Notes: generated by a model from the letters alone, not told the origin. Shown: positions 1 to 64,000, counted from the stretch's first letter. The stretch: 64,000 bases of DNA from Eubacterium maltosivorans (GCF_002441855.2 NZ_CP029487.1:2294001-2358000); one strand, 5' to 3'. Program-made: numbers and translations.

Positions 1-24
1 ATGAAATGAACGGAGGTAATTCAA

Positions 25-918
25 ATGTATTTTGTCACCTATCAATACGCATCTTTTAGCGAAGCGGGTATACTCACCGCAGATTTCAAACGTGTGGTAC
101 CTGTTACCACCATCGGCAAGGTGCTCGGCCTCAAGCTGCCTGAACAGATGACGGACTTTATCCGTTTAGCCGACGACGCCCTGATCGCTTCTACCTCAAA
201 AGCCATGGCCGACAACCCCAATATGGGCATTAACCTGAACTCTGTCAAGCTGCTGGCTCCCATCCCCAAGCCTGAGCGCAATATTTTCTGCCTTGGCAAA
301 AATTACACCGAGCATGTAAAGGAGATCAAAAATATTCCAGGCCTCGGCGCGGCTCCGGAAAGCCCCATCTATTTTTCCAAGCTCTCCTCATCGGTCACCG
401 GTCCCGATTCGGTTATCCTGTCCCACGCCAATGCCACCAAACAGATTGACTACGAAGCTGAGCTGGCCGTTATCATTGGCAAAGAGGGCTCAGATATCGC
501 CAAATCGGACGCTGAAGCCTACGTTTTTGGTTACACCGTCGCCAATGACATCACCGCCAGAGACCTCCAGAAAAAGCATTCTCAGTGGTATAAAGGCAAA
601 TCCCTGGATACCTTCTGCCCGCTGGGCCCAGCCATTGTTCACAAAAGCGCGCTGCCCCTTCCTTTGAATCTCGGTATCCGCTGCCGCGTCAATGGTGAAA
701 CCCGTCAGGAATCCACCACCGGACACATGATCTTTGATATTCCCACCATCATCAGTGATTTGTCCCAGGGCGTGACCCTGTACCCCGGCGACATCATCCT
801 GACCGGAACCCCGGCCGGCGTTGGTCTTGCCCAGGACCCGCCCGCCTTCCTGAAACACGGCGACATCGTCGAAGCCGAAATCGAAAAGATCGGCATTCTC
901 AGAAATCATATACAGTAG
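25..918 (+). CDS. Fumarylacetoacetate hydrolase (FAH) family protein
   Basis: A 297-residue member of the FAH superfamily, which hydrolyses or decarboxylates C-C bonds in beta-dicarbonyl-type acids using a divalent metal. The N-terminal third is the small FAH_N-like domain. The catalytic part carries FCLGKNYTEH at about residue 87, the metal-binding acidic motif DYEAELAV (about 142-149), the VANDITARDLQ block and the C-terminal YPGDIILTGTPAGVG signature. The start is supported by CGGAGG nine bases before the ATG. It stands alone and ends before a strong hairpin at 1009. Substrate cannot be told from sequence; 2-hydroxyhepta-2,4-dienedioate isomerase, acylpyruvase and oxaloacetate decarboxylase activities all occur in this family. 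Confidence 0.9.
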   Translation: MYFVTYQYASFSEAGILTADFKRVVPVTTIGKVLGLKLPEQMTDFIRLADDALIASTSKAMADNPNMGINLNSVKLLAPIPKPERNIFCLGKNYTEHVKEIKNIPGLGAAPESPIYFSKLSSSVTGPDSVILSHANATKQIDYEAELAVIIGKEGSDIAKSDAEAYVFGYTVANDITARDLQKKHSQWYKGKSLDTFCPLGPAIVHKSALPLPLNLGIRCRVNGETRQESTTGHMIFDIPTIISDLSQGVTLYPGDIILTGTPAGVGLAQDPPAFLKHGDIVEAEIEKIGILRNHIQ

Positions 919-1008
919 AAATGACGCTGGGAGATTTTCAACAATATGCGGCAATCCCGAAAAATTCCCCGCCGCTCCCCCGCTAAACATCTTTTCCCCA
1001 CCCATACG

Positions 1009-1081
1009 CCTCCCGAAATCCTGAAAACTTTTTTTGCCGGATTATTTAAAAGAAGTTTTCAGGATTTCGGGAGGTGTTTTT
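1009..1081. terminator. Long perfect hairpin followed by a T run, related to the one at 5577
   Basis: A perfect 21-bp stem (1009-1029 with 1054-1074) with a 24-nt loop, followed by TGTTTTT. It probably terminates the FAH gene. The outer arm CCTCCCGAAATCC is shared with the hairpin at 5577-5640 on the other side of the corrinoid-protein module. Confidence 0.75.
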
Positions 1082-1182
1082 CTTAAAGAATACACGCTGT
1101 TTTTATGTAAATTAGTGTAATTCCTCCTGTACTTCCTTCGAAACAGATAAATTTTTGTTTTTTGTCATTTTCGAGCAAAAAA

Positions 1183-1197
1183 TCGAAAGCGTTTTCT
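1183..1197. promoter_or_regulatory. cre-like (CcpA) site overlapping the -35 of the first corrinoid gene
   Basis: TCGAAAGCGTTTTCT matches the catabolite-responsive-element palindrome (TGAAAGCGCTTTCA type) at most core positions, including AAAGCG and TTTTC. It abuts the -35 box at 1197, a position expected to give repression. Assignment to CcpA is inference. Confidence 0.45.
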
Positions 1198-1225
1198 TGA
1201 CAACGGATTCAAAAGGGAGTATCAT
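1197..1225 (+). promoter_or_regulatory. Sigma-A type promoter of the first corrinoid gene
   Basis: A consensus TTGACA at 1197-1202 is followed after 17 bp by TATCAT at 1220-1225. A perfect TATAAT also lies at 1225-1230 but 22 bp from the -35, so the first spacing is preferred. Confidence 0.6.
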
Positions 1226-1239
1226 ATAATCACAAACAA

Positions 1240-1257
1240 CACATGTACACACATGTG
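1240..1257. promoter_or_regulatory. Palindromic operator-like site in the leader
   Basis: CACATGT and ACATGTG form a perfect inverted repeat separated by 4 bp, about 10 bp downstream of the predicted transcription start. A regulator bound here would block transcription. The GntR protein encoded at 2828 is a candidate binder, but this is a guess. Confidence 0.4.
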
Positions 1258-1305
1258 CTTACTGAAAAATTATTTATTCAAAAAATGAAGGGATGGTATT
1301 TTAAA

Positions 1306-1938
1306 ATGGCAGATTGGAAAAATTTAACACAGGCAGTTGGAGACTTAGAAGAAGACGATGTAATGGAAATCTTAAATGATTTCGTAGCTACAAATCCTAC
1401 CGAAGCAGAAGCTGAAGAAGCAGTTGCAGCTTGCCAGGCTGGTATGGCTGTTGTTGGTGATTTATTCGAAGAAGGCGAATATTTTGTTGGGGACTTAATT
1501 TTCGCAGGCGAATTATTAACCGAAGCAATCAATGTATTAAAACCAGTATTAGGCAGCGGCGACACAGCAGTTGCTGGCACAATCTTAATCGGTACCGCTC
1601 ACGGCGATTTACATGACATCGGTAAAAATATCTTCAGAAGCATGGCTGAAGCAGCTGGTTTCCAGGTTACTGACTTAGGTATTGACGTAGCAATCGACAC
1701 ATTTGTTGAAAAAGCTAAAGAAATCAAACCGGACATCATCGGTATCAGCGGCGTTTTAACCCTGGCTATCGACTCTATGAAAGAAACTTCAGATGCTCTG
1801 AAAGCAGCTGGCGTAGACTCTAAATTAATCATTGGTGGTAACCCTGTTACTAAAGAAGCCTGCGAATATGTTGGCGCTGATGACTTCACAACAAATGCTG
1901 CTGAAGGCGTTAAGATTTGCCAGGCATGGGTTGGCTGA
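1306..1938 (+). CDS. Methyltransferase corrinoid protein (MtaC/MtbC/MttC family)
   Basis: A 210-residue methyl carrier of the three-component methyltransferase type: a substrate methyltransferase would methylate its Co(I) corrinoid and a second enzyme pass the methyl group to tetrahydrofolate. Residues 1-85 are the helical cap (B12-binding-2) domain; residues about 90-210 the Rossmann B12 domain with GDLHDIGKN, where His103 is the expected lower cobalt ligand, then GISGVLT and IIGGNPV. An upstream in-frame ATG at 1243 lies inside the operator palindrome, so the ATG at 1306, preceded by AAGGGATGG, is chosen. Codon use is strikingly TTA/GAA/GCA-rich, unlike the GC-richer neighbours and like a very highly expressed gene. 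No substrate methyltransferase gene is adjacent. Confidence 0.9.
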   Translation: MADWKNLTQAVGDLEEDDVMEILNDFVATNPTEAEAEEAVAACQAGMAVVGDLFEEGEYFVGDLIFAGELLTEAINVLKPVLGSGDTAVAGTILIGTAHGDLHDIGKNIFRSMAEAAGFQVTDLGIDVAIDTFVEKAKEIKPDIIGISGVLTLAIDSMKETSDALKAAGVDSKLIIGGNPVTKEACEYVGADDFTTNAAEGVKICQAWVG

Positions 1939-1966
1939 GACAAGTCCGTAAAGTAAGATCAAATAT

Positions 1967-1995
1967 AAAAAGACACCAATAATGGTGTCTTTTTT
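1967..1995 (+). terminator. Rho-independent terminator of the first corrinoid gene
   Basis: AAAAGACACC and GGTGTCTTTT form a 10-bp stem followed by more T residues, 30 bp after the stop codon. Confidence 0.85.
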
Positions 1996-2111
1996 AATTT
2001 CTTTTTTATCTTATGTCTAGATTTGTATATACAGGTTAGTATAAGTATGTTATAATAAAGACAAAACGATTTCAGATTGTTTGAATTTTTTAAGGTTATT
2101 AAGATAATTTT

Positions 2112-2139
2112 TTCACAAACAATCTTTTTATGGTATAAT
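2112..2139 (+). promoter_or_regulatory. Promoter of the second corrinoid gene/GntR operon
   Basis: TTCACA (2112-2117), 16-bp spacer, TATAAT (2134-2139), 44 bp before the start codon. Confidence 0.55.
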
Positions 2140-2153
2140 TTTTGAATAATTCT

Positions 2154-2167
2154 TTGTGTGAACACAA
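2154..2167. promoter_or_regulatory. Operator-like palindrome upstream of the GntR-containing operon
   Basis: TTGTGT-GA-ACACAA is a perfect inverted repeat located just downstream of the predicted transcription start. Its place in front of an operon that encodes a GntR regulator suggests autoregulation; the binder is not proven. Confidence 0.4.
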
Positions 2168-2182
2168 GTTAGGTAAAGAATC

Positions 2183-2824
2183 ATGAAAGAGAGTATTGTA
2201 AGATCAGTAGAAGGGTTGTATGAGCAAAGGACACTAGAGCTGGTAAAAATCGCCGTGCGCAAGGGGTTCACCCCGCTCCAGATTTTAGACTGGCTGCGCA
2301 TTGGCATGGAACGGGTCGGAGATCACTATGAGAAATGTGACTATTTCATCGCAGACCTTATTTTTGCCGGCATTATCTTTCAGGAGGTTATGGATCTTGA
2401 CGAACTGAAAGCGCTGTATGCCATGCCGGCAGTGCCCAGAATGGGTAAAATTGTTGTCGCTTCTGTTTACGGAGACTGCCACGACATTGGAAAAAATATT
2501 TTTGCCTCCTTTGCAACCACAGCAGGCTTTGAAGTCATCGACATTGGCATCGATGTGCCTTCTCCCACTATTCTTGAGAAGGTACAGGAACACAAGCCTG
2601 ATATTATCGGCCTCAGCGGCATGCAGCAGGAAACAACCATCGAAATGAAAAAAATCACCGACGGTCTCGAAGATCTCGGCATAAGAGATCAGATACGTGT
2701 GATGATCGGCGGAGCATGTGTGGATGACGGCGTAACGCATCTCAGTGTGGGCGCAGATTATGGCACAAAGGACGTAACCAAAGCGGTGGAAATATGCAAA
2801 CAATGGATACAGGAGAAAAAGTAA
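2183..2824 (+). CDS. Second methyltransferase corrinoid protein (MtaC/MtbC-like)
   Basis: A 213-residue paralogue of the protein at 1306 with the same two-domain layout: a helical cap (residues 1-80) and a B12-binding Rossmann domain with GDCHDIGKN (His100 as expected cobalt ligand), GLSGMQQ and MIGGACV. Unlike the first copy it uses ordinary codons for this genome, so it is probably expressed at a lower level. It is followed after 3 bp by the GntR regulator and so is likely cotranscribed with it. The pairing suggests either a regulatory role, with the corrinoid protein sensing methylation state, or a methyl carrier whose methyltransferase is encoded elsewhere. No visible Shine-Dalgarno is strong here. 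Confidence 0.88.
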   Translation: MKESIVRSVEGLYEQRTLELVKIAVRKGFTPLQILDWLRIGMERVGDHYEKCDYFIADLIFAGIIFQEVMDLDELKALYAMPAVPRMGKIVVASVYGDCHDIGKNIFASFATTAGFEVIDIGIDVPSPTILEKVQEHKPDIIGLSGMQQETTIEMKKITDGLEDLGIRDQIRVMIGGACVDDGVTHLSVGADYGTKDVTKAVEICKQWIQEKK

Positions 2825-2827
2825 GTC

Positions 2828-3532
2828 ATGGGTGCACCTGAATATATTAAAATTGTCGAAGCGATAAAAAACAAAATAACCAGCCAGGAGCTTGAGCCCG
2901 GGGACGCTATCCAGTCAGAGAACCTTCTCTGCGAGGAATTTAACGTCAGCCGGATGACCGTGCGCAAGGGTCTGGCTGTACTCGTCAATGAGGGCTACAT
3001 CTATTCAATTCCCGGCAAGGGCAATTATGTCTGCGAGCCAGATCTGGACCAGTACATCCTCCATTACAATGAGATGGCGCCTGGAAACGAGCGTGGCGAT
3101 GAAGTCCGCCTGATTGAGGTGAATGTTGTCAAGCCAAGCTATGAGGTTGGCTTTAACCTGGAAATTCCCGAAACCAAGCACGTCATCGTGGTAAAACGTA
3201 TTTTTTTAAAGGATGGTTTCCCCACCGCCTATGATATTAAATACATTCCCTACTACCGTGGGATTCCAATTGTTGAAAAGGAAATCCGCTACGCGACCTT
3301 CCCGGAAATGGTGGCCAAGAAAAATTCAATTTTTGCCATGACCAAAAAGCTTAAAATCCGGGCGGCCATCGCAGAAGACGAAACAGCCAGAAACCTTGAA
3401 ATCCCTGTGGGGATGCCTCTTTTAGTTGTTGAGGAAAAGCTGCTGGATGAAAAGGACAAGCCTATCGGCTGGGGGATGATGTACCTGGCAGGTGAAGACG
3501 CTGGCCTCGAAGCGGTTGCTTCCTTTGATTGA
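2828..3532 (+). CDS. GntR-family transcriptional regulator, HutC/UTRA type
   Basis: A 234-residue regulator. Residues 1-70 are the winged helix-turn-helix with the family hallmarks PGDAIQSENLLCEEFNVSR and the TVRKGLAVLVNEGYIYSIPGKGNYV recognition/wing segment (longer motif at residues 40-65). Residues 90-230 match the UTRA ligand-binding fold typical of the HutC subfamily. It starts 3 bp after the second corrinoid gene; an AGGAG 12 bases upstream of ATG is inside that gene. Likely targets are the palindromes at 1240 and 2154. The ligand is unknown; the context suggests a methylated growth substrate or a product of its metabolism. Confidence 0.88.
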   Translation: MGAPEYIKIVEAIKNKITSQELEPGDAIQSENLLCEEFNVSRMTVRKGLAVLVNEGYIYSIPGKGNYVCEPDLDQYILHYNEMAPGNERGDEVRLIEVNVVKPSYEVGFNLEIPETKHVIVVKRIFLKDGFPTAYDIKYIPYYRGIPIVEKEIRYATFPEMVAKKNSIFAMTKKLKIRAAIAEDETARNLEIPVGMPLLVVEEKLLDEKDKPIGWGMMYLAGEDAGLEAVASFD

Positions 3533-3546
3533 TGGGAGCGGATTTT

Positions 3547-5412
3547 ATGAAAAAGCAAAAAATTCAATATAAACGCTTCTCAAGAGAGACCTTCGGCTTA
3601 TTTCGCTTTAATTTCTGGCCCCTGGTCATTTTCGAAATTCTGTATTCTTTCTGCGGAAGCACGATTATCTTTCCTGTGACTGGGTTTATTCTAAAGCATT
3701 CACTCTCGGCCGCAGGACTTTTCTATATTACAGGCTCCAATATCAGCGAGCTGCTCAGGCATCCGGCGCTCTGGATTGTCGGGCTTGCACTTTTACTCAT
3801 TCTGGCCTTTTATACCCTCATCGAATTTACCACGCTGGCTGTCTGCTTTCACGAAAGCCTCGCCGGACGAAAGGTTCAGATCATCCCTTTGATGCGAAGC
3901 GGCTTTAAACGGGCTCTGGCAATTTTTAAACCTAAGAATTTTCTGATGATTCTTTTCCTGATCCTCATTATCCCGTTTATGAATATGATGGTCACCTCCA
4001 ATTTTATAGGAGAACTCACCATTCCAGGCTTTATCTCAGATTATATTGCCGACTCCCCGCTTTTATCTGTTATTTTTATGGCTTTGGTTGCCTTTTTGGC
4101 CGTCCTTGTCATCCGATGGCTTTTTGTTTTTAATATTTTTATTTTAAAGGATTCATCCTTTAAAACTGCCCGGCATCAAAGTGCAAAGCTGATTAAAGGA
4201 CGTTTTTTCCACACATTGTGGCGTTTTTTCCTCTGGAATCTCTTTCTCGCGTTTATCAGCTTGCTCGCAGCACTGGTATTTTTACTGACCTGTATTATTC
4301 CGGCTGCCCTGATCATTGAGTATATCCAGGGAATGAGCGATCCTTCCTTCTGGTTTACGCTTTTGATCAGTTTGGTTTCCATCATTTTTCTTCTGGGCTC
4401 GAGTATCCTGGACGCGGTCGTCACACCGCTTAACTTTGCTTTTATCTCAAAGCTTTATGAGGCTTACTCTAAAGCCGACAATGCCGTGCCCGAAGATATA
4501 CTGCTGGTTGAAAACAACCTATCCCTCGCCCCTCAGAAAAAGCATCTGGTCATCGCCGCCTGTGTGCTGCTGGTTATTTCCATCGGGATTAAGAGCGCGC
4601 AGATCATACTGGCCTTTGACGGCGATACTGCCGATATCCTGCTGAGCGGTCCCCAAATTACTGGACACCGCGGCAATTCCACCGAGGCGCCGGAAAATAC
4701 CCGGGCTGCGCTGGAGGCTGCCATTGCCAACAACGCCGATTATGTGGAGATCGATATCGCAGAGACAAAAGATGGTGTTCTGGTTGTTTCACATGACAAT
4801 AACATCAAGCGGATTTCTGGACAGGATATTGATATCTGGAACAGTAATTATGATGATATCAAGGACATTGACATTGGCAGCTGGTTCTCACCCGAGTTCA
4901 GCGGCGAGCGTCTCATGACTTTGGATGAGGCCATTGAGACCTGCCGGGGCAAGGTAAAAATGAACATCGAGCTCAAACCCACTTCCCACGATCACGAATT
5001 TGTGGAAAAGGCTGTAGAAGTTATTCAGAAACAGAATTTTAAGGATGAGTGTATTCTCGCTTCACTGGATTACGCCACCATTGAACGGGTAAAGCAAATT
5101 GATCCCAGCATCCGCACTGCTTATATCAGCGCCATTGCCTACGGTGACATTGATACCCTTCCGGTGGATGCCTTCAGTATTGAGGCCACCTTTGTCAACA
5201 AAACGCTTGTCAATGCGGTTCATCGGCAGAATAAAGATATTTATGTCTGGACAGTAGACAACGAGGAACTCATTGACAATATGATCGACCTCAATGTTGA
5301 TAACATTATCACCGACGACGTGCCTCTGGCCAAGGAGCTGGTAAAAGAAAACGGCATTAACAGCCAGGATATTCTCAGAAAGACGCTCGAGCAAATTGTA
5401 TTCGGTATGTAA
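3547..5412 (+). CDS. Membrane-anchored glycerophosphodiester phosphodiesterase
   Basis: A 621-residue two-part protein. The N-terminal half (about 20-350) contains eight or so hydrophobic segments, matching the glycerophosphoryl diester phosphodiesterase membrane domain. The C-terminal half (about 365-610) is the GDPD TIM barrel: GHRGNSTEAPENTR gives the first catalytic His and Arg, YVEIDIAETKDG the metal-binding Glu/Asp, and VVSHDNN the second His. It hydrolyses glycerophosphodiesters to glycerol-3-phosphate and an alcohol. The ATG at 3547 is preferred over 3529 because GGGAGCG precedes it; 3529 overlaps the GntR gene. Head-group alcohols such as choline are precursors of corrinoid-dependent demethylation substrates, so its place behind the corrinoid genes could be meaningful, but that is speculation. 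Confidence 0.9.
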   Translation: MKKQKIQYKRFSRETFGLFRFNFWPLVIFEILYSFCGSTIIFPVTGFILKHSLSAAGLFYITGSNISELLRHPALWIVGLALLLILAFYTLIEFTTLAVCFHESLAGRKVQIIPLMRSGFKRALAIFKPKNFLMILFLILIIPFMNMMVTSNFIGELTIPGFISDYIADSPLLSVIFMALVAFLAVLVIRWLFVFNIFILKDSSFKTARHQSAKLIKGRFFHTLWRFFLWNLFLAFISLLAALVFLLTCIIPAALIIEYIQGMSDPSFWFTLLISLVSIIFLLGSSILDAVVTPLNFAFISKLYEAYSKADNAVPEDILLVENNLSLAPQKKHLVIAACVLLVISIGIKSAQIILAFDGDTADILLSGPQITGHRGNSTEAPENTRAALEAAIANNADYVEIDIAETKDGVLVVSHDNNIKRISGQDIDIWNSNYDDIKDIDIGSWFSPEFSGERLMTLDEAIETCRGKVKMNIELKPTSHDHEFVEKAVEVIQKQNFKDECILASLDYATIERVKQIDPSIRTAYISAIAYGDIDTLPVDAFSIEATFVNKTLVNAVHRQNKDIYVWTVDNEELIDNMIDLNVDNIITDDVPLAKELVKENGINSQDILRKTLEQIVFGM

Positions 5413-5472
5413 ATTTTTTATTAAATCATAGAGAATTAAAGATATTCTAAAGGTTGAACGATTAGAATAGTA

Positions 5473-5565
5473 CTTGAGAGATAAACATCTCCCCTTTTTC
5501 TTTTCATTCCTAATTTATATAAAAGGCAGTGGGTATCGGAGCCCGTTGCTTTTTATTTTTTTGTT
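5473..5565 (+). terminator. Two successive terminator-like hairpins after the GDPD gene
   Basis: GAGAGAT/ATCTCCC followed by CCTTTTTCTTTT (5476-5503), and a second stem of AAGGCAGTGGG with CCCGTTGCTTT (5522-5552, several G-U pairs) followed by a long T-rich tract. Confidence 0.6.
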
Positions 5566-5576
5566 TTTAATCATAA

Positions 5577-5640
5577 AAAGGCCTCCCGAAATCCCGAATT
5601 CGCTGTTTGAAAACAGTTTTCGGGATTTCGGGAGGCTTTT
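5577..5640. repeat. Long hairpin related to the one at 1009-1074
   Basis: A perfect 22-bp stem (5577-5598 with 5619-5640) whose outer part GCCTCCCGAAATCC matches the hairpin at 1009. The loop holds a second small hairpin CTGTTT-GA-AAACAG (5603-5616). It can act as a bidirectional terminator between the convergent GDPD and tuf genes. The remaining sequence of the gap up to 5770 shows another short GC hairpin near 5720 (CCGGC-AAA-GCCGG) and nothing else recognisable. Confidence 0.7.
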
Positions 5641-5769
5641 TGCAGAATAAAATTAAAATTTCAGTTGCGGACGCTACATTGAAAAACAGATAAAAATGGC
5701 CGACGCCAAAAAAAGAAACCCGGCAAAGCCGGTGTTTCCACCAAAACTATCCACTATCAACTATCAACT

Positions 5770-5803
5770 AAAAAAAGGATCAGGCTCGAAAAAGCCTGAT
5801 CCT
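5770..5803 (-). terminator. Terminator of the tuf operon
   Basis: AGGATCAGGCT (5776-5786) and AGCCTGATCCT (5793-5803) pair perfectly; reading on the minus strand the stem is followed by a run of seven T. Confidence 0.9.
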
Positions 5804-5826
5804 CTAAATTCTATTCTAAACTAAAA

Positions 5827-7020
5827 TTAATCTGTAATAATCTTAGCAACGGCGCCGGAACCTACGGTACGGCCACCTTCACGGATCGCGAAACGTAAAC
5901 CTTCTTCGATCGCGATTGGGGTGATCAGGGTGATTTCCATTTCAACGTTGTCCCCTGGCATGACCATTTCGACGCCTTCTGGTAATTTGATATTACCGGT
6001 TACGTCGGTTGTTCTGAAGTAGAACTGTGGTCTGTAGCCATCGAAGAATGGGGTATGGCGGCCGCCTTCTTCTTTGGTCAGGACGTATACCTGGGCGGTG
6101 AAGTGGGTGTGTGGGTGGATGGAACCTGGTTTTGCCAGTACCTGTCCACGTTCGATCATGGTACGGTCGATCCCACGTAACAGGGCGCCGATGTTGTCGC
6201 CGGAGCGGCCTTCATCTAACAGCTTACGGAACATTTCAATCCCGGTTACAACGGTCTTTTTGATTTCGTGAATCCCGACGATTTCGACTTCGTCCCCGAC
6301 GTGTACCACGCCACGTTCGACTCTACCGGTTGCGACGGTACCACGGCCGGTGATGGAGAAGACGTCTTCTACTGGCATTAAGAATGGTTTGTCGGTGTCG
6401 CGTTCGGGTTCTGGAATGTATGCGTCTACTTCTTTCATCAGTTCGACGATTTTGTCGCCCCATTCGCCGTCTGGATCTTCTAAGGCTTTTAAAGCGGATC
6501 CGATAACGATTGGTGTGTCGTCTCCTGGGAATTCGTATTCGTCTAACAGTTCTCGAACTTCCATTTCGACCAGTTCTAATAATTCTTCATCGTCAACCAT
6601 GTCGGCTTTGTTTAAGAATACGATGATGTATGGTACGCCTACCTGACGGCTTAACAGGATGTGTTCACGGGTCTGTGGCATTGGGCCGTCGGCTGCGGAT
6701 ACGACTAAGATCGCGCCGTCCATCTGGGCTGCGCCGGTGATCATGTTTTTAACGTAGTCGGCATGGCCTGGGCAGTCGACGTGCGCGTAGTGGCGGGCGT
6801 CGGTTTCATATTCGACGTGGGCGGTTGAGATGGTGATCCCACGTTCTCTTTCTTCTGGTGCTTTATCGATGTTGTCGAAGGCTACCGCTTCACCGGTTCC
6901 GAAACGTTTGTTTAATACGGTGGTGATTGCTGCGGTTAATGTGGTTTTACCGTGGTCTACGTGACCGATGGTACCAATGTTAACATGTGGTTTGGATCTT
7001 TCAAATTTTTCCTTAGCCAT
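5827..7020 (-). CDS. tuf: Translation elongation factor Tu
   Basis: The GTPase that brings aminoacyl-tRNA to the ribosome. The 397-residue length is normal. The P-loop GHVDHGKTT, the switch [11 protein letters not shown] and NKAD motifs are intact, and the C-terminal barrel domains are complete ([10 protein letters not shown] near the end). Codon use is strongly biased (GGT, GTT, TCT), as expected for an abundant protein. It is the last gene of the L7Ae-rpsL-rpsG-fusA-tuf cluster, separated from fusA by 174 bp that contain a hairpin, so partial termination or an extra promoter there is possible. Confidence 0.98.
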
Positions 7021-7055
7021 TTTATTTCTCCTATTGTTATTTTAAATATTTAATG

Positions 7056-7083
7056 CGGTCTGCCGTAACGATCCGGCAGACCG
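7056..7083. other. Perfect hairpin between fusA and tuf
   Basis: CGGTCTGCCG (7056-7065) and CGGCAGACCG (7074-7083) form a 10-bp GC-rich stem. On the minus strand it is not followed by a clear T run, so it may be an mRNA stability or processing element rather than a terminator. A smaller stem CCGATTTC/GAAATCGG lies at about 7159-7179. Confidence 0.5.
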
Positions 7084-7194
7084 TTTGTTTTTTATAAGGT
7101 TCACAGATGCTTCGTTATCGCGCGCATTCGCCTTTCGGCTCATAGCTCTGCGCCCTACCGATTTCTAAAAGAAATCGGACTCGACTTTTCAGCT

Positions 7195-9270
7195 TTATTT
7201 CGTGCGTCCTTCAATGATTTTTTCAGAAACGCTCTTCGGTACGGGTTCGTAGTGTGAGAACTGCATGGTGTAAACGCCACGACCCTGGGTTTTACTTCTC
7301 AGGGATGTTGCATAGCCGAACATTTCTGCCAGCGGCACCATACCATTGATAACCTGAGCGCCGTTGCGGGCTTCCATACCTTCTACACGGCCACGTCTGG
7401 AGTTAATATCCCCCATGACATCGCCCATATATTCTTCCGGAATAACGACTTCCAGTTTGAACATTGGCTCCATGATAACCGGATCTGCTTTGCGCATACC
7501 GTTTTTGAACGCCATAGAACCAGCAACCTTGAAGGCCATTTCGGAGGAGTCAACTTCATGGTAAGAACCGTCATAAACGGTTGCCTTGAAGTCGATAACC
7601 GGATAACCAGCTAAGACACCATTCTGCATTGCTTCCTGGATACCCTGATCGATTGGTCCGATATATTCTTTTGGAATCGAACCACCGACAGTTTTATTTT
7701 CAAAAATATAACCTTCGCCTGGTTCCAGCGGTTCCAGAGTAATGAGACAGTGACCATACTGCCCACGACCACCGGACTGACGGGCAAATTTACCTTCTGC
7801 GTCAACCGTTTTGGTGATTTTTTCTCTGTAAGCTACCTGAGGCTGGCCGATGTTGGCTTCTACCTTGAATTCACGCAGCATACGGTCGATGATGATATCC
7901 AGGTGAAGCTCACCCATACCAGAGATAATGGTCTGGCCGGTTTCTTCATCGGTATGTGTACGGAAGGTAGGATCTTCTTCTGCCAGTTTCTGGAGTGCAA
8001 CACTCATTTTTTCCTGGCCGGCTTTTGTCTTAGGCTCGATGGCAACATCGATAACCGGTTCAGGGAATACCATGGATTCCAGAATGATCGGATGATCCGG
8101 ATCAGACAGGGTGTCCCCGGTAGTGGTATCTTTCAGGCCCACGGCAGCGACGATGTCACCGGTGTAAACCTTGGAGATTTCTTCACGGTGGTTCGCATGC
8201 ATCTGCAGGATACGGCCAAAACGTTCTCTTTTACCTTTTGTGGTATTACGAACATAGGAGCCTGCTTCTGCAGTACCGGAGTAAACACGCATAAATGCCA
8301 GTTTACCAACATATGGGTCTGTCATGATTTTGAAAGCTAAAGCGGAGAATGGTTCCTCATCGCTTGGTTTTCTTTCGTCTTCTTCGTCCGTTTCCGGATT
8401 TGTACCTTTGATAGCAGGTACGTCAAGCGGTGACGGCATATAATCAACAACAGCATCCAGCATCATCTGAACACCCTTGTTTTTATAGGAAGAGCCGCAG
8501 GTTACTGCGATCAATTCTACGTTACAGGTTCCTTTACGGATGGCTGCCTTGATTTCCTCGATGGTGATTTCTTCGCCTTCCAGGTATTTTTCCATCAGGT
8601 TTTCATCTACTTCAGAAAGGGCTTCAAGCATCTTATCGCGGTAGCTCTCAGCTTCTTCTTTCATATTGTCAGGAATATCGGTGATTTCAATTTCTTCACC
8701 TAAATCATCCTTGTAGATTTCAGCCTTCATGGTAAGCAGGTCAATGATACCAATAAAATCACTTTCCTTACCGATTGGCAGCTGGATACATACTGGGTTT
8801 GCGCCCAGACGGTCACGGATCATGTCTACCGCATGGTAGAAGTCCGCACCGGTGATGTCCATTTTATTAATGTAAGCCATTCTCGGTACATGGTACTGGT
8901 CAGCCTGACGCCATACGGTTTCGGACTGAGGTTCAACACCGCCCTTGGCACAGAATACCGCTACAGAACCGTCAAGAACTCTTAAAGAACGTTCTACTTC
9001 AACGGTAAAGTCAACGTGGCCCGGTGTATCGATAATGTTGATACGGTTGCCTTTCCAATGACAAGTTGTAGCAGCAGAGGTAATGGTGATACCTCTTTCC
9101 TGTTCCTGTTCCATCCAGTCCATCTGCGCGCCACCATCATGGGTTTCGCCGATTTTATGGATTTTACCAGAATAGTAAAGGATTCTTTCAGTAGTAGTGG
9201 TTTTTCCTGCGTCAATATGCGCCATAATACCGATATTTCTTGTGTTCTCTAAACTATATTCTCTTGGCAC
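7195..9270 (-). CDS. fusA: Elongation factor G
   Basis: The 691-residue GTPase that drives ribosomal translocation. The G1 motif [15 protein letters not shown], the effector loop with [20 protein letters not shown] and NKMD are all present, as is the C-terminal domain IV/V region ([14 protein letters not shown]). Length and start, placed at [14 protein letters not shown], are typical. It sits 74 bp downstream of rpsG in the str cluster. Confidence 0.98.
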
Positions 9271-9344
9271 AGATTTTTCCTCGCAATTTTAATTTGAATA
9301 CTAAACAGTAAACATATCGTATAAAATCCAATAAGGATTTTATA

Positions 9345-9842
<498 letters not shown>

Positions 9843-9926
9843 TCATCGGTACTCGACATCCAAAGTCGTTGTGCTTATACTTACAATCTAGATCTATTAT
9901 CAGATTTGCAGTACGATGCACTACTC

Positions 9927-10301
9927 TTACTTCTTAGGCTTTTTAGCCCCGTATTTGGATCGAGCTTGTTTACGATTTTCTACGCCAGCGGTATCTAATG
10001 CACCACGGATGATCTTGTAACGAACCCCTGGTAAGTCCTTAACACGGCCGCCTTTTACCAGAACGATACTATGTTCCTGTAAATTATGGCCGATACCTGG
10101 GATGTAAGCAGTTACTTCCATACCGTTTACCAGTTTAACTCTGGCAATTTTTCTCAGAGCAGAGTTTGGTTTCTTTGGTGTAGATGTTCTAACTGCGGTA
10201 CAAACACCTCTTTTTTGGGGGTTTGCTTTCAGTGCCGGAGTCTTTGTTTTGATTTCCGCGCTTTTTCTTCCTTGTTTAACAAGCTGATTAATGGTAGGCA
10301 T
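9927..10301 (-). CDS. rpsL: 30S ribosomal protein S12
   Basis: 124 residues starting [13 protein letters not shown], with the decoding-centre loops [13 protein letters not shown] and [11 protein letters not shown] intact. The residues linked to streptomycin resistance (Lys in TPKKPNS and in the later [10 protein letters not shown] loop) are wild type. AAGGAGGTG precedes the start by 8 bases. Second gene of the str cluster, after the L7Ae-like gene. Confidence 0.98.
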
Positions 10302-10433
10302 TCAGTCCTGCACCTCCTTCTTAAAATTTTATATCAAAAATCCAAATGAAAACAGCCTTTCTGTTAAATCATTCGAAGTTTTAACCAGATATAAGCGTCA
10401 AATAAGCGCCCATCAGGCGCCTGCGCTTTCATA

Positions 10434-10673
10434 CTATTTCAGCAGTGCGATCACTGCCGCTCCCCGCTCAATGCCGCTGTCCTGACCGAGCGCAACCTTA
10501 CTTTCGTAGGGCTCGATGGGAACAGATGCTTCCTGACACGCGGTGACAATTTTTTCCTTAATAGAATCTTCGGTATCTTCAGCTAAAACAACCATGGTTG
10601 CTTTTCCTTCTTTTACAGCTTTCAGGGTCTGCTTTGTCCCGATGACCTTTGGGGTCTCACCAAAACTTTCCAA
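10434..10673 (-). CDS. L7Ae-family ribosomal/kink-turn binding protein (YbxF-like)
   Basis: A 79-residue L7Ae-like protein, the length of B. subtilis YbxF/RplGB. It carries the family's IGTKQTLKAVKEGKA helix and VVLAEDT strand and ends with GAAVIALLK. Its position between rpoC and rpsL is conserved in Firmicutes. Members bind kink-turn RNA. It is the first gene after the promoter at 10720-10748, so it heads the str transcription unit. Confidence 0.93.
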   Translation of the reverse strand: MESFGETPKVIGTKQTLKAVKEGKATMVVLAEDTEDSIKEKIVTACQEASVPIEPYESKVALGQDSGIERGAAVIALLK

Positions 10674-10719
10674 TTTATACCTCCAGCAGTTTATAAGACT
10701 TTGCTAAACATACCTTTCT

Positions 10720-10748
10720 AATATACACTCTTTTTGCCAACTTGTCAA
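10720..10748 (-). promoter_or_regulatory. Strong promoter of the str cluster
   Basis: On the minus strand, TTGACA (10743-10748), an exact 17-bp spacer and TATATT (10720-10725), 47 bp before the L7Ae-like start codon and downstream of the rpoC terminator. Confidence 0.8.
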
Positions 10749-10778
10749 GCGGTAATTAAAACTTCCTTTATCTTGAAA

Positions 10779-10805
10779 GAAAACCCCGCCGTTTGGCGGG
10801 GTTTA
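10779..10805 (-). terminator. Terminator after rpoC
   Basis: AACCCCGCC-GTTT-GGCGGGGTT stem; on the minus strand followed by TTTCTTTC. It separates the rpoBC unit from the str unit. Confidence 0.85.
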
Positions 10806-10811
10806 TGGGTT

Positions 10812-13800
10812 TTAGTCGTCAAGATCTCCAATAATCATATCGCTGGCTTCACTGCTGCTGTTGTCTAAGAAATCCATGTCGAACATATCAAAGGCCTTGG
10901 CCAGTTCATCGTCCTTTTCAAGGTTTTCGCGTTCTTCCTGAACAGCCTTGGCTAAGATGTTATCATCATCCATGACAATATCCATGTCGTCGGAAAGCTC
11001 CTTCACATTCGTGATATCGTCTTTGATCATATCATCAATCAGTTCTTCTTCCTCATCATCCTCATCCTCGCGGTCATAGTCAAGCTCGACGCGGCTGTAA
11101 GCCTTGACGCCGGTTCCGGCGGGCACCAGCTGGCCGATAATGACATTTTCCTTTAGACCGATAAGTGGATCGACCTTGCCCTTGATGGCAGCGTCGGTGA
11201 GCACTCGAGTGGTTTCCTGGAAGGATGCCGCGGACAGGAAGGAATCCGTTGCCAGAGATGCCTTAGTGATCCCAAGGAGCTCTCTGCTGGCCTGTGCCGG
11301 TTCCAGCCCCATATCCAGAGCTTCGTTGTTCTTTTCTTCCATTTCAAAAATATCGGTTAAGGCCCCGGTGATCAGGTCGGTATCTCCGGCATTTTCAATC
11401 TTAACCTTACGCAGCATCTGTCGGATGATCAGCTCGATATGCTTATCGCTGATGTGTACCCCCTGCAGACGGTATACTTTCTGCACTTCGGACAACAGAT
11501 ACTGCTGTACCGCGTCGATGCCCTTGATGCGCAGGATATCATTCGGATTGATGGAACCTTCGGTGATTTCCTGGCCGGCTTCGATTTTATCGCCGGTATG
11601 TACCTTTAAGCGTGAGCCGTAAGGAATCAGGTAAATTCTGGATTCACCGTCTGGCGCAGTGACAACTGCTTCGGTTTTCTTGCCTTCCAGAATCTCGACA
11701 CGGCCAGCTATTTCTGAAATAATAGCCTGTCCCTTTGGCTTACGGGCTTCAAAAAGTTCTTCGACACGGGGGAGACCCTGGGTGATGTCGTCCGCGGATG
11801 CAACCCCGCCGGTATGGAAGGTACGCATGGTTAACTGGGTACCCGGTTCACCGATGGACTGGGCGGCAATGATGCCAACCGCTTCACCGATTTCGACAGG
11901 TTTCCAGCTGGTCATATCGACACCATAGCATTTTTTACAGACACCGTATTTGGAATTACAGTTGAATACAGCGCGGATAACAACTTTTTCAACACCGGCT
12001 TCCTGAATGGCTTCTGCCTGGTCGCTGGTGATGACTTCGTCCTTATGGGCCATAATTTCCCCGGTTTCAGGATGCACAACATCCTCGAAGGCGTAACGGC
12101 CTTCAATACGTTCGGCCAGATCTTCAATGACCTCGCCATGTTCATTGATGGCTGTTACCTCATAACCACGGGTGGTTCCGCAGTCTTCCTCACGGACGAT
12201 AACGTCCTGGCTGACGTCGACAAGACGACGGGTCAGGTAACCGGAGTCCGCTGTTCTCAGGGCCGTATCGGCAAGACCTTTACGGGCACCATGGGTGGAG
12301 GAGAAGAACTCGAGTACGTTCAGACCTTCACGGAAGTTGGAACGGATTGGCAGCTCGATGACACGGCCGGTCGGGTTGGTCATAAGACCACGCATGCCCG
12401 CCAACTGACGAATCTGGTTCTTGGAACCACGGGCACCGGAATCGGCCATCATGTTGATTGGGTTCAGTCGGTCCAGATGGCTTAACAGCGCGTCGGTTAC
12501 TTCATCGGTAGCGTTGTTCCAGATATCGACAACGTTCTGGTAACGTTCCTCTTCAGAAATGAGACCACGGCGGAACAGCTTGAGGTTCTTGGCGATCTTT
12601 TCATCGGCACGGGCGAGAATTTCTTCCTTGTTTCCTGGCACCTGCATGTCGGCAACACCAACGGTGATGGCGGCCTGGGTAGAGTATTTATAGCCCAGAC
12701 GCTTGATCTCATCGAGGGTTTCGGAAGTAATTGTGGGGCCGTGAGCCTTAAAACAGCGGTCGACAATTTTGGTCAGTACTTTTTTGTCAACCTGCATATC
12801 CACTTCCAGTTTAAAGTGATCATCAATGGTTTCACGTTTCACAAAGCCCATGTCCTGCGGCAGAATCTGGTTGAAAATGAAACGACCGACGGTGCTTTCC
12901 ACCAGACGGGTATAGCTTTCACCATTAATTTCTTTGGTGGTACGGACCTTAACCTTGGCGTGAAGCTCAACGTCGTGGTTGAAATACGCCATTTCCAGCT
13001 CGTTCATATCACAGAAAATGGAACCGGTTCCTTTGGCGTCTTCTTTATAAAGCGTCATATAGTAGGAACCGAGGATCATATCCTGTGAAGGAACGACAAC
13101 CGGCGTACCATCCTGAGGTTTCAGAATATTGTTGCAGGCCATCATTAAGAATCGGGCTTCTGCCTGAGCCTCTACAGACAGCGGCACGTGGACGGCCATC
13201 TGGTCACCGTCGAAGTCGGCGTTGTACGCGGTACAGGCCAAGGGATGGAGCTTGATGGCACGGCCTTCAACCAGAATCGGTTCAAAGGCTTGGATTCCCA
13301 GTCTATGGAGTGTAGGTGCACGGTTTAAGAGCACCGGATGTTCGTGAATGACATCTTCCAGAACGTCCCAGATAATCGGATCGAGTTTTTCGACCATTTT
13401 CTTGGCGCTCTTGATGTTCTGAGACAGCTGTCTCGCAACCAGCTCACGCATAACGAAAGGCTTGAACAGCTCGATGGCCATTTCCTTCGGCAGACCGCAC
13501 TGGTACATTTTGAGCTCAGGACCAACAACGATAACGGAACGGCCAGAGTAGTCGACACGTTTACCGAGAAGGTTCTGACGGAAACGCCCCTGTTTCCCCT
13601 TAAGCATATCACTCAGGGATTTGAAAGGACGGTTACCCGGGCCAGTGACCGCACGGCCGCGTCGGCCATTGTCAATCAAGGCATCGACTGCTTCCTGCAG
13701 CATACGCTTTTCATTCTGGACAATGATGTCCGGCGCATCCAGCTCCAGCAGCTTGATCAGACGGTTGTTACGGTTGATCACACGGCGGTACAGGTCGTTC

Positions 13801-14564
13801 AGGTCTGAGGTCGCAAAACGTCCCCCGTCCAGCTGTACCATTGGCCGCAGTTCCGGCGGAATAACCGGGATGGCTTCCATGATCATCCATTCCGGCTTAT
13901 TGTGGGAATTTCTGAAAGCTTCAATGGCTTCCAGACGTCTGGCCACACGAATCTTCTTCTGGCCGGAGCTGTCCTTGAGTTCTTCCTTCAGCACAGCGGC
14001 TTCCTGATCCAGATCCACCATCTTCAGGAGCTCCTGAATGGCTTCCGCACCAATGCCGGCAGTAAAGTCCTTGCCATAGTTGGCTTTCGCTTCCTTATAT
14101 TCGGTTTCGGACAGCACCTGCTTGTACTGAAGCGGGGTTTCGCCTGGGTCCGTTACCACATAAGAGGCAAAATAGATAATTTTTTCAAGATTACGGGGTG
14201 ACATTTCAAGGATCAGGCCCATACGGCTTGGAATCCCCTTGAAATACCAGATATGTGATACGGGTGAGGCAAGCTCGATGTGCCCCATCCGTTCTCTTCT
14301 TACTTTTGCTTTTGTTACTTCAACACCACAGTTTTCACAGACGATGCCCTTATGGCGAATACGCTTGTATTTACCACAGTTACACTCCCAGTCTTTGGTT
14401 GGTCCGAAGATTTTTTCACAGAAAAGACCTTCTTTTTCCGGTTTCAGGGTTCTGTAATTAATGGTTTCGGGTTTTTTAACCTCACCCCGAGACCACTCTC
14501 TGATTTTTTCAGGTGATGCTAATCCAATTTGCAACGACTTAAAGGTAAATTCTTCATTTAACAA
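10812..14564 (-). CDS. rpoC: DNA-directed RNA polymerase subunit beta'
   Basis: 1250 residues. The catalytic motif [12 protein letters not shown], which holds the active-site Mg2+, is intact, and the N-terminal zinc finger [20 protein letters not shown] is present. The C-terminus carries an unusually long acidic tail (about the last 75 residues, rich in Asp/Glu: [15 protein letters not shown] and more), beyond the part normally conserved. Starts 74 bp downstream of rpoB. Confidence 0.98.
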
Positions 14565-14638
14565 TTGGTTTTGCTCCCTTCGTATATAAATGGATAATAA
14601 AACTTGTCAATTTTCAATTCAATGGAACGACGCAGCCG

Positions 14639-17600
14639 TTACACTAATGAATCCGGATTGTCGATATCTTCGGCGTCGACGATGGAGATCATATCTGCGC
14701 CCGCGTAATCATCCTCGGTCGCGATATTTGCATCGGGTTCACCGCCGATTTCGTTGGCCAGTTCTTCAACTGGATCGTCTGTAAAGTCACCGTCCAGAAT
14801 TTCGACGACTTCGTCATCATTGAGGATCTGAACATCCAGTGCCAAGCTCTGGAATTCCTTCATAAGTACCTTGAAGGATTCCGGAATACCCGGCTTCGGA
14901 ATGTTTTCACCTTTGACGATGGCTTCGTATGCGGCAACACGGCCGACGACGTCATCGGATTTAATGGTCAGGATTTCCTGGAGGGTATGGGCTGCACCGT
15001 AGGCTTCAAGCGCCCAAACTTCCATTTCTCCAAAACGCTGTCCACCGAACTGGGCTTTACCACCCAGCGGCTGCTGGGTAACTAAGGAGTAAGGTCCTGT
15101 GGAACGGGCGTGCATTTTATCATCAACAAGGTGATGGAGTTTTAAGTAATACATATAACCAACGGTTACCGGATTATCGAAGGGTTCGCCGGTACGGCCG
15201 TCATACAGCTTGATCTTACCATCACTCGGCAGATTCGCCTTTTCCAGAAGCTCTTCAATGTCTTCTTCGTTGGCCGGGTCAAATACTGGTGTGGCAATGT
15301 GCCAGCCAAGAGCCTTCACCGCCATTCCCAGATGAACTTCCAATACCTGTCCGATGTTCATACGGGAAGGTACGCCAAGTGGGTTCAGCACGATATCCAG
15401 CGGAGTACCGTCCGGCAGGAACGGCATGTCTTCCTGAGGAAGAACGCGGGAGACAACCCCCTTGTTCCCATGACGGCCGGCCATTTTATCCCCAACGGAG
15501 ATTTTACGCTTGGTCGCGATATAAACACGCACCATGGTGTTGACGCCTGGTTTTAAGTCCTCGTCCTTGTTGGCTCTTGAGAATACCTTCACGTCAACGA
15601 CAATACCAGCTTCACCGTGCGGCACCTTTAACGAGGTATCACGGATTTCACGGGCCTTTTCACCAAAGATGGCGCGCAGGAGCTTTTCTTCTGCGGAAAG
15701 GTCGGTTTCACCTTTCGGTGTGACCTTACCGACTAAAATATCCTCGGATTTCACCTCGGCGCCCACAAAGACAATTCCGCGTTCGTCAAGGTTGCGCAGA
15801 GCGTCTTCCCCGACATTCGGAATATCACGGGTGATTTCCTCTGGTCCGAGCTTGGTCTCACGGGCTTCACATTCAAACTCTTCAATATGGATGGATGTGT
15901 ACTTGTCCGTTTTCAGCATATTTTCATTGATGAGAACAGCATCCTCGTAGTTGTAGCCTTCCCAGGTCATGAACCCGATCAGGGCGTTGCGGCCAAGGGC
16001 CAGCTCGCCCATTTCTGTGGAAGGACCGTCGGCGATGATCTCGCCCGCTTTTACACGCTGTCCCTTTACCACCAGCGGCTTCTGATTCACACAGGTTCCC
16101 TGGTTGGAGCGTTTGAATTTTAGTAATTTATGTTTTTCAAGGCTGCCGTCGCTGTCTCTGCGGATTCTTATATGATCAGCGTCCACAAACTCGACGGTTC
16201 CGGCTTCCCCTGCGATGGCGCAGACACCGGAGTCCTTGGCGGCCTTGTGTTCCATCCCTGTCCCGACAACCGGCGCCTTTGGAATGAGCAGCGGCACAGC
16301 CTGACGCTGCATGTTGGCGCCCATGAGGGCACGGTTGGCATCATCATTTTCAAGGAAAGGAATGAGGGCAGTCGCCACAGATACAACCTGTTTTGGCGAA
16401 ATATCCATAAAATCGACGCGGTCTGGCGCAACGGTGACAAAGTCACGGCTTGAGCCTGCACGACCAGTAATCTGTTCATTGACAAAACGGTTGTTTTCAT
16501 CCAGCGGCTCATTGGCCTGGGCGATGGCGTACTGGCCTTCTTCATCGGCTGAGAGATAGTGAATCTCGTCAGTAACCACCCCGTCGATAACCTTACGGTA
16601 AGGGGATTCGATAAAGCCATACTCATTGACACGGGCAAAGGTCGCCAGAGAACCGATGAGGCCGATGTTCGGGCCTTCAGGCGTTTCAATCGGACACATA
16701 CGGCCATAGTGGCTGTGGTGAACGTCACGGACTTCGAAGCCGGCGCGCTCACGGGAGAGGCCGCCAGGTCCAAGGGCCGACAGACGACGCTTATGTGTCA
16801 GCTCAGACAGCGGGTTGTTCTGGTCCATAAACTGTGACAGCTGGGAGCTCCCGAAGAATTCCTTCAGCGCTGCGTTTACCGGACGGGTGTTGATTAACCC
16901 CTGCGGCGTCAGGATTTCATCATCCTGAACAGACATTCTTTCACGGACAACTCTTTCCATACGGGAAAGGCCGATACGGAACTGGTTCTGCAGCAGCTCG
17001 CCAACGGAACGGAGACGACGATTGCCTAAGTGGTCAATATCGTCGGTATTCCCGATGCCATAGTCGATACCGATAAAATAAGAAACCGTCGCGAAAAGGT
17101 CAGACTGAAGAATATGCTTCGGCACCAGACGTTCCATATGGTTTTTAATTTCATCGTGCTTTTCTTCATCGGTCATTTCTTCATTGTCAAGGATCTGCAT
17201 GAGTGCTTCACGGCAAACCAGTTCCTTAATTTCTAAATCGCTGATATCAAAGGGGATGTCCTGGGTATGAATATCAACGAAGCCATTACCGATGACGCGG
17301 ACGATTTTATCTTCGCCCTGATGCAGGACCTTGACATTGACCACATTGATCCCGGCATTCTGGATCTGCCATGCAACGTCCTTTTTAAAGATCTGGCCTT
17401 CCTCTGCCAGGACTTCGCCGGTTTCAGGATCGATGACGTCCTCAGCGGCAACCTGCCCGGTAATACGGGTAGCCAGAGATAATTTCTTATTGTATTTATA
17501 ACGGCCGACACGGGCTAAATCGTAGCGGCGGTCGTCAAAGAACATGGAGTTCAGCAGCGACTGAGCGCTTTCCACTGTTGGCGGCTCGCCTGGACGCAGT

Positions 17601-18328
17601 CTCTTATAAATTTCCAGAAGACCGTCGCGTTCGTCCTTCATGCCTGCTGTTTCATCTTTTTTGATGGTTTCCAGCAGACGGTAGTCATCCCCGAAAACCT
17701 CGAGAATTTCCTCGTTGCTGCCAAGACCAAAAGCGCGCAGCAGCGCAGTAATCGGAAGCTTACGGGTACGGTCAATCTTGACGTACATGATATCGTTGGA
17801 ATCGGATTCGTATTCCAGCCAGGCCCCGCGGTTCGGGATAACCTGTGCAGAATAGAGCTTTTTACCAAGCTTATCACGGGTCAGGGTGTAGTAAGCACCC
17901 GGAGAACGTACCAGCTGGCTGACGATAACACGCTCCGCACCGTTGACAATAAAAGTCCCGGTATCGGTCATTTTGTGCAGGTCGGCCATATAAACTTTCT
18001 GTTCTTTTACTTCATTCTTTTCTTTGTTGATTAAACGGACACGCACCTTTAAAGGCACATAATAAGTCTGATCCCGTTCCTTACATTCCTCAATGCTGTA
18101 CTTTGGTTCTCCCTCAATGGCGTAGTCCACGAACTGCAGCACCAGATTACCGGTGTAGTCTGTAATTTCGTGGATGTCGTCAAACACTTCCTGGAGGCCC
18201 TTTTCAATAAACCATTTGTAGGAATCGAGCTGTACTTCTAATAAGTTCGGCATCTCAAGGACTTCTTTAATCTTTGAGAAGCTCTGTCTGGTTCTTAATC
18301 CGTATTGTACAGGATGCACCATAACCAT
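14639..18328 (-). CDS. rpoB: DNA-directed RNA polymerase subunit beta
   Basis: 1229 residues, with the rifampicin-pocket segment [31 protein letters not shown] intact in sensitive-type form (longer motif; key residues Gln-Phe-Met-Asp-Gln, His, Arg, Ser) and the [15 protein letters not shown] motif of the active centre. AAGGGGTG lies 7 bases before the chosen ATG; a second in-frame ATG follows two codons later. As in rpoC, the C-terminus has an acidic extension (about 60 residues). The usual upstream neighbours rplJ and rplL are absent here. Confidence 0.98.
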
Positions 18329-18671
18329 CCATTATCACCCCTTGCAAATTATTTCGGCATTTTCAAAATACACTTTTTTAAGTGTATGCTCTTTTCTTTG
18401 TCGCAAAATTGTGGTACTATTTATAGAGTGGTAATTCTCCCCAATTTCGGGAATTGTCGCGAAAAAATAAAAATGGACCGAGACGAATTTCAAACCTTTG
18501 ATCAGTCTGAAAAAGCGCAGCCTGCTTAAGAATTCCATTCATCAAGCATTTGGCCTGCCTTTGATCAGCAAACCCACGCCCCATCCATAAGTCTATTTTA
18601 ATTTTGTTCCTATTTATTGACGTCTGTCGGTCACATAAATAGCACAATTTTATCTTCTAATGCAATTTAAT

Positions 18672-18700
18672 ATCTTATCACAATAAATTTTGGCCGTCAA
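18672..18700 (-). promoter_or_regulatory. Probable rpoB promoter
   Basis: On the minus strand, TTGACG (18695-18700), 17-bp spacer, TAAGAT (18672-18677). It would give a leader of roughly 335 nt before rpoB. Confidence 0.5.
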
Positions 18701-18816
18701 GGCTTTTTTTATTGGCTATGCAAGCCTGAAATTACCTTAAGCCTTTTTTAAAAAGACACTGTTATGTCTTTTGGGGACAGCGACCTTAAATTTAACACAA
18801 ATTTAACATTCACCCA

Positions 18817-18846
18817 TTGACGCGCCGCCGCAAAAACTGCTATAAT
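18817..18846 (+). promoter_or_regulatory. Promoter of the riboswitch-ATPase transcript
   Basis: TTGACG (18817-18822), 18-bp spacer, TATAAT (18841-18846), immediately before the aptamer. Confidence 0.75.
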
Positions 18847-18855
18847 GCACTAACA

Positions 18856-18984
18856 GTTGAAAAGGGAGTAGTTTAAGACGCGCCGTCAACACCACGGTTT
18901 TCTGACCTGGCGGTGTGCGCCTATCTTTTTTGGTAACGAGACTTTTCGACAGCCTGGCAAAAGGGCTGCCGGAAGTCTTTTTTT
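18856..18984 (+). ncRNA. yybP-ykoY (manganese) riboswitch with terminator
   Basis: The closing stem P1 pairs GTTGAAAAG (18856-18864) with CTTTTCGAC (18942-18950). Inside are the family landmarks: AAAGGGAGTAG near the 5' side, the CGCCGTCAAC loop region, GGCGGTGTGCGCC and the AACGAGAC strand before the 3' arm. The terminator GACTT...AAGTC plus an inner CAGCC/GGCTG stem and seven T (18940-18984) reuses the 3' arm of P1, so the two structures exclude each other. Metal binding should stabilise P1 and allow read-through: an ON switch. In known cases (L. lactis yoaB) this class senses Mn2+ and controls P-type ATPase exporters. Confidence 0.85.
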
Positions 18985-19023
18985 GGTGCTTCCGGTGTAT
19001 ACAATCTTGACAAAGGAGTATCG

Positions 19024-21684
19024 ATGATGTCAGAAACCTTTTTTAACCGTTCTGCGCAGGAAACACTGGACGAGCTGCATACCTCGCCCTTGGGCCTCAG
19101 CACCGCTGAGGCTGAAAGCCGGACCAAAACCTTTGGCCCAAACAAGCTTTCTGAGGGTAAGAAAAAAAGCATCGCTGTGGTTTTTCTGGAGCAGTTCAAA
19201 GATCTGCTGGTGGTGATTCTTACCATTGCCGCCATTATTTCCCTGCTTTCGGGTGAAAGCGAAAGCACCATTGTTATTTTTGCCGTTTTACTTTTAAACG
19301 CCGTACTCGGCACTGTTCAGTATGTCAAAGCTGAAAAATCCCTTGAGAGTCTTAAGGCCATGTCCTCACCGGTTGCCCGGGTGATCCGGAACGGCGCGCG
19401 CCTTGAGATCCCCTCCCAGGAGGTTGTGCCCGGCGATATTCTCTTACTGGAAGCCGGTGATCTGGTCGTCGCTGACGGACGGATTCTGGAAAATTTTTCA
19501 CTCAAGGTTAACGAGAGCTCGCTGACCGGCGAATCCGAAAGTGTTGACAAAACCGCCGATACCATTTTATCCGAAAAGGTGGCCCTCGGCGACCAGGTCA
19601 ATATGGTTTTCTCCGGTTCTCTTGTAACGTACGGACGGGCAACCGTTGCGGTCACCTCCACCGGTATGGGTACAGAGCTTGGTAAAATCGCCTCTCTCAT
19701 GAACCAGACACAGCAGCGGAAAACGCCGCTTCAGACCAGCCTGGACAATTTCAGCAAAAAACTGGCGGTCATCATTCTGGCGGTCTGTGTGGTGGTTTTC
19801 ATGCTCTCGGTTTTTCGCAGTCATATGCCCGTTCTGGATTCCCTGATGTTCGCGGTTGCCCTGGCTGTAGCCGCCATTCCCGAGGCGCTCAGCTCCATCG
19901 TAACCATTGTGCTGGCCATGGGCACACAAAAAATGGCCAGGCAGAACGCAGTCATCAAAGACCTCAAGGCCGTTGAAAGCCTTGGCGCGGTTTCCGTTAT
20001 CTGTTCCGATAAAACTGGAACACTGACCCAGAACCGCATGTGCCCCCAGAAGATCTATGCCGACGGCAGTCTCACCTCCTGTGAGGATTATGACCTCACC
20101 AACGACGCGCAGCGCCTGCTCTTAAAAATCGCCCTGCTGGCCAGCGATGCCACAACCGACGAAGACGCCGGCACCTCCATCGGAGACCCCACCGAGGTGG
20201 CTCTGGTACAGATTGGCGACTCCTTCGGCATTGAAGAATCCACTTACCGCAGCCAGCATCCCCGGCTGCGTGAGCTGCCCTTTGACTCTGACCGCAAGCT
20301 CATGAGTACCCTTCACGAGCTTGAGAAGGTACCGACCCTGCTGACAAAGGGCGCCCTCGACGTCATGCTCGAACGCTCCAACTGGATTTACACCAAAGGC
20401 GGCATTGTGCCCATGACCGACGAAAAGCGCAGCGAGATCATCAACACCAACCGTTCCCTGTCCGAGGAAGGGCTCCGCGTTCTGGCCTTTGCCTACCGTG
20501 AACTGCCCGAAGTCCGGGATCTGTCCATTGATGATGAAAATGATTTTGTCTTTGTAGGCCTGATCTCCATGATTGACCCGCCGCGTCCAGAGTCTGTCCA
20601 GGCTGTGGCTGACGCCAAACGGGGCGGCATCCGCACGGTCATGATCACTGGCGACCACAAAATCACCGCGACCGCCATCGCAAGACAGGTCGGCATCTTT
20701 GAGGATGGCGACATTGCTGTGGAAGGCGTTGAGCTGGACGCCATGACCGACGCCGAGCTTGATGAAAAGCTTCCGCGTATTTCTGTCTACGCCCGTGTAT
20801 CACCCGAGCATAAAATCCGGATTGTCGACGCCTGGCAGCGTCAGGGACGCATTGTCTCCATGACTGGCGACGGCGTCAACGACGCTCCAGCCCTTAAGAA
20901 AGCCGATATCGGCGTGGCTATGGGCATTACCGGCACCGAGGTCAGCAAAGACGCAGCGTCCATGATTCTGACTGACGATAATTTTGCCACCATCGTCAAA
21001 GCCGTTATCAACGGGCGTAATATCTACGCCAATATTAAAAACGCCATTCAGTTTCTGCTCTCCGGCAACACCGCAGGTATCCTCTGTGTGCTCTACGCCT
21101 CTCTGATGGCGCTGCCCGTCCCCTTTGCGCCGGTACACCTGCTGTTCATCAACCTGCTGACTGACAGCCTGCCCGCCATTGCCATTGGTATGGAGCCTTC
21201 GCGCCGCGGACTTTTGAACCAGCCGCCCCGCAATCCAAAAGAACCGATTTTAAACGGCAGCCTGCTCAAACGCATTGTCTCTCAGGGACTGCTGATTGCC
21301 GTTGCCACCATGGCCGCCTTTTACCTTGGCCACCAGTCCGGCAGCGCCATGCTGGCCAGCACCATGGCCTTCGCCACCCTGACCCTTGCCCGCCTGTTCC
21401 ATGGCTTTAACTGCCGGGGTGACGAATCCATTTTCCGGCTGAAATTCGGAACAAACAAATACTCACTCATGGCCTTCTTTGGCGGTGTTTTACTTCTGGC
21501 GGCGGTACTGTTTATACCGGGTCTCAACACCCTGTTCCTCGTGGCGCCGCTAACCCTTGGACAGATCGGCCAGATATGCCTGCTGGCATTTCTGCCTACC
21601 CTGATCATCCAGATTACTAAAATGGTCACAGGCCGGCAGCATGCCAGTGCCGTGACTGGCAAACCCAGCCTGTCGGATGATTAA
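19024..21684 (+). CDS. P2-type cation-transporting ATPase, probable Mn2+ (or Ca2+) exporter
   Basis: 886 residues with all P-type ATPase signatures: actuator TGES at 168-171, phosphorylation motif CSDKTGTLTQN with Asp329, transmembrane PEAL at 286-289, and the hinge TGDGVNDAPALKKADIGVAMG. Ten membrane segments can be placed (pairs near 53-75 and 80-97, 247-265 and 272-296, the rest in the C-terminal third). By homology it would be called a Ca2+ ATPase (SERCA/YloB-like), but the yybP-ykoY riboswitch directly upstream argues that manganese efflux is the regulated function. AAGGAG precedes the start. It is convergent with the UroD operon. Confidence 0.93.
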   Translation: MMSETFFNRSAQETLDELHTSPLGLSTAEAESRTKTFGPNKLSEGKKKSIAVVFLEQFKDLLVVILTIAAIISLLSGESESTIVIFAVLLLNAVLGTVQYVKAEKSLESLKAMSSPVARVIRNGARLEIPSQEVVPGDILLLEAGDLVVADGRILENFSLKVNESSLTGESESVDKTADTILSEKVALGDQVNMVFSGSLVTYGRATVAVTSTGMGTELGKIASLMNQTQQRKTPLQTSLDNFSKKLAVIILAVCVVVFMLSVFRSHMPVLDSLMFAVALAVAAIPEALSSIVTIVLAMGTQKMARQNAVIKDLKAVESLGAVSVICSDKTGTLTQNRMCPQKIYADGSLTSCEDYDLTNDAQRLLLKIALLASDATTDEDAGTSIGDPTEVALVQIGDSFGIEESTYRSQHPRLRELPFDSDRKLMSTLHELEKVPTLLTKGALDVMLERSNWIYTKGGIVPMTDEKRSEIINTNRSLSEEGLRVLAFAYRELPEVRDLSIDDENDFVFVGLISMIDPPRPESVQAVADAKRGGIRTVMITGDHKITATAIARQVGIFEDGDIAVEGVELDAMTDAELDEKLPRISVYARVSPEHKIRIVDAWQRQGRIVSMTGDGVNDAPALKKADIGVAMGITGTEVSKDAASMILTDDNFATIVKAVINGRNIYANIKNAIQFLLSGNTAGILCVLYASLMALPVPFAPVHLLFINLLTDSLPAIAIGMEPSRRGLLNQPPRNPKEPILNGSLLKRIVSQGLLIAVATMAAFYLGHQSGSAMLASTMAFATLTLARLFHGFNCRGDESIFRLKFGTNKYSLMAFFGGVLLLAAVLFIPGLNTLFLVAPLTLGQIGQICLLAFLPTLIIQITKMVTGRQHASAVTGKPSLSDD

Positions 21685-21690
21685 GCATTT

Positions 21691-21727
21691 AAAAAGCCCG
21701 GTTTTTCAAAAGAAAAACCGGGCTTTT
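21691..21727. terminator. Bidirectional terminator
   Basis: A 14-bp perfect stem AAGCCCGGTTTTTC/GAAAAACCGGGCTT with A/T runs on both sides, shared by the ATPase gene (+) and the UroD operon (-). Confidence 0.9.
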
Positions 21728-21730
21728 TTG

Positions 21731-21877
21731 CTACATCAGTAAAAACATTGCAAAGCTGAAGATCATCTCTTCATTTCCCTGAAAGGCCTCAATGGCATAT
21801 GGAATTGCCTCCTTTGGAATCTCATACTTTTCAATATTCGCTTCATAATCATTATAATATTCGGAATTAATATTCAT
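21731..21877 (-). CDS. 48-residue small protein, copy B, paired with the UroD-like protein
   Basis: Not a recognised family. The frame runs ATG to TAG over 48 codons, is preceded by TTAAGGAGAA that overlaps the stop codon of the UroD-like gene (9-nt gap), and is the last gene of the operon. The protein is acidic, begins MNINSEYYNDYE and ends in a hydrophobic FSFAMFLLM. It aligns without gaps over its whole length with the equally long protein at 25839-25985: 14 of 48 positions are identical (M1, N4, Y7, E16, E19, I20, E23, Y27, Q33, E37, F40, F42, L46, L47), with many conservative changes. Two paralogues in the same position behind two UroD paralogues make a real gene likely. Confidence 0.75.
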   Translation of the reverse strand: MNINSEYYNDYEANIEKYEIPKEAIPYAIEAFQGNEEMIFSFAMFLLM

Positions 21878-21886
21878 TTTTTCTCC

Positions 21887-23038
21887 TTAATAGACGCCAT
21901 ATTCCTTAACAAAATTCAATAACTCTTTATACAGATTTATATCCGCGTCGTTTGCCCGAAGCAGTGATTTGTCTAAACTGAAAATATAATTTCCGCCTGG
22001 CGCCAGCACATCAATTATTTCCTTCGCTTTATCTTTCACCTGCTGCAGTGTACCTGCTTTAAGCAACGACAGAGGATAAAAACCTGTAAGAATAAATTTT
22101 GAACCAAGTTTTTCCTTGAAAAGCTTTGGATCACCAAACTCCGCCATCAGCTGACATCCTTGTGGAAGCTCCTGCATATAGTCAAGGTAGCGTGTAAAAT
22201 CATTTTCCATAAAAATCGAAACAGCTGTATTTGTTTTAACCAGTTCCTCGACCAGCTTTTTAAACGTTGGCCAATAAAAACGTTCAAAATCCTTCTTTTT
22301 AATATAGGTTGCCATATGAAGTGGAATCATACAAGCGCCGCGTACCTCAGGCGTCCCCTTTGCCCCTGTCTTGACCATCAATGGGAGGATCGCTTCACAG
22401 GCTGCTTCAACTTTTTCCGGATTTCTTCGAATATCCATGGACATGCCCGTAAAAGATCGGAGCAGATCTGCAATAAAATCCATAGGCGCATCTGTTTGTG
22501 CAAAAGCGCCGCCAAGATTCGATTTTCCATATTTCAGACAGATTTCATTTTTAGCGGCCCCAATTTTTCCCATTGTCCCATAAAAGCTTGAAAAACCTTT
22601 TGCCAAAGACATAGCGGATTCCGGCCATGGCTTATCGAGCTCTTTATACAGCCTTGGAATGATCTTATCCCATAGGAATTCGTAAGGCGCTTCGATCAAT
22701 GCATCATATTCCCCAGGCTCCATTACAGAAATTTCCGGATGCTGCAAAAAGCCATCGCTCCCCATCTGAAAATGCCTTGCGCCCAGAAGCTTATAAAAAT
22801 GCGGAAACCGTACTGTCGTGACACCAAGGTTATCACTTTCAAAATCTTCTGCGACACGTTCCATGGCCTTTATCAGATAATTAATATCAAACTGGTGAAT
22901 ATTCAGATTGTAGCCTGCATACTCCAGGGCAGCGGCTGCGTCCATGTTCAGATTAATGGGCACACGCTTGGGAATTTTTCCGGAACGCACATCGGTATAA
23001 AGCTGATTTCTTTCAACTGTGTTTTTGTTTATTTCCAT
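21887..23038 (-). CDS. UroD-superfamily protein, copy B (divergent MtaA/CmuA-like)
   Basis: 383 residues of the uroporphyrinogen decarboxylase superfamily, which also contains corrinoid methyltransferases (MtaA, CmuA). It is not a heme-pathway UroD: the N-terminal RQAGRY motif is absent. It also lacks the zinc ligands of MtaA/CmuA: the place of HxC holds SIFMEND (near residue 275) and the C-terminal APGC reads LAPGGNYIF. It shares with copy A the blocks APMDFIADLLRSF, MDIRRNPEKVEAA, IPLHM and YWPTFK. It begins one base after the permease stop (TAG-T-ATG) and is followed by the 48-aa gene. Likely cytoplasmic; substrate unknown. Confidence 0.85.
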   Translation of the reverse strand: MEINKNTVERNQLYTDVRSGKIPKRVPINLNMDAAAALEYAGYNLNIHQFDINYLIKAMERVAEDFESDNLGVTTVRFPHFYKLLGARHFQMGSDGFLQHPEISVMEPGEYDALIEAPYEFLWDKIIPRLYKELDKPWPESAMSLAKGFSSFYGTMGKIGAAKNEICLKYGKSNLGGAFAQTDAPMDFIADLLRSFTGMSMDIRRNPEKVEAACEAILPLMVKTGAKGTPEVRGACMIPLHMATYIKKKDFERFYWPTFKKLVEELVKTNTAVSIFMENDFTRYLDYMQELPQGCQLMAEFGDPKLFKEKLGSKFILTGFYPLSLLKAGTLQQVKDKAKEIIDVLAPGGNYIFSLDKSLLRANDADINLYKELLNFVKEYGVY

Positions 23039-23039
23039 A

Positions 23040-24377
23040 CTAGTCTTTTTCTCCTTCGCCTTCTGTTTTTAATGTCTTGTATTTTGATTTAAAAAATAAA
23101 TATAAGCCTGTTCCTAAAATATAAAGCAGTATTATGACATTTGCCGTTGCCGGATTCCCGGCTAACAGAGCATACACCTGGGTGGACATAATAAGGTATG
23201 TGATGACCACCATCGTCCTGAGTCGCCATTTTGGATAACGTTTCGAATAAACGCTTTGCTTCCATTCTTCTGGATATTTCTCCGGTAATTTCAAAATCCC
23301 TGCCATCGGGATCAATATCGACAAAATCGTCATACCAACCGCAATTTTAGAAACCACCGTTAAATCCATCCCTAAAAGCGCAGGGACGAGCCCCAGAATA
23401 TAGAAAATGGTCGTCAGAATATAGGGAACCTCGTATTTGTTTGTTTTTCCCCAGGCCTTTGGCAGCCATCCATCCTTGCAGGCCTGAATCAAAGAGCTCG
23501 AATACCACACAAAGCTTGAATTTAAAGTAGTGATCAACGCTCCCAGCGCTCCACCAATAATAAAAATACTAAAAAACAGATTATTGGGATATACAATGCG
23601 CGCCGTGACAACCAAAGATTGGTATGCCGCTTCGGCCTGCGGAATCACGCCGCTTGCCACAATGCCGATAAACATATACAGTATCGTCACACCAATGGTC
23701 ACGATATAGATAACCTTTGTTGTCACCTTTTCAGGATTTTTGATCTTCGGTGCAAAATCTGTGATGATATATGCACCACCAACAGCGAAAAACAGAAGCG
23801 AAACCGCAGAGTAAAACCCGCTGAATCCATTTACGAAGAATGCTCTTTGTTCAAAAAAGTCAGGTTCCACCTTTCCAATGCCAAAAATAACAAAGGAGAG
23901 CAGACTGAATACCAAAATGACAAAGAGAATATTCTGCACAATCGCTGCATTTTTTATGCCAAAAAGATTGATGATATAAAACAACGTTAAAACACCTGCC
24001 GCCACCACCTTCATTCCCACTGGATTGTTAAGCGCTGGGATCAGGCTTGCCAGATACTGCGCAATGGATATGCCAAAAATTGCAATCGTGATCCGTCCAA
24101 AAAAGTAGATATATACATATAAGCCACCTGCCTCTTTTGTAATCAGCTCTTTAGAGTAGCTGTACGCAGCGCTCATTCTGGGAAGAACGCTGCTCATAAT
24201 AAAGAGAGGCCGAAAAGAGATCAGAAACAGGACAGCACACAGTGCAAATGCCACAAAAACGCTCCTGCCAGTCATTCCAATGCCGATACCTGTCAGCGTA
24301 ATAATTCCTGATCCTATTGTAAAGCCGGTTGCCATCGTAAGTGTTTCGAAAAAAGAAAGCCTGTTGTCTTTTTTCAT
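23040..24377 (-). CDS. APC-superfamily amino acid/amine permease
   Basis: 445 residues with about 12 hydrophobic segments. The first helix holds TGFTIGSGIITLTGIGIG, the glycine-rich unwound segment typical of APC transporters. No recognisable substrate signature; amino acids, amines and related zwitterions are the family range. GGGAGG precedes the ATG by 7 bases. Third of the co-directional genes counting from the GPH transporter, and overlapping in expression with the downstream UroD-like gene (1-bp gap), so transport and UroD-protein function are presumably linked. Confidence 0.85.
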   Translation of the reverse strand: MKKDNRLSFFETLTMATGFTIGSGIITLTGIGIGMTGRSVFVAFALCAVLFLISFRPLFIMSSVLPRMSAAYSYSKELITKEAGGLYVYIYFFGRITIAIFGISIAQYLASLIPALNNPVGMKVVAAGVLTLFYIINLFGIKNAAIVQNILFVILVFSLLSFVIFGIGKVEPDFFEQRAFFVNGFSGFYSAVSLLFFAVGGAYIITDFAPKIKNPEKVTTKVIYIVTIGVTILYMFIGIVASGVIPQAEAAYQSLVVTARIVYPNNLFFSIFIIGGALGALITTLNSSFVWYSSSLIQACKDGWLPKAWGKTNKYEVPYILTTIFYILGLVPALLGMDLTVVSKIAVGMTILSILIPMAGILKLPEKYPEEWKQSVYSKRYPKWRLRTMVVITYLIMSTQVYALLAGNPATANVIILLYILGTGLYLFFKSKYKTLKTEGEGEKD

Positions 24378-24424
24378 CTGGTAACCTCCCGGCAGATAAG
24401 TCTATTGACTCGCTGCCCCAATTT

Positions 24425-25792
24425 TTAATTGTCAGCTACCTTTCTTTCCGCGATTTCAGCGCGCAATTCCGGTAGTTTTCTTTCATTGACATTATAAAAC
24501 AGCATCGCAATCACAGCGACAAGGCTGACGCCTGCCGGGAAAAACATCGCCAACGATTTTATACCCTCTATTACTTCCGGCGTTGGCTCAACCCCGCTTT
24601 GAAGTCCGATAAGCCCAAGACCAAAGGCTGCTACGCTCGTTGAGAATACCGCCGCAATTTTTATGGAAAGCTGGTAAACACTGAATATAACCGCTCTGGC
24701 ATTGTAGCCTGTCTTCCATTCACTGTAATCAGTGATATCTGCGTACATGGCTGTATTGACAACGTTCGGGAATGCGACTCCCACGTAACCAATACAGGCA
24801 ATAATCAAAACAAGCGTCGCATTGCTGGCGTTAAAGAACATGAGCACCAACGCTGCACAAATCCAGACCATTCCTAAAATATAGGTTTGTTTTTTAGTCA
24901 GCTTTTTGGTGATAAACGGTACAAGCGTTGACCCAATAAGCATGAGAATACTGGTTAAGCCGAAAAATGTTGGAATGATATCCGGATTTTTGACAACATA
25001 GATATAAAAATAAGGGAACATTGCAACAATCAACAGGGTCGTTAATACTCTGCACACATCTGCGACTAAAATGGCCAAAAGCGGACGGTTTGTTACCACC
25101 TGTTTAAACATCTGTGCAACTGTAACTTTTTCGGCCTTACCACCCTTGACTGCAACGCCTGAATCCTTGTAGTCTTTTGTGGCTGCAAAAAGGTTTCCAT
25201 AACCTAAAACGGTCATAAGCCCTAATAGCAAAGCCGTGATAAAAAATCCCTGTACCGTCATTTCCTGAGCGCCGGCAACCAGATAGATTAAAGGCAGTAA
25301 ACACCAGCCAGCCAGAATTTTGCCAATAGAGTTTCCCTGTCCACGGAATGTGGAGAGCTGCACACGCTCCGCCGCATCAACCGTCAGTGTGGAATTTAAG
25401 GATGTGTATCCAATGTATGAAACATTTGTGGCGATACAGAATGCCGCATAAAAAATTGTATAGAGCACAATATAGACGCCCTCTGGCAGTCCTGTCAGGT
25501 TTGCACACATAATTGTGTTGAAAAGAAGTATAAAGAACGAACCAATGAGTATCCATGAACGGTAGCGTCCCCATTTAAAATTGCTTTTCTCAATAATCGG
25601 TCCAAGTATCGGAACACTGATCGTGTCCAAAATACGGCCAAAGGTCATGATAACCCCCGCCTGAACTGGAGAGATTTTCAATACCTCTGTAAAAAAAACC
25701 AGATAATAGGTATTTGAAAATGTAACCATAAAAATAAAACATAAATCTGCAAAGCCATATGAAAATTTTATATAATTACTTAATTTTTTCAT
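24425..25792 (-). CDS. GPH-type MFS sugar/glycoside cation symporter
   Basis: 455 residues with 12 predicted membrane helices. The early segment FGRILDTISVPILGPIIEKSNFKWGRYR (longer motif; key residues Asp-x-x-x-x-P, then KWGRYR before helix 3) is the signature of the glycoside-pentoside-hexuronide:cation symporters, as is DYSEWKTGYNARA in the second half. AGGAGATCGAG precedes the ATG. Family members carry glycosides or uronates, so the operon's substrate may be a glycosidic or methoxylated compound, though the second transporter (APC type) suggests two different solutes. Confidence 0.85.
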   Translation of the reverse strand: MKKLSNYIKFSYGFADLCFIFMVTFSNTYYLVFFTEVLKISPVQAGVIMTFGRILDTISVPILGPIIEKSNFKWGRYRSWILIGSFFILLFNTIMCANLTGLPEGVYIVLYTIFYAAFCIATNVSYIGYTSLNSTLTVDAAERVQLSTFRGQGNSIGKILAGWCLLPLIYLVAGAQEMTVQGFFITALLLGLMTVLGYGNLFAATKDYKDSGVAVKGGKAEKVTVAQMFKQVVTNRPLLAILVADVCRVLTTLLIVAMFPYFYIYVVKNPDIIPTFFGLTSILMLIGSTLVPFITKKLTKKQTYILGMVWICAALVLMFFNASNATLVLIIACIGYVGVAFPNVVNTAMYADITDYSEWKTGYNARAVIFSVYQLSIKIAAVFSTSVAAFGLGLIGLQSGVEPTPEVIEGIKSLAMFFPAGVSLVAVIAMLFYNVNERKLPELRAEIAERKVADN

Positions 25793-25838
25793 CTCGATCT
25801 CCTCATCTTGCCTATCATAGCGTATAAAATCCGTTTGT

Positions 25839-25985
25839 TCATATTAACAGTTTGATGATAAACCCAAACAGTTTCTCCTGGGATACCTGCCAGTAAGGCT
25901 CAAGATAGCTGTTTTCCTCATAGTCTATTTCATTTTGTTCACAATACTCTTTCCAGGTTACCAGATATTTTGTATTTTCGTCCAT
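25839..25985 (-). CDS. 48-residue small protein, copy A, paired with the UroD-like protein
   Basis: Unrecognised. ATG-to-TGA frame of exactly 48 codons with an AGGAGGGA that overlaps the TAG of the preceding UroD-like gene (11-nt gap). Begins MDENTKYLVTWKEY, is rich in Glu/Tyr/Trp and ends LFGFIIKLLI. It matches copy B at 21731 in length and at 14 of 48 aligned positions without gaps. The strict pairing with UroD-like genes suggests a subunit, activator or stability partner of those proteins; no function can be assigned. Confidence 0.75.
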   Translation of the reverse strand: MDENTKYLVTWKEYCEQNEIDYEENSYLEPYWQVSQEKLFGFIIKLLI

Positions 25986-25996
25986 TGCCTTCCCTC

Positions 25997-27154
25997 CTAA
26001 TATTTTCCGTAGGATTCTACAAATTCATACAGCGCCCTTACATTTTCTGGTGTTCCGTCATTTGGATAGGTAATCCCTTTAGCAACAGTAAATATATAAC
26101 CTCCGCCCGGCGCCAGAACATCCATTAATTTTTTGGCTTCATCAATGACTTTTTCTTTTGTACCATACTGAAGCAATGACACATCATAACCGGCTGTAAT
26201 ACACATGGTCTTACCCAGCTTGTCTTTAGCCAGCTGCGGGTCCATATATTCAAAGGCTCCAAGAATATGCCCCTTTGGAAGATCCTGAAGATAGTCATAA
26301 TAACGCGTCCAGTCACCTTCAAAATAAATACGCATATACTGGCCTCTTGCCGCCATGCGCTCTACCATTTCTTTAAAAGTCGGCCACCAAAGCTTTGCAA
26401 AATCTTTTTCCCGCATAAAAACAGGCATATGAAGTGGAATGCTGATAAGCTTCCCTTTTACCGCAGGCAGCTGGGCTGCTAACCGGTCCATCAGCGGTAA
26501 TACGGCTTCGGCTGCTGCCGCAACTTTTTCCGGGCACCTCCGAATATCCATCGTAATTTCTGAAAACCCGCGAATCATATCCGAAATATAATCCATCGGC
26601 GCTTCAACCAGCCCTGCTCCTGTCAAGGGAAGACCATATTTTTTGCTGACACGTCCCGCTTCCATCAAAATCGGGGTTGTCATATCGGTCTGTATATTCA
26701 TCGCGCGGACAAGCGACATCCCATAACCAGCCCCCTCTGAATCCAAAGCTTTGTAGACTCTCGGCAAAACCTTATCCACAATAAATCCAAATGGGTTTTT
26801 TATAAAATCATCATACTCCGAACGATCCATACAGCTGACTTCTGGATGCTGCATAATTCCAGTTTTACTTTCAGTAAAATTAATTGATTTCAACGATTTG
26901 TAAAACAACGGATTTCTTGAAAACAATGACGGGCATGTGTCTGTCGCAAAATCCTGCGCAATTTTCTCCATTGCCTCTCCCATTATCTTTGGATCTACCG
27001 CACTTCCCTTGATAGGATAACCAGCATAGTCAATCGCCCAATATTCGCCAAACCGCGTTTCATGAGGAACCCTGTCCGGCTGTTCTAAATCGACGGCCTG
27101 AATATACCTCTTTTCTCTTTCTTCATACAACTGATCCACGTTTTTATTCACCAT
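25997..27154 (-). CDS. UroD-superfamily protein, copy A (divergent MtaA/CmuA-like)
   Basis: 385 residues, first gene of the operon, paralogous to the protein at 21887 throughout (shared APMDYISDMIRGF, MDIRRCPEKVAAA, SIPLHMPVFMREKDF, WPTFKEMVE). At the position of the MtaA/CmuA zinc motif HxC it has YFEGDW (residues 277-282), and at the third ligand APGGGYIF (348-355), so no zinc site is evident. The heme-pathway RQAGRY motif is missing as well. CAGGAGGGG lies just before the ATG. A role in corrinoid- or methyl-group chemistry is suggested by family, but the missing metal ligands leave the reaction open. Confidence 0.87.
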   Translation of the reverse strand: MVNKNVDQLYEEREKRYIQAVDLEQPDRVPHETRFGEYWAIDYAGYPIKGSAVDPKIMGEAMEKIAQDFATDTCPSLFSRNPLFYKSLKSINFTESKTGIMQHPEVSCMDRSEYDDFIKNPFGFIVDKVLPRVYKALDSEGAGYGMSLVRAMNIQTDMTTPILMEAGRVSKKYGLPLTGAGLVEAPMDYISDMIRGFSEITMDIRRCPEKVAAAAEAVLPLMDRLAAQLPAVKGKLISIPLHMPVFMREKDFAKLWWPTFKEMVERMAARGQYMRIYFEGDWTRYYDYLQDLPKGHILGAFEYMDPQLAKDKLGKTMCITAGYDVSLLQYGTKEKVIDEAKKLMDVLAPGGGYIFTVAKGITYPNDGTPENVRALYEFVESYGKY

Positions 27155-27178
27155 GTACCCCTCCTGACTGAATTTTAA

Positions 27179-27204
27179 ACTGAATATTCAATTCTATATT
27201 CAGT
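27179..27204. promoter_or_regulatory. TetR-type operator
   Basis: ACTGAATAT and ATATTCAGT are perfect 9-bp inverted arms with an 8-bp spacer. A third ACTGAAT half-site lies at about 27167-27173. The site begins at the base after the -10 box of the operon promoter, so it covers the transcription start. Confidence 0.75.
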
Positions 27205-27233
27205 ATAATATAATGAATTCGTTTTCTTGTCAA
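27205..27233 (-). promoter_or_regulatory. Promoter of the UroD operon
   Basis: On the minus strand, TTGACA (27228-27233), exact 17-bp spacer, TATTAT (27205-27210). Near consensus, consistent with a repressor-controlled promoter. Confidence 0.8.
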
Positions 27234-27355
27234 TGTTTTTTTGTTTATTTTATTATTTTACTATTTTTACTATTGGTTAATGCTAAATTTTACGTGTAAA
27301 TTTAAAAATAATATAGTATAATAAATACTCAAAAAGTTTTTTAAAGGAATGGCCA

Positions 27356-28036
27356 ATGGATAAATACAGAAATACAGATGACGGACAAAGAGAAAACATT
27401 TTATATACAGCAAAATCGCTTTTATTGGAACTGGGATACCGTAAAACAACCATTGCATTAATTGCTGAAAAAGCAGGTGTTTCGGTTGGTTTAGTGAATT
27501 ATTATTTCAAAAAAGAAGAAATTGTAGGACAGATATTTCACGACTTCATTCTTTATATTCGTCTTTTTTTAAATAAAAAGCTCGGCTCTATGATTGAGAA
27601 CCAGTTTCAAATGCACATATTATTTAATCGTATTTTTTTCATCAAAATTTTTGAGACCCCTGCTGCTTTAGAGCTATATAGCATACTCCGTGACAAAGAG
27701 CTTTACCTGGATGTTAGCCACGATTATATTCGAAGCTCCATGTCTGCCATTATCCTGGAATTTGATCTTGATATAGAGCCAAAAATGTTTAGGAAGCTGA
27801 CCATTGCTGAGTATGGCGCCCGAAAAGCACTTTATCAGGATATCTATAATTCTCCAAACAAGGAAATTTCCATAGATTTCACGGACTTTTTATCAACTAT
27901 TTCTGTCCGGCTAGCTGGTGTTACCCCTGAGATCATTGATAAGAATATAAAACACTGTAATAAGCTTATGCGCTATATTGATCTTGACAACATTCATTTT
28001 GAAGATGACTTTCATTCTCTTGATGAAACGCCATAA
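27356..28036 (+). CDS. TetR-family transcriptional regulator
   Basis: 226 residues. The N-terminal helix-turn-helix is typical: ILYTAKSLLLELGYRKTTIALIAEKAGVSVGLVNYYFKKEE (longer motif; residues 15-55) with the GLVNYYFKKEEI recognition end. The C-terminal ligand domain is not assignable. It is divergent from the UroD operon and AT-rich like it, and the palindrome at 27179 is the natural target. AAAGGA precedes the ATG by 7 bases. Probably a repressor released by the operon's substrate. Confidence 0.9.
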   Translation: MDKYRNTDDGQRENILYTAKSLLLELGYRKTTIALIAEKAGVSVGLVNYYFKKEEIVGQIFHDFILYIRLFLNKKLGSMIENQFQMHILFNRIFFIKIFETPAALELYSILRDKELYLDVSHDYIRSSMSAIILEFDLDIEPKMFRKLTIAEYGARKALYQDIYNSPNKEISIDFTDFLSTISVRLAGVTPEIIDKNIKHCNKLMRYIDLDNIHFEDDFHSLDETP

Positions 28037-28062
28037 ACCCGTATCAAATATCAAGAAAATAC

Positions 28063-28098
28063 AAAAGCCCCATTCTTCACAAGAATGGGGCTTTTAAA
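28063..28098. terminator. Bidirectional terminator between tetR-type gene and htpG
   Basis: A 15-bp perfect stem AAAAGCCCCATTCTT/AAGAATGGGGCTTTT with a 3-nt loop. Confidence 0.9.
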
Positions 28099-28123
28099 TG
28101 ATTAAGGCTTTATATGGTCTATA

Positions 28124-30034
28124 TTACACCATCAGCTCACAAATAGAGCGCGCAAATTCTACTGGATCTTCAATGTTCATTCCCTCAATGAGCATGGCCT
28201 GATCGTAAAGCAGGTTGGCATATTTTTTCAGCTTATCGTTATTTTTATCTTCATATGCTTTTTTCATGGCGTCAAACACTGGATGGTTTCCATTGATTTC
28301 GAGAACCTTATCGGCTTTGACGTCGCCGCCCATGGGCTGTGCGTTTAGAACTTTTTCCATTTCTAAGGATATTCCCTCTGTCGAGAAGCACACTGGGTGG
28401 CTTTTCAGTCTTGTGGACAGCTTAACCGCATTTACCTTGCCGTCCAGAGCGCCCTTGATGGCGGTCATTAAATCTTTATTCTCTTCATTTTTGGCTTCAG
28501 ATTCTTTTTTGGCTTCTTCGGACTGTTCGATACCCAGATCATCATCGGAAGCGGAGCGGAATTCTTTGTCATCATACTTCATGAGGCTCTTAAGCGCAAA
28601 TTCATCCACGTCGTCGGTGCAGTAAAGCACTTCGTAGCCCTGATCTAAGAGCAGCTCAATCTGCGGCATTTTCCCAATCTTTTCAATGGAATCACCGCAG
28701 GCATAGTAAATATATTTCTGATCTTCCTTCATTCTGCCGACATATTCTGCAAAGGTGACGGTTTTCTTTTCACTGGAGCTGTAGAACATCACCAGATCCT
28801 TAAGCTTATCAGCATTCATCCCATAGTTTTCATACATACCAAACTTGAGCGGCAGACCAAAGTTTTTATAGAATTCGTCGTATTTTTCACGGTCTTTTTT
28901 CTGCATGTCCATAAGCTCAGAGGTAATTTTCTTTTCAATACGCTGGGCGATGGCCATGACCTGGCGGTCCTGCTGAAGCATTTCTCTTGAGATGTTTAAA
29001 GAAAGGTCCTGTGAGTCGACCAGACCTCTGACAAAGCCAAAGTAGTCCGGAAGCAGATCCTCGCATTTATCCATGATCAGCACACCGCTGGAATACAGCT
29101 GCAGACCTTTTTTAAACTCTTTTGAAAAGTAATTATAGGGCACGTTCGACGGGATAAACAGCAACGCGTCATAGGTGCACACGCCTTCTACATGGGTCGC
29201 GATGACTTTTGCAGGATCGGTATAATCATAATATTTTTCCTTGTAGAAATTGTTATAGTCTTCATCGGTAACTTCGCTTTTATTCTTTTTCCACAAAGGC
29301 ACCATGCTGTTGAGGGTCTCCTCCTCCAGGTAGGTATCGTACTGTGGTTCGTAATCCTCTTTGGCTTTTTCTTCCTCGGAAGTCTCTACCAGGGTACTCT
29401 TTTCCACTTCCATTTTAATGGGGTAGCGGATATAATCGGAATAACGCTTAATCAGCTCTCTGAGACGATATTCTTCCAGATACTGGCTGTATTTTTCATC
29501 ATCGGTATCGTCCATGAGTGTCAGGATGATTTCTGTCCCGACTTCATCTTTATCGCAGGCTTCAATGGTATAGCCCTCCGCGCCTTCTGATTCCCATTCA
29601 TAGGCCACGTCGCTGCCGTCTGCCTTTGTACGGACCTTGATGTCTTTGCTGACCATAAAGGCGGAATAAAAGCCGACGCCAAACTGGCCGATGATATCAA
29701 TATCTTCCTGAGCCTCATGCTCAGACTTAAATTCCAGAGAGCCGCTGTTGGCGATAATGCCAAGGTTTTCTTCCAGCTCTTCCTGGGTCATCCCGATACC
29801 GTTATCGGTAATGGTCAGCGTTTTTGCTTCCTTATCCGGAATAATGTGGATCGCATAGTCTTCTCTTGAGAGGCCGCTGCCGCCTTCCGACATATTTTTA
29901 AAATAACGTTTGTCAATGGCGTCGCTTGCATTTGAGATGATCTCTCTTAAAAAAATCTCTTTGTTTGTATAAATCGAATGAATCATTAAATCCAGCAGGC
30001 GTTTGGATTCTGCCTGGAATTGCTTTTTAGCCAT
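28124..30034 (-). CDS. htpG: Chaperone HtpG (Hsp90)
   Basis: The ATP-dependent Hsp90 chaperone, 636 residues from the chosen start [17 protein letters not shown]. The GHKL ATPase site is intact: [29 protein letters not shown]. The middle-domain catalytic Arg region [11 protein letters not shown] is present and the C-terminal dimerisation domain is complete. A GTG three codons upstream (30043) could also serve, since GGAG lies only 3 bases before the ATG, but family N-termini favour the ATG. The gene is preceded by a perfect CIRCE element, so it is expected to be repressed by HrcA. Confidence 0.96.
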
Positions 30035-30063
30035 AATCTCCACTCACTTTCATTTCGTTATTG

Positions 30064-30090
30064 TTAGCACTCGTTATCTCTGAGTGCTAA
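30064..30090. promoter_or_regulatory. CIRCE element (HrcA operator)
   Basis: TTAGCACTC-N9-GAGTGCTAA, a perfect match to the CIRCE consensus, between the htpG promoter and start codon. Confidence 0.95.
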
Positions 30091-30094
30091 CAAT

Positions 30095-30123
30095 ACTATA
30101 GATCATTCTGATGAAAAAATCAA
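30095..30123 (-). promoter_or_regulatory. htpG promoter
   Basis: On the minus strand, TTGATT (30118-30123), 17-bp spacer, TATAGT (30095-30100), directly upstream of CIRCE. Confidence 0.7.
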
Positions 30124-30274
30124 GATCTTTTGAGGAAAAATTTAAATAATCTTAATGACAATTTTTGTTCTCATAGCTTTCTCCCGTTTTTGTGACGTCT
30201 CAGTTATTACGAGTACCTTTATAAAAACTTAACAAGGATGCTCTGCATCTTCCTTTCCAGAGCATCTAAAACCA

Positions 30275-30310
30275 AAAACCCGCCGGAGTTTCCCTTGCTT
30301 TCCGGCGGGT
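30275..30310 (-). terminator. Terminator of the SBP-kinase operon
   Basis: ACCCGCCGGA/TCCGGCGGGT 10-bp stem, followed on the minus strand by TTTTTGGTTTT. A second perfect hairpin GATGCTCTG/CAGAGCATC sits at 30237-30266. Confidence 0.85.
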
Positions 30311-30321
30311 AAGGCTGATTG

Positions 30322-33300
30322 TTATGATATTTTGGTTTCCAGCACTCGGCGCATCACTACCTGATTGTCATAGAAAAGATCAAACATATCCGGCGCAAAG
30401 AACTTTCCTCTGTCGCGGTACATAATCTCCAGAGCTTCCTCCATTGTGAAGGCCCGCTTATATGGCCTTACAGCCGTCAGGGCGTCGAAAACATCTGCGA
30501 TGGAAAGCGCCTGTACATAAAGCGGAATCTCATTTCCCTTTAAGCCACAGGGATACCCGCTGCCGTCCCACCGCTCATGATGATACAGCGCCATATCTCT
30601 GGCATAGTTCAGGAAATCATCCGGGTGTGTGTTGTCAATAATTTTCTGTACCATATCGCCGCCGATCTGGCTGTGGGTTTTCATATGGTCAAATTCTTCC
30701 GGTGTAAGCGGTCCCGGTTTTTTTAGCACCTCATCCCGGATTCCAATCTTGCCGATATCGTGCATGGCGGAGGCCTGAAGCATATCTGCCCTGGTTTCTT
30801 TCGGAAAAGCCTTCTTATACTGCGGCGTTTTTTCCAGAATTTCAAGCAGCGCCCTGAAATACCGGGTGGTATTTTTCACATGACTGCCGGTGGTACCATC
30901 TCTGGACTCGATGGCCTCTGCCCAGCCCTGGTTCATCATCTTTTGCAAATCCTCGATGCGGCTGGTTTTTTTCCGGACAATTTCCTCCAGATTGTTCTGG
31001 TAGCCATACAGCTCTATCTGTGCGTCAACTCTGGCCAGCATGGCGACATGGTCGAATGGTTTGGTGATAAAATCCTTTGCTCCTAAGAGAAATCCCTTCT
31101 GTTCGCTTTCAGAATCTTTCTGTCCGGTCAGAAAAATGACGGGTATCCTCCGGTATTCGGGCTGTTTTCGTATCTGCCTCAGGGTTTCATAGCCATCGAT
31201 TCCAGGCATTTGAATATCCAGCAGGATCATGTCTGGTCTGCCAATTTTAAGGTAACGCAGCAGCTGTTCTCCCGAAATCAGTTTTGTAAGCCGGTAATGC
31301 GTCTGGAGCACACTCTCCGCCAGATCCAGATTAACCGGGTTATCATCGACCACAGCAATGTTTTTTCTGCTGTCCGTTCTCTCTTCCTGTACCTGCTCCT
31401 GTTCGCAGGGGCTTTCCCCTTCACGGTAGGTATCCAGTATCTCGGCGGCCCACTCAAACTCATAGCGCTCGTAGCAGTCACGCAGCTCATTGAGAAGAAG
31501 CGTGCTTTTTTCATCGCAAAGGTAATGCGTTTTTTCAGAAAAAAGAGCTTTCAGCATTTCTGTATCATAGGTTTTAAAGGCTTTTTCCAACTGGTTCAGC
31601 ACACAGCTGTCAAAGTAAATATCATTTTGTTTTTCGGGCTGATTTTCCATTTCAGTCCGGTTTAAAAAACCTTCAATCTCTTTAACCGCGCGGCTTACAC
31701 GTACGGTGAAAACTGGCAGCGTGGTACGGATTTTCGCCAGGTCTTTCTCATTTCCCTGCTGCTCCATCTTTTCGGCCAGCGCAGCAAGACCGGCAGCCGA
31801 AACAGCCGCACAGGCTCCCTTAAGACCATGTACCTCGATGATAAAACGCCGCATGTCGTTTTTGATTAACTCTGGCAGATCGGCTGTTTTGTCCTGGACG
31901 GTACGGTAAAATGTTCTTAAAATCTGGGTGTAAACAGAAATTGAACCGATCCGCGTAATCCCATCCCGGAAATCGATCTCCTCGGTTCTATAGCGCAGCA
32001 GCCACTGGGGAATATTCTCCGTTGCAGGACCAGTCTCTTTCTGCTGTCCGTCTGCCCTTGTATCGTTGGCCGCTTTCAGCCATTTTCTCAGGATGTCATG
32101 CATCCTGTGAATGTCGATGGGTTTTGCTAAAAAGCCGTTAAAGCCTTCGTTTTTATAAAACTGCTGGGCCTCCCGCGTGGCATTGGCGGTCAGTGCAATA
32201 ATGGGCAATTTTTTATATTTTTCATCCGGCAGGGCCCTGATTGTTTTCAAAGCCTCTACTCCATCCATCTCAGGCATCATATGATCCATAAACACGAGAT
32301 CGTAGTCCTGCTTCTGGACTGCCGCCACTGCCGCCACACCGGAAACGGCAAAATCAATCTGCATGCCGTAGGGCTCCATAAGTCCCTCGGCGATCTGAAG
32401 GTTCAGCTCATTGTCATCCACCACCAGTACAGAGACAAAAGGCATGGAACGAACCATGGTATTGCCTGCTCCGGGCTGTTTAGACGGACTGCTGATTTTT
32501 TCATTCTTATTAAGCACCATTGCCAGCTGCCCTGTGAACAGAGGAAGATAGACGCTTGTGTCATTCATCAGCGGATGTTCATTCAGATTCAACAGCGTGA
32601 TAAAAGCAGCGTTTCCCATCTGTTCGGCGGTGTCAAGCATTCTTAAAACGGCTCGTTTGGCAAGGATATGTGTGTAACGGTTCTTTTCCATATACATATC
32701 AAAGGTTTCCCGCGTGTCACACAAGTCATAAGGTACGCCCAGTTTATCAAGGCAGTCTCCCTCGTAACGCCGCAAAAGCTCTGATGTTTCATAGACCAGT
32801 ATCCTCAGCTTTCCGTTCACTTTTCCAACCATCGGCGTCTCGTCAGAAATCCCCTGGCAGACTGTCGCGGTAAAAACAGACCCTTTCCCATATTCGCTTT
32901 TCACCTTAATTCCTCCGCCCATCATTTCACAGAGGCTTTTGGCGATGCTGAGGCCAAGGCCGGTTCCCTCAACATTTCGGTTTCTGTGGGTATCTATCTG
33001 ATTAAAGCTTGTAAAAAGCTTGTCCATATCTTTTTCTTTAATGCCAATGCCTGTATCCCGGACTTCAAACCGCAGGCAAAGCTGTCCGTTCTGGCCTTTC
33101 TCAAAGCTGATCCCGAGACGGATATAACCTTCATTTGTAAATTTAACGGCGTTGCCGACAAGGTTCAGAAGAATCTGCTTGGTTCTTCCCATATCCCCGA
33201 TGAGCGCTTTCGGAATCATGGGATCAACATCGGTGAGGAATTCCACAGGCTTTTCGCCTATCCGTACAGCGATGATTACTGTCAAATCATAAAGCAGGGA

Positions 33301-34506
33301 TTCCAGCTCATAAGGGGCTTCTGTAACCGTAAATTTCCCTGAATCCATTTTTGAGATATCCAGAATATCATTGATAATGGTCAGGAGGCCTTTCCCCGAG
33401 TTCATAATGCTCAGTACCTGATCGCGCTGCTTTGAGGTCAGATCATCCCTCAAAAGGATCTCGCTGATTCCCACCACCGCGTTCATTGGCGTGCGCAGTT
33501 CATGGCTGACATTGGCCAAAAAAGCTGATTTTTCGTCTGCTACCCTTTTCCGGCTTCTGGATACTGTATAAGAAAACACAGCAAAAAGTCCCAGAGCCAT
33601 AAAAATAATCAGCATTGCTACTGCGATGACAATAAGCTCACGGGTCAAAGCCACGGTTTTTCCAACCACCACATCTTTTGCGACAACATTGACAACAGTC
33701 CAGCCGTTAAAGCCAATGGGCTTATAATAAGCGTATTTTTCCACGCCCATATTGGAATAGAGGGTCATTCCCTCCTTGTGAGCCGCCACATCATTTTTCA
33801 GGCTTTCCAAGCTGTAGCCTTCTTTAAAGCTGACACTTTCCAGCGCCCTGTACAGATTGTTAAAATCGAGGCTCTTGGTCCGGAGCACTGTATCGCCTTT
33901 CTGATCAATGATATAGGCATACCCTTCTCCGCCGAAACTGTCAAAGCTCAAAACCTTCCCCAGGTTTCTGATATCCATCATCGCCACCAGCACGCCGCTG
34001 CCGCCATCTTTTTCCCTCAGGGGCACTGCGAGCACAATGCCGCTGACTGCACGGTCTGTAAAAATTTTTCGGGTCAGGTCTCCAATGGCAGGCTGTCCCG
34101 CCATCGCCTCCTTGAAATAACGCTCATCATTGATACTTCCGCTCTGAGTTGAATCCGTGGCCCGCAGCATGCCGTCCGCAGCGGCATAGCCTGTATAGGC
34201 AAAGCCATACTGTTCCGCAAGGTCTTTCAGATAACGGATCCGTTCATTCTCCGAATCCATGGAGGCAACCGCTGAGGCGGCAGAGGACAGTGCCTGCTGA
34301 GTATCGTTGACTACGGTAGTCATATTTGTGCCGATGTAAGTAGCAACCTCTGAGAGATGCCTTTTATTCTCTTCTTCAAGGGCATTGTCAAATTTTCTGA
34401 TATAAGCAGCCGCGATTCCTGCCAGCACGGCAAAAAAACAAAGAAAAATCACACTGATGAGTACTGCCTGCTTTTTATTTTTGATCAGCATCTTACTTTT
34501 TTTCAA
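30322..34506 (-). CDS. Hybrid histidine kinase with REC, HPt, REC and HD-GYP domains
   Basis: A 1394-residue membrane protein. Membrane helices at about 14-36 and 290-314 flank an extracellular sensor (Cache-like, with GYAYIIDQKGDTVLR). Then come DHp (SHELRTP, His335), HATPase (N box NLVGNAVKF at 448; G boxes at 484-489 and 514-518), receiver 1 (Asp741), HPt (EVHGLKG, His893), receiver 2 (Asp1097) and a C-terminal HD-GYP domain (HD at 1249-1250; HHERWDGSGYPCGL at 1309-1322). All phosphorelay and HD-GYP residues are intact, so it should convert an external signal into c-di-GMP hydrolysis within one chain. It lies 39 bp behind a binding-protein gene that has no transporter genes. Confidence 0.92.
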   Translation of the reverse strand: MKKSKMLIKNKKQAVLISVIFLCFFAVLAGIAAAYIRKFDNALEEENKRHLSEVATYIGTNMTTVVNDTQQALSSAASAVASMDSENERIRYLKDLAEQYGFAYTGYAAADGMLRATDSTQSGSINDERYFKEAMAGQPAIGDLTRKIFTDRAVSGIVLAVPLREKDGGSGVLVAMMDIRNLGKVLSFDSFGGEGYAYIIDQKGDTVLRTKSLDFNNLYRALESVSFKEGYSLESLKNDVAAHKEGMTLYSNMGVEKYAYYKPIGFNGWTVVNVVAKDVVVGKTVALTRELIVIAVAMLIIFMALGLFAVFSYTVSRSRKRVADEKSAFLANVSHELRTPMNAVVGISEILLRDDLTSKQRDQVLSIMNSGKGLLTIINDILDISKMDSGKFTVTEAPYELESLLYDLTVIIAVRIGEKPVEFLTDVDPMIPKALIGDMGRTKQILLNLVGNAVKFTNEGYIRLGISFEKGQNGQLCLRFEVRDTGIGIKEKDMDKLFTSFNQIDTHRNRNVEGTGLGLSIAKSLCEMMGGGIKVKSEYGKGSVFTATVCQGISDETPMVGKVNGKLRILVYETSELLRRYEGDCLDKLGVPYDLCDTRETFDMYMEKNRYTHILAKRAVLRMLDTAEQMGNAAFITLLNLNEHPLMNDTSVYLPLFTGQLAMVLNKNEKISSPSKQPGAGNTMVRSMPFVSVLVVDDNELNLQIAEGLMEPYGMQIDFAVSGVAAVAAVQKQDYDLVFMDHMMPEMDGVEALKTIRALPDEKYKKLPIIALTANATREAQQFYKNEGFNGFLAKPIDIHRMHDILRKWLKAANDTRADGQQKETGPATENIPQWLLRYRTEEIDFRDGITRIGSISVYTQILRTFYRTVQDKTADLPELIKNDMRRFIIEVHGLKGACAAVSAAGLAALAEKMEQQGNEKDLAKIRTTLPVFTVRVSRAVKEIEGFLNRTEMENQPEKQNDIYFDSCVLNQLEKAFKTYDTEMLKALFSEKTHYLCDEKSTLLLNELRDCYERYEFEWAAEILDTYREGESPCEQEQVQEERTDSRKNIAVVDDNPVNLDLAESVLQTHYRLTKLISGEQLLRYLKIGRPDMILLDIQMPGIDGYETLRQIRKQPEYRRIPVIFLTGQKDSESEQKGFLLGAKDFITKPFDHVAMLARVDAQIELYGYQNNLEEIVRKKTSRIEDLQKMMNQGWAEAIESRDGTTGSHVKNTTRYFRALLEILEKTPQYKKAFPKETRADMLQASAMHDIGKIGIRDEVLKKPGPLTPEEFDHMKTHSQIGGDMVQKIIDNTHPDDFLNYARDMALYHHERWDGSGYPCGLKGNEIPLYVQALSIADVFDALTAVRPYKRAFTMEEALEIMYRDRGKFFAPDMFDLFYDNQVVMRRVLETKIS

Positions 34507-34545
34507 AGGATGCCCTCCTTATATCCATAGGGATAAAATATAATC

Positions 34546-35850
34546 CTACGGTTCATTCCCGGCTGCGCGGCTTTTACGCGCGTTGTCCATATCCCTCAGG
34601 CAGGCGTCGGCTGTGTAATCCGTTTCCTGCATGTATCGTTGTATATAAGCCGCGTCGACCTGGGAAAAGCCTTTTAGTCTGAGCCAGGTAACGGAATCAT
34701 AAAAATGCTGCTCGATCAGCCGGTCTGCCTCCACATACTGAGGGGTGGATATACTCCCCACCTGATTTTTGAAAATGGGAGCGGTATAAATACCCTCATA
34801 GTCGATATTATAATTGTAAGGATCGGCCATAAAAGTGATAAGGTCCAGCGCCGCATCGAGGTTTACACTGTTCTTACTGGCAAGCAGCAGCATTTGGTTT
34901 GGGCCTTCAAAGCATCCCTCCTCAGGAACGCCGATAAAGGCCGGCATCAGGCCAAATTGTGAGGCGTCTCCTTCAAAATCGGTATAAAGCCAGGTATCCC
35001 AGCAGATCATCATGGCATAACGCTCACTGGACATGGCACTGCTCATTCCCTCCCAGTTATTATCTGCGTAGCTATCGCCAAAGTATCCCTTCTGCGCAAT
35101 GGTGCGGTACCACTGCACGATTGTTTTCATTTCCGGTATATCTGTATAAGAGAGGGTATTGTTATTGAGCCCTTCCAGTATTTCAGATTTCGAGGTAAAG
35201 CTGTCCATTGGAAACTGGCAGAGCAGCATGGTGCTGCCTTCATTGGGAAGGTACACAGGCGTTACGCCTTTTTCATAAAGAACCGCACAAACCTGCATAA
35301 ATTCCTCCTGTGTGCGGGGAATCTCCAGATCATACGCCTTAAAAATCTTTTTATTGTACAGCATTCCGGAAACAGAGGCCTCCCCATGAGGCAGACCGAT
35401 CACTTTACCATTGTAAATGGTCTGATTAAGGGCTGTATCTGTCAGGTCCTCCACCCATTGTGCCCCGGTGAAATCATAAAAATTTTCCTCTGGCTTCAGG
35501 TTATCCAGATTAATTCCGCCATAGCTCAACAGTATATCCGGCTTTTGCGCAGTATTGGATTGAAAAGCCGCCGGCACCTCCTCTGACATTTCCTGCTTCG
35601 AAAGATATCTTATCTCAAGGGTATTCCCCGTTATTTCCTGGTAGCGTTCAAAGGCCTTTTTTTGATAAGGCCGCTTAAGGTCGGTGTCATCGCCCCAGAT
35701 GGTAATGGTCCGGTTCGATACAGTTCCCCATTCGTATTGGGGCGTTTCAAAGGCTGTCACCGACACGGTTTCTTTTTTCTGCCCGCAGCCTGTTAAAAGA
35801 AGCGCCGCTATCGCCACAAGGCAGACGCTCCGGCCAATATGCTTTTTCAT
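34546..35850 (-). CDS. Extracellular solute-binding lipoprotein, likely kinase accessory
   Basis: 434 residues with a lipoprotein signal peptide: MKKHIGRSVCLVAIAALLLTGC, lipobox LLTGC with Cys22. The mature part looks like a family-1 (sugar-type) ABC binding protein: ITIWGDDTDLKRPYQKKAFERY near the start and the MMICWDTWLYTDF and QMLLLASKN segments. No ABC permease or ATPase gene is nearby; the next gene is the large hybrid kinase. An orphan binding protein beside a sensor kinase usually presents its ligand to the sensor domain, so a sensing rather than uptake role is inferred. GAGGGAAAA precedes the ATG. Confidence 0.87.
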   Translation of the reverse strand: MKKHIGRSVCLVAIAALLLTGCGQKKETVSVTAFETPQYEWGTVSNRTITIWGDDTDLKRPYQKKAFERYQEITGNTLEIRYLSKQEMSEEVPAAFQSNTAQKPDILLSYGGINLDNLKPEENFYDFTGAQWVEDLTDTALNQTIYNGKVIGLPHGEASVSGMLYNKKIFKAYDLEIPRTQEEFMQVCAVLYEKGVTPVYLPNEGSTMLLCQFPMDSFTSKSEILEGLNNNTLSYTDIPEMKTIVQWYRTIAQKGYFGDSYADNNWEGMSSAMSSERYAMMICWDTWLYTDFEGDASQFGLMPAFIGVPEEGCFEGPNQMLLLASKNSVNLDAALDLITFMADPYNYNIDYEGIYTAPIFKNQVGSISTPQYVEADRLIEQHFYDSVTWLRLKGFSQVDAAYIQRYMQETDYTADACLRDMDNARKSRAAGNEP

Positions 35851-35910
35851 TTTTCCCTCTATTTGATGCCGATCGACATATTATTTATTATTTAATCATT
35901 TACATATAAA

Positions 35911-35939
35911 ATTATATCCCTTTTTCCGGTATTATTCAA
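35911..35939 (-). promoter_or_regulatory. Promoter of the SBP-kinase operon
   Basis: On the minus strand, TTGAAT (35934-35939), 17-bp spacer, TATAAT (35911-35916). Confidence 0.7.
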
Positions 35940-35974
35940 CAGGATAAAATCATTATCACTAATAAGTGATTAAA

Positions 35975-36004
35975 AATAAAAAAGCGGCACCCTAAGGGTG
36001 CCGC
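35975..36004 (-). terminator. Terminator of the transaldolase-like gene
   Basis: GCGGCACC-CTAA-GGGTGCCGC stem (35984-36004) with a T-rich run on the minus strand. An extra small stem ATCACT/AGTGAT lies at about 35955-35970. Confidence 0.85.
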
Positions 36005-36013
36005 AGCATTGGC

Positions 36014-36670
36014 TTAATATTTTTCCTTCAGCATTTCTCCATGCCTGTTAAAGGTTTCGATGGCCGAAACTGCCAGCTCCTTGTTCATCATCTTTTCGAA
36101 GATATTATAAGGAATGGTAACAGAATGCGCGCCGCAGGCCAGGGTCTGTATGACCTGGTTGGTATTCTTAAAGCTTGCGCCCAGAATCTCACAGTCTAAC
36201 TGGTGTTCATCAATAAAATCGCGGATAATGGAAACCGCCTTGTAGGGGTCCAGATCGTTGTTGGACATGCGGTTAATGTAAGGCGCAATACTGTCGCAGC
36301 CCGCCAGCGCGGCAAATATCCCCTGATCCGCAGAGTAAACGGCTGTCCCCAGAATTCTGCAGTCCGGGTATTTTTCGCGTATCTGCTTTACCACCTCCAG
36401 CCCTGCAATATCCATTGGTATTTTAAGACCGACACGCCCCGCGTTGTCGAGGGACAGAATTGTCTCGCAGTCCTCCAGGCGCTCCTCCACTGTTTCACCG
36501 ATGGCCTGCACATAGATAAAACGCACCCCCATCTCCAGGATTTCACGCACCTTTTCCGCTCTGGGGGTCCGCTCGTTAAGAAGAATGGTTGGATTGGTCG
36601 TAACGCCTTTAAAAACGCCGGTTCTCATGGCCTTTTTAATTTCCTCAATATTCGCTGTATCTAAAAACAT
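36014..36670 (-). CDS. Transaldolase-family protein (fructose-6-phosphate aldolase-like)
   Basis: 218 residues, the short form of the class I transaldolase family. The N-terminal MFLDTANIEEI and GVTTNPTILL motifs are typical. The Schiff-base lysine is in VGLKIPMDIAGL (residue about 85). The segment LGTAVYSADQGIFAALAG and the C-terminal NTNQVIQTLACGAHSVTIPYNIF complete the barrel. Short members include FSA and TalC; they transfer or cleave dihydroxyacetone units of sugar phosphates. Monocistronic, flanked by terminators on both sides. Real transaldolase versus aldolase activity cannot be settled by eye. Confidence 0.88.
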   Translation of the reverse strand: MFLDTANIEEIKKAMRTGVFKGVTTNPTILLNERTPRAEKVREILEMGVRFIYVQAIGETVEERLEDCETILSLDNAGRVGLKIPMDIAGLEVVKQIREKYPDCRILGTAVYSADQGIFAALAGCDSIAPYINRMSNNDLDPYKAVSIIRDFIDEHQLDCEILGASFKNTNQVIQTLACGAHSVTIPYNIFEKMMNKELAVSAIETFNRHGEMLKEKY

Positions 36671-36731
36671 TTTTTATTCCTCCCTTTATTTTGTGCAACG
36701 ATTATAACAAAACTGTCTTAAAATATTTCAA

Positions 36732-36770
36732 AAAAAGCTCCGGAGTCAGTTTCTCTGACCTCCGGAGCTC
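36732..36770 (-). terminator. Terminator of the rubrerythrin gene
   Basis: AGCTCCGGAGTCAG pairs with CTGACCTCCGGAGCT (one bulged base), followed on the minus strand by TTTTTTTG. Confidence 0.85.
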
Positions 36771-36789
36771 GGTTCGTTCTAAATGTTCT

Positions 36790-37389
36790 TTAATAAGCTT
36801 CTACAAATAATTCAAAGTATTCTCTGCCGTGCTTGCAGGCCGGGCATACCTTTGGCGCTTCCTTGCCTTCGCTGATATAGCCGCAGTTTCCGCATTTCCA
36901 TTTGACAGATTCTGAACGCTTAAATACGCGTTCCTTTTCAATGTTTTCAGCTAATTTTAAATAGCGGGCTTCATGGGCTTTTTCAACCTCTACAATATAT
37001 TTGAAGGTAGCCGCAATATCTTTAAAGCCTTCTTCTTCAGCGGTTTTTCCAAAGTTATTGTACAAGTCGCTCCATTCTTCGCGTTCGCCGGCAGCGGCGT
37101 TGATCAGATTGGTGCGGGTGTCGTCACTCAAGCTGACAGGATATTCTGCGGTAAAGCCGACCATCATGGCTTCGCCGTCCAGACCTTCATTTTCCACGAT
37201 GTATTTGTAGAACATTTCGGCGTGTTCTTTTTCATTGGCTGCTGTTTCCAAAAAAATATTCTGGATCTGAATATAGCCTTCCTTTTTAGCTTTTGACGCA
37301 AAAAAAGTATAACGGTTGCGGGCCTGGCTTTCACCTGCAAATGCCTTCATCAGATTTTCCAGTGTTTTCGTTCCTTTTAATTTACCCAT
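36790..37389 (-). CDS. rbr: Rubrerythrin
   Basis: A 199-residue peroxide-reducing protein of anaerobes. The N-terminal four-helix domain carries the diiron ligands (AFAGESQARNRY, ANEKEHAEMF, and later EEEGF and VEKAHEARY). The C-terminal rubredoxin-like site is CGNCGY...CPACKHG with four Cys. The start is MGKLKGTKTLE, with AAGGAGG 10 bases upstream; the longer frame begins with a TTG and is not needed. It protects against hydrogen peroxide by using rubredoxin- or NADH-derived electrons. Confidence 0.95.
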   Translation of the reverse strand: MGKLKGTKTLENLMKAFAGESQARNRYTFFASKAKKEGYIQIQNIFLETAANEKEHAEMFYKYIVENEGLDGEAMMVGFTAEYPVSLSDDTRTNLINAAAGEREEWSDLYNNFGKTAEEEGFKDIAATFKYIVEVEKAHEARYLKLAENIEKERVFKRSESVKWKCGNCGYISEGKEAPKVCPACKHGREYFELFVEAY

Positions 37390-37473
37390 TTTGTTTATTC
37401 CTCCTTGAAACAAGACGTTCTTATATTATTTATACACCTATTTCAGAGGAATAAACAGGTTCTTAAAATCTTT

Positions 37474-38043
37474 TCAGCGCTCGTAGGTCCGGATGAGGTT
37501 TTCTGCAACCTGCCGGGGTGATATCCGCATATCCATTGCCTGCTTCTGTATGTAACGATGGGCCTGTTCCTCGGTCATATTCAGATAACCCATCAGGCAC
37601 AGCTTGGCCCGGTAAATGATCTTAATATCATCCATTTTCTTTTGCAGCTTTTCGTTCTGTTCCTTAAGACGCTGCATCTTTTCCTTTGAGTGCAGCACAA
37701 ACTTGATGTTCTGGGTCAAAAACTGGCGGTTGATGGGCTTAGACACCACGAAGGCTGTTGTGTCCATCAGCTTGGCCTCCACATGTTCTACCAGCTCGTT
37801 TTTTACGATAAGCACTACGCCGATCAGATACTTTTCGATCGTATCAAGGGCCAGCTCGATACCGAACTCATCGCCCAGGGGGGTATTGATAATGACCATA
37901 TCATACTCTATTTCCTGAAGACGCCTTCGGCCTTCACTGCCGGAGGGGACCGCGTCAATCATGCTGAAATCCATACCCCGCATGATCTCCGTCAGTGCTT
38001 TTGTAATCTCGTTCTGCCTGCATACCAACAACACATTACTCAT
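37474..38043 (-). CDS. ANTAR-domain response regulator (NitR-like antiterminator)
   Basis: 189 residues. Residues 1-115 are a receiver-like domain with degenerate phosphorylation pocket (YDMVIINTPLGDEFG instead of the usual DxxMP). A coiled-coil linker (118-135) leads to the ANTAR domain (130-189): RAKLCLMGYLNMTEEQAHRYIQKQAMD, with the conserved AK, A-x-x-x-I/L-x-x-x-A-M spacing. ANTAR proteins bind tandem hairpins in nascent RNA and prevent termination. Lying directly after glnA, it corresponds in position to NitR of solventogenic clostridia, which controls glnA. Matching hairpins occur in leaders at 44564 and 44847. Confidence 0.9.
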   Translation of the reverse strand: MSNVLLVCRQNEITKALTEIMRGMDFSMIDAVPSGSEGRRRLQEIEYDMVIINTPLGDEFGIELALDTIEKYLIGVVLIVKNELVEHVEAKLMDTTAFVVSKPINRQFLTQNIKFVLHSKEKMQRLKEQNEKLQKKMDDIKIIYRAKLCLMGYLNMTEEQAHRYIQKQAMDMRISPRQVAENLIRTYER

Positions 38044-38084
38044 TATTTCATCCCCCCTTTTTTCAGGTTTTTATTCTTCCCAGA

Positions 38085-39383
38085 TTAGAAGGTTGAAAAA
38101 TAACGGTCAATTTCCCACTCATGGACCATTCCGATGTATTGTCTCCATTCCCAGCTTTTAAGCTGAATATATTTCTGCGCTGTCTTCTCGCCGAGGACTT
38201 CTGTCACCAGGGTATCCTTTTCCATTTCTCCCAGCGCTTCCCTTAATGTCATGGGCAGTTTTTGAAGCGCTGCGGGCGCTTCCCCCAGCGGATCCATCAG
38301 AGGCAGTTTCTTTTCAATCCCCTCAAGGCCGGCTGCCAGAACCAGCGCAAAGGTAAGATAGGGATTGCAGGCCGGGTCCGGGCTTCTGAGCTCCATACGG
38401 CAGTAATCGCCCACAGCGGCCGGGATACGAATAAGCGGCGATCGGGAGCCGTAGCCCCAGCTGACAGTCTGGGGCGCTTCGTAGCCGTCCATCAGACGCT
38501 TGTAAGAATTGACCAGCGGGTTGGATAGCGCGCTGATCCCTCGGATATGCCCGAGCACACCGGCGGCAAACCATCTGGCTTCATCGGTCAGCCCGCCGAA
38601 ATCACTGGTAAAAATATTTTCGCCGTCTCTCATAAGCGACATATTAATATGCATGCCGCTGCCTGGCTGACCATTGAGGGGCTTTGGCATAAAGGTGGCA
38701 TGCAGGCCGTTGCGCTGGGCAATGGTCTTAACCACTGTCTTAAAGGTCATGATGTTGTCCGCGGACTCCAGGGCGCCACTGTATTTAAAGTCGATCTCAT
38801 GCTGTCCCCGGGCCGATTCATGATGGGAGCTTTCGATTTCAAACCCCATTTCCTCCAGCGTCAGGATAATCTCACGCCGCGTATTTTCGCCGCGGTCAAA
38901 GGGAGCCAGGTCAAAATAGCCGGCGTCGTCAACCGGCTCTCTGGTCGGCTCGCCGTTTTCCCCAAGGCGGAACAGAAAGAATTCACATTCTGCGCCCACG
39001 TTAAAGCGATAGCCCAGCTTCTCGGCTTTTTTCATCTGCTCCTTCAATATATAACGGCTGTCTCCTTCAAAATTCGTACCGTCCGGGTATTTCACATCGC
39101 AGAGAATTCTGGCCACCTTGCCCTGCTGCGGCCGCCAGGGCAGAATCTGAAGGGTGGACAGGTCTGGGTGCAGGATCAAATCAGAATGATCCGCATCCAG
39201 ACAGCCTGCCACAGAATTGGCGTCAAAGGGCACACCATAGAGAATGGCGCGCTCGATCTGCTCGTTGGATATGGCGATATTTTTGCTCTGCCCATAGATA
39301 TCGCAGAACTGCATCCGGATAAATTTAATATCATTTTCCTCAATATAACTGACGGCATCGAGTGTTTTTTTGCCAAGATTCAT
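38085..39383 (-). CDS. glnA: Glutamine synthetase type I
   Basis: 432 residues, which fits the GSI-alpha group; no adenylylation tyrosine loop of the GSI-beta type is seen. Motifs: the N-terminal DIYGQSKNIAI beta-grasp, the metal ligands AECEFFLF and SHHESARGQHEIDF, ATFMPKPLNGQPGSGMH and SPLIRIPAA with the R-x-P substrate arginine. It makes glutamine from glutamate, ammonia and ATP. Twelve bp downstream of the GXGXG subunit of glutamate synthase, so ammonium assimilation by GS-GOGAT is encoded in one operon; a second synthetase (type III) is encoded divergently. Confidence 0.95.
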   Translation of the reverse strand: MNLGKKTLDAVSYIEENDIKFIRMQFCDIYGQSKNIAISNEQIERAILYGVPFDANSVAGCLDADHSDLILHPDLSTLQILPWRPQQGKVARILCDVKYPDGTNFEGDSRYILKEQMKKAEKLGYRFNVGAECEFFLFRLGENGEPTREPVDDAGYFDLAPFDRGENTRREIILTLEEMGFEIESSHHESARGQHEIDFKYSGALESADNIMTFKTVVKTIAQRNGLHATFMPKPLNGQPGSGMHINMSLMRDGENIFTSDFGGLTDEARWFAAGVLGHIRGISALSNPLVNSYKRLMDGYEAPQTVSWGYGSRSPLIRIPAAVGDYCRMELRSPDPACNPYLTFALVLAAGLEGIEKKLPLMDPLGEAPAALQKLPMTLREALGEMEKDTLVTEVLGEKTAQKYIQLKSWEWRQYIGMVHEWEIDRYFSTF

Positions 39384-39394
39384 TTTCTCTCTCC

Positions 39395-40117
39395 TTAATA
39401 CGCTGTATATAAATCATTATAAGGATTGTTGGCGCCTGGTGTCAATTTATAAAAGGGTTTTGCTAAAATCTCCTTAATATCAGCGTCAAAATAATGACAG
39501 TAGTTTTCAATACAGGCCATGGCCGGCTCCAGCATTGCAGGTGTGCACAGCTCTGCCACTACCTGCGGTGCCAGCTCTGTGGGCGGCACATCACTGCGGA
39601 TATACATGGCTCCGCCGTGCATACCCGTCCCACAGTAGCCGCCTGCCGGAAAAGCGTTTTCCACGCCCAGCCCCAGAACCACAATGGTCCCGCCGGCCTG
39701 ATACTCGCCCAAAAAAGACCCGACCTTTCCGCCGATCACCACCACGGGCTGGTGCTCCATATAAGCTTTCATGTGAATGCCTGCGCGGTAGCCTCCGTTG
39801 CCGCGGATGTAGATGTTGCCGCCGCGCATGCCATAGCCCAGGGTATCGCCGCCGTTTCCATAAACCACGATATCGCCGTTATCCATGGTGTCGCCCACTG
39901 CATCCTGCACGTTGCCGTAAACCGTAATATTTGTGCCGCTTAAATATGCCCCCATGGCATTGCCCGGTGTGCCGTAAACCGTAATATTTTTGTTTTTAAC
40001 GCCAGTACCAATATAGCGCTGGCCCAGAACCCCCTTGATGGTAATCTCACGGTCCTCTGCTGCCTTTACCTCACGGTTTAGCTCGGTATAATATTTTTTT
40101 CCTGCTTCAATGATCAT
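39395..40117 (-). CDS. Glutamate synthase GXGXG domain subunit (split GltB, third part)
   Basis: 240 residues made almost entirely of the right-handed beta-helix GXGXG repeats of glutamate synthase alpha: GVLGQRYIGTG, YGTPGNAMGAYL, YGNVQDAVGDTM, YGNGGDTLGYGM, RGNGGYRAGIH and so on, then YCGTGMHGGAMYIR. In single-chain GltB this is the C-terminal structural domain. Its being a separate gene is the archaeal-type arrangement. It follows the FAD oxidoreductase by 11 bp. Confidence 0.93.
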   Translation of the reverse strand: MIIEAGKKYYTELNREVKAAEDREITIKGVLGQRYIGTGVKNKNITVYGTPGNAMGAYLSGTNITVYGNVQDAVGDTMDNGDIVVYGNGGDTLGYGMRGGNIYIRGNGGYRAGIHMKAYMEHQPVVVIGGKVGSFLGEYQAGGTIVVLGLGVENAFPAGGYCGTGMHGGAMYIRSDVPPTELAPQVVAELCTPAMLEPAMACIENYCHYFDADIKEILAKPFYKLTPGANNPYNDLYTAY

Positions 40118-40128
40118 CCTTGTTCCTC

Positions 40129-41367
40129 CTAATGCTCTGCACTGAGCTTTGCATAACGTTCCCCGGGTTTAAAAGCCATGAGGCCCGGCTCTTTTATCAG
40201 CCTTTGCATATCCACTGTCTCAAGGGGAATCTGTTCGCGGATCATATCGGTATAAATACCGCCGCGACAGCAATTACCGATGATGATACAGCCCTTTAAA
40301 ACGCCGTCCTTTATATAAAACTTCTTATAGCTTTCATCGGTTTTAACAGTAGTGGCTTCGCCGATATAGCTGCCTGCCGTCATCATATACAGGCCCAGAA
40401 GCCCCATGGAATTTACCGGAAAGGCCTTTTCGTACACAGCGCTGCCGCCGGCCATATTTTGTCCTGCCACCTCACCCTGCATATAGGCATTTGGCAGAAT
40501 CGCCATGTTTTTAGCCGTCTGTGAGGTACTATCATAGCTCTGGGTACAGTCTCCAGCCGCGTAAATATCCTTCAGGCTGGTCTGCTGGTGATCATCGGTC
40601 ACAATCCCACGTTCCACCTTTCCGCCAGCCTGCTCGACCAGTGACATCTCCGGTCTTGTCCCCACTGCCAGAATAAGAATATCATAGGGGAGAAGCTCAC
40701 CGTCACTCAGAGCAACCTCCATATCGCCGATTTCGGTAATACTGGTTTCCAGCTTTAAAACCATTCCCCGGCTCATCAGATGCGCCTTGATAATCTCTGC
40801 GCTTTCTGCGTCCAGAACACTGGGCAGCACCCGGTCTGCCAGATCTACTACCGTCACACCCGCGCATTGTCCCACAACCGCTTCAGCTGCCTTCAGGCCA
40901 ATGAGCCCCGCGCCTAAAATGACGACTTTAGAATTTTTATCCAGAATCTCACCCACGCCAGCCGCGTCATCCATGGTTGTAAAGGTAAAGGTGTTTTTGG
41001 CCGTCTCCCTCCCCTTGATCGGCGGCACAAAGGGAACAGAGCCCGTCGCCACCAGAAGCTTTTCATAGGCGATGACCCTGCCGTCCGCCAGGCGCACCTG
41101 GTTCTTTTCCGGGTCAATGCGCTCTGCCCTTGTACCAAGTATTACCTCACAGGCATTTTTTTCATAAAAATCCTCATCCCGGTAAATCATTTTCTCCTGG
41201 GAGACTTTGCCCTCCAGCCAGTAGGAGATCAATGGTCTTGAATAGGTGTGGTGTTTTTCTGCGCTGATAATCGTGATGCTGCCGTCCTGATCCTCTTTGC
41301 GGATACCCATGACGCCGCCGATGGCTCCGGCGGAATTTCCGATGATTAAATACTTTGTCTTATTCAT
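40129..41367 (-). CDS. FAD/NAD(P)-dependent oxidoreductase of the split glutamate synthase
   Basis: About 412 residues of the pyridine nucleotide-disulphide oxidoreductase fold. FAD-binding begins at YLIIGNSAGAIGGVMGIR; the NAD(P) Rossmann motif is VVILGAGLIGLKAAEAV; DIYAAGDCTQ binds FAD near the end. It resembles NADH:rubredoxin oxidoreductase and NirB-type reductases. The start is taken at MNKTKY, 6 bases after GGGGTG; a longer frame to 41457 would overlap the ferredoxin gene by a further 90 bases. It presumably feeds NAD(P)H electrons to the ferredoxin and FMN subunits, replacing GltD. Confidence 0.87.
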   Translation of the reverse strand: MNKTKYLIIGNSAGAIGGVMGIRKEDQDGSITIISAEKHHTYSRPLISYWLEGKVSQEKMIYRDEDFYEKNACEVILGTRAERIDPEKNQVRLADGRVIAYEKLLVATGSVPFVPPIKGRETAKNTFTFTTMDDAAGVGEILDKNSKVVILGAGLIGLKAAEAVVGQCAGVTVVDLADRVLPSVLDAESAEIIKAHLMSRGMVLKLETSITEIGDMEVALSDGELLPYDILILAVGTRPEMSLVEQAGGKVERGIVTDDHQQTSLKDIYAAGDCTQSYDSTSQTAKNMAILPNAYMQGEVAGQNMAGGSAVYEKAFPVNSMGLLGLYMMTAGSYIGEATTVKTDESYKKFYIKDGVLKGCIIIGNCCRGGIYTDMIREQIPLETVDMQRLIKEPGLMAFKPGERYAKLSAEH

Positions 41368-41821
41368 TGACAGCACCCCTTTCTTCAAAAACAATGGCAC
41401 GGTTCGGACAGTTTTTAACACAGGCTGGCTCACCGCCGTTTTCTGTGCACAGTTCACATTTCAGCATGGTTTTCGTGTGACCAACCACCAGACAGCCGTA
41501 GGGGCACATGGCAATACAGGTACGACAGCCCACGCAGCGTGTATCGTCGATTTTAATCACACCATCTTCCCCGACCGATAAAGCGCCGGTAATGCAGCCC
41601 TTGACGCAGTAGGGTGTTTTGCAGTGGCGGCAGGAAACCGCAAAATGGATTTCCTCCCCGTTTTCCATACCATCCTCCACACGGATGCGCGGCAATGGTT
41701 TTTCCTTTCGATTAAAGGCCTTGAACATATCCTCCTCGCCGGAGTTTGCAAAAGCACACTGATATTCGCAAAGGTGACAGCCCAGGCACCATTCTTCATT
41801 GACATATACTCGTTTCATCAT
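41360..41821 (-). CDS. Four-cluster ferredoxin-type iron-sulphur protein
   Basis: 153 residues of the HycB/DMSO-reductase-B type: CLGCHLCEYQC, CRHCKTPYCVKGC, CVGCRTCIAMCPYGC and CELCTENGGEPACVKNCP give ligands for four 4Fe-4S clusters. Its ATG overlaps the stop of the FMN subunit gene (TAATG), and its end overlaps the start of the FAD oxidoreductase gene by 8 bp, so the three are translationally coupled. Likely an electron wire between the FAD and FMN subunits. Confidence 0.92.
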   Translation of the reverse strand: MMKRVYVNEEWCLGCHLCEYQCAFANSGEEDMFKAFNRKEKPLPRIRVEDGMENGEEIHFAVSCRHCKTPYCVKGCITGALSVGEDGVIKIDDTRCVGCRTCIAMCPYGCLVVGHTKTMLKCELCTENGGEPACVKNCPNRAIVFEERGAVNE

Positions 41822-43326
41822 TAAACCCCCGCATGTTTTATTCCTAATATTTCCAATTCCTTATCGGACAGGCCAATGCCCCGCAGCATCAGGCGGTTTC
41901 CCTTGAGAGACTCGATGGAGTTGATGCCCATACCGCCCATCATTTCCTGGATTTCATGATTCCAGGCACGCATGAGGTTGGTGAGGCGTTGTGCGCCAAT
42001 TTCCGGATTCAGCCGTTTTACAAGATCCTCACGCTGTGTGGCGATGCCCCAGTTGCAGCGGCCGCTCTGGCAGTGGCGGCATAAATGACAGCCGAGGGCC
42101 AGAAGGGCGGCAGTGCCAATATAGCAGGCATCTGCGCCAAGGGCAATGGCCTTGACCACATCGGCGGAGCTGCGGATGCTGCCGCCGACAACGATGGAGA
42201 TATCATTGCGGATCTGCTCATCCCTCAGACGCTGATCCACCGCCGCCAGCGCCAGTTCAATGGGAATCCCAACGTTGTCACGGATACGGGTCGGCGCCGC
42301 GCCGGTACCGCCTCTAAAGCCGTCAATGGCAATGATGTCTGCGCCCGAGCGCGCAATGCCCGATGCAATGGCGGCCACATTGTGAACCGCGGCGATTTTG
42401 ACAATCACCGGCTTAGTGTAGCCGGTGGCCTCTTTTAATGAAAAAATCAACTGACGCAGGTCCTCAATGGAATAAATATCATGATGGGGCGCTGGTGATA
42501 TGGCGTCAGCCCCTTCTGGAATCATGCGGGTTTTTGACACCTTTTCCCCGATTTTTTTACCGGGCAGATGACCGCCGATTCCGGGCTTTGCACCCTGTCC
42601 CATTTTAATCTCAATGGCGGCACCGGCCATCAGGTAATCCTCATGCACGCCAAAGCGGCCGGAAGCTACCTGGACGATGGTGTTTTGCCCGTACTGGTAC
42701 AGGCCCTTGTTTAAACCGCCCTCGCCGGTATTGTAGCAGGTTCCAAGCTCCGTTGCCGCACGGGCAAGGGACTTGTGGGCGTTTTCGCTGATGGAACCGT
42801 AGGACATGGCCGAAAACATAATGGGCAGCTCCAGCTCAATCTGCGGTGGAATCTCGGAAATAATGTTTCCCTCTTTATCCATCTCCAGCTGACCAGGCTT
42901 TTTACCCAGGAACACCTTTGTCTCCATTGGCTCGCGCAGCGGGTCGATGGACGGATTAGTTACCTGGCTGGCGTTAATGAGCATTTTATCCCAATATACC
43001 GGGTATTCGTTGGGGTTTCCCATGGAGGAGAGCAGGACACCGCCGCTGCCCGCCTGGCGGTAAACTTCCTCGATGGTGCTCTGCTTCCAGTTGTAATTTT
43101 CCCTGAACTGGTTGTCGGTCTTGACAATCTTAAGGGCGCGTGTCGGGCACATACTCACACAGCGCTGGCAGTCCACACAGCCGGTCTCGTCTGCTTTCAT
43201 AACATCCAGCTCTGCATCATAGCTGTGCACCTCGTTGGCGCACTGTCTTTCGCAGACCCGGCATTTGATGCAGCGGTTTGGATTTCTGACAATTTCGTAT
43301 TGCGGATAAATATAATTGATTCCCAT
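41821..43326 (-). CDS. Glutamate synthase FMN subunit with N-terminal ferredoxin domain (split GltB, central part)
   Basis: 501 residues. Two 4Fe-4S motifs at the N-terminus (CIKCRVCERQC and CVDCQRCVSMC) are followed by the glutamate synthase central/FMN barrel: SAMSYGSIS, GEGGLN, KPGIGGHLPGKKIG, APHHDIYSIEDL, KIAAVHNVAAIASG and DGFRGGTGAAPT. The 3Fe-4S cysteines are in GCHLCRHCQSGRCNWG. It reduces 2-iminoglutarate to glutamate. This ferredoxin-fused form is typical of archaea and anaerobic bacteria. Three bp after the amidotransferase gene. Confidence 0.95.
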   Translation of the reverse strand: MGINYIYPQYEIVRNPNRCIKCRVCERQCANEVHSYDAELDVMKADETGCVDCQRCVSMCPTRALKIVKTDNQFRENYNWKQSTIEEVYRQAGSGGVLLSSMGNPNEYPVYWDKMLINASQVTNPSIDPLREPMETKVFLGKKPGQLEMDKEGNIISEIPPQIELELPIMFSAMSYGSISENAHKSLARAATELGTCYNTGEGGLNKGLYQYGQNTIVQVASGRFGVHEDYLMAGAAIEIKMGQGAKPGIGGHLPGKKIGEKVSKTRMIPEGADAISPAPHHDIYSIEDLRQLIFSLKEATGYTKPVIVKIAAVHNVAAIASGIARSGADIIAIDGFRGGTGAAPTRIRDNVGIPIELALAAVDQRLRDEQIRNDISIVVGGSIRSSADVVKAIALGADACYIGTAALLALGCHLCRHCQSGRCNWGIATQREDLVKRLNPEIGAQRLTNLMRAWNHEIQEMMGGMGINSIESLKGNRLMLRGIGLSDKELEILGIKHAGV

Positions 43327-43329
43327 TGT

Positions 43330-44433
43330 TTATTCTCCTTCACGATTCACTCGGACAATGATGGGTTCACCACCCTTTGGCGCCCAGATATCGCCTACAT
43401 CCGGACACACCGCGCGGATAGCGCTTTCCTCACTGGCGATATAAACCACCTCGTCCTTTTCCCCGGCCACCATCGAACGCAGCTTCAGCCGGTCGTTCAG
43501 TGCCATTAATCCATCGGTAAAACCACACATGATTGAAAAGGGACCGGTGATCAGCAGGCTGGCAAAGGTGTTGCGGAGTGTTTTAAAGCGTCTGGCCTTC
43601 TCCGGCTCCATCTTTTCGATTTCTTCCCAGAAAGGCGCAGCGATGATGCTGGCAATGTCCTCAAAATCAAAGCCTTGCTTGCGGTTTAAAAAATCAATAA
43701 TGTAGGTAATAACCTCTGTATCGGTCAGAAGGGTGCACTTATAATCGAACATCTCAATGAAACGCCGGTTTGCATCGTAAGAGGAAATCTCCCCATTGTG
43801 GACAATAGAGTAATCCAGAAGCGCGAAAGGATGGGCGCCGCCCCACCAGCCTGGCGTATTGGTCGGATAACGGCCATGGGCTGTCCAGCAGTAGCCGTCA
43901 TATTCCTCAAGCTTGTAAAAATCACCGACATCCTCAGGAAACCCAACAGCTTTAAAAACGCCCATGTTCTTTCCGCTTGAAAAGATATAGGCGCCGTCGA
44001 TATAGGTATTAATGTAGAACACTGTATCAACAATAAATTTTTCTTCATCAATTTCGCCCTTCTCCTCCTGTATTTTAGTGAAGATCGGATCGACAAAGTA
44101 ACGCCATATCAGAGGCTCGTCCTTGATATTTTTATTTTTACGCACGGGTATCCGGCTCAGATTAACCACGTCAAAGTATTTATCCAGATAGCGCTCCGTT
44201 TCCTGTCTGGCTTTAAAGTCGTCATAAAAGACATGAAACGCGTAGGAGTCTGCGTATTCCGGATAAATTCCATATCCCGCAAAGCCGCCGCCCAGCCCGT
44301 TCGAACGATCATGCATAACCGCGATAGAATCCACAATCTGGCTGCCGTTAATCACAGGTTTTCCCTTTTTATGTATGATTCCCGAGATCGCACAACCGCT
44401 TGGGATTCTGATTTGTCCTTCTTTTTTTAACAT
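43330..44433 (-). CDS. Class II glutamine amidotransferase subunit of glutamate synthase (split GltB, first part)
   Basis: 367 residues of the Ntn-hydrolase glutaminase family. The nucleophile is expected to be Cys14 in IPSGCAISGII, which would need removal of a 13-residue propeptide, as in GltB. The pocket motifs GRYPTNTPGWWGGAHPF and SIVHNGEISSYDANR are intact. It releases ammonia from glutamine for the FMN subunit. First gene of the leftward nitrogen operon; GGAGAG precedes the ATG. The leader of about 225 nt holds an ANTAR-type hairpin. Confidence 0.92.
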   Translation of the reverse strand: MLKKEGQIRIPSGCAISGIIHKKGKPVINGSQIVDSIAVMHDRSNGLGGGFAGYGIYPEYADSYAFHVFYDDFKARQETERYLDKYFDVVNLSRIPVRKNKNIKDEPLIWRYFVDPIFTKIQEEKGEIDEEKFIVDTVFYINTYIDGAYIFSSGKNMGVFKAVGFPEDVGDFYKLEEYDGYCWTAHGRYPTNTPGWWGGAHPFALLDYSIVHNGEISSYDANRRFIEMFDYKCTLLTDTEVITYIIDFLNRKQGFDFEDIASIIAAPFWEEIEKMEPEKARRFKTLRNTFASLLITGPFSIMCGFTDGLMALNDRLKLRSMVAGEKDEVVYIASEESAIRAVCPDVGDIWAPKGGEPIIVRVNREGE

Positions 44434-44497
44434 AGCTCTCTCCTTCTTTTACGTAAATTGAATACCGCATTGTCTCTGAATTAAAACAATAAAAAAA

Positions 44498-44636
44498 GAA
44501 CATGACGAACCAACCCCTGATCAAAACTTCAAAAACACATTTTAAACGCGCATATGTCAGATTGGACAACGCCAGTGTTATCCATCTTTACATATACAGT
44601 CTGTTTTGATCCTGTACGGTTCGAACGCCATTGTTC
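44498..44636 (-). promoter_or_regulatory. Structured leader of the gltB/glnA operon with an ANTAR-type hairpin
   Basis: On the minus strand GGATAAC-ACTGGC-GTTGTCC (44564-44583) is a 7-bp stem closed by a hexaloop with A1 and G4, the ANTAR recognition pattern. A weaker upstream stem TACAG/CTGTA is at about 44596-44617. The strand before the seven-T run (44498-44511) can pair over 14 bases, with two bulges, with 44618-44636, enclosing both hairpins. Confidence 0.55.
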
Positions 44637-44664
44637 TTAATTGAGTACTTATTTATTTTTAATA

Positions 44665-44693
44665 TTTATACCATAGATTGTATACAAGTTCAA
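44665..44693 (-). promoter_or_regulatory. Promoter of the split glutamate synthase operon
   Basis: On the minus strand, TTGAAC (44688-44693), 17-bp spacer, TATAAA (44665-44670). The spacer contains the palindrome TTGTATACAA. Confidence 0.7.
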
Positions 44694-44730
44694 TCAAAAA
44701 TTGCCTGATAAGGATTGCAAAATGTATACA
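44678..44730. promoter_or_regulatory. Pair of TGTATACA palindromes between the divergent nitrogen operons
   Basis: TTGTATACAA at 44678-44687 and TGTATACA at 44723-44730, centres 44 bp apart. The first lies entirely within the -10/-35 spacer of the leftward promoter. ATTGTATACAAT-like sites are bound by several FadR-subfamily GntR repressors (for example MdcY); no such gene is adjacent, so the binder is unknown. Confidence 0.5.
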
Positions 44731-44795
44731 ATATGCTCCTGTAAATTTATTGTAATCTTGATAACCGTTTCAATGCATTTTTCTTTAAAAACCCC

Positions 44796-44824
44796 TTTAC
44801 AACCCTCTGGAATTGGTCTATAAT
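44796..44824 (+). promoter_or_regulatory. Promoter of the glnN-glnK-amtB transcript
   Basis: TTTACA (44796-44801), 17-bp spacer, TATAAT (44819-44824); leader of about 400 nt before the start codon. Confidence 0.75.
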
Positions 44825-44846
44825 GACATCACAACTTGAGAGAAAC

Positions 44847-44926
44847 GCGGAAACAACATTCCGCAATTGAAGATAGCAATGGTGCTGTTGAGAGTGTTTT
44901 CGCACTTTTAATAGCGCCTTTTTTTA
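44847..44926 (+). promoter_or_regulatory. ANTAR-type tandem hairpin and terminator in the GSIII leader
   Basis: Hairpin 1: GCGGAA-ACAACA-TTCCGC (44847-44864). Hairpin 2: ATAGC-AATGGT-GCTGT (44873-44888), hexaloop with A1 and G4. A terminator of 16 paired positions, GGTGCTGTTGAGAGTG with CACTTTTAATAGCGCC (44881-44918) and a T run, uses the 3' half of hairpin 2, so binding of an ANTAR protein to the hairpins should block termination. Loop 1 has A at position 4 instead of the usual G, which weakens the match. Confidence 0.65.
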
Positions 44927-45230
44927 TTATCTTCTTTGCTTGAGTTTAAAAAGTTAATGACGGTATCTTTCTTCCACAGGCAGTTGCATCTATTTTTATT
45001 GACAACCAATGCTTCCTTAAAATGAACTGTTTATAAGTTCCTCAGGATACCTTAATTAATCGGCGGAGAAACGCCTCAATTTCTCCGCCTCCTCATGGAA
45101 TGATTGCCGCGCAGAGAAATCTCCCTTTCTTCTGTGACGGTTAATCTTTCCCTTTACATTATAAACGACCCCATGTATCATTATCATACGCAGGAAAAAT
45201 AAAATCATATTATCTATATTTAGGAGGCTG
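44927..45230. other. Remaining GSIII leader
   Basis: About 300 bp without a gene. It holds one perfect 10-bp hairpin, GGCGGAGAAA/TTTCTCCGCC (45062-45089), not followed by a T run, and then the ribosome binding site AGGAGG before the GSIII start. Nothing else recognised. Confidence 0.5.
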
Positions 45231-45232
45231 TT

Positions 45233-47353
45233 ATGTCTGAAGAGTTAGAAGTAAAAGATTGTAAGAATGACGTTATTGATCTTTTCGGTTCAAAAGTGTT
45301 TAATATTACGGTAATGCGCAAGCGTCTGCCAAAGCACATTTACAAGTCCATGATGAGTACCATCAAAGAAGATACCCCTCTGGATGAAAATGTGGCCGAG
45401 GTTGTCGCAAACGCCATGAAGGACTGGGCTCTGGAACAGGGCGCCACCCACTTCACGCACTGGTTCCAGCCAATGACCGGTATCACCGCAGAAAAGCACG
45501 ACGCTTTCATCAGCCCGACTGAAGAGGGCAAGGTCATCATGGAATTCTCCGGTAAAGAACTGATCAAGGGCGAGCCAGACGCTTCCTCCTTCCCTTCAGG
45601 CGGCCTTCGCGCAACCTTTGAAGCAAGAGGCTACACTGCGTGGGACCCGACCTCTTTTGCTTTTGTAAAAGGAACAACACTGTATATTCCAACAACCTTT
45701 ATTTCCTACTCCGGTGAAATTCTGGATAAAAAAACACCGCTTTTAAGATCCATGAAGGTTATCAGTGATGAAGCCATCCGTATCCTCAGACTCTTTGGCA
45801 AAACGGATGTCAAAAAGGTTACAACCACAGTCGGCGCAGAGCAGGAATACTTCCTGATCGAAAGAGATATGTATAAAAAGCGTAAGGACTTGATCCTCAC
45901 CGGCAGAACCCTGTTCGGCTCAAAAGCTCCTAAGGGCCAGGAAAAGGAAGACCACTATTTTGGCCGTATCCGCGGACGTGTCTGCCACTTCATGCGCGAC
46001 GTTGACCGCGAATTATGGGAGCTTGGCATTCCCTCAAAAACCCGCCACAACGAGGTTGCCCCCGCACAGCATGAGCTGGCGCCGGTTTTCTCAACCTCTA
46101 ACCTGGCTACTGACAACAACCAGCTGATCATGGAAACGCTGCAGCGGGTAGCCTTCAGACACGACCTGCAGTGCCTGCTTCATGAAAAGCCCTTTGCCGG
46201 CGTCAACGGCTCCGGTAAACACAATAACTGGGCTTTAAGCACAGATACCGGTGAAAACCTGCTGAACCCAGGTAAAACCCCCTCCGAAAACCTACAGTTC
46301 TTAACCTTCCTGGTCGCTGTGATCGAAGCGGTTGACCGCTATCCTGAGTTACTGCGCTGTACGGTTGCAAGCGCCGGCAACGATCACCGGCTCGGCGCAA
46401 ATGAGGCTCCGCCAGCCATTGTATCCATCTTCCTGGGCGACCAGCTGACACCAGCGCTTAAATCACTCGAAACCGGTAAACCGGTCGAAGAAGCAAAAGA
46501 TCTGGTGATGGACTTGGGCGTAGACGCAGTGCCAAACTTTATTGTTGATGCAACCGACCGTAACCGTACTTCGCCGTTTGCCTTTACCGGCAATAAGTTT
46601 GAATTCAGAATGCTTGGCTCAAACCAGTCCATCGCCGGCCCGAACATTGCCCTCAACACAATGGTTGCTGAGGTACTCGGCGAGTTTGCTGATAAGCTGG
46701 AAGCGGCAGATGATTTCAAACCCGCACTGATCGAACTGCTAAGAGAATCCCTTAAAGCACATAAACGCGTTGTATTCAACGGTAACAACTACTCTGAAGA
46801 GTGGGTTCAGGAGGCAGAACGCCGCGGTCTGCCAAACCTGAAAGCTACACCGGATGCTTTTGCAACCTATTGTGAACCTAAAAATGTCGAGCTGTTTGAT
46901 AAACACGGCATTTATACCCACGGCGAGCTGGATGCCCGTCAGGAAATCCATTTTGAGGATTACAGCAAAACCCTAAACATCGAAGCCTTAACCATGCTGA
47001 CCATGGCAAAACGTGAAATTCTTCCAGCGGTTCTGGACTACACCAAGGATCTGGCAGCTATTTTAACACAGAAAAAAGCCCTCGGTGATTTCATCGACGC
47101 AACAGCGGAAGAAACAGTACTGGAGACTGTCTCTAAATTATCCGGCTCTCTGGTTAAAAAGGTCGAAATTCTCGATAAAACCGTCATTGAAGCCCAGGGC
47201 ATCGAGGATGTGCAGGAGCAGGCCAGATTCTACCAGAATAAGGTCATTGAAGCCATGGAAAGCCTGCGCGCAACCGCAGACGAGCTGGAAACCATGGTCG
47301 GTGAAAAATACTGGCCATACCCCATCTATGAAGACCTGCTCTTCTATGTATAA
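45233..47353 (+). CDS. glnN: Glutamine synthetase type III
   Basis: 706 residues, the length of the large hexameric/dodecameric GSIII class. Motifs include [20 protein letters not shown] near the N-terminus (longer motif; GSIII-N specific), [24 protein letters not shown], the [14 protein letters not shown] loop and [27 protein letters not shown] lies 6 bases before the ATG. It makes glutamine; having GSI and GSIII side by side in opposite directions allows separate control by nitrogen status. Controlled by the ANTAR-type attenuator in its leader. Confidence 0.96.
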
Positions 47354-47382
47354 TGATATAACCCTTTCTTAATCGGCTCAAA

Positions 47383-47432
47383 GAGGAGCCCGCAATTCTG
47401 GAAATCGATCCAGAAGCGGGCGCCTCTTTTTT
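47383..47432 (+). terminator. Terminator/attenuator between glnN and glnK
   Basis: GAGG-GCCCGC (with one bulge) pairs with GCGGGC-CCTC; an inner TCTGGA-AATCGA-TCCAGA hairpin has a hexaloop with A1 but C4. Followed by six T. Confidence 0.75.
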
Positions 47433-47458
47433 ATTATAAAATCTAAAAGGAGGTTCTT

Positions 47459-47797
47459 ATGAAAAAATTAGAAATAGTCATTAAGCCCGACATGCTGGAA
47501 GATTTAAAAGACCTTTTAAATACCTGCGATGTACAGGGAATGATGATTACCAACATTATGGGCTACGGTAACCAAAAGGGCTTTAAAAAATCCTACCGCG
47601 GTACATCCTATACCGTAAACTTTTTGCCAAAAATCAAGGTTGAAACCATCACAGATGATGAGACTGCCGACATCATCATCAAGCTGGTGACCGACCGTCT
47701 TACCACTGATGAAATCGGCGGTGGTAAAATCTTTGTTTATGATGTCTCCGACGTTATCCGTATCCGAACTGGCGAAACTGGCTCGGACGCCCTTTAA
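47459..47797 (+). CDS. glnK: PII nitrogen regulatory protein
   Basis: 112 residues. The T-loop has the PII pattern GNQKGFKKSYRGTSYTVNFLPK (longer motif; Tyr51 is the position uridylylated in proteobacteria, although no GlnD is seen). The C-terminal ATP/ADP-binding strand GGGKIFVYDV and R-I-R-T-G-E are present. It senses ATP/ADP and 2-oxoglutarate and, from its place just before amtB, should plug the ammonium channel when nitrogen is plentiful. AGGAGG precedes the ATG. Confidence 0.95.
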   Translation: MKKLEIVIKPDMLEDLKDLLNTCDVQGMMITNIMGYGNQKGFKKSYRGTSYTVNFLPKIKVETITDDETADIIIKLVTDRLTTDEIGGGKIFVYDVSDVIRIRTGETGSDAL

Positions 47798-47907
47798 GAA
47801 CAGCTCGGTATCTCCTTACTGTTCAGCACTTTTCGATTTACTAAAGCAATAAACAATTTTTAAAACGCACTTATAACAATTAAATACTCAAACCATTATT
47901 TATCAAC

Positions 47908-47968
47908 GGGGATAGATTTTGATTTTTACACACTCTATAAAAATCAAAACCGATCCCTTATTTTTTTT
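47908..47968 (+). terminator. Terminator/attenuator between glnK and amtB
   Basis: GGGAT-GATTTTGATTTTTA pairs with TAAAAATCAAAAC-CGATCCC (two small bulges), followed by eight T. It leaves only 20 bp to the amtB start, so amtB expression must depend on read-through. Confidence 0.8.
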
Positions 47969-47988
47969 ATTCAGAAAGAGGTCTTATT

Positions 47989-49242
47989 ATGGAAATGCAG
48001 CAATTAGCAGATATTGTATGGGTTTTCCTGGCAGCCTGCCTTGTTATGTTCATGCAGCCAGGCTTTGCCATGGTAGAAACTGGCTTTACCCGCGCCAAAA
48101 ATGCCGGTAATATTATCATGAAAAATTTCGTCGACTTTATGGTCGGCTCTGTCCTGTTCCTGTGTGTGGGTTTTGCCGTTATGTTTGGCGGCGACGGCGC
48201 CATCATCGGCACTGCCGGTTTCTTCAATCCCACTGCCCTGTCTCTGGATCAGTTTGACGCTGTTACGCCAGAGCTGTTCATTTTCTTTCAGACGGTTTTT
48301 TGCGCAACCGCAGCCACCATCGTGTCTGGCGCTGTTGCCGGAAGAACAAAATTTACCGCCTACTGTATTTGCTCTGCCTTTGTCAGCCTCATCATCTACC
48401 CCGTTTCAGGCCACTGGATCTGGGGCGGCGGCTGGCTGGCACAGATGGGCTTTATCGACTTTGCCGGCTCCACCGCTGTCCACTCCGTGGGCGGCTGGGT
48501 TGCACTGATGGGCGCAATTATGGTTGGGCCGCGCATCGGTAAATACAATAAAGACGGCTCAGCCAATGCCATTCCAGGCCATTCTCTGACACTGGGCGCC
48601 TTGGGCGTATTCATCCTTTGGTTTGCATGGTTTGGCTTTAACTGCGGCTCCACACTGGCTGTAAACGGCGATATCGGCCATATTGCCATGACCACCAACC
48701 TGGCTGCCTGTGTCGGCGGTTTAACCGTCATGTTCTTTACCTGGCTGCGCTATGGAAAGCCTGATGTCTCCATGACACTCAACGGTGTGCTGGCAGGACT
48801 GGTCGGCATCACTGCCGGCTGTCAGGTCATCACGCTGTGGGGCGCACTTCTCGTTGGTCTGATCTGTGGCATCACCGTCTCCCTCCTGGTTCCTTTTATC
48901 GACGCAAAGCTCAGAATCGACGATCCTGTGGGCGCCATCAGCGTCCACGGCGGCTGCGGCGTTATGGGTACTCTGCTGGTTGGCCTTTTAGCCAACTACG
49001 CGCCCGGCACCGAGGACGCTGTCACCGGATTGCTTTACGGCGGCGGCTTCACCCTGCTGGGTGTTCAGCTTCTGGGGATTATCTCAGTGGCCGCCTGGGC
49101 TCTTTTAACCTCTGGCGCAATGTTCTTCATCATTAAAAAATGCCACGGTCTCCGGGTTCCGCGGGTGGTCGAAATTGAGGGGCTCGATGTTCATGAGCAT
49201 GGATGCGAGGCCTATGCAGACTTTGTAAGCAGAATCCAGTAA
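47989..49242 (+). CDS. amtB: Ammonium transporter
   Basis: 417 residues with 11 predicted membrane helices. The family motif FAMVETGFTRAKNAGNIIMKN (longer motif) and WIWGGGWLAQMGFIDFAGSTAVHSVGG contain the channel Trp and the first pore His-containing helix; SVHGGCGVMGTLLVG holds the other. It admits ammonium; PII (glnK) directly upstream regulates it. The C-terminal tail, short and ending VSRIQ, fits PII contact. Confidence 0.95.
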   Translation: MEMQQLADIVWVFLAACLVMFMQPGFAMVETGFTRAKNAGNIIMKNFVDFMVGSVLFLCVGFAVMFGGDGAIIGTAGFFNPTALSLDQFDAVTPELFIFFQTVFCATAATIVSGAVAGRTKFTAYCICSAFVSLIIYPVSGHWIWGGGWLAQMGFIDFAGSTAVHSVGGWVALMGAIMVGPRIGKYNKDGSANAIPGHSLTLGALGVFILWFAWFGFNCGSTLAVNGDIGHIAMTTNLAACVGGLTVMFFTWLRYGKPDVSMTLNGVLAGLVGITAGCQVITLWGALLVGLICGITVSLLVPFIDAKLRIDDPVGAISVHGGCGVMGTLLVGLLANYAPGTEDAVTGLLYGGGFTLLGVQLLGIISVAAWALLTSGAMFFIIKKCHGLRVPRVVEIEGLDVHEHGCEAYADFVSRIQ

Positions 49243-49286
49243 ATATTAAAGCATCAGAAACCACTGTTAAATTCGCTCTCCTTCAA

Positions 49287-49325
49287 CAAGCCTCTCCGCC
49301 TTTGGGCGAGAGGCTTGTTTTTTTA
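49287..49325 (+). terminator. Terminator after amtB
   Basis: ACAAGCCTCT/GAGAGGCTTGT stem extended inward by GCC/GGC, then eight T. Confidence 0.9.
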
Positions 49326-49378
49326 GCTTTCCAGGCATATAATAAGGCTAACCAACACGCAATAAAAAGGAGTTCCTT

Positions 49379-49960
49379 ATGAAAACCATACTCGCCTCTG
49401 CGTCACCGCGGCGCAAAGAGCTCATGACCCTGGCTGGCATTCCCTTTGAAGCCCGCCCGGTAGACGCTGATGAAACCATTCTCTGCTGTACCCCGCCAGA
49501 GGGCGCGGTCATGATGCTGGCCACCCGAAAAGCCCAGCTGGCCGCCGAACATTTCCCGGATGATCTCATCATCGGCGCGGATACCATCGTCGCGGTCGGT
49601 AAGCACATTTACGGTAAGCCTGATACCAGTGAAGAGGCCTTTGAGATGCTCTCCGCGCTCTCCGGCAAAACGCATCAGGTCTTTACAGGCGTCTGTATTT
49701 ACACCAAATCCGGCCATCGAAACGCCTTCTGCACACGCACAGATGTTACTTTCTTTCCTCTGTCTGAGGAAGAAATACGGGCATATATCGCCACCGGAGA
49801 ACCCATGGATAAGGCCGGCGCCTACGGCATTCAGGGAAAAGGCGCCCTGCTTGTGGAAAAGATTGATGGTGATTACTACAATGTGGTCGGCCTGCCCATC
49901 AGCCGGCTGGTACGAGAACTCAAAAGCTTTAAAGCGCAGATAGGACAGTCCCAAAAATAA
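49379..49960 (+). CDS. maf: Maf-like nucleoside triphosphate pyrophosphatase
   Basis: 193 residues. The N-terminal ILASASPRRKELM loop, the DADET metal-binding motif, the catalytic GADTIVAVG and the KPDTSEEAF region identify the Maf house-cleaning enzyme, which hydrolyses non-canonical nucleotides such as dTTP/UTP analogues. AAAGGAG precedes the ATG by 7 bases. Monocistronic and convergent with the DMT transporter (6-bp gap). Confidence 0.95.
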   Translation: MKTILASASPRRKELMTLAGIPFEARPVDADETILCCTPPEGAVMMLATRKAQLAAEHFPDDLIIGADTIVAVGKHIYGKPDTSEEAFEMLSALSGKTHQVFTGVCIYTKSGHRNAFCTRTDVTFFPLSEEEIRAYIATGEPMDKAGAYGIQGKGALLVEKIDGDYYNVVGLPISRLVRELKSFKAQIGQSQK

Positions 49961-49966
49961 GCCGCT

Positions 49967-50839
49967 TCACTCTCCGTTAAAGAGCGAGGCCAGCACAATG
50001 CTTGCCATGATCAGAGCAGCGCCAAAAATACCGCTGAGCGTGAGGCGTTCCCCCAGTAAAAAGAATGAAAAAAAGGCTGTAAAGATGGGTTCCGAGCAAA
50101 GCGCCAGCGATACAAAGACAGCTGACAGATGCTTAAGGGCAACATTTTGAAGCAGGTAAGCTATTACCGTACAGCCAATAGCCAGATACACCACGGCGGA
50201 CCATCCAGCGAGTCCGGCCTGGGTGAGCACCCGTCCATCCTCCAGAAGAAACGCAAAAATAAAGCAGATCACTGCTGCCACACCAGATTGAATGGTCGAC
50301 AATACCTCTGGCCCGATATTGGTTATATGCTTTGAGCTGTAAGTAATCGTCGCCGCGTAGGAAACCGAGCTGAGCAGAGCCAGCAGCTCACCGATTCCAA
50401 AACTAAAGCTCCCCTGGCTTCCACACAGAAAATACAAGCCCAGCACGACCAGCCCGACAAAGAGAAGCGTCCGTTTTTTTAATTTTTTGCCCAGAACGAT
50501 ATAGGACATGAATGGAGTAAAAATAACCGCCAGTGCCATCAAAAACCCTGCAATGGTGGCGCTGCTGTAAATGAGCGCCAGCGTTGAAAAAATAAAGGCC
50601 GCAGAATTAAAAATACTGATAGCCACCGCGTCCTTAAAATTATTTTTATTGATCTGTGCCTTGATCTTTTTGTAAAATAAACCATAACAGATGATAAAGG
50701 CAATCAAGAAACGCAGGGCAAGACAATAAAAAGGGGAGATCGTTTCCATCCCTATTTTAGCAACAGGATTCCCCAGTCCCCAGAACATGCACTGCAAAAT
50801 AATAAAGCTTCCGTATACAATACTTTTTGAATTTTTCAT
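49967..50839 (-). CDS. DMT-superfamily transporter, EamA type
   Basis: About 290 residues with ten hydrophobic helices in two EamA repeats, for instance MFWGLGNPVAKIGM at the start and the second-repeat GCTVIAYLLQNVALKHLSAVFVSLALCSEPIF (longer motif; residues 225-258). Family members export metabolites or amino acids; substrate unknown. The ATG at 50839 is taken; a GTG two codons earlier is possible, and the Shine-Dalgarno is weak. Confidence 0.88.
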   Translation of the reverse strand: MKNSKSIVYGSFIILQCMFWGLGNPVAKIGMETISPFYCLALRFLIAFIICYGLFYKKIKAQINKNNFKDAVAISIFNSAAFIFSTLALIYSSATIAGFLMALAVIFTPFMSYIVLGKKLKKRTLLFVGLVVLGLYFLCGSQGSFSFGIGELLALLSSVSYAATITYSSKHITNIGPEVLSTIQSGVAAVICFIFAFLLEDGRVLTQAGLAGWSAVVYLAIGCTVIAYLLQNVALKHLSAVFVSLALCSEPIFTAFFSFFLLGERLTLSGIFGAALIMASIVLASLFNGE

Positions 50840-50934
50840 CAACACACCATTTCCCGGCCGGTCTTTTTTGTTTTTAGGTAAGTACTTCCCAGTCTAAGCT
50901 TTTCAGGACAATTCGTCAAGCAAATCTTCAAAAT

Positions 50935-50976
50935 AAAAACCAGTTTTGATCACATGGATCAAAACTGGTTTTTATT
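50935..50976. terminator. Bidirectional terminator-like hairpin
   Basis: AAACCAGTTTTGATC/GATCAAAACTGGTTT 15-bp stem with a short loop and A/T runs on both sides. On the minus strand it follows the gene at 50990. Confidence 0.85.
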
Positions 50977-50989
50977 TTAATAAAGAGAT

Positions 50990-52237
50990 TTAACTAACTG
51001 CAGCGTCATCCGCTTCTACAACCACTGCGGTTGGCTGCGGAGCCGCTTCCGGTTCATCATTACTCGGCGTCTGGTCTGGCGTTGGAGCAGGCTCAGGTTC
51101 TGGTTCTGGCTCAGGTTCTGGAGCAGGCTCAGGCGCTGGTTCCGGAGTGGGCGCGGGAGCTGGTTCAGGCTCAGGCGCTGGCGTCACTGCCGGTGTTTCC
51201 GGCGCTGGTGGCGTTACCGTTTGTTCAGGCGCAGCAGTGACTTCCTGTCTTGGTGCTGCGGTTTCTGTGCTCTGAGAAGCTGAAGATGGCTCTTCTTTAC
51301 GGTTTTCAGGCTGTTCCAGAGACTGTGTGATCATCGGCAGCGGGGGCTGTGACATCTGAAACGGGCTGGCGTTGGGGTCCATATTGATGGCATTACCCTC
51401 TGCCTTACGTTCGATGGGGTGGTTCAGCACATTGATTTTACCGGTTGCCACACCGCCAGTAATGTTGGCAGGCGAATTGACATACATGGTATTAATACTG
51501 CCGTCTCCTCCAAGGGTCATCTGCGCCTCAGAGGCAAAATTATCAATTACAGCGCCGTTTGTCAGGGTAACATTACTACCCTTGGCGCCGTTAGTCAGCA
51601 GCATGGTCTGGATATTTGCACCCACAACAGCATCCACTCTCGCGTTCAAATCAAGGGTTTCTACCGGAGCGTTAATATTCAGGCGGCACCCTGCGGCACC
51701 TGGACTGACCACTATCTTTTTCATACTGCTGTTAATGGTAACTTCTGTTTGCTGTCCATCAATGACCATCTGATCAACACCGGCATCGGGTGTGACGGTA
51801 AGATTGCTGCCGCCAGCGACCTGAGAAATTTTAACCTCAGGTATTTTTCCGCCGATTTCGGCTGCTGCCGGGCTGCTGACAAAAAAGCTGTTGCCGCGAG
51901 ATGCTTTATCGAGCGTTACAACCGTTCCGGTTTTATTGACGATAAGATCCTGGAAACTGGTGTTTTCCAGATGGACGGTTTTACTGTCTGCATCGGGAAT
52001 AACGAAAATGTCTCCATCCACCTGGGTATTACGGACATAAATATCACCTTCCGCGCTCCCCTCCCTAATGGTCATATCGCCCTGAACCCTTTCATTACTG
52101 GTCAGGGTCACAGACCCGTCGGCAGCGGTGACTGGTTCATTGGTATCATTGGCGCTAACATACTGCACGCAGCCAAAGACAAATAAAGCAATGACAGACA
52201 TGACAGCAACAGTGGTTGCCATGGATTTTTTCTTCAA
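50990..52237 (-). CDS. Exported beta-helix-like protein with Pro/Glu-rich C-terminal region
   Basis: Function not recognised. The TTG at 52237 is chosen because AAGGGGG lies 8 bases upstream, giving 415 residues. An N-terminal hydrophobic segment (ATTVAVMSVIALFVFGC) is a signal peptide or anchor; VFGC is a weak lipobox. Residues 30-285 are short beta-strand repeats with Asn/Asp turns (GDMTIREGSAEGDIYVRN, VTINSSMKKIVV, SNVTLTNGAVIDNF), like polymer-forming beta-helix proteins. Residues 310-415 are low complexity, with P-A-P-E-P-E-P repeats resembling cell-wall-spanning segments. Probably a cell-surface protein. No sortase motif is seen. Confidence 0.7.
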   Translation of the reverse strand: MKKKSMATTVAVMSVIALFVFGCVQYVSANDTNEPVTAADGSVTLTSNERVQGDMTIREGSAEGDIYVRNTQVDGDIFVIPDADSKTVHLENTSFQDLIVNKTGTVVTLDKASRGNSFFVSSPAAAEIGGKIPEVKISQVAGGSNLTVTPDAGVDQMVIDGQQTEVTINSSMKKIVVSPGAAGCRLNINAPVETLDLNARVDAVVGANIQTMLLTNGAKGSNVTLTNGAVIDNFASEAQMTLGGDGSINTMYVNSPANITGGVATGKINVLNHPIERKAEGNAINMDPNASPFQMSQPPLPMITQSLEQPENRKEEPSSASQSTETAAPRQEVTAAPEQTVTPPAPETPAVTPAPEPEPAPAPTPEPAPEPAPEPEPEPEPEPAPTPDQTPSNDEPEAAPQPTAVVVEADDAAVS

Positions 52238-52347
52238 AATCGCATTCCCCCTTTTTATAGAATTCAATTAACTTTATTGTACCCCAAAACGAGTGAAAGT
52301 CACAGTCAATTTCAGTAATAACAGGACTCATTTGGTAAAATTAAGAA

Positions 52348-52380
52348 ACCCGGCAGCCAATACTGGCTGCCGGGTAAAAA
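52348..52380 (-). terminator. Terminator of the Tm-1-like operon
   Basis: ACCCGGCAGCCA-GTATTGG-type stem: ACCCGGCAGCCA (52348-52359) pairs with TGGCTGCCGGGT (52364-52375), followed on the minus strand by TTCTTAATTTT. Confidence 0.85.
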
Positions 52381-52424
52381 ATCTCTTATAGTCCCCGAAA
52401 GAGATTACTGATTACATTCAATGT

Positions 52425-53255
52425 TTATTTTTTAATTTCTTTAAAGGCCTCTGTCTGAGCGGTAATCCCTTTTTCCGCCGCAAACCGTTCGATGCTGGAA
52501 GCGCCGAAGAAACCGTCAATACCGTCGATACGGTCAATAACATATTTGGCATCCTCTGGTTCTGCAATCGGGCCGCCATGGCAGATAACCATAATGTCCG
52601 GATTAACTTCACGGCCGGCTTCCATGATGTCGCGTACTTTTACAACACAGTCATCCAGCGTTAAAGCAGTTTTCGCGCCAATGGTTCCTTTAGTGGTTAA
52701 CCCCATGTGTGCAACTAAAATATCCGCGCCGGCTTCTGCCATTTTACGTGCCTGGTCTGGATCAAAAACATAAGGTGTCGTCAGAAGATCCAGCTCATGC
52801 GCTTTACGGATCATTTCAACTTCCAGATCATAACCCATGTCTGTTTCTTCCAGATTCTGTCTGAAAACGCCGTCGATCAAACCAACAGTCGGGAAGTTCT
52901 GAACGCCGCTGAACCCCATGTCTTTTAATTCTTTTAAGAAAACATCCATAACGCGGAAAGGATCTGTACCGCAGACACCAGCAAGTACTGGGGTATCCTT
53001 AACAACCGGCAGTACCTCAGACGCCATTTCAACAACGATCTGGTTAGCGTCGCCATAGGACAGCAAGCCCGCCAGAGAGCCGCGTCCAGCCATTCTGTAA
53101 CGGCCGGAGTTGTAGATAATCAGCATGTCTGCGCCGCCGCGTTCACTGCTTTTAGCTGTGATCCCGGTACCTGCGCCGACACCAACTAAAATATCGCCTT
53201 TAGCTCTCTGTTCCTTATACATTTTAACAATTTCCGCTCTTGTTTGTTGATTCAT
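52425..53255 (-). CDS. PEP-hydrolase-like TIM-barrel protein (Tm-1 C-terminal half homologue)
   Basis: 276 residues of the PF09370-type TIM-barrel family named after phosphoenolpyruvate hydrolase. Features: [36 protein letters not shown] (longer motif), [29 protein letters not shown] and the C-terminal [11 protein letters not shown] and [13 protein letters not shown], which look like a phosphate/substrate pocket. In plants the same domain is fused behind a UPF0261 domain in the tomato protein Tm-1; here the two are adjacent genes with 25 bp between them. No reaction has been seen in the sequence itself. The AraC regulator at 54641 contains a paralogue of this domain. Confidence 0.87.
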
Positions 53256-53280
53256 TATCGTTCTCCTTTAAATATTTTAT

Positions 53281-54501
53281 TTATTTTGCAGCCTGCATTA
53301 AGTCGATTAATCTTTGAGCTGCCGCTTCTGCAAATTCCTTATCATTGACATGCATGTCAAATTCTTCCAGATCCACCACATCGCGGTTAACTTCACTGCG
53401 GATGGTATCAAAGAGCATTTTATCCTCTTCTGGACCATAAAAGGGCTCACCCTCAGCGTCAATACCTGATACCCCTTTAAGCGGTAGCATGATGGTTGCC
53501 GGCCCTTTGGCTGCGCTCAGCTTTTCCGCGATAACATGGCCGATTTCCTTATTTTCTTCTACGGTTGTCCGCATGAGAGTAATCATCGGATTATGCTTAT
53601 ACAGATTACGCCCCTTGAATTTTTCCGGGACAGAATCCATTGGGCCAAAGTTAACCATATCGACAGCGCCGACCGAAACAACCTGTGGAACACCCATTTT
53701 ACCGGCTGCTTCCAAACGGTGCGGGCCTGCCGCTAAAATACCGCCGACCAGCTCGTCGGCCCATTCCGTTGTCGTAATATCCAGGACACCCTCGATAAAG
53801 CCGCCTTCCACCAGGGCTTCCATAGACTGTCCGCCTGTACCCGTTGCATGGAAAATCAGCACTTCATAGCCTCTGTCTTCCAGATATTCCTGGGCTGCTG
53901 TGAGGCATGGAGTGGTAACACCAAACATTGTGGCCGCTACCAGTGGTTTTTTCTCGATCACATGAGTATCTTCAAATTTCACCATACCAGCAATAGCAAA
54001 GGCCGCATTGGCAAAGATTTTAGTGGATATGGAGTTTAGGCCCGCTACATCCACAACAGACGGCATCATGACAATATCGCTGGTGCCGACATAATTTGAC
54101 ACGTCGCCAGAGGCCATGGTGGATACCATTACCTTGGGAACGCCGATGGGCAGTTTACGCATCCCCGGTGTTACCAGAGAGGTGCCGCCGCTTCCGCCAA
54201 AAGAAATGATTCCGTCAAACTTACCTTCCTGGTATAGCTGTGGAACAAGAATTTCCATTCCCTTTGATAAAATCTCTGTCGCGTAAGCACGGTCACCCTT
54301 AGCTGCAATTTCCTTTATGTCTGCCCCCGCCGCTTTCGCGACTTCCTCGTTGGAAACATCTGCTTCAAATACCGGTTCAAAAACGCCAGTATTAATGGTC
54401 AGTGTGTTCAGTCCTAGGCTTTCGATCAGATCCTTGACATACGCGTATTCATGACCCTTAGAATCAAATGTTCCTGCAATTGCGATTGTCTTCAAATGCA
54501 T
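53281..54501 (-). CDS. Tm-1-like ATP-binding protein (UPF0261)
   Basis: 406 residues. Start of the fold IAIAGTFDSKGHEYAYVKDLIE, then the glycine-rich ISFGGSGGTSLVTPGMRKLPIGVPKVMVST (longer motif; residues about 105-135) and GTSDIVMMPSVVDVAGLNSIS; LIFHATGTGGQSMEALV in the second domain. Members fold as two Rossmann-like domains; the tomato Tm-1 N-terminal region is of this family and binds ATP. First gene of a two-gene operon with the TIM-barrel protein. The promoter at 54581-54609 and two upstream direct repeats suggest activation by the AraC-type protein encoded next door. Confidence 0.9.
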   Translation of the reverse strand: MHLKTIAIAGTFDSKGHEYAYVKDLIESLGLNTLTINTGVFEPVFEADVSNEEVAKAAGADIKEIAAKGDRAYATEILSKGMEILVPQLYQEGKFDGIISFGGSGGTSLVTPGMRKLPIGVPKVMVSTMASGDVSNYVGTSDIVMMPSVVDVAGLNSISTKIFANAAFAIAGMVKFEDTHVIEKKPLVAATMFGVTTPCLTAAQEYLEDRGYEVLIFHATGTGGQSMEALVEGGFIEGVLDITTTEWADELVGGILAAGPHRLEAAGKMGVPQVVSVGAVDMVNFGPMDSVPEKFKGRNLYKHNPMITLMRTTVEENKEIGHVIAEKLSAAKGPATIMLPLKGVSGIDAEGEPFYGPEEDKMLFDTIRSEVNRDVVDLEEFDMHVNDKEFAEAAAQRLIDLMQAAK

Positions 54502-54580
54502 TTACCCCCTGTAAAAGATTCCAGATGATTTCCAGACAGCCACTGTCTGCCAATGACGAGCATCTGTATTATCTGGTGTA

Positions 54581-54609
54581 CTTATATGATACTGCCAAAC
54601 CTTTACAAA
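54581..54609 (-). promoter_or_regulatory. Promoter of the Tm-1-like operon
   Basis: On the minus strand, TTTGTA (54604-54609), 17-bp spacer, TATAAG (54581-54586). The poor -35 fits an activator-dependent promoter. Confidence 0.55.
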
Positions 54610-54614
54610 GTACA

Positions 54615-54649
54615 TGTGCTTATGTCTTTCCAATTTGTGTTTATGTCTT
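54615..54649. promoter_or_regulatory. Tandem direct repeats, probable AraC-type activator sites
   Basis: TGTGCTTATGTCTT (54615-54628) and TGTGTTTATGTCTT (54636-54649) differ at one of 14 bases and start 21 bp apart, so they lie on the same helix face. The nearer copy ends 5 bp from the -35. The distal copy overlaps the last codons of the AraC-type gene. Confidence 0.65.
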
Positions 54650-55828
54650 ATGTTTAACCGTTTTCGGTGAAACCCCCATATATTTCTTGAACATTTTACT
54701 GAAATGGGCTACATCCTGATAACCTACCAGCTCAGACACTTCAGAAACCCTTAAGTTTTCTTCTTTCAGCAGCTTGGCCGCCTTATGAATTCTGAAGTTG
54801 ACCAGATACTCTGGAAAGCTGCATCCCACCTCCTTTTTAAACAGAGCGCTCAAATGGCTTCTGGAAACATGGCAGACCTTTGCGAGATCTAGAAAGGATA
54901 TCTCATTCATATAGTTTTCCTTCACATATTCCTTTATAAAACCCGTATAGTCGTAATACTTGGTAATCCCATTGAGCATCTTGGACATCAGATCACTCTC
55001 ATCGATGTCGTCAGTTGTCTTAAAAGCCTTGGTAATGTTCATAAGAGACTTTTCAGTGGGAATCCGGTCAAAGGCTGAGCCTCCGATATAACCGTGGGCA
55101 GTGGTGTTTTGATACATATACTGCACATCTACCGGCGTTTTTACCGGGCCGCCATAGAGCATTTTAATCACTTCAGGGCGCCGCCGGTCACAAAGTGCAT
55201 AAATTGCTTCAACACGGTCTTTGCTGGCTACCAGAGACAGTGCCTTTGCCGCCCCGAGCATACCGCCCTGAGTAAGGCCAAGATGCACACAGAGTATGTC
55301 TGTTCCAGCGTCCAGCATCGCCTCCGCCTGGTCTTCATCAAATACAAAAGCTACCGTCACCATTCCCTGCTCATGGGCTATACGAAAGGCCTCTACCTCA
55401 TACTCAAAAGCGCTGCCGCTTTCCTCCAGTGCCTCCCTGAATTTACCGTCAATGAGACCAATCGTCGGATAATTATTAATCCCGATAAACCCACTCCGCT
55501 TAATTTTATCTAGATAAGCGGTCATATCCCTTGTAGGGTCTGTGGCGTTTAAGCCAAATATAACAGGAAAATCGCCTACCAGCGGAATAAGCTCCCGTAC
55601 ACCAAACTCATAGACCATATCATTGCTGTTGGCGTAGGGTAAAAGCCCGCCGAGAGAACCTCGCCCCATCCCGCGGAAAATGCCTGAGTTCAAGGCCAGA
55701 AGAAAATCAGCGCCGCCCTGAATTGCGTATTTTGCTGTCAGTCCTGTTCCAGATGCGACTGCAATCAAATGGTTCTCTGCCTCAATTTCTTTTTTCAGTT
55801 TCTCCAGAAAAGCTTCCCTCGAAAGCAT
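54641..55828 (-). CDS. AraC-family regulator fused to a PEP-hydrolase-like TIM barrel
   Basis: 395 residues. Residues 1-265 are a full paralogue of the TIM-barrel protein at 52425: IAVASGTGLTAKYAIQGGADFLLALNSGIFRGMGRGSLGGLLPY (longer motif), FIGINNYPTIGLIDG, LCVHLGLTQGG, MLYGGPVKTP and YIGGSAFDRIPTE. Residues 285-395 are a two-helix-turn-helix AraC domain (ISFLDLAKVCHVSRSHLSALFKKEVG and SEVSELVGYQDVAHFSKMFKKYMGVSPK). An enzyme-derived domain thus serves as the sensor, and it probably binds the same ligand as the operon's enzyme. Activation through the direct repeats at 54615-54649 is inferred. Confidence 0.9.
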   Translation of the reverse strand: MLSREAFLEKLKKEIEAENHLIAVASGTGLTAKYAIQGGADFLLALNSGIFRGMGRGSLGGLLPYANSNDMVYEFGVRELIPLVGDFPVIFGLNATDPTRDMTAYLDKIKRSGFIGINNYPTIGLIDGKFREALEESGSAFEYEVEAFRIAHEQGMVTVAFVFDEDQAEAMLDAGTDILCVHLGLTQGGMLGAAKALSLVASKDRVEAIYALCDRRRPEVIKMLYGGPVKTPVDVQYMYQNTTAHGYIGGSAFDRIPTEKSLMNITKAFKTTDDIDESDLMSKMLNGITKYYDYTGFIKEYVKENYMNEISFLDLAKVCHVSRSHLSALFKKEVGCSFPEYLVNFRIHKAAKLLKEENLRVSEVSELVGYQDVAHFSKMFKKYMGVSPKTVKHKT

Positions 55829-56004
55829 GCACTTCCCTCCTCATCTTTTTATCCATTATCCGACACTATGCTTAAACCCAGCCCAATCTCTTCCTCTGCT
55901 TCGTAATCTTTCTAAAACATGGAACCCTAATATCACAACAGCCAGAAAGACTATGCTAAGCATTCGCAAAATCTAATCTGAAAAGCTTCGTAAAATATTG
56001 TTTA
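55829..56004. other. Upstream region of the AraC-type gene
   Basis: AT-rich, no gene, no clear hairpin or promoter recognised; presumably the promoter region of the AraC-type gene and the far end of the CRISPR array. Confidence 0.4.
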
Positions 56005-56165
56005 ATAAAAAGGTATCTCATGTTAAACTTCAACGAATAACAAGTTTTACATCACATCAAACAGCAGAGGGATTTAAATACATCTCATGTTAAACTTCAA
56101 CAAGAATACTTTATAAATTCCCTTTTCGCCCCTTCATTTAAATACATCTCATGTTAAACTTCAAC
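56005..56165 (-). CRISPR. Orphan three-repeat CRISPR array
   Basis: Two identical 30-bp repeats at 56072-56101 and 56136-56165 and a third at 56005-56034 that agrees in its right 20 bases and has decayed on the left. On the minus strand the repeat begins GTTGAAGTTTAACATGAGAT and ends GTATTTAAAT, the pattern of type I-B repeats of clostridia. Spacers are 37 bp (56035-56071) and 34 bp (56102-56135) and are unrelated. The degenerate repeat marks the trailer end, so the leader lies to the right (above 56166) and the array reads leftwards. No cas genes are in the window. Confidence 0.85.
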
Positions 56166-56453
56166 GATAGCAAACAAGCCGATCTTAAAACAACAAATTC
56201 CTTCTTATCCCTTTGAGTCAGCCATTTTTCGCCATATTTACCAGGCGGGTAAGGTTTATGATATTTTTATCCTGTTTTCTCTCTAAAGCCTTTACCTGCG
56301 GTTCTTTTTTCTCGTCTGTCCCAAAATATGCCTGGTAAATTCTTAAAGTTTTCTCATAATAAAATTATACGCGCAAAACCCTCTGAGGGCAACTCCCAGT
56401 GGGCTTTTCCTGAAATGGTTTTTTTATAGTACATCAAAAATTGCAGATAACGC
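56166..56453. other. Array leader and upstream region of the bza operon
   Basis: About 290 bp without a gene. It contains an 11-bp inverted repeat, ATTTACCAGGC (56236-56246) and GCCTGGTAAAT (56330-56340), enclosing about 83 bp with further partial complementarity (GGGTAAGG near 56247 and CCTTTACC near 56289), so a structured RNA or looped operator is possible. Confidence 0.4.
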
Positions 56454-56482
56454 TTGCAAAAAGAAAAAAATGCCGTTATAAT
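56454..56482 (+). promoter_or_regulatory. Promoter of the bza operon
   Basis: TTGCAA (56454-56459), 17-bp spacer, TATAAT (56477-56482), about 20 bp before the riboswitch. Confidence 0.75.
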
Positions 56483-56504
56483 AAAACCAAGTTAATAACT
56501 GTGA

Positions 56505-56655
56505 ATGATATGGTGCCCCACAAGGGGAGAATAGGGAATCAGGTGAAAGTCCTGAGCGAACCCATCACTGTAAGCGGTAGTGACCGGCAAGTGCCACTGA
56601 AAGGGAAGGCGTCGGTTTATGTTAATCCGTAAGTCAGGAGACCTGCCTATGATTC
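56505..56655 (+). ncRNA. Cobalamin riboswitch
   Basis: The sequence has the ordered landmarks of the class: GGTGCCCCACAAGGGG stem, AGAATAGGGAA, GGTGAAAGTCCTGAGCG, CCATCACTGTAAGCGGT and the B12 box GTGCCACTG (56591-56599), and ends with AAGTCAGGAGACCTGCC. It controls the bza operon, so cobamide limits synthesis of its own lower ligand. Confidence 0.93.
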
Positions 56656-56671
56656 TTAACGCGTATGAACG

Positions 56672-56726
56672 ATGGTAAAGTTCATAGCTGGTAAAGCAGC
56701 TATGGATTTTACCATTTTTTAATTTC
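56672..56726 (+). terminator. Riboswitch expression platform (terminator)
   Basis: ATGGTAAA/TTTTACCAT with an inner TCATAGCTG/CAGCTATGG stem, then six T. Indicates control by premature transcription termination. Confidence 0.85.
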
Positions 56727-56776
56727 CAGCTGCTTTTACGACAAGTTCATTTTTGTTTTAGGAGGATTTAAAAACC

Positions 56777-58060
56777 ATGACTTTGTTGGAAAAAGCGAAA
56801 TGCGGTGAAATTACCGCGGAAATGCAGTACGTTGCTGAAAAAGAAGGCGTTCGCCCAGAGTTTATCTGCGAGGGCGTCGCTAACGGTGATATTGTCATTC
56901 TTTACAGCTCAAGAGAAAACATTCATCCCGTGGCTGTTGGTAAGGGCCTGTTTACCAAGGTCAGCGCCAGTGTGGGAATGTATGAGGAAGCCGACACCAT
57001 CGACGGTGAAATGGCAAAAATCGACGCGGCTGTCAAGGCTCACGCCGATACCATTATGGATCTCTCTGTCCGCGGCCCCATTGAAGAAATGCGCGAAAAG
57101 GTACTCTCCACGGTTGGCCGTCCAGTCGGCACGCTGCCCATGTACGAAACCCTGTCTGTCGCCGAAGCCAAATATGGCACTGCGCTGGATATGACGCCGG
57201 ACGATATGTTCGACATGATTGAAAAACAGGCGTCACAGGGCGTTGCCTTCATCGCAGTGCACCCCGGAACCACCCTCTCTGTTATTCACCGCGCCAAGGA
57301 TGAAGGCCGTATCGATCCCCTTGTGAGCTACGGCGGCTCCCACCTCATTGGCTGGATGCTCTATAACAATACCGAAAATCCTTTGTATACTGAATTTGAC
57401 CGCCTCATTGAAATCTGCAAAAAATACGACGTTGTGCTGAGCTTTGCGGACGGTATGCGTCCGGGCTGTATTGCAGACTCCCTCGACCATGCCCAGGTTG
57501 AGGAGCTGGTCATTCTCGGCGGTCTGGTCAGACGTGCCAGAGAAGCCGGCGTGCAGGTCATGGTTAAAGGACCTGGCCATGTGCCGCTCGATGAAATCGC
57601 CACGACTGTACAGCTTGAAAAGAAGCTCTGCTACGGCGCTCCTTACTTTGTATTCGGCTGTCTGCCCACCGACGCAGCTGCCGGTTATGACCACATCACC
57701 TCTGCCATCGGCGGCGCGGTTGCCGCTTACGCCGGCGCAGATTTTCTCTGCTATGTCACCCCGGCTGAGCATATTGGTATGCCAAATGTCGATGATGTCT
57801 ATCAGGGCGTCATGGCCTCACGCATTGCCGCTCATGCCGGCGATGTAGCAAAAGGGCATCCTCAGGCTGTCAAATGGGATTTGGATATGTCTGTCGCCCG
57901 CCGGGCCATGAACTGGAAAGAACAGTTCAAGCTTTCCATCGACCCTGAAACCGCCGAGCGTGTCTGGCGTGAACGCAGCACCAGCTTTACCTCGGAATGT
58001 ACCATGTGCGGTAAATACTGCGCCATGAAAATTGTTGAAAAATATTTGAGAGCAGAGTAA
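56777..58060 (+). CDS. bzaA: Anaerobic 5-hydroxybenzimidazole synthase subunit BzaA (ThiC paralogue)
   Basis: 427 residues of the ThiC family. In the bza pathway BzaA and BzaB together convert 5-aminoimidazole ribotide to 5-hydroxybenzimidazole by radical SAM chemistry. ThiC landmarks: DLSVRGPIEEMR, HPGTTLSVIH, YGGSHLIGWMLYNNTENPLY, SFADGMRPG, VMVKGPGHVPLDEIA and FVFGCLPTDAAAGYDHITSAIGG (longer). The C-terminal cluster motif reads ECTMCGKYC, that is C408-x2-C411-x3-C415; ThiC and BzaB have x4 in the second gap. AGGAGG precedes the ATG. First gene after the cobalamin riboswitch. Confidence 0.95.
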   Translation: MTLLEKAKCGEITAEMQYVAEKEGVRPEFICEGVANGDIVILYSSRENIHPVAVGKGLFTKVSASVGMYEEADTIDGEMAKIDAAVKAHADTIMDLSVRGPIEEMREKVLSTVGRPVGTLPMYETLSVAEAKYGTALDMTPDDMFDMIEKQASQGVAFIAVHPGTTLSVIHRAKDEGRIDPLVSYGGSHLIGWMLYNNTENPLYTEFDRLIEICKKYDVVLSFADGMRPGCIADSLDHAQVEELVILGGLVRRAREAGVQVMVKGPGHVPLDEIATTVQLEKKLCYGAPYFVFGCLPTDAAAGYDHITSAIGGAVAAYAGADFLCYVTPAEHIGMPNVDDVYQGVMASRIAAHAGDVAKGHPQAVKWDLDMSVARRAMNWKEQFKLSIDPETAERVWRERSTSFTSECTMCGKYCAMKIVEKYLRAE

Positions 58061-58073
58061 GGAGGACAAGACA

Positions 58074-59357
58074 ATGACACAGATGCTAGAAGCCCGCAAA
58101 GGCCACATTACAGAAGAAATGGAAAAGGTCGCCCTGATTGAAGGGGTTACCCCGGAATTTGTACGCGAAGGGGTCGCCAAGGGCCACATCGTTATCCCCA
58201 AAAATAAATTTCGCAGCCGCGATAAAATCTGCGGTATTGGCGGCGGTCTGGATGTAAAAGTTAACGGTCTTATGGGAACCTCCTCCGACCGTAACGATAT
58301 GGAAATGGAAGCAAAGAAGCTGCGTATTCTGGAAGAATGCGGCGCCAATGCCTTTATGGATTTATCCACCGGCGACGATATTGACGCCATGCGCAAACAG
58401 AGTCTTACAATCTCCAATATTGCGGCAGGCTGTGTGCCTGTTTATCAGGCCAGCGTTGAAGCCATTGAAAAGCACGGCAGCATGGTTGGCATGACCGAGG
58501 ATGAGCTCTTTGACACCGTTGAAAAGCAATGCCAGGAAGGCATGGACTTTATGGCCATCCACTCTGCCTTAAACTGGTCTGTTCTCAACGCTCTCAAAAA
58601 AAGCGGCCGCGTCACCGACGTTGTCAGCCGAGGTGGCTCTTTCCTGACAGCCTGGATGTTCCACAACGAAAAGGAAAATCCGCTGTACGAGCATTTTGAC
58701 CGTCTCCTTGAAATTCTCAAGGCTACGGATACCGTATTATCCATCGGTGACGCCATCCGCCCCGGTGCCAATGCAGACTCTCTGGACTCCGCCCAGGTAC
58801 AGGGCCTCATCGTTGCCGGCGAGCTGACCAAGCGTGCGCTGGAGGCTGGTGTGCAGGTCATGATCGAAGGGCCTGGTCACGTGCCGCTTAACCAGATCGC
58901 AACCACCATGCAGCTCCAGAAGCAGCTCTGCTACGGTGTTCCCTACTATATCTTAGGCTTCCTGGCAACCGATGTGGCACCAGGCTATGATAATATTACC
59001 GGGGCCATTGGCGGCGCCTTTGCCGGCATGCACGGCGCAGACTTCCTCTGTTATCTGACTCCGGCCGAACACCTTGGCCTGCCAAACGAAGACGATGTAC
59101 GTATGGGTGTCCGTACAACCAAAATTGCGGCGGACGCCGCCAATGTCCTAAAACGTGGCGGCAATGCGTGGAATCGCTCTCTGGCAATGTCCAAGGCGCG
59201 GGTGGCGCGGGATGAAAAAGCCCAGGTTGCCAACGCTCTTGATCCAGAATACCTTGAAAGCAAGCTGAAAGCTGAGCCCGAAAGCCACGGCTGTGCTGCC
59301 TGCGGCAAAAGCAAGTGCCCGGCAGATGTCGCCGCTGAATTTTTCGGCATTGCCTGA
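58074..59357 (+). CDS. bzaB: Anaerobic 5-hydroxybenzimidazole synthase subunit BzaB (ThiC paralogue)
   Basis: 427 residues, the same length as BzaA and clearly paralogous (SRGGSFLTAWMFHNEKENPLYEHF, SIGDAIRPGANADSLD, VMIEGPGHVPLNQIATTMQLQ as parallel blocks). Its cluster motif C407-x2-C410-x4-C415 (CAACGKSKC) has the normal ThiC spacing. It acts with BzaA in making 5-hydroxybenzimidazole. Thirteen bp after bzaA, with AAGGAGG before the ATG. Confidence 0.95.
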   Translation: MTQMLEARKGHITEEMEKVALIEGVTPEFVREGVAKGHIVIPKNKFRSRDKICGIGGGLDVKVNGLMGTSSDRNDMEMEAKKLRILEECGANAFMDLSTGDDIDAMRKQSLTISNIAAGCVPVYQASVEAIEKHGSMVGMTEDELFDTVEKQCQEGMDFMAIHSALNWSVLNALKKSGRVTDVVSRGGSFLTAWMFHNEKENPLYEHFDRLLEILKATDTVLSIGDAIRPGANADSLDSAQVQGLIVAGELTKRALEAGVQVMIEGPGHVPLNQIATTMQLQKQLCYGVPYYILGFLATDVAPGYDNITGAIGGAFAGMHGADFLCYLTPAEHLGLPNEDDVRMGVRTTKIAADAANVLKRGGNAWNRSLAMSKARVARDEKAQVANALDPEYLESKLKAEPESHGCAACGKSKCPADVAAEFFGIA

Positions 59358-59474
59358 CCGTTCACGGTGTCTTAAAAATCAGGTAAATCTTCCTCATGAC
59401 CACTGAGATTCGTGCTATAATGAAGCTTGAAGATCACCTGAAATCTGTAAAATTCAAATAACGAGGTAATTATC

Positions 59475-60551
59475 ATGAGTGCATTAACTTTAAAAGAAGT
59501 TATTGAAAATATTGAACCAAAAGACCCCGATTGGGAATCCAGGGCCTGCGCACATGTGGAGTCACTCGCTATTCCGCCATGGAGCCTGGGTCAGGTTTTG
59601 ACCCTGGGCGTCCAGCTGGCCGGAATTAAACGGACCATCCACCCCTGTGTGGATAAAAAAATGATCTTAACCATGGCGGCTGACCACGGCATCGCCGAGG
59701 AAGGTGTCTCGGCCTTTCCTCAGGAGGTTACCATGCAGATGGTCGCCAATATTGTCGCCGGAGGGGCAGGCGTCAACGTTTTGGGAAAAGCCTCCGGTGC
59801 AGAGGTGCGGCTGGTGGATATGGGCGTTAAGGAGGATATGCCCGAGCTGGTAAAAAAGGGCGCCGTCATCGACGCCAAGATCGCTCACGGCAGCGAAAAC
59901 TTCCATAAGGGGCCGGCCATGAGCAGAGATCAGGCTGTCGCCGCCCTGGAGGCAGGTATCAACGTCGCTTCTAAAGTGATTCAGGAGGAGGGCGTCGAGC
60001 TGTTGGGCACCGGCGACCTGGGTATTGGCAACACCACCCCCAGCGCGGCCATACTCGCCGTCATGGGCGAATATCCCCTGACCTCCATTACGGGACGGGG
60101 CACAGGCCTTAACAACGCCGGCCTTATGCATAAAATTAAAATTATCCGCGAATCCATCGCCCTTAACAATCCCGATAAAAATGACGCCCTGGACGTACTG
60201 TCAAAGGTGGGCGGCTACGACATCGCCGGTATTGCCGGCATGATCCTGAGCGCAGCCTACCATAAGGTTCCGGTGGTTGTGGACGGCTTTATCTCCACTG
60301 CCGGAGCGTTAATCGCAAAGGGACTCTGCCCCACCTGCGCAGACTATATGATCGCTTCTCACCAGTCCGAGGAGCCAGGGCATCAAATGATGTGGCAGAC
60401 CCTGGGAATGCATCCGCTTCTAAATCTTAATTTCCGTCTTGGCGAGGGCACCGGTGCTGCGGTGGCCATGCATCTCGTAGAGTGCGCCGCCCGGTGCATG
60501 AACGACATGCTCACCTTTGAAGACGCAGGAGTCACCAATGGCCTCGCTTAA
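59475..60551 (+). CDS. cobT: Nicotinate-nucleotide:dimethylbenzimidazole phosphoribosyltransferase
   Basis: 358 residues. It activates the lower-ligand base by transfer of ribose phosphate from nicotinate mononucleotide, giving alpha-ribazole phosphate. Motifs: MAADHGIAEEGVSAFPQEVT, GAGVNVLGKASG, ELLGTGDLGIGNTTPSAAI, GRGTGLNN, and SHQSEEPGH with the catalytic Glu region near the end (EGTGAAVAM). The 117-bp gap before it contains TATAAT at about 59417 without a convincing -35, so an internal promoter is only possible. Its 3' end overlaps the start of bzaC by 14 bp. Confidence 0.95.
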   Translation: MSALTLKEVIENIEPKDPDWESRACAHVESLAIPPWSLGQVLTLGVQLAGIKRTIHPCVDKKMILTMAADHGIAEEGVSAFPQEVTMQMVANIVAGGAGVNVLGKASGAEVRLVDMGVKEDMPELVKKGAVIDAKIAHGSENFHKGPAMSRDQAVAALEAGINVASKVIQEEGVELLGTGDLGIGNTTPSAAILAVMGEYPLTSITGRGTGLNNAGLMHKIKIIRESIALNNPDKNDALDVLSKVGGYDIAGIAGMILSAAYHKVPVVVDGFISTAGALIAKGLCPTCADYMIASHQSEEPGHQMMWQTLGMHPLLNLNFRLGEGTGAAVAMHLVECAARCMNDMLTFEDAGVTNGLA

Positions 60552-62094
60552 ATGGGACCCCAACACATCCGGTGGACAGTATCTTGAAGATCTGTCCACT
60601 GCTTACTGGTATTCGGAATCACTTTTCACGGCCCTGGACATGGGCCTTTTTGAACTTTTGGAGGAAGGCAGCACCCCCCTTCCCGAACTGGCAAAAGCTC
60701 TGGACTGTGACGAACCCAGCCTGGCCCGCTATCTGCATCTGCTAAAAACACTGGATCTCGTAGACTGCTATGAAAACAGCTGGTATAATACCACGCTCTC
60801 AAGCACCTATCTCATTAAAGGAAAGCCGCTTTATCAGGGGAATTCTATTCTGTGGCGGCGTGAGATCAAAGCCGACTGGGACACCTTAAAGCCAGCCCTT
60901 GAAGCCGGCAGACGTGTCCATTTCCCGACAGAAGATATCAGCGAAGCCGAAATGGACGCCCGGCGCGAGGAGTACATCACTGCCATGGACAATATTATCC
61001 GGCTGAAGGTGCCGGAGGTGCTTGAATTCTTTGGCAATGGCTTAAAAACCAACGCCCGCATTTTGGACGTCGGCGCTGGCAGCGGCGCCTTTGCCCTTGG
61101 TTTTCTTGAACAGTTCGAGGATGTCCAGGCTACGCTTTTAGATATCCGCCAGGTCTTGCCGCAGACCCAAAAGCTGGTTGAAAAAAGCAGTCTCCGGGAT
61201 AAAAGCCGCGTCCTGTTTCATGAACAGAATATCCTGGAGCCAGACTGGCAGCTTGAGGGCAGCTATGACCTCATCATCCTGTCCAACATTGTCCACGCCT
61301 ATGCCGAAGAAGAAATCAGCGGCATCATAAAAACCGTATCCAGGCTTCTCTCAGAGGGCGGCATCCTGCTGATTCACGACTTTTTTCTGGATCACTGGAA
61401 CATCAAGGCTGCCTTTTCAGATATTAATATGTTCATCAATACCTACAACGGCAAGGTCTTTGACTCAAAATGGGTTGATCAGACCCTTAAAAACAACGGT
61501 CTGTCCACCACAGGGCTCATCCCGCTGCAAACCGATACGGCGGTTATCTTTGCCGCCAGAGAGCCAAACGCCCTTGAGGGTCTGACCATTACGCCGGTTC
61601 AGAAAATTCTACAACCCATCAAGGCCATCGGTTTTGACAGGGTGATGCCTTACAACCCCAAGGACGTGGTGGTCGCCCCCTTTGCCAAAAACAAATGTAA
61701 ATTCGGGTGCCGCTCCTGGGATAAAAAGCACTGCAGCACCAACCAGGAAATGAGCGCAGACGAGACAAAAGCTTTCGTGAACAGCTTCAGCAAGGCCCTG
61801 CTGCTAAAAAGCGAGCCGCCTACCGGCGATTTCCAGCGCAAGGCGCTGAGAGCAGAAACCCTGGCTTTTAAAGCTGGCTATTACAAGGCCTTTGTTTTCT
61901 GGGCCGGCCCCTGCAGCATCTGCCCGGACTGCGATCTCACCGCTCCCTGCAATAACCACGCCCATTCACGCCCCTCCATGGAGGGGTCTGGTATCGATGT
62001 TTTCGCCACGGTAAAAAAAGCTGGAGAGTCCCTGAAAACCCTGAGCGAACGCGGCGAGGTCATTAAATATTATGCACTGCTGCTTTTGGAGTAA
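60538..62094 (+). CDS. bzaC: BzaC: SAM-dependent O-methyltransferase fused to a DUF2284 metal-binding domain
   Basis: 518 residues from the ATG at 60538, which has GCAGGAG 6 bases upstream; an ATG at 60517 would lie deeper inside cobT. Residues 15-95 are a winged-helix dimerisation domain of plant-type O-methyltransferases; 165-340 the SAM-binding fold (ILDVGAGSGAF at 175-185, IILSNIVHAYAEEE). BzaC is known to methylate 5-hydroxybenzimidazole to 5-methoxybenzimidazole. Residues about 355-518 form a separate domain with Cys387, 391, 399, 459, 462, 465 and 471 (CKFGCRSWDKKHC, CSICPDC), matching DUF2284 predicted metal-binding proteins. The role of this second domain is unknown. Confidence 0.9.
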   Translation: MASLKWDPNTSGGQYLEDLSTAYWYSESLFTALDMGLFELLEEGSTPLPELAKALDCDEPSLARYLHLLKTLDLVDCYENSWYNTTLSSTYLIKGKPLYQGNSILWRREIKADWDTLKPALEAGRRVHFPTEDISEAEMDARREEYITAMDNIIRLKVPEVLEFFGNGLKTNARILDVGAGSGAFALGFLEQFEDVQATLLDIRQVLPQTQKLVEKSSLRDKSRVLFHEQNILEPDWQLEGSYDLIILSNIVHAYAEEEISGIIKTVSRLLSEGGILLIHDFFLDHWNIKAAFSDINMFINTYNGKVFDSKWVDQTLKNNGLSTTGLIPLQTDTAVIFAAREPNALEGLTITPVQKILQPIKAIGFDRVMPYNPKDVVVAPFAKNKCKFGCRSWDKKHCSTNQEMSADETKAFVNSFSKALLLKSEPPTGDFQRKALRAETLAFKAGYYKAFVFWAGPCSICPDCDLTAPCNNHAHSRPSMEGSGIDVFATVKKAGESLKTLSERGEVIKYYALLLLE

Positions 62095-62106
62095 ACGGAG
62101 TTGAAA

Positions 62107-63432
62107 ATGAAACGAATCCTACTAATTCAGGCCATATCCATGGAAGGTATGGACATCGAGCGGGTTTATCCCATCGGCATTGTGACCCTGGCCTCCTGTA
62201 TTGAAAAGGCTGGCCGGTACAGCCTGGAAATTTTTGACATGAATATGGCCGCGGACCCCTACGGCGAGCTTCGTGAAAAAATGCTCAGCTATCAGCCGGA
62301 CATCATCGGTATTTCCCTGCGAAACGTAGACCCGCTGGGCAACCGGACCACCTCGCTGATCGTTCCCTTTGCCATTACCCTGTCCTTTATTAGACGCTAT
62401 CTGCCTAACGTCACTCTGATGGCCGGCGGCACCGCCTTTTCCCTTTTTCCAGAACGCCTGATGCGAGAATTCCCTGAAATCGACTTGGGCGTTGCCGGCG
62501 AGGCCGAAGAAATTATTCTGCCGCTTCTGGACAGCATCGACGATCCGCCAAAGCTGCCCGGGCTGGTATACCGTGAAAACGGAGCGGTAAAAATCATTCC
62601 GCCTGTTGGAAAATTTGACATGGGCAGCTACACCATGCCCAACCGCGAGCTTTTAGACCCGCGGGAATACCTGAAGGTCAACAAATATGTGGAGAGCGTA
62701 GGGGTTGAAACCAAACGCGGCTGCTGTTATAACTGCGGCTATTGCTCCTATCCGCTTCTCTCCGGCTGTGGCATGCGCTGCCGCGAGCCAGAATCCGTGG
62801 TGGATGAAATCGAATTTTTACACAAAGAGTACGGCGTCAGCCGTATCCACCTCACCGATTCCATTGTCAACTTTCCGGTAAACCATCTGGACGACATCTG
62901 CAAAGAGCTGATCCGGCGCAGGCTGGATATTCACTGGAGCGGCTTTTTCAGGGAGCACCTGCTGACACCCGAAAACGCCCCGCTGTGCCGTGATTCGGGC
63001 TGTGAGTGCTTCTCCCTGTCGCCCGACGGGCTCAGCCAGACTGCGCTGGATATTCTGGACAAGCACCTGACAGTCGATGAGATTCTTCACACCGCCAGGG
63101 TCTTGTCAGACGTTGGCATTACCACGGTTTACCATTTCCTTGTCAACACGCCCGGTGATACCTGGAAAACAGTGGATGAGGGAAAAGCGCTCATCGACCA
63201 GATCTATGACATCCACGCTGCCTCCAAAACCATCGGCACCATCGTGCTCAACCTGATCCGCATTATGCCAAGAACCAAGGTTGAGAAACTCGCGCTGGAG
63301 AATGGCGTGATCACACCCGAAACAGATCTGCTTTTCCCCACCTACTATAATCCCGATCCCTTTAAAACCGTGCGGTATGACCTTGAAATCTACCATAACA
63401 AACGAAATATCTTTATGTGGCAGGACGCCTAA
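62107..63432 (+). CDS. bzaD: BzaD: B12-binding-domain radical SAM protein
   Basis: 441 residues from ATG 62107 (CGGAG 6 bases upstream; a TTG at 62101 is less likely). Residues 1-150 are a B12-binding-like Rossmann domain (ISLRNVDPLGNRT, LMAGGTAFSLFPERLM). The radical SAM cluster is C206-x3-C210-x2-C213 in KRGCCYNCGYCSYP. In the pathway BzaD adds a C-methyl group to the methoxybenzimidazole, giving 5-methoxy-6-methylbenzimidazole. It follows bzaC by 12 bp and precedes the related bzaE. Confidence 0.93.
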   Translation: MKRILLIQAISMEGMDIERVYPIGIVTLASCIEKAGRYSLEIFDMNMAADPYGELREKMLSYQPDIIGISLRNVDPLGNRTTSLIVPFAITLSFIRRYLPNVTLMAGGTAFSLFPERLMREFPEIDLGVAGEAEEIILPLLDSIDDPPKLPGLVYRENGAVKIIPPVGKFDMGSYTMPNRELLDPREYLKVNKYVESVGVETKRGCCYNCGYCSYPLLSGCGMRCREPESVVDEIEFLHKEYGVSRIHLTDSIVNFPVNHLDDICKELIRRRLDIHWSGFFREHLLTPENAPLCRDSGCECFSLSPDGLSQTALDILDKHLTVDEILHTARVLSDVGITTVYHFLVNTPGDTWKTVDEGKALIDQIYDIHAASKTIGTIVLNLIRIMPRTKVEKLALENGVITPETDLLFPTYYNPDPFKTVRYDLEIYHNKRNIFMWQDA

Positions 63433-63454
63433 TAACAAAGACTGGAGCGATTAA

Positions 63455-64000
63455 ATGAAACGAATCCTACTACTCGAACATCCCAGAACACCCGGCGAGG
63501 ACCGTCAAAATGACATTGCCAACACCACCCTGTCCTCCTGCCTGAACAGCGGCTACCTGGCCGCCGTTCTGCTCGAAAACGGCTATCAGCCGGCCATTGT
63601 AGAGGGCTATATGGAAAACCTGAGCTACGAAGACATCGAAGCCCGCATTGCCGCCCACAAGCCTGAGGTGCTGGGAATCCACCTGGTTTATAACTGGGAG
63701 GACAACCACACCCTCTATGCCTTCATCGCCAGAATGAAAGCGAAATATCAGATCAGCCATGTGACCGTATATGGCTACTACCCCACCTTTGCCTATGAAG
63801 AAATCCTGGACCGGTGTTCGGAGATCGACACCTGTATGCTGGGAGAAAATGAAATAACCATCATAAACCTCATGGCAAATCTCCCGGATTATAAGGGCTT
63901 AAAGGGCCTGGCTTACCGGAGTGGGGACGGCTATGAGGCCAGCCGGGGCGAGCTCGTCCGCGATCTGGACAGCCTGCCCTTTCCCCTTCGCAAGGCGAGC
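63455..64000 (+). CDS. bzaE: BzaE, N-terminal part (cut by the window end)
   Basis: The frame is open from ATG 63455 to the window end, 182 codons. It begins MKRILLLEHPRTPGED, nearly the same first residues as BzaD, and shows a B12-binding-like Rossmann domain (GYLAAVLLENGYQPAIVEGYME, EVLGIHLVYNWEDNHTLY, VTVYGYYPTFAYEEIL, MLGENE). The radical SAM cluster lies beyond the window. From operon order it is BzaE, the enzyme needed for conversion to 5,6-dimethylbenzimidazole. ATGGAGCG-type ribosome site (GGAGCG) 7 bases upstream. Confidence 0.88.
   Translation, partial: MKRILLLEHPRTPGEDRQNDIANTTLSSCLNSGYLAAVLLENGYQPAIVEGYMENLSYEDIEARIAAHKPEVLGIHLVYNWEDNHTLYAFIARMKAKYQISHVTVYGYYPTFAYEEILDRCSEIDTCMLGENEITIINLMANLPDYKGLKGLAYRSGDGYEASRGELVRDLDSLPFPLRKAS

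Follow-up and report, generated by a model that had tools for sequence, protein, structure and literature searches.

Anaerobic demethylation by gut and sediment acetogens runs via methyltransferases I (MTIs), the substrates of which are mostly unidentified. One of them, CdmB, is the MTI of the Cdm chloromethane system of Acetobacterium dehalogenans, for which the structures 9rui, 9rul, and 9ruo are found in the PDB (PMC13222342). CdmB belongs to the UroD superfamily, and its system includes an MtqA-related MTII (PMC13222342). The O-demethylases OdmB, VdmB, MtvB, and MtoB, which we compare by description, are likewise members of the UroD superfamily and parts of three-component corrinoid systems; the Mto system also resembles the locus described below in having MFS transporters (PMC13222342, PMC8630106). 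The same superfamily fold is shared by the soluble CoM methyltransferases MtaA and MtbA and by the Mlp proteins (PMC10418091). A further parallel comes from Eubacterium limosum, where several substrate-specific MTIs, named MtpB, MtcB, and MtyB, share a common MtqC and MtqA. In contrast to the enzymes considered here, these proteins belong to the MttB superfamily, and the available portions of the two reports make no mention of a small partner (PMC8604678, PMC12155760).

In this work, we analyze a stretch of 64,000 nucleotides from Eubacterium maltosivorans (NZ_CP029487.1:2294001-2358000), referred to as the window, which contains an operon with two UroD-superfamily genes, each followed by a very short gene. 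We propose, with a probability of roughly three in four, that the small proteins are structural subunits of a branch of UroD-fold MTIs, that they dock on the barrel, and that in Eubacterium the methyl group is passed to a common corrinoid protein, CP1.

The operon and its UroD-like enzymes

The features of the window are collected in Table 1. The original prediction described a single operon in which both small genes have 48 codons, gaps of 9-11 bp, ribosome sites overlapping the preceding stop codon, and 14 of 48 residues in common; all of this was re-read and confirmed. On the minus strand, the genes run from UroD-A (starting at 27154) through sORF-A, the GPH symporter, the APC permease, and UroD-B to sORF-B (ending at 21731). 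The distance from the UroD stop codon to the small ORF is 11 nt in pair A and 9 nt in pair B, and in both pairs the Shine-Dalgarno sequence overlaps that stop codon (ATTAGGAGGGAAGGCA-ATG in A, TATTAAGGAGAAAAA-ATG in B). The 14 identities between sORF-A and sORF-B are found in an ungapped alignment, where shuffled sequences share a mean of 3.5 residues besides Met (P ~5e-5). As a promoter of the UroD-A operon, the TTGACA-17-TATTAT match is suggestive only.

Table 1. Features of the window (positions counted from its first nucleotide) and the basis of each assignment.
Feature	Position	Strand	Basis
CP1, orphan corrinoid (B12-binding) protein, proposed common methyl acceptor of 22 MTIs	1243-1938	+	PF02607, PF02310
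CP2, another corrinoid protein, forming a tandem with CP1	2183-2824	+	PF02607, PF02310
Intrinsic-terminator-like hairpin directly 3' of sORF-B	21692-21729	-	read from the sequence, aaaaagcccggtttttcaaaagaaaaaccgggctttttt; not flagged by the automated scan
sORF-B, 48-aa small partner, final gene of the operon	21731-21877	-	direct reading; profile match
UroD-B, MTI-type methyltransferase, 383 aa	21887-23038	-	PF01208, 44.9 bits
APC-type permease	23040-24377	-	PF13520, 140.5 bits
GPH (MFS_2) cation symporter	24425-25792	-	TIGR00792, 255.7 bits (cut-off 231.35)
sORF-A, 48-aa small partner	25839-25985	-	direct reading; profile match, E 4.1e-19; purifying selection
UroD-A, MTI-type methyltransferase, UroD superfamily, 385 aa	25997-27154	-	PF01208, 65.0 bits
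Promoter-like TTGACA-17-TATTAT 5' of UroD-A	27205-27233	-	ranks first among 17 matches (shuffles: 17.5 expected)
TetR-family regulator, divergent	27356-28036	+	PF00440, 35.7 bits

Neither UroD-like protein reaches the cut-offs of HemE or of the CoM methyltransferases. Against the HemE model TIGR01464, they score 19.3 and 20.1 bits, with an equivalog cut-off of 302.95. They differ from MtaA and MtbA in lying far under the cut-offs of the MtaA, MtbA, and CmuA models, which range from 235 to 600 bits: UroD-B scores 13 to 16 bits, and UroD-A matches NF004889 alone, with 18.8 bits vs. a cut-off of 244. Both translations also lack H-x-C, the zinc motif of S-methyltransferases. The nearest solved structure is CdmB (E 3.9e-34 for UroD-A and 1.4e-27 for UroD-B), and a profile built from the window family covers CdmB over its full length (E 1e-61, positions 2-384). 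A comparison of UroD-A with plasmid sequences gave no match.

The window operon has no adjacent corrinoid or MTII gene. In Desulfosporosinus, Anaerovirgula, Thermincola, Formimonas, and others, genes of the same family have a pterin-binding MTII and a corrinoid protein as neighbors, and a common operon order in other clostridia is MTII, corrinoid protein, UroD, small ORF. Among members for which upstream sequence was available, a corrinoid protein is encoded immediately upstream of 33/113 genes with a separate small ORF and 8/84 genes with a fused small domain. MTII occurs in the fetched flank of 28 of the 46 separate-type loci from named genomes, and an MTII-type gene directly follows a fused member in A. 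dehalogenans (L154). Because a corrinoid protein and MTII stand beside the relatives elsewhere, the "UroD" proteins of the window are most likely methyltransferases I of a corrinoid system and not HemE-type decarboxylases.

A small-protein family accompanying one branch of UroD-like enzymes

A search of the window genome with a subfamily profile gives 22 members at E <1e-120, plus weak matches to canonical UroD genes. A PF01208 search of the same genome returns 19 UroD-like genes, with UroD-A and UroD-B above the gathering cut-off of 23.9 and some other subfamily members below it. All 22 subfamily genes have a small partner: 19 are followed by a separate ORF, which starts 8-47 nt past the UroD stop codon and has its own ribosome site, while three (L031, L034, and L038) carry it as a fused C-terminal domain. 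As a control, 183 other genes from the same regions were sampled; an ORF of similar size and preceded by a ribosome site follows six of them, in no case one resembling the small-partner family. Inspection by eye of the sequence after four other UroD genes of the window genome (L001, L002, L003, and L005) did not reveal a family-like ORF.

A wider survey classified 263 distinct cores from the genomes of many clostridia, a sample biased by the fetching of loci via UroD similarity, starting from one fused member. Close members were defined by a core match to the profile at E<1e-100 and a position away from contig edges. Of the 211 cores in this set, 209 have a partner, which is encoded by a separate ORF in 122 and fused in 87; the other 2 lack it in either form. 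The two surveys uphold the earlier claim that this UroD subfamily has the small protein as an obligate partner. Conservation of the small frames beside UroD-like genes in related genomes, the lack of which had been named originally as speaking against the claim, was found across clostridia, with one profile recognizing 203 of the 209 small parts at E<0.01. Separate ORFs, with a median length of 48 aa, typically start 12 nt past the stop codon, and the motif of the small protein reads [ST]KYY-x-TW[ED]-x-Y ... MQ-x-YEEMMF-x-F-x-M-x-LLM. The subfamily is present in 22-29 copies per genome in four Eubacterium and in 55 copies in genome G329 (3.2 Mb).

Remoter members, mainly from G329, are usually also followed by an ORF of 36-50 aa. 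Such ORFs have length, position, and a hydrophobic end in common with the family, and represent other sequence types with no recognizable similarity. The small partner seems to have been lost in two members (L234 and L240) and in a four-gene branch of G329. One member scored as being without a small ORF (L253) does have an ORF that overlaps the stop codon. CdmB and its relatives have no small ORF; CdmB (L159) differs from the family in having neither a separate ORF nor a fused domain, in its longer core (419 residues vs. a median of 385), and in branching outside the small-partner clade, its exact place being unsure on account of a long end branch (1.3). In A. dehalogenans, which also has OdmB and VdmB, no small ORF was seen with any UroD-superfamily gene from outside the clade that could be resolved (three loci are unresolved), and most of these genes encode shorter proteins (~325-380 aa).

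Searches of Pfam, NCBIfam, and PDB sequences with 62 small-protein members returned no significant match, and Foldseek found none for the small protein alone (the sORF-A model). A literature search, mainly of openly readable articles without their supplements, found no small protein described with UroD-type methyltransferases. Judged by sequence comparison, the small proteins are a large, so far undescribed family that accompanies, or is fused to, nearly every member of one MTI branch. This MTI class thus probably has a missing subunit, overlooked by annotation.

The small ORFs are real genes. Comparison of sister species gave a dN/dS of 0.051 for the small part, from 56.5 non-synonymous and 191.5 synonymous differences, and of 0.034 for the UroD core; sORF-B and its counterpart in genome G002 are separated by 0 non-synonymous and 14 synonymous differences. 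Purifying selection therefore acts on the small ORFs, and the ratio lies far from the value near 1 named originally as speaking against them. The two partners co-diverge: distances between cores and between small proteins are correlated over the 19 pairs of the window genome (Mantel r 0.77, with 0/10000 permutations as high) and over 117 pairs (r 0.86), as expected when each pair is inherited together. In a quick ML tree of 144 cores, three changes are needed to account for fusion, and at least two of these are forced by well-supported branches. On this tree, the small domain has been fused to UroD at least twice, independently.

It had also been suggested that the UroD gene and its small partner were duplicated as a unit, which might serve two related substrates entering through the two transporters. 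UroD-A and UroD-B share 40% identity and fall into different well-supported clades of the 22-member family. The cassette is found again at 3.815-3.820 Mb (L024), in the order TetR / UroD-A / sORF / GPH / UroD-B / sORF, and UroD-A groups in the tree with its copy there, apart from the B lineage. Identities between the two cassettes are 52% for TetR, 84% for UroD-A, 56% for GPH, and 77% for UroD-B; the APC permease is missing from the second one. Since A and B are only 40% identical and sit in separate clades, with the cassette copies closer to each other, it was the whole cassette that was duplicated more recently, not the pair inside the operon.

CP1 as a candidate common methyl acceptor

CP1 is 70% identical to the MTI-adjacent corrinoid protein of Anaerovirgula (L079), for which the next-best corrinoid protein of the window genome reaches 46%. 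It is encoded by a single-copy gene in each Eubacterium genome, the 212 aligned residues being identical in four of them, and G329, with its 55 MTIs, has 2 corrinoid proteins of the CP1 type. Among corrinoid proteins adjoining MTIs with a small partner, whether separate or fused, 40/41 are CP1-like (61-76%). Across the order, a CP1-like protein is present in 35/35 genomes that have these MTIs and in 7/32 that do not. The 22 MTIs of the window genome may share CP1 as a single corrinoid hub. Two entries of the adjacent corrinoid set, L295 and L300, are both CP1.

The best MTII match in the window genome (59%) adjoins, as seen by eye, a formate-THF ligase gene and a divergent [2Fe-2S] activase-like gene. 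In the published account, MtqA and RamQ have the same setting, with formate-THF ligase and activase as neighbors, and MtqC clusters with another corrinoid protein (PMC8604678). Matched by description, the tandem of CP1 and CP2 fits the MtqC locus as published there.

The corrinoid protein next to CdmB is CP1-like as well (G019:C52:7760-8383, 76%). We considered that the small partner might be needed to recognize CP1-type corrinoid proteins, an idea weakened by this neighbor: since CdmB has a CP1-like neighbor without having a small partner, the partner would not be required merely for such recognition.

Proposed role of the small protein

An AlphaFold2 model of a fused member from E. callanderi (L069, 457 aa), which is 98% identical to its counterpart in the window genome, has a mean pLDDT of 96.1 and a pTM of 0.94, and its C-terminal domain is modeled with a confidence equal to that of the core. 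The first 389 residues match UroD structures (Z ~23, 3.9 Å over 316 residues), with the Methanosarcina methyltransferase 4ay7 among the fold matches, and the remainder lies outside this fold. A pTM of this size means that the extra C-terminal domain occupies a definite position on the TIM barrel. When sORF-A was modeled alone, two helices were predicted with less certainty than in the fused model (pLDDT 84, pTM 0.53). Numbered as in the fused model, H244, E281, and E303 are among the residues that do not vary within the clade.

Two further lines of analysis were pursued and set aside. Mean-field DCA of 204 paired sequences (Neff 95) gave inter-domain couplings above those of shuffles but scattered on hub columns near gaps, which points to a phylogeny signal and does not localize the interface. 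The small protein might also replace an insertion of CdmB-type enzymes, as partner-less cores are ~27-34 residues longer; this proved weak, because the insertion follows residue 136 in most of them and lies elsewhere in CdmB.

In the mechanism we propose, a small subunit of ~36-51 aa, with an N-terminal Y-Y-x-T-W-E-x-Y motif followed by an amphipathic C-terminal helix, would be translated together with its MTI and would form a stable complex with it, docking on the TIM barrel in the manner predicted for the fused C-terminal domain. This complex would bind the methylated compound imported by the transporter of the cluster and pass the methyl group onto Co(I) of the corrinoid protein. An MtqA-type MTII would then move it to tetrahydrofolate and the Wood-Ljungdahl pathway. 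Most MTIs of Eubacterium have no adjacent corrinoid gene and would probably use CP1 in common. More speculatively, the small protein might supply the missing part of the substrate cavity or of the surface to which the corrinoid protein docks. Among the roles named in the original prediction, namely subunit, activator, and substrate-channel plug, that of a subunit is the best supported.

Other explanations fit parts of these data. The small protein could be a transient activator, a chaperone, or a corrinoid-docking adaptor instead of a permanent subunit, which would agree with the single type of corrinoid protein beside partnered MTIs (40/41) and with the many Eubacterium MTIs that seem to use one corrinoid protein, a situation favoring a common adaptor. 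We regard this as unlikely, given the repeated stable fusion in cis, the 1:1 co-divergence of each small protein with its own UroD where one common adaptor per genome would be expected, and the existence of CdmB, which has an adjacent CP1-like corrinoid gene and no partner (PMC13222342). Less probable still is a role of the hydrophobic C-terminal helix as an anchor that would channel substrate by holding the MTI at the membrane or at the operon's own transporter. The conserved sequence of the helix (F-x-F-x-M-x-L-L-M) and the transporter genes of many clusters are compatible with such tethering, but the hydrophobic end of ~12 residues is short for a transmembrane span, the MTI gene in many family operons instead accompanies genes for MTII and a corrinoid protein, and the fused domain is confidently placed on a soluble barrel in the model.

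Doubts may also concern the enzymes themselves. Scores far under the MtbA and MtaA/CmuA cut-offs, together with the lack of a corrinoid gene in the window operon, could mean that the UroD-like proteins are not methyltransferases and that the small subunit belongs to a decarboxylase or another kind of TIM-barrel enzyme. To this we give slightly less weight than to tethering, since the HemE cut-off is missed by a wide margin too (19-20 vs. 303 bits), close relatives lie in operons with a corrinoid protein and a pterin-binding MTII, and the nearest solved relative is CdmB. Hardly any credence is left for the view that the small ORFs are not expressed proteins at all and instead arose by chance, act as an RNA element, or are what is left of a UroD C-terminal extension after decay. 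Their shortness and the lack of a matching Pfam or NCBIfam family would suit this view; it conflicts with a dN/dS of 0.05, with their own ribosome sites, with homologues across clostridia, both fused and free-standing, and with their occurrence after 22/22 subfamily genes vs. 6/183 for similar-sized ORFs in the control.

Should the small proteins be subunits, expressing a "UroD" gene alone in a heterologous host could yield an inactive or unstable enzyme, and adding the small partner and CP1 would make dozens of orphan MTIs directly assayable. The family would also offer a clean natural example of gene fusion exposing a subunit, and a testable hub-and-spoke design of 22 enzymes around one corrinoid protein. 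In a broader version of the subunit reading, which we advance tentatively and with somewhat more doubt than confidence, the whole branch of UroD-type MTIs might consist of two-subunit enzymes with a fast-evolving micro-protein; all copies in a genome would use one or two corrinoid proteins, and the small subunit would make the MTIs interchangeable modules of the hub.

As for the surroundings of these genes in the window genome, inspection by eye found a TetR-type gene at most clusters of the small-partner MTI family, and many of the clusters also contain a transporter gene.

Copy number, partner diversity and fusions

The genome of G329, a relative from the same order, carries 55 genes of the UroD-type subfamily within 3.2 Mb, and only two CP1-like corrinoid proteins. 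Beside many of these copies (loci covered: L247-L266, L197 and L221-L245) lie small ORFs whose sequences differ considerably in type, MRERDIYKLVERYV...SFMNV and MEFTIDEVIAEL...WTLFGL being two examples.

The partner also occurs as a fused domain. L088, L100 and L221 are nested among members with a separate ORF, and in this lineage the small domain seems to have become fused independently. The separate 58-aa ORF of L153 (Formimonas) and the fused extension of L049, whose branch is sister to L153, resemble each other at the C-terminus, where both are rich in A, Y and W; they perhaps represent a third partner type with a fusion of its own.

Residues H244, E281 and E303 (numbering of the modelled fused member L069) show no variation across 76 full-length members, and are candidate substrate or metal contacts. 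In the profile alignment, the chloromethane methyltransferase CdmB differs at the positions of H244 and E281.

Transporters in the clusters of the window genome

The main difference among clusters L024-L038 is the transporter (GPH, SLC13-like, APC, EamA-like or MFS, as read by eye), and most have their own TetR regulator; together they look like a set of substrate-specific modules. Two clusters of the family, L030 and L033, have MttB-type methyltransferase and/or corrinoid genes nearby, which places systems of the UroD and MttB types side by side at these loci.

Tandem corrinoid proteins

Corrinoid protein genes and adjoining regulator in the window
Feature	Position	Arrangement
Corrinoid protein CP1	1243-1938	tandem with CP2
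Corrinoid protein CP2	2183-2824	tandem with CP1
GntR-type regulator	2828-3532	after the corrinoid pair

In the window gene neighbourhood, no methyltransferase gene adjoins this tandem. The pair agrees, by description rather than by sequence, with the published account of the MtqC locus (PMC8604678). CP1 shows no difference between four Eubacterium genomes over the 212 residues aligned.
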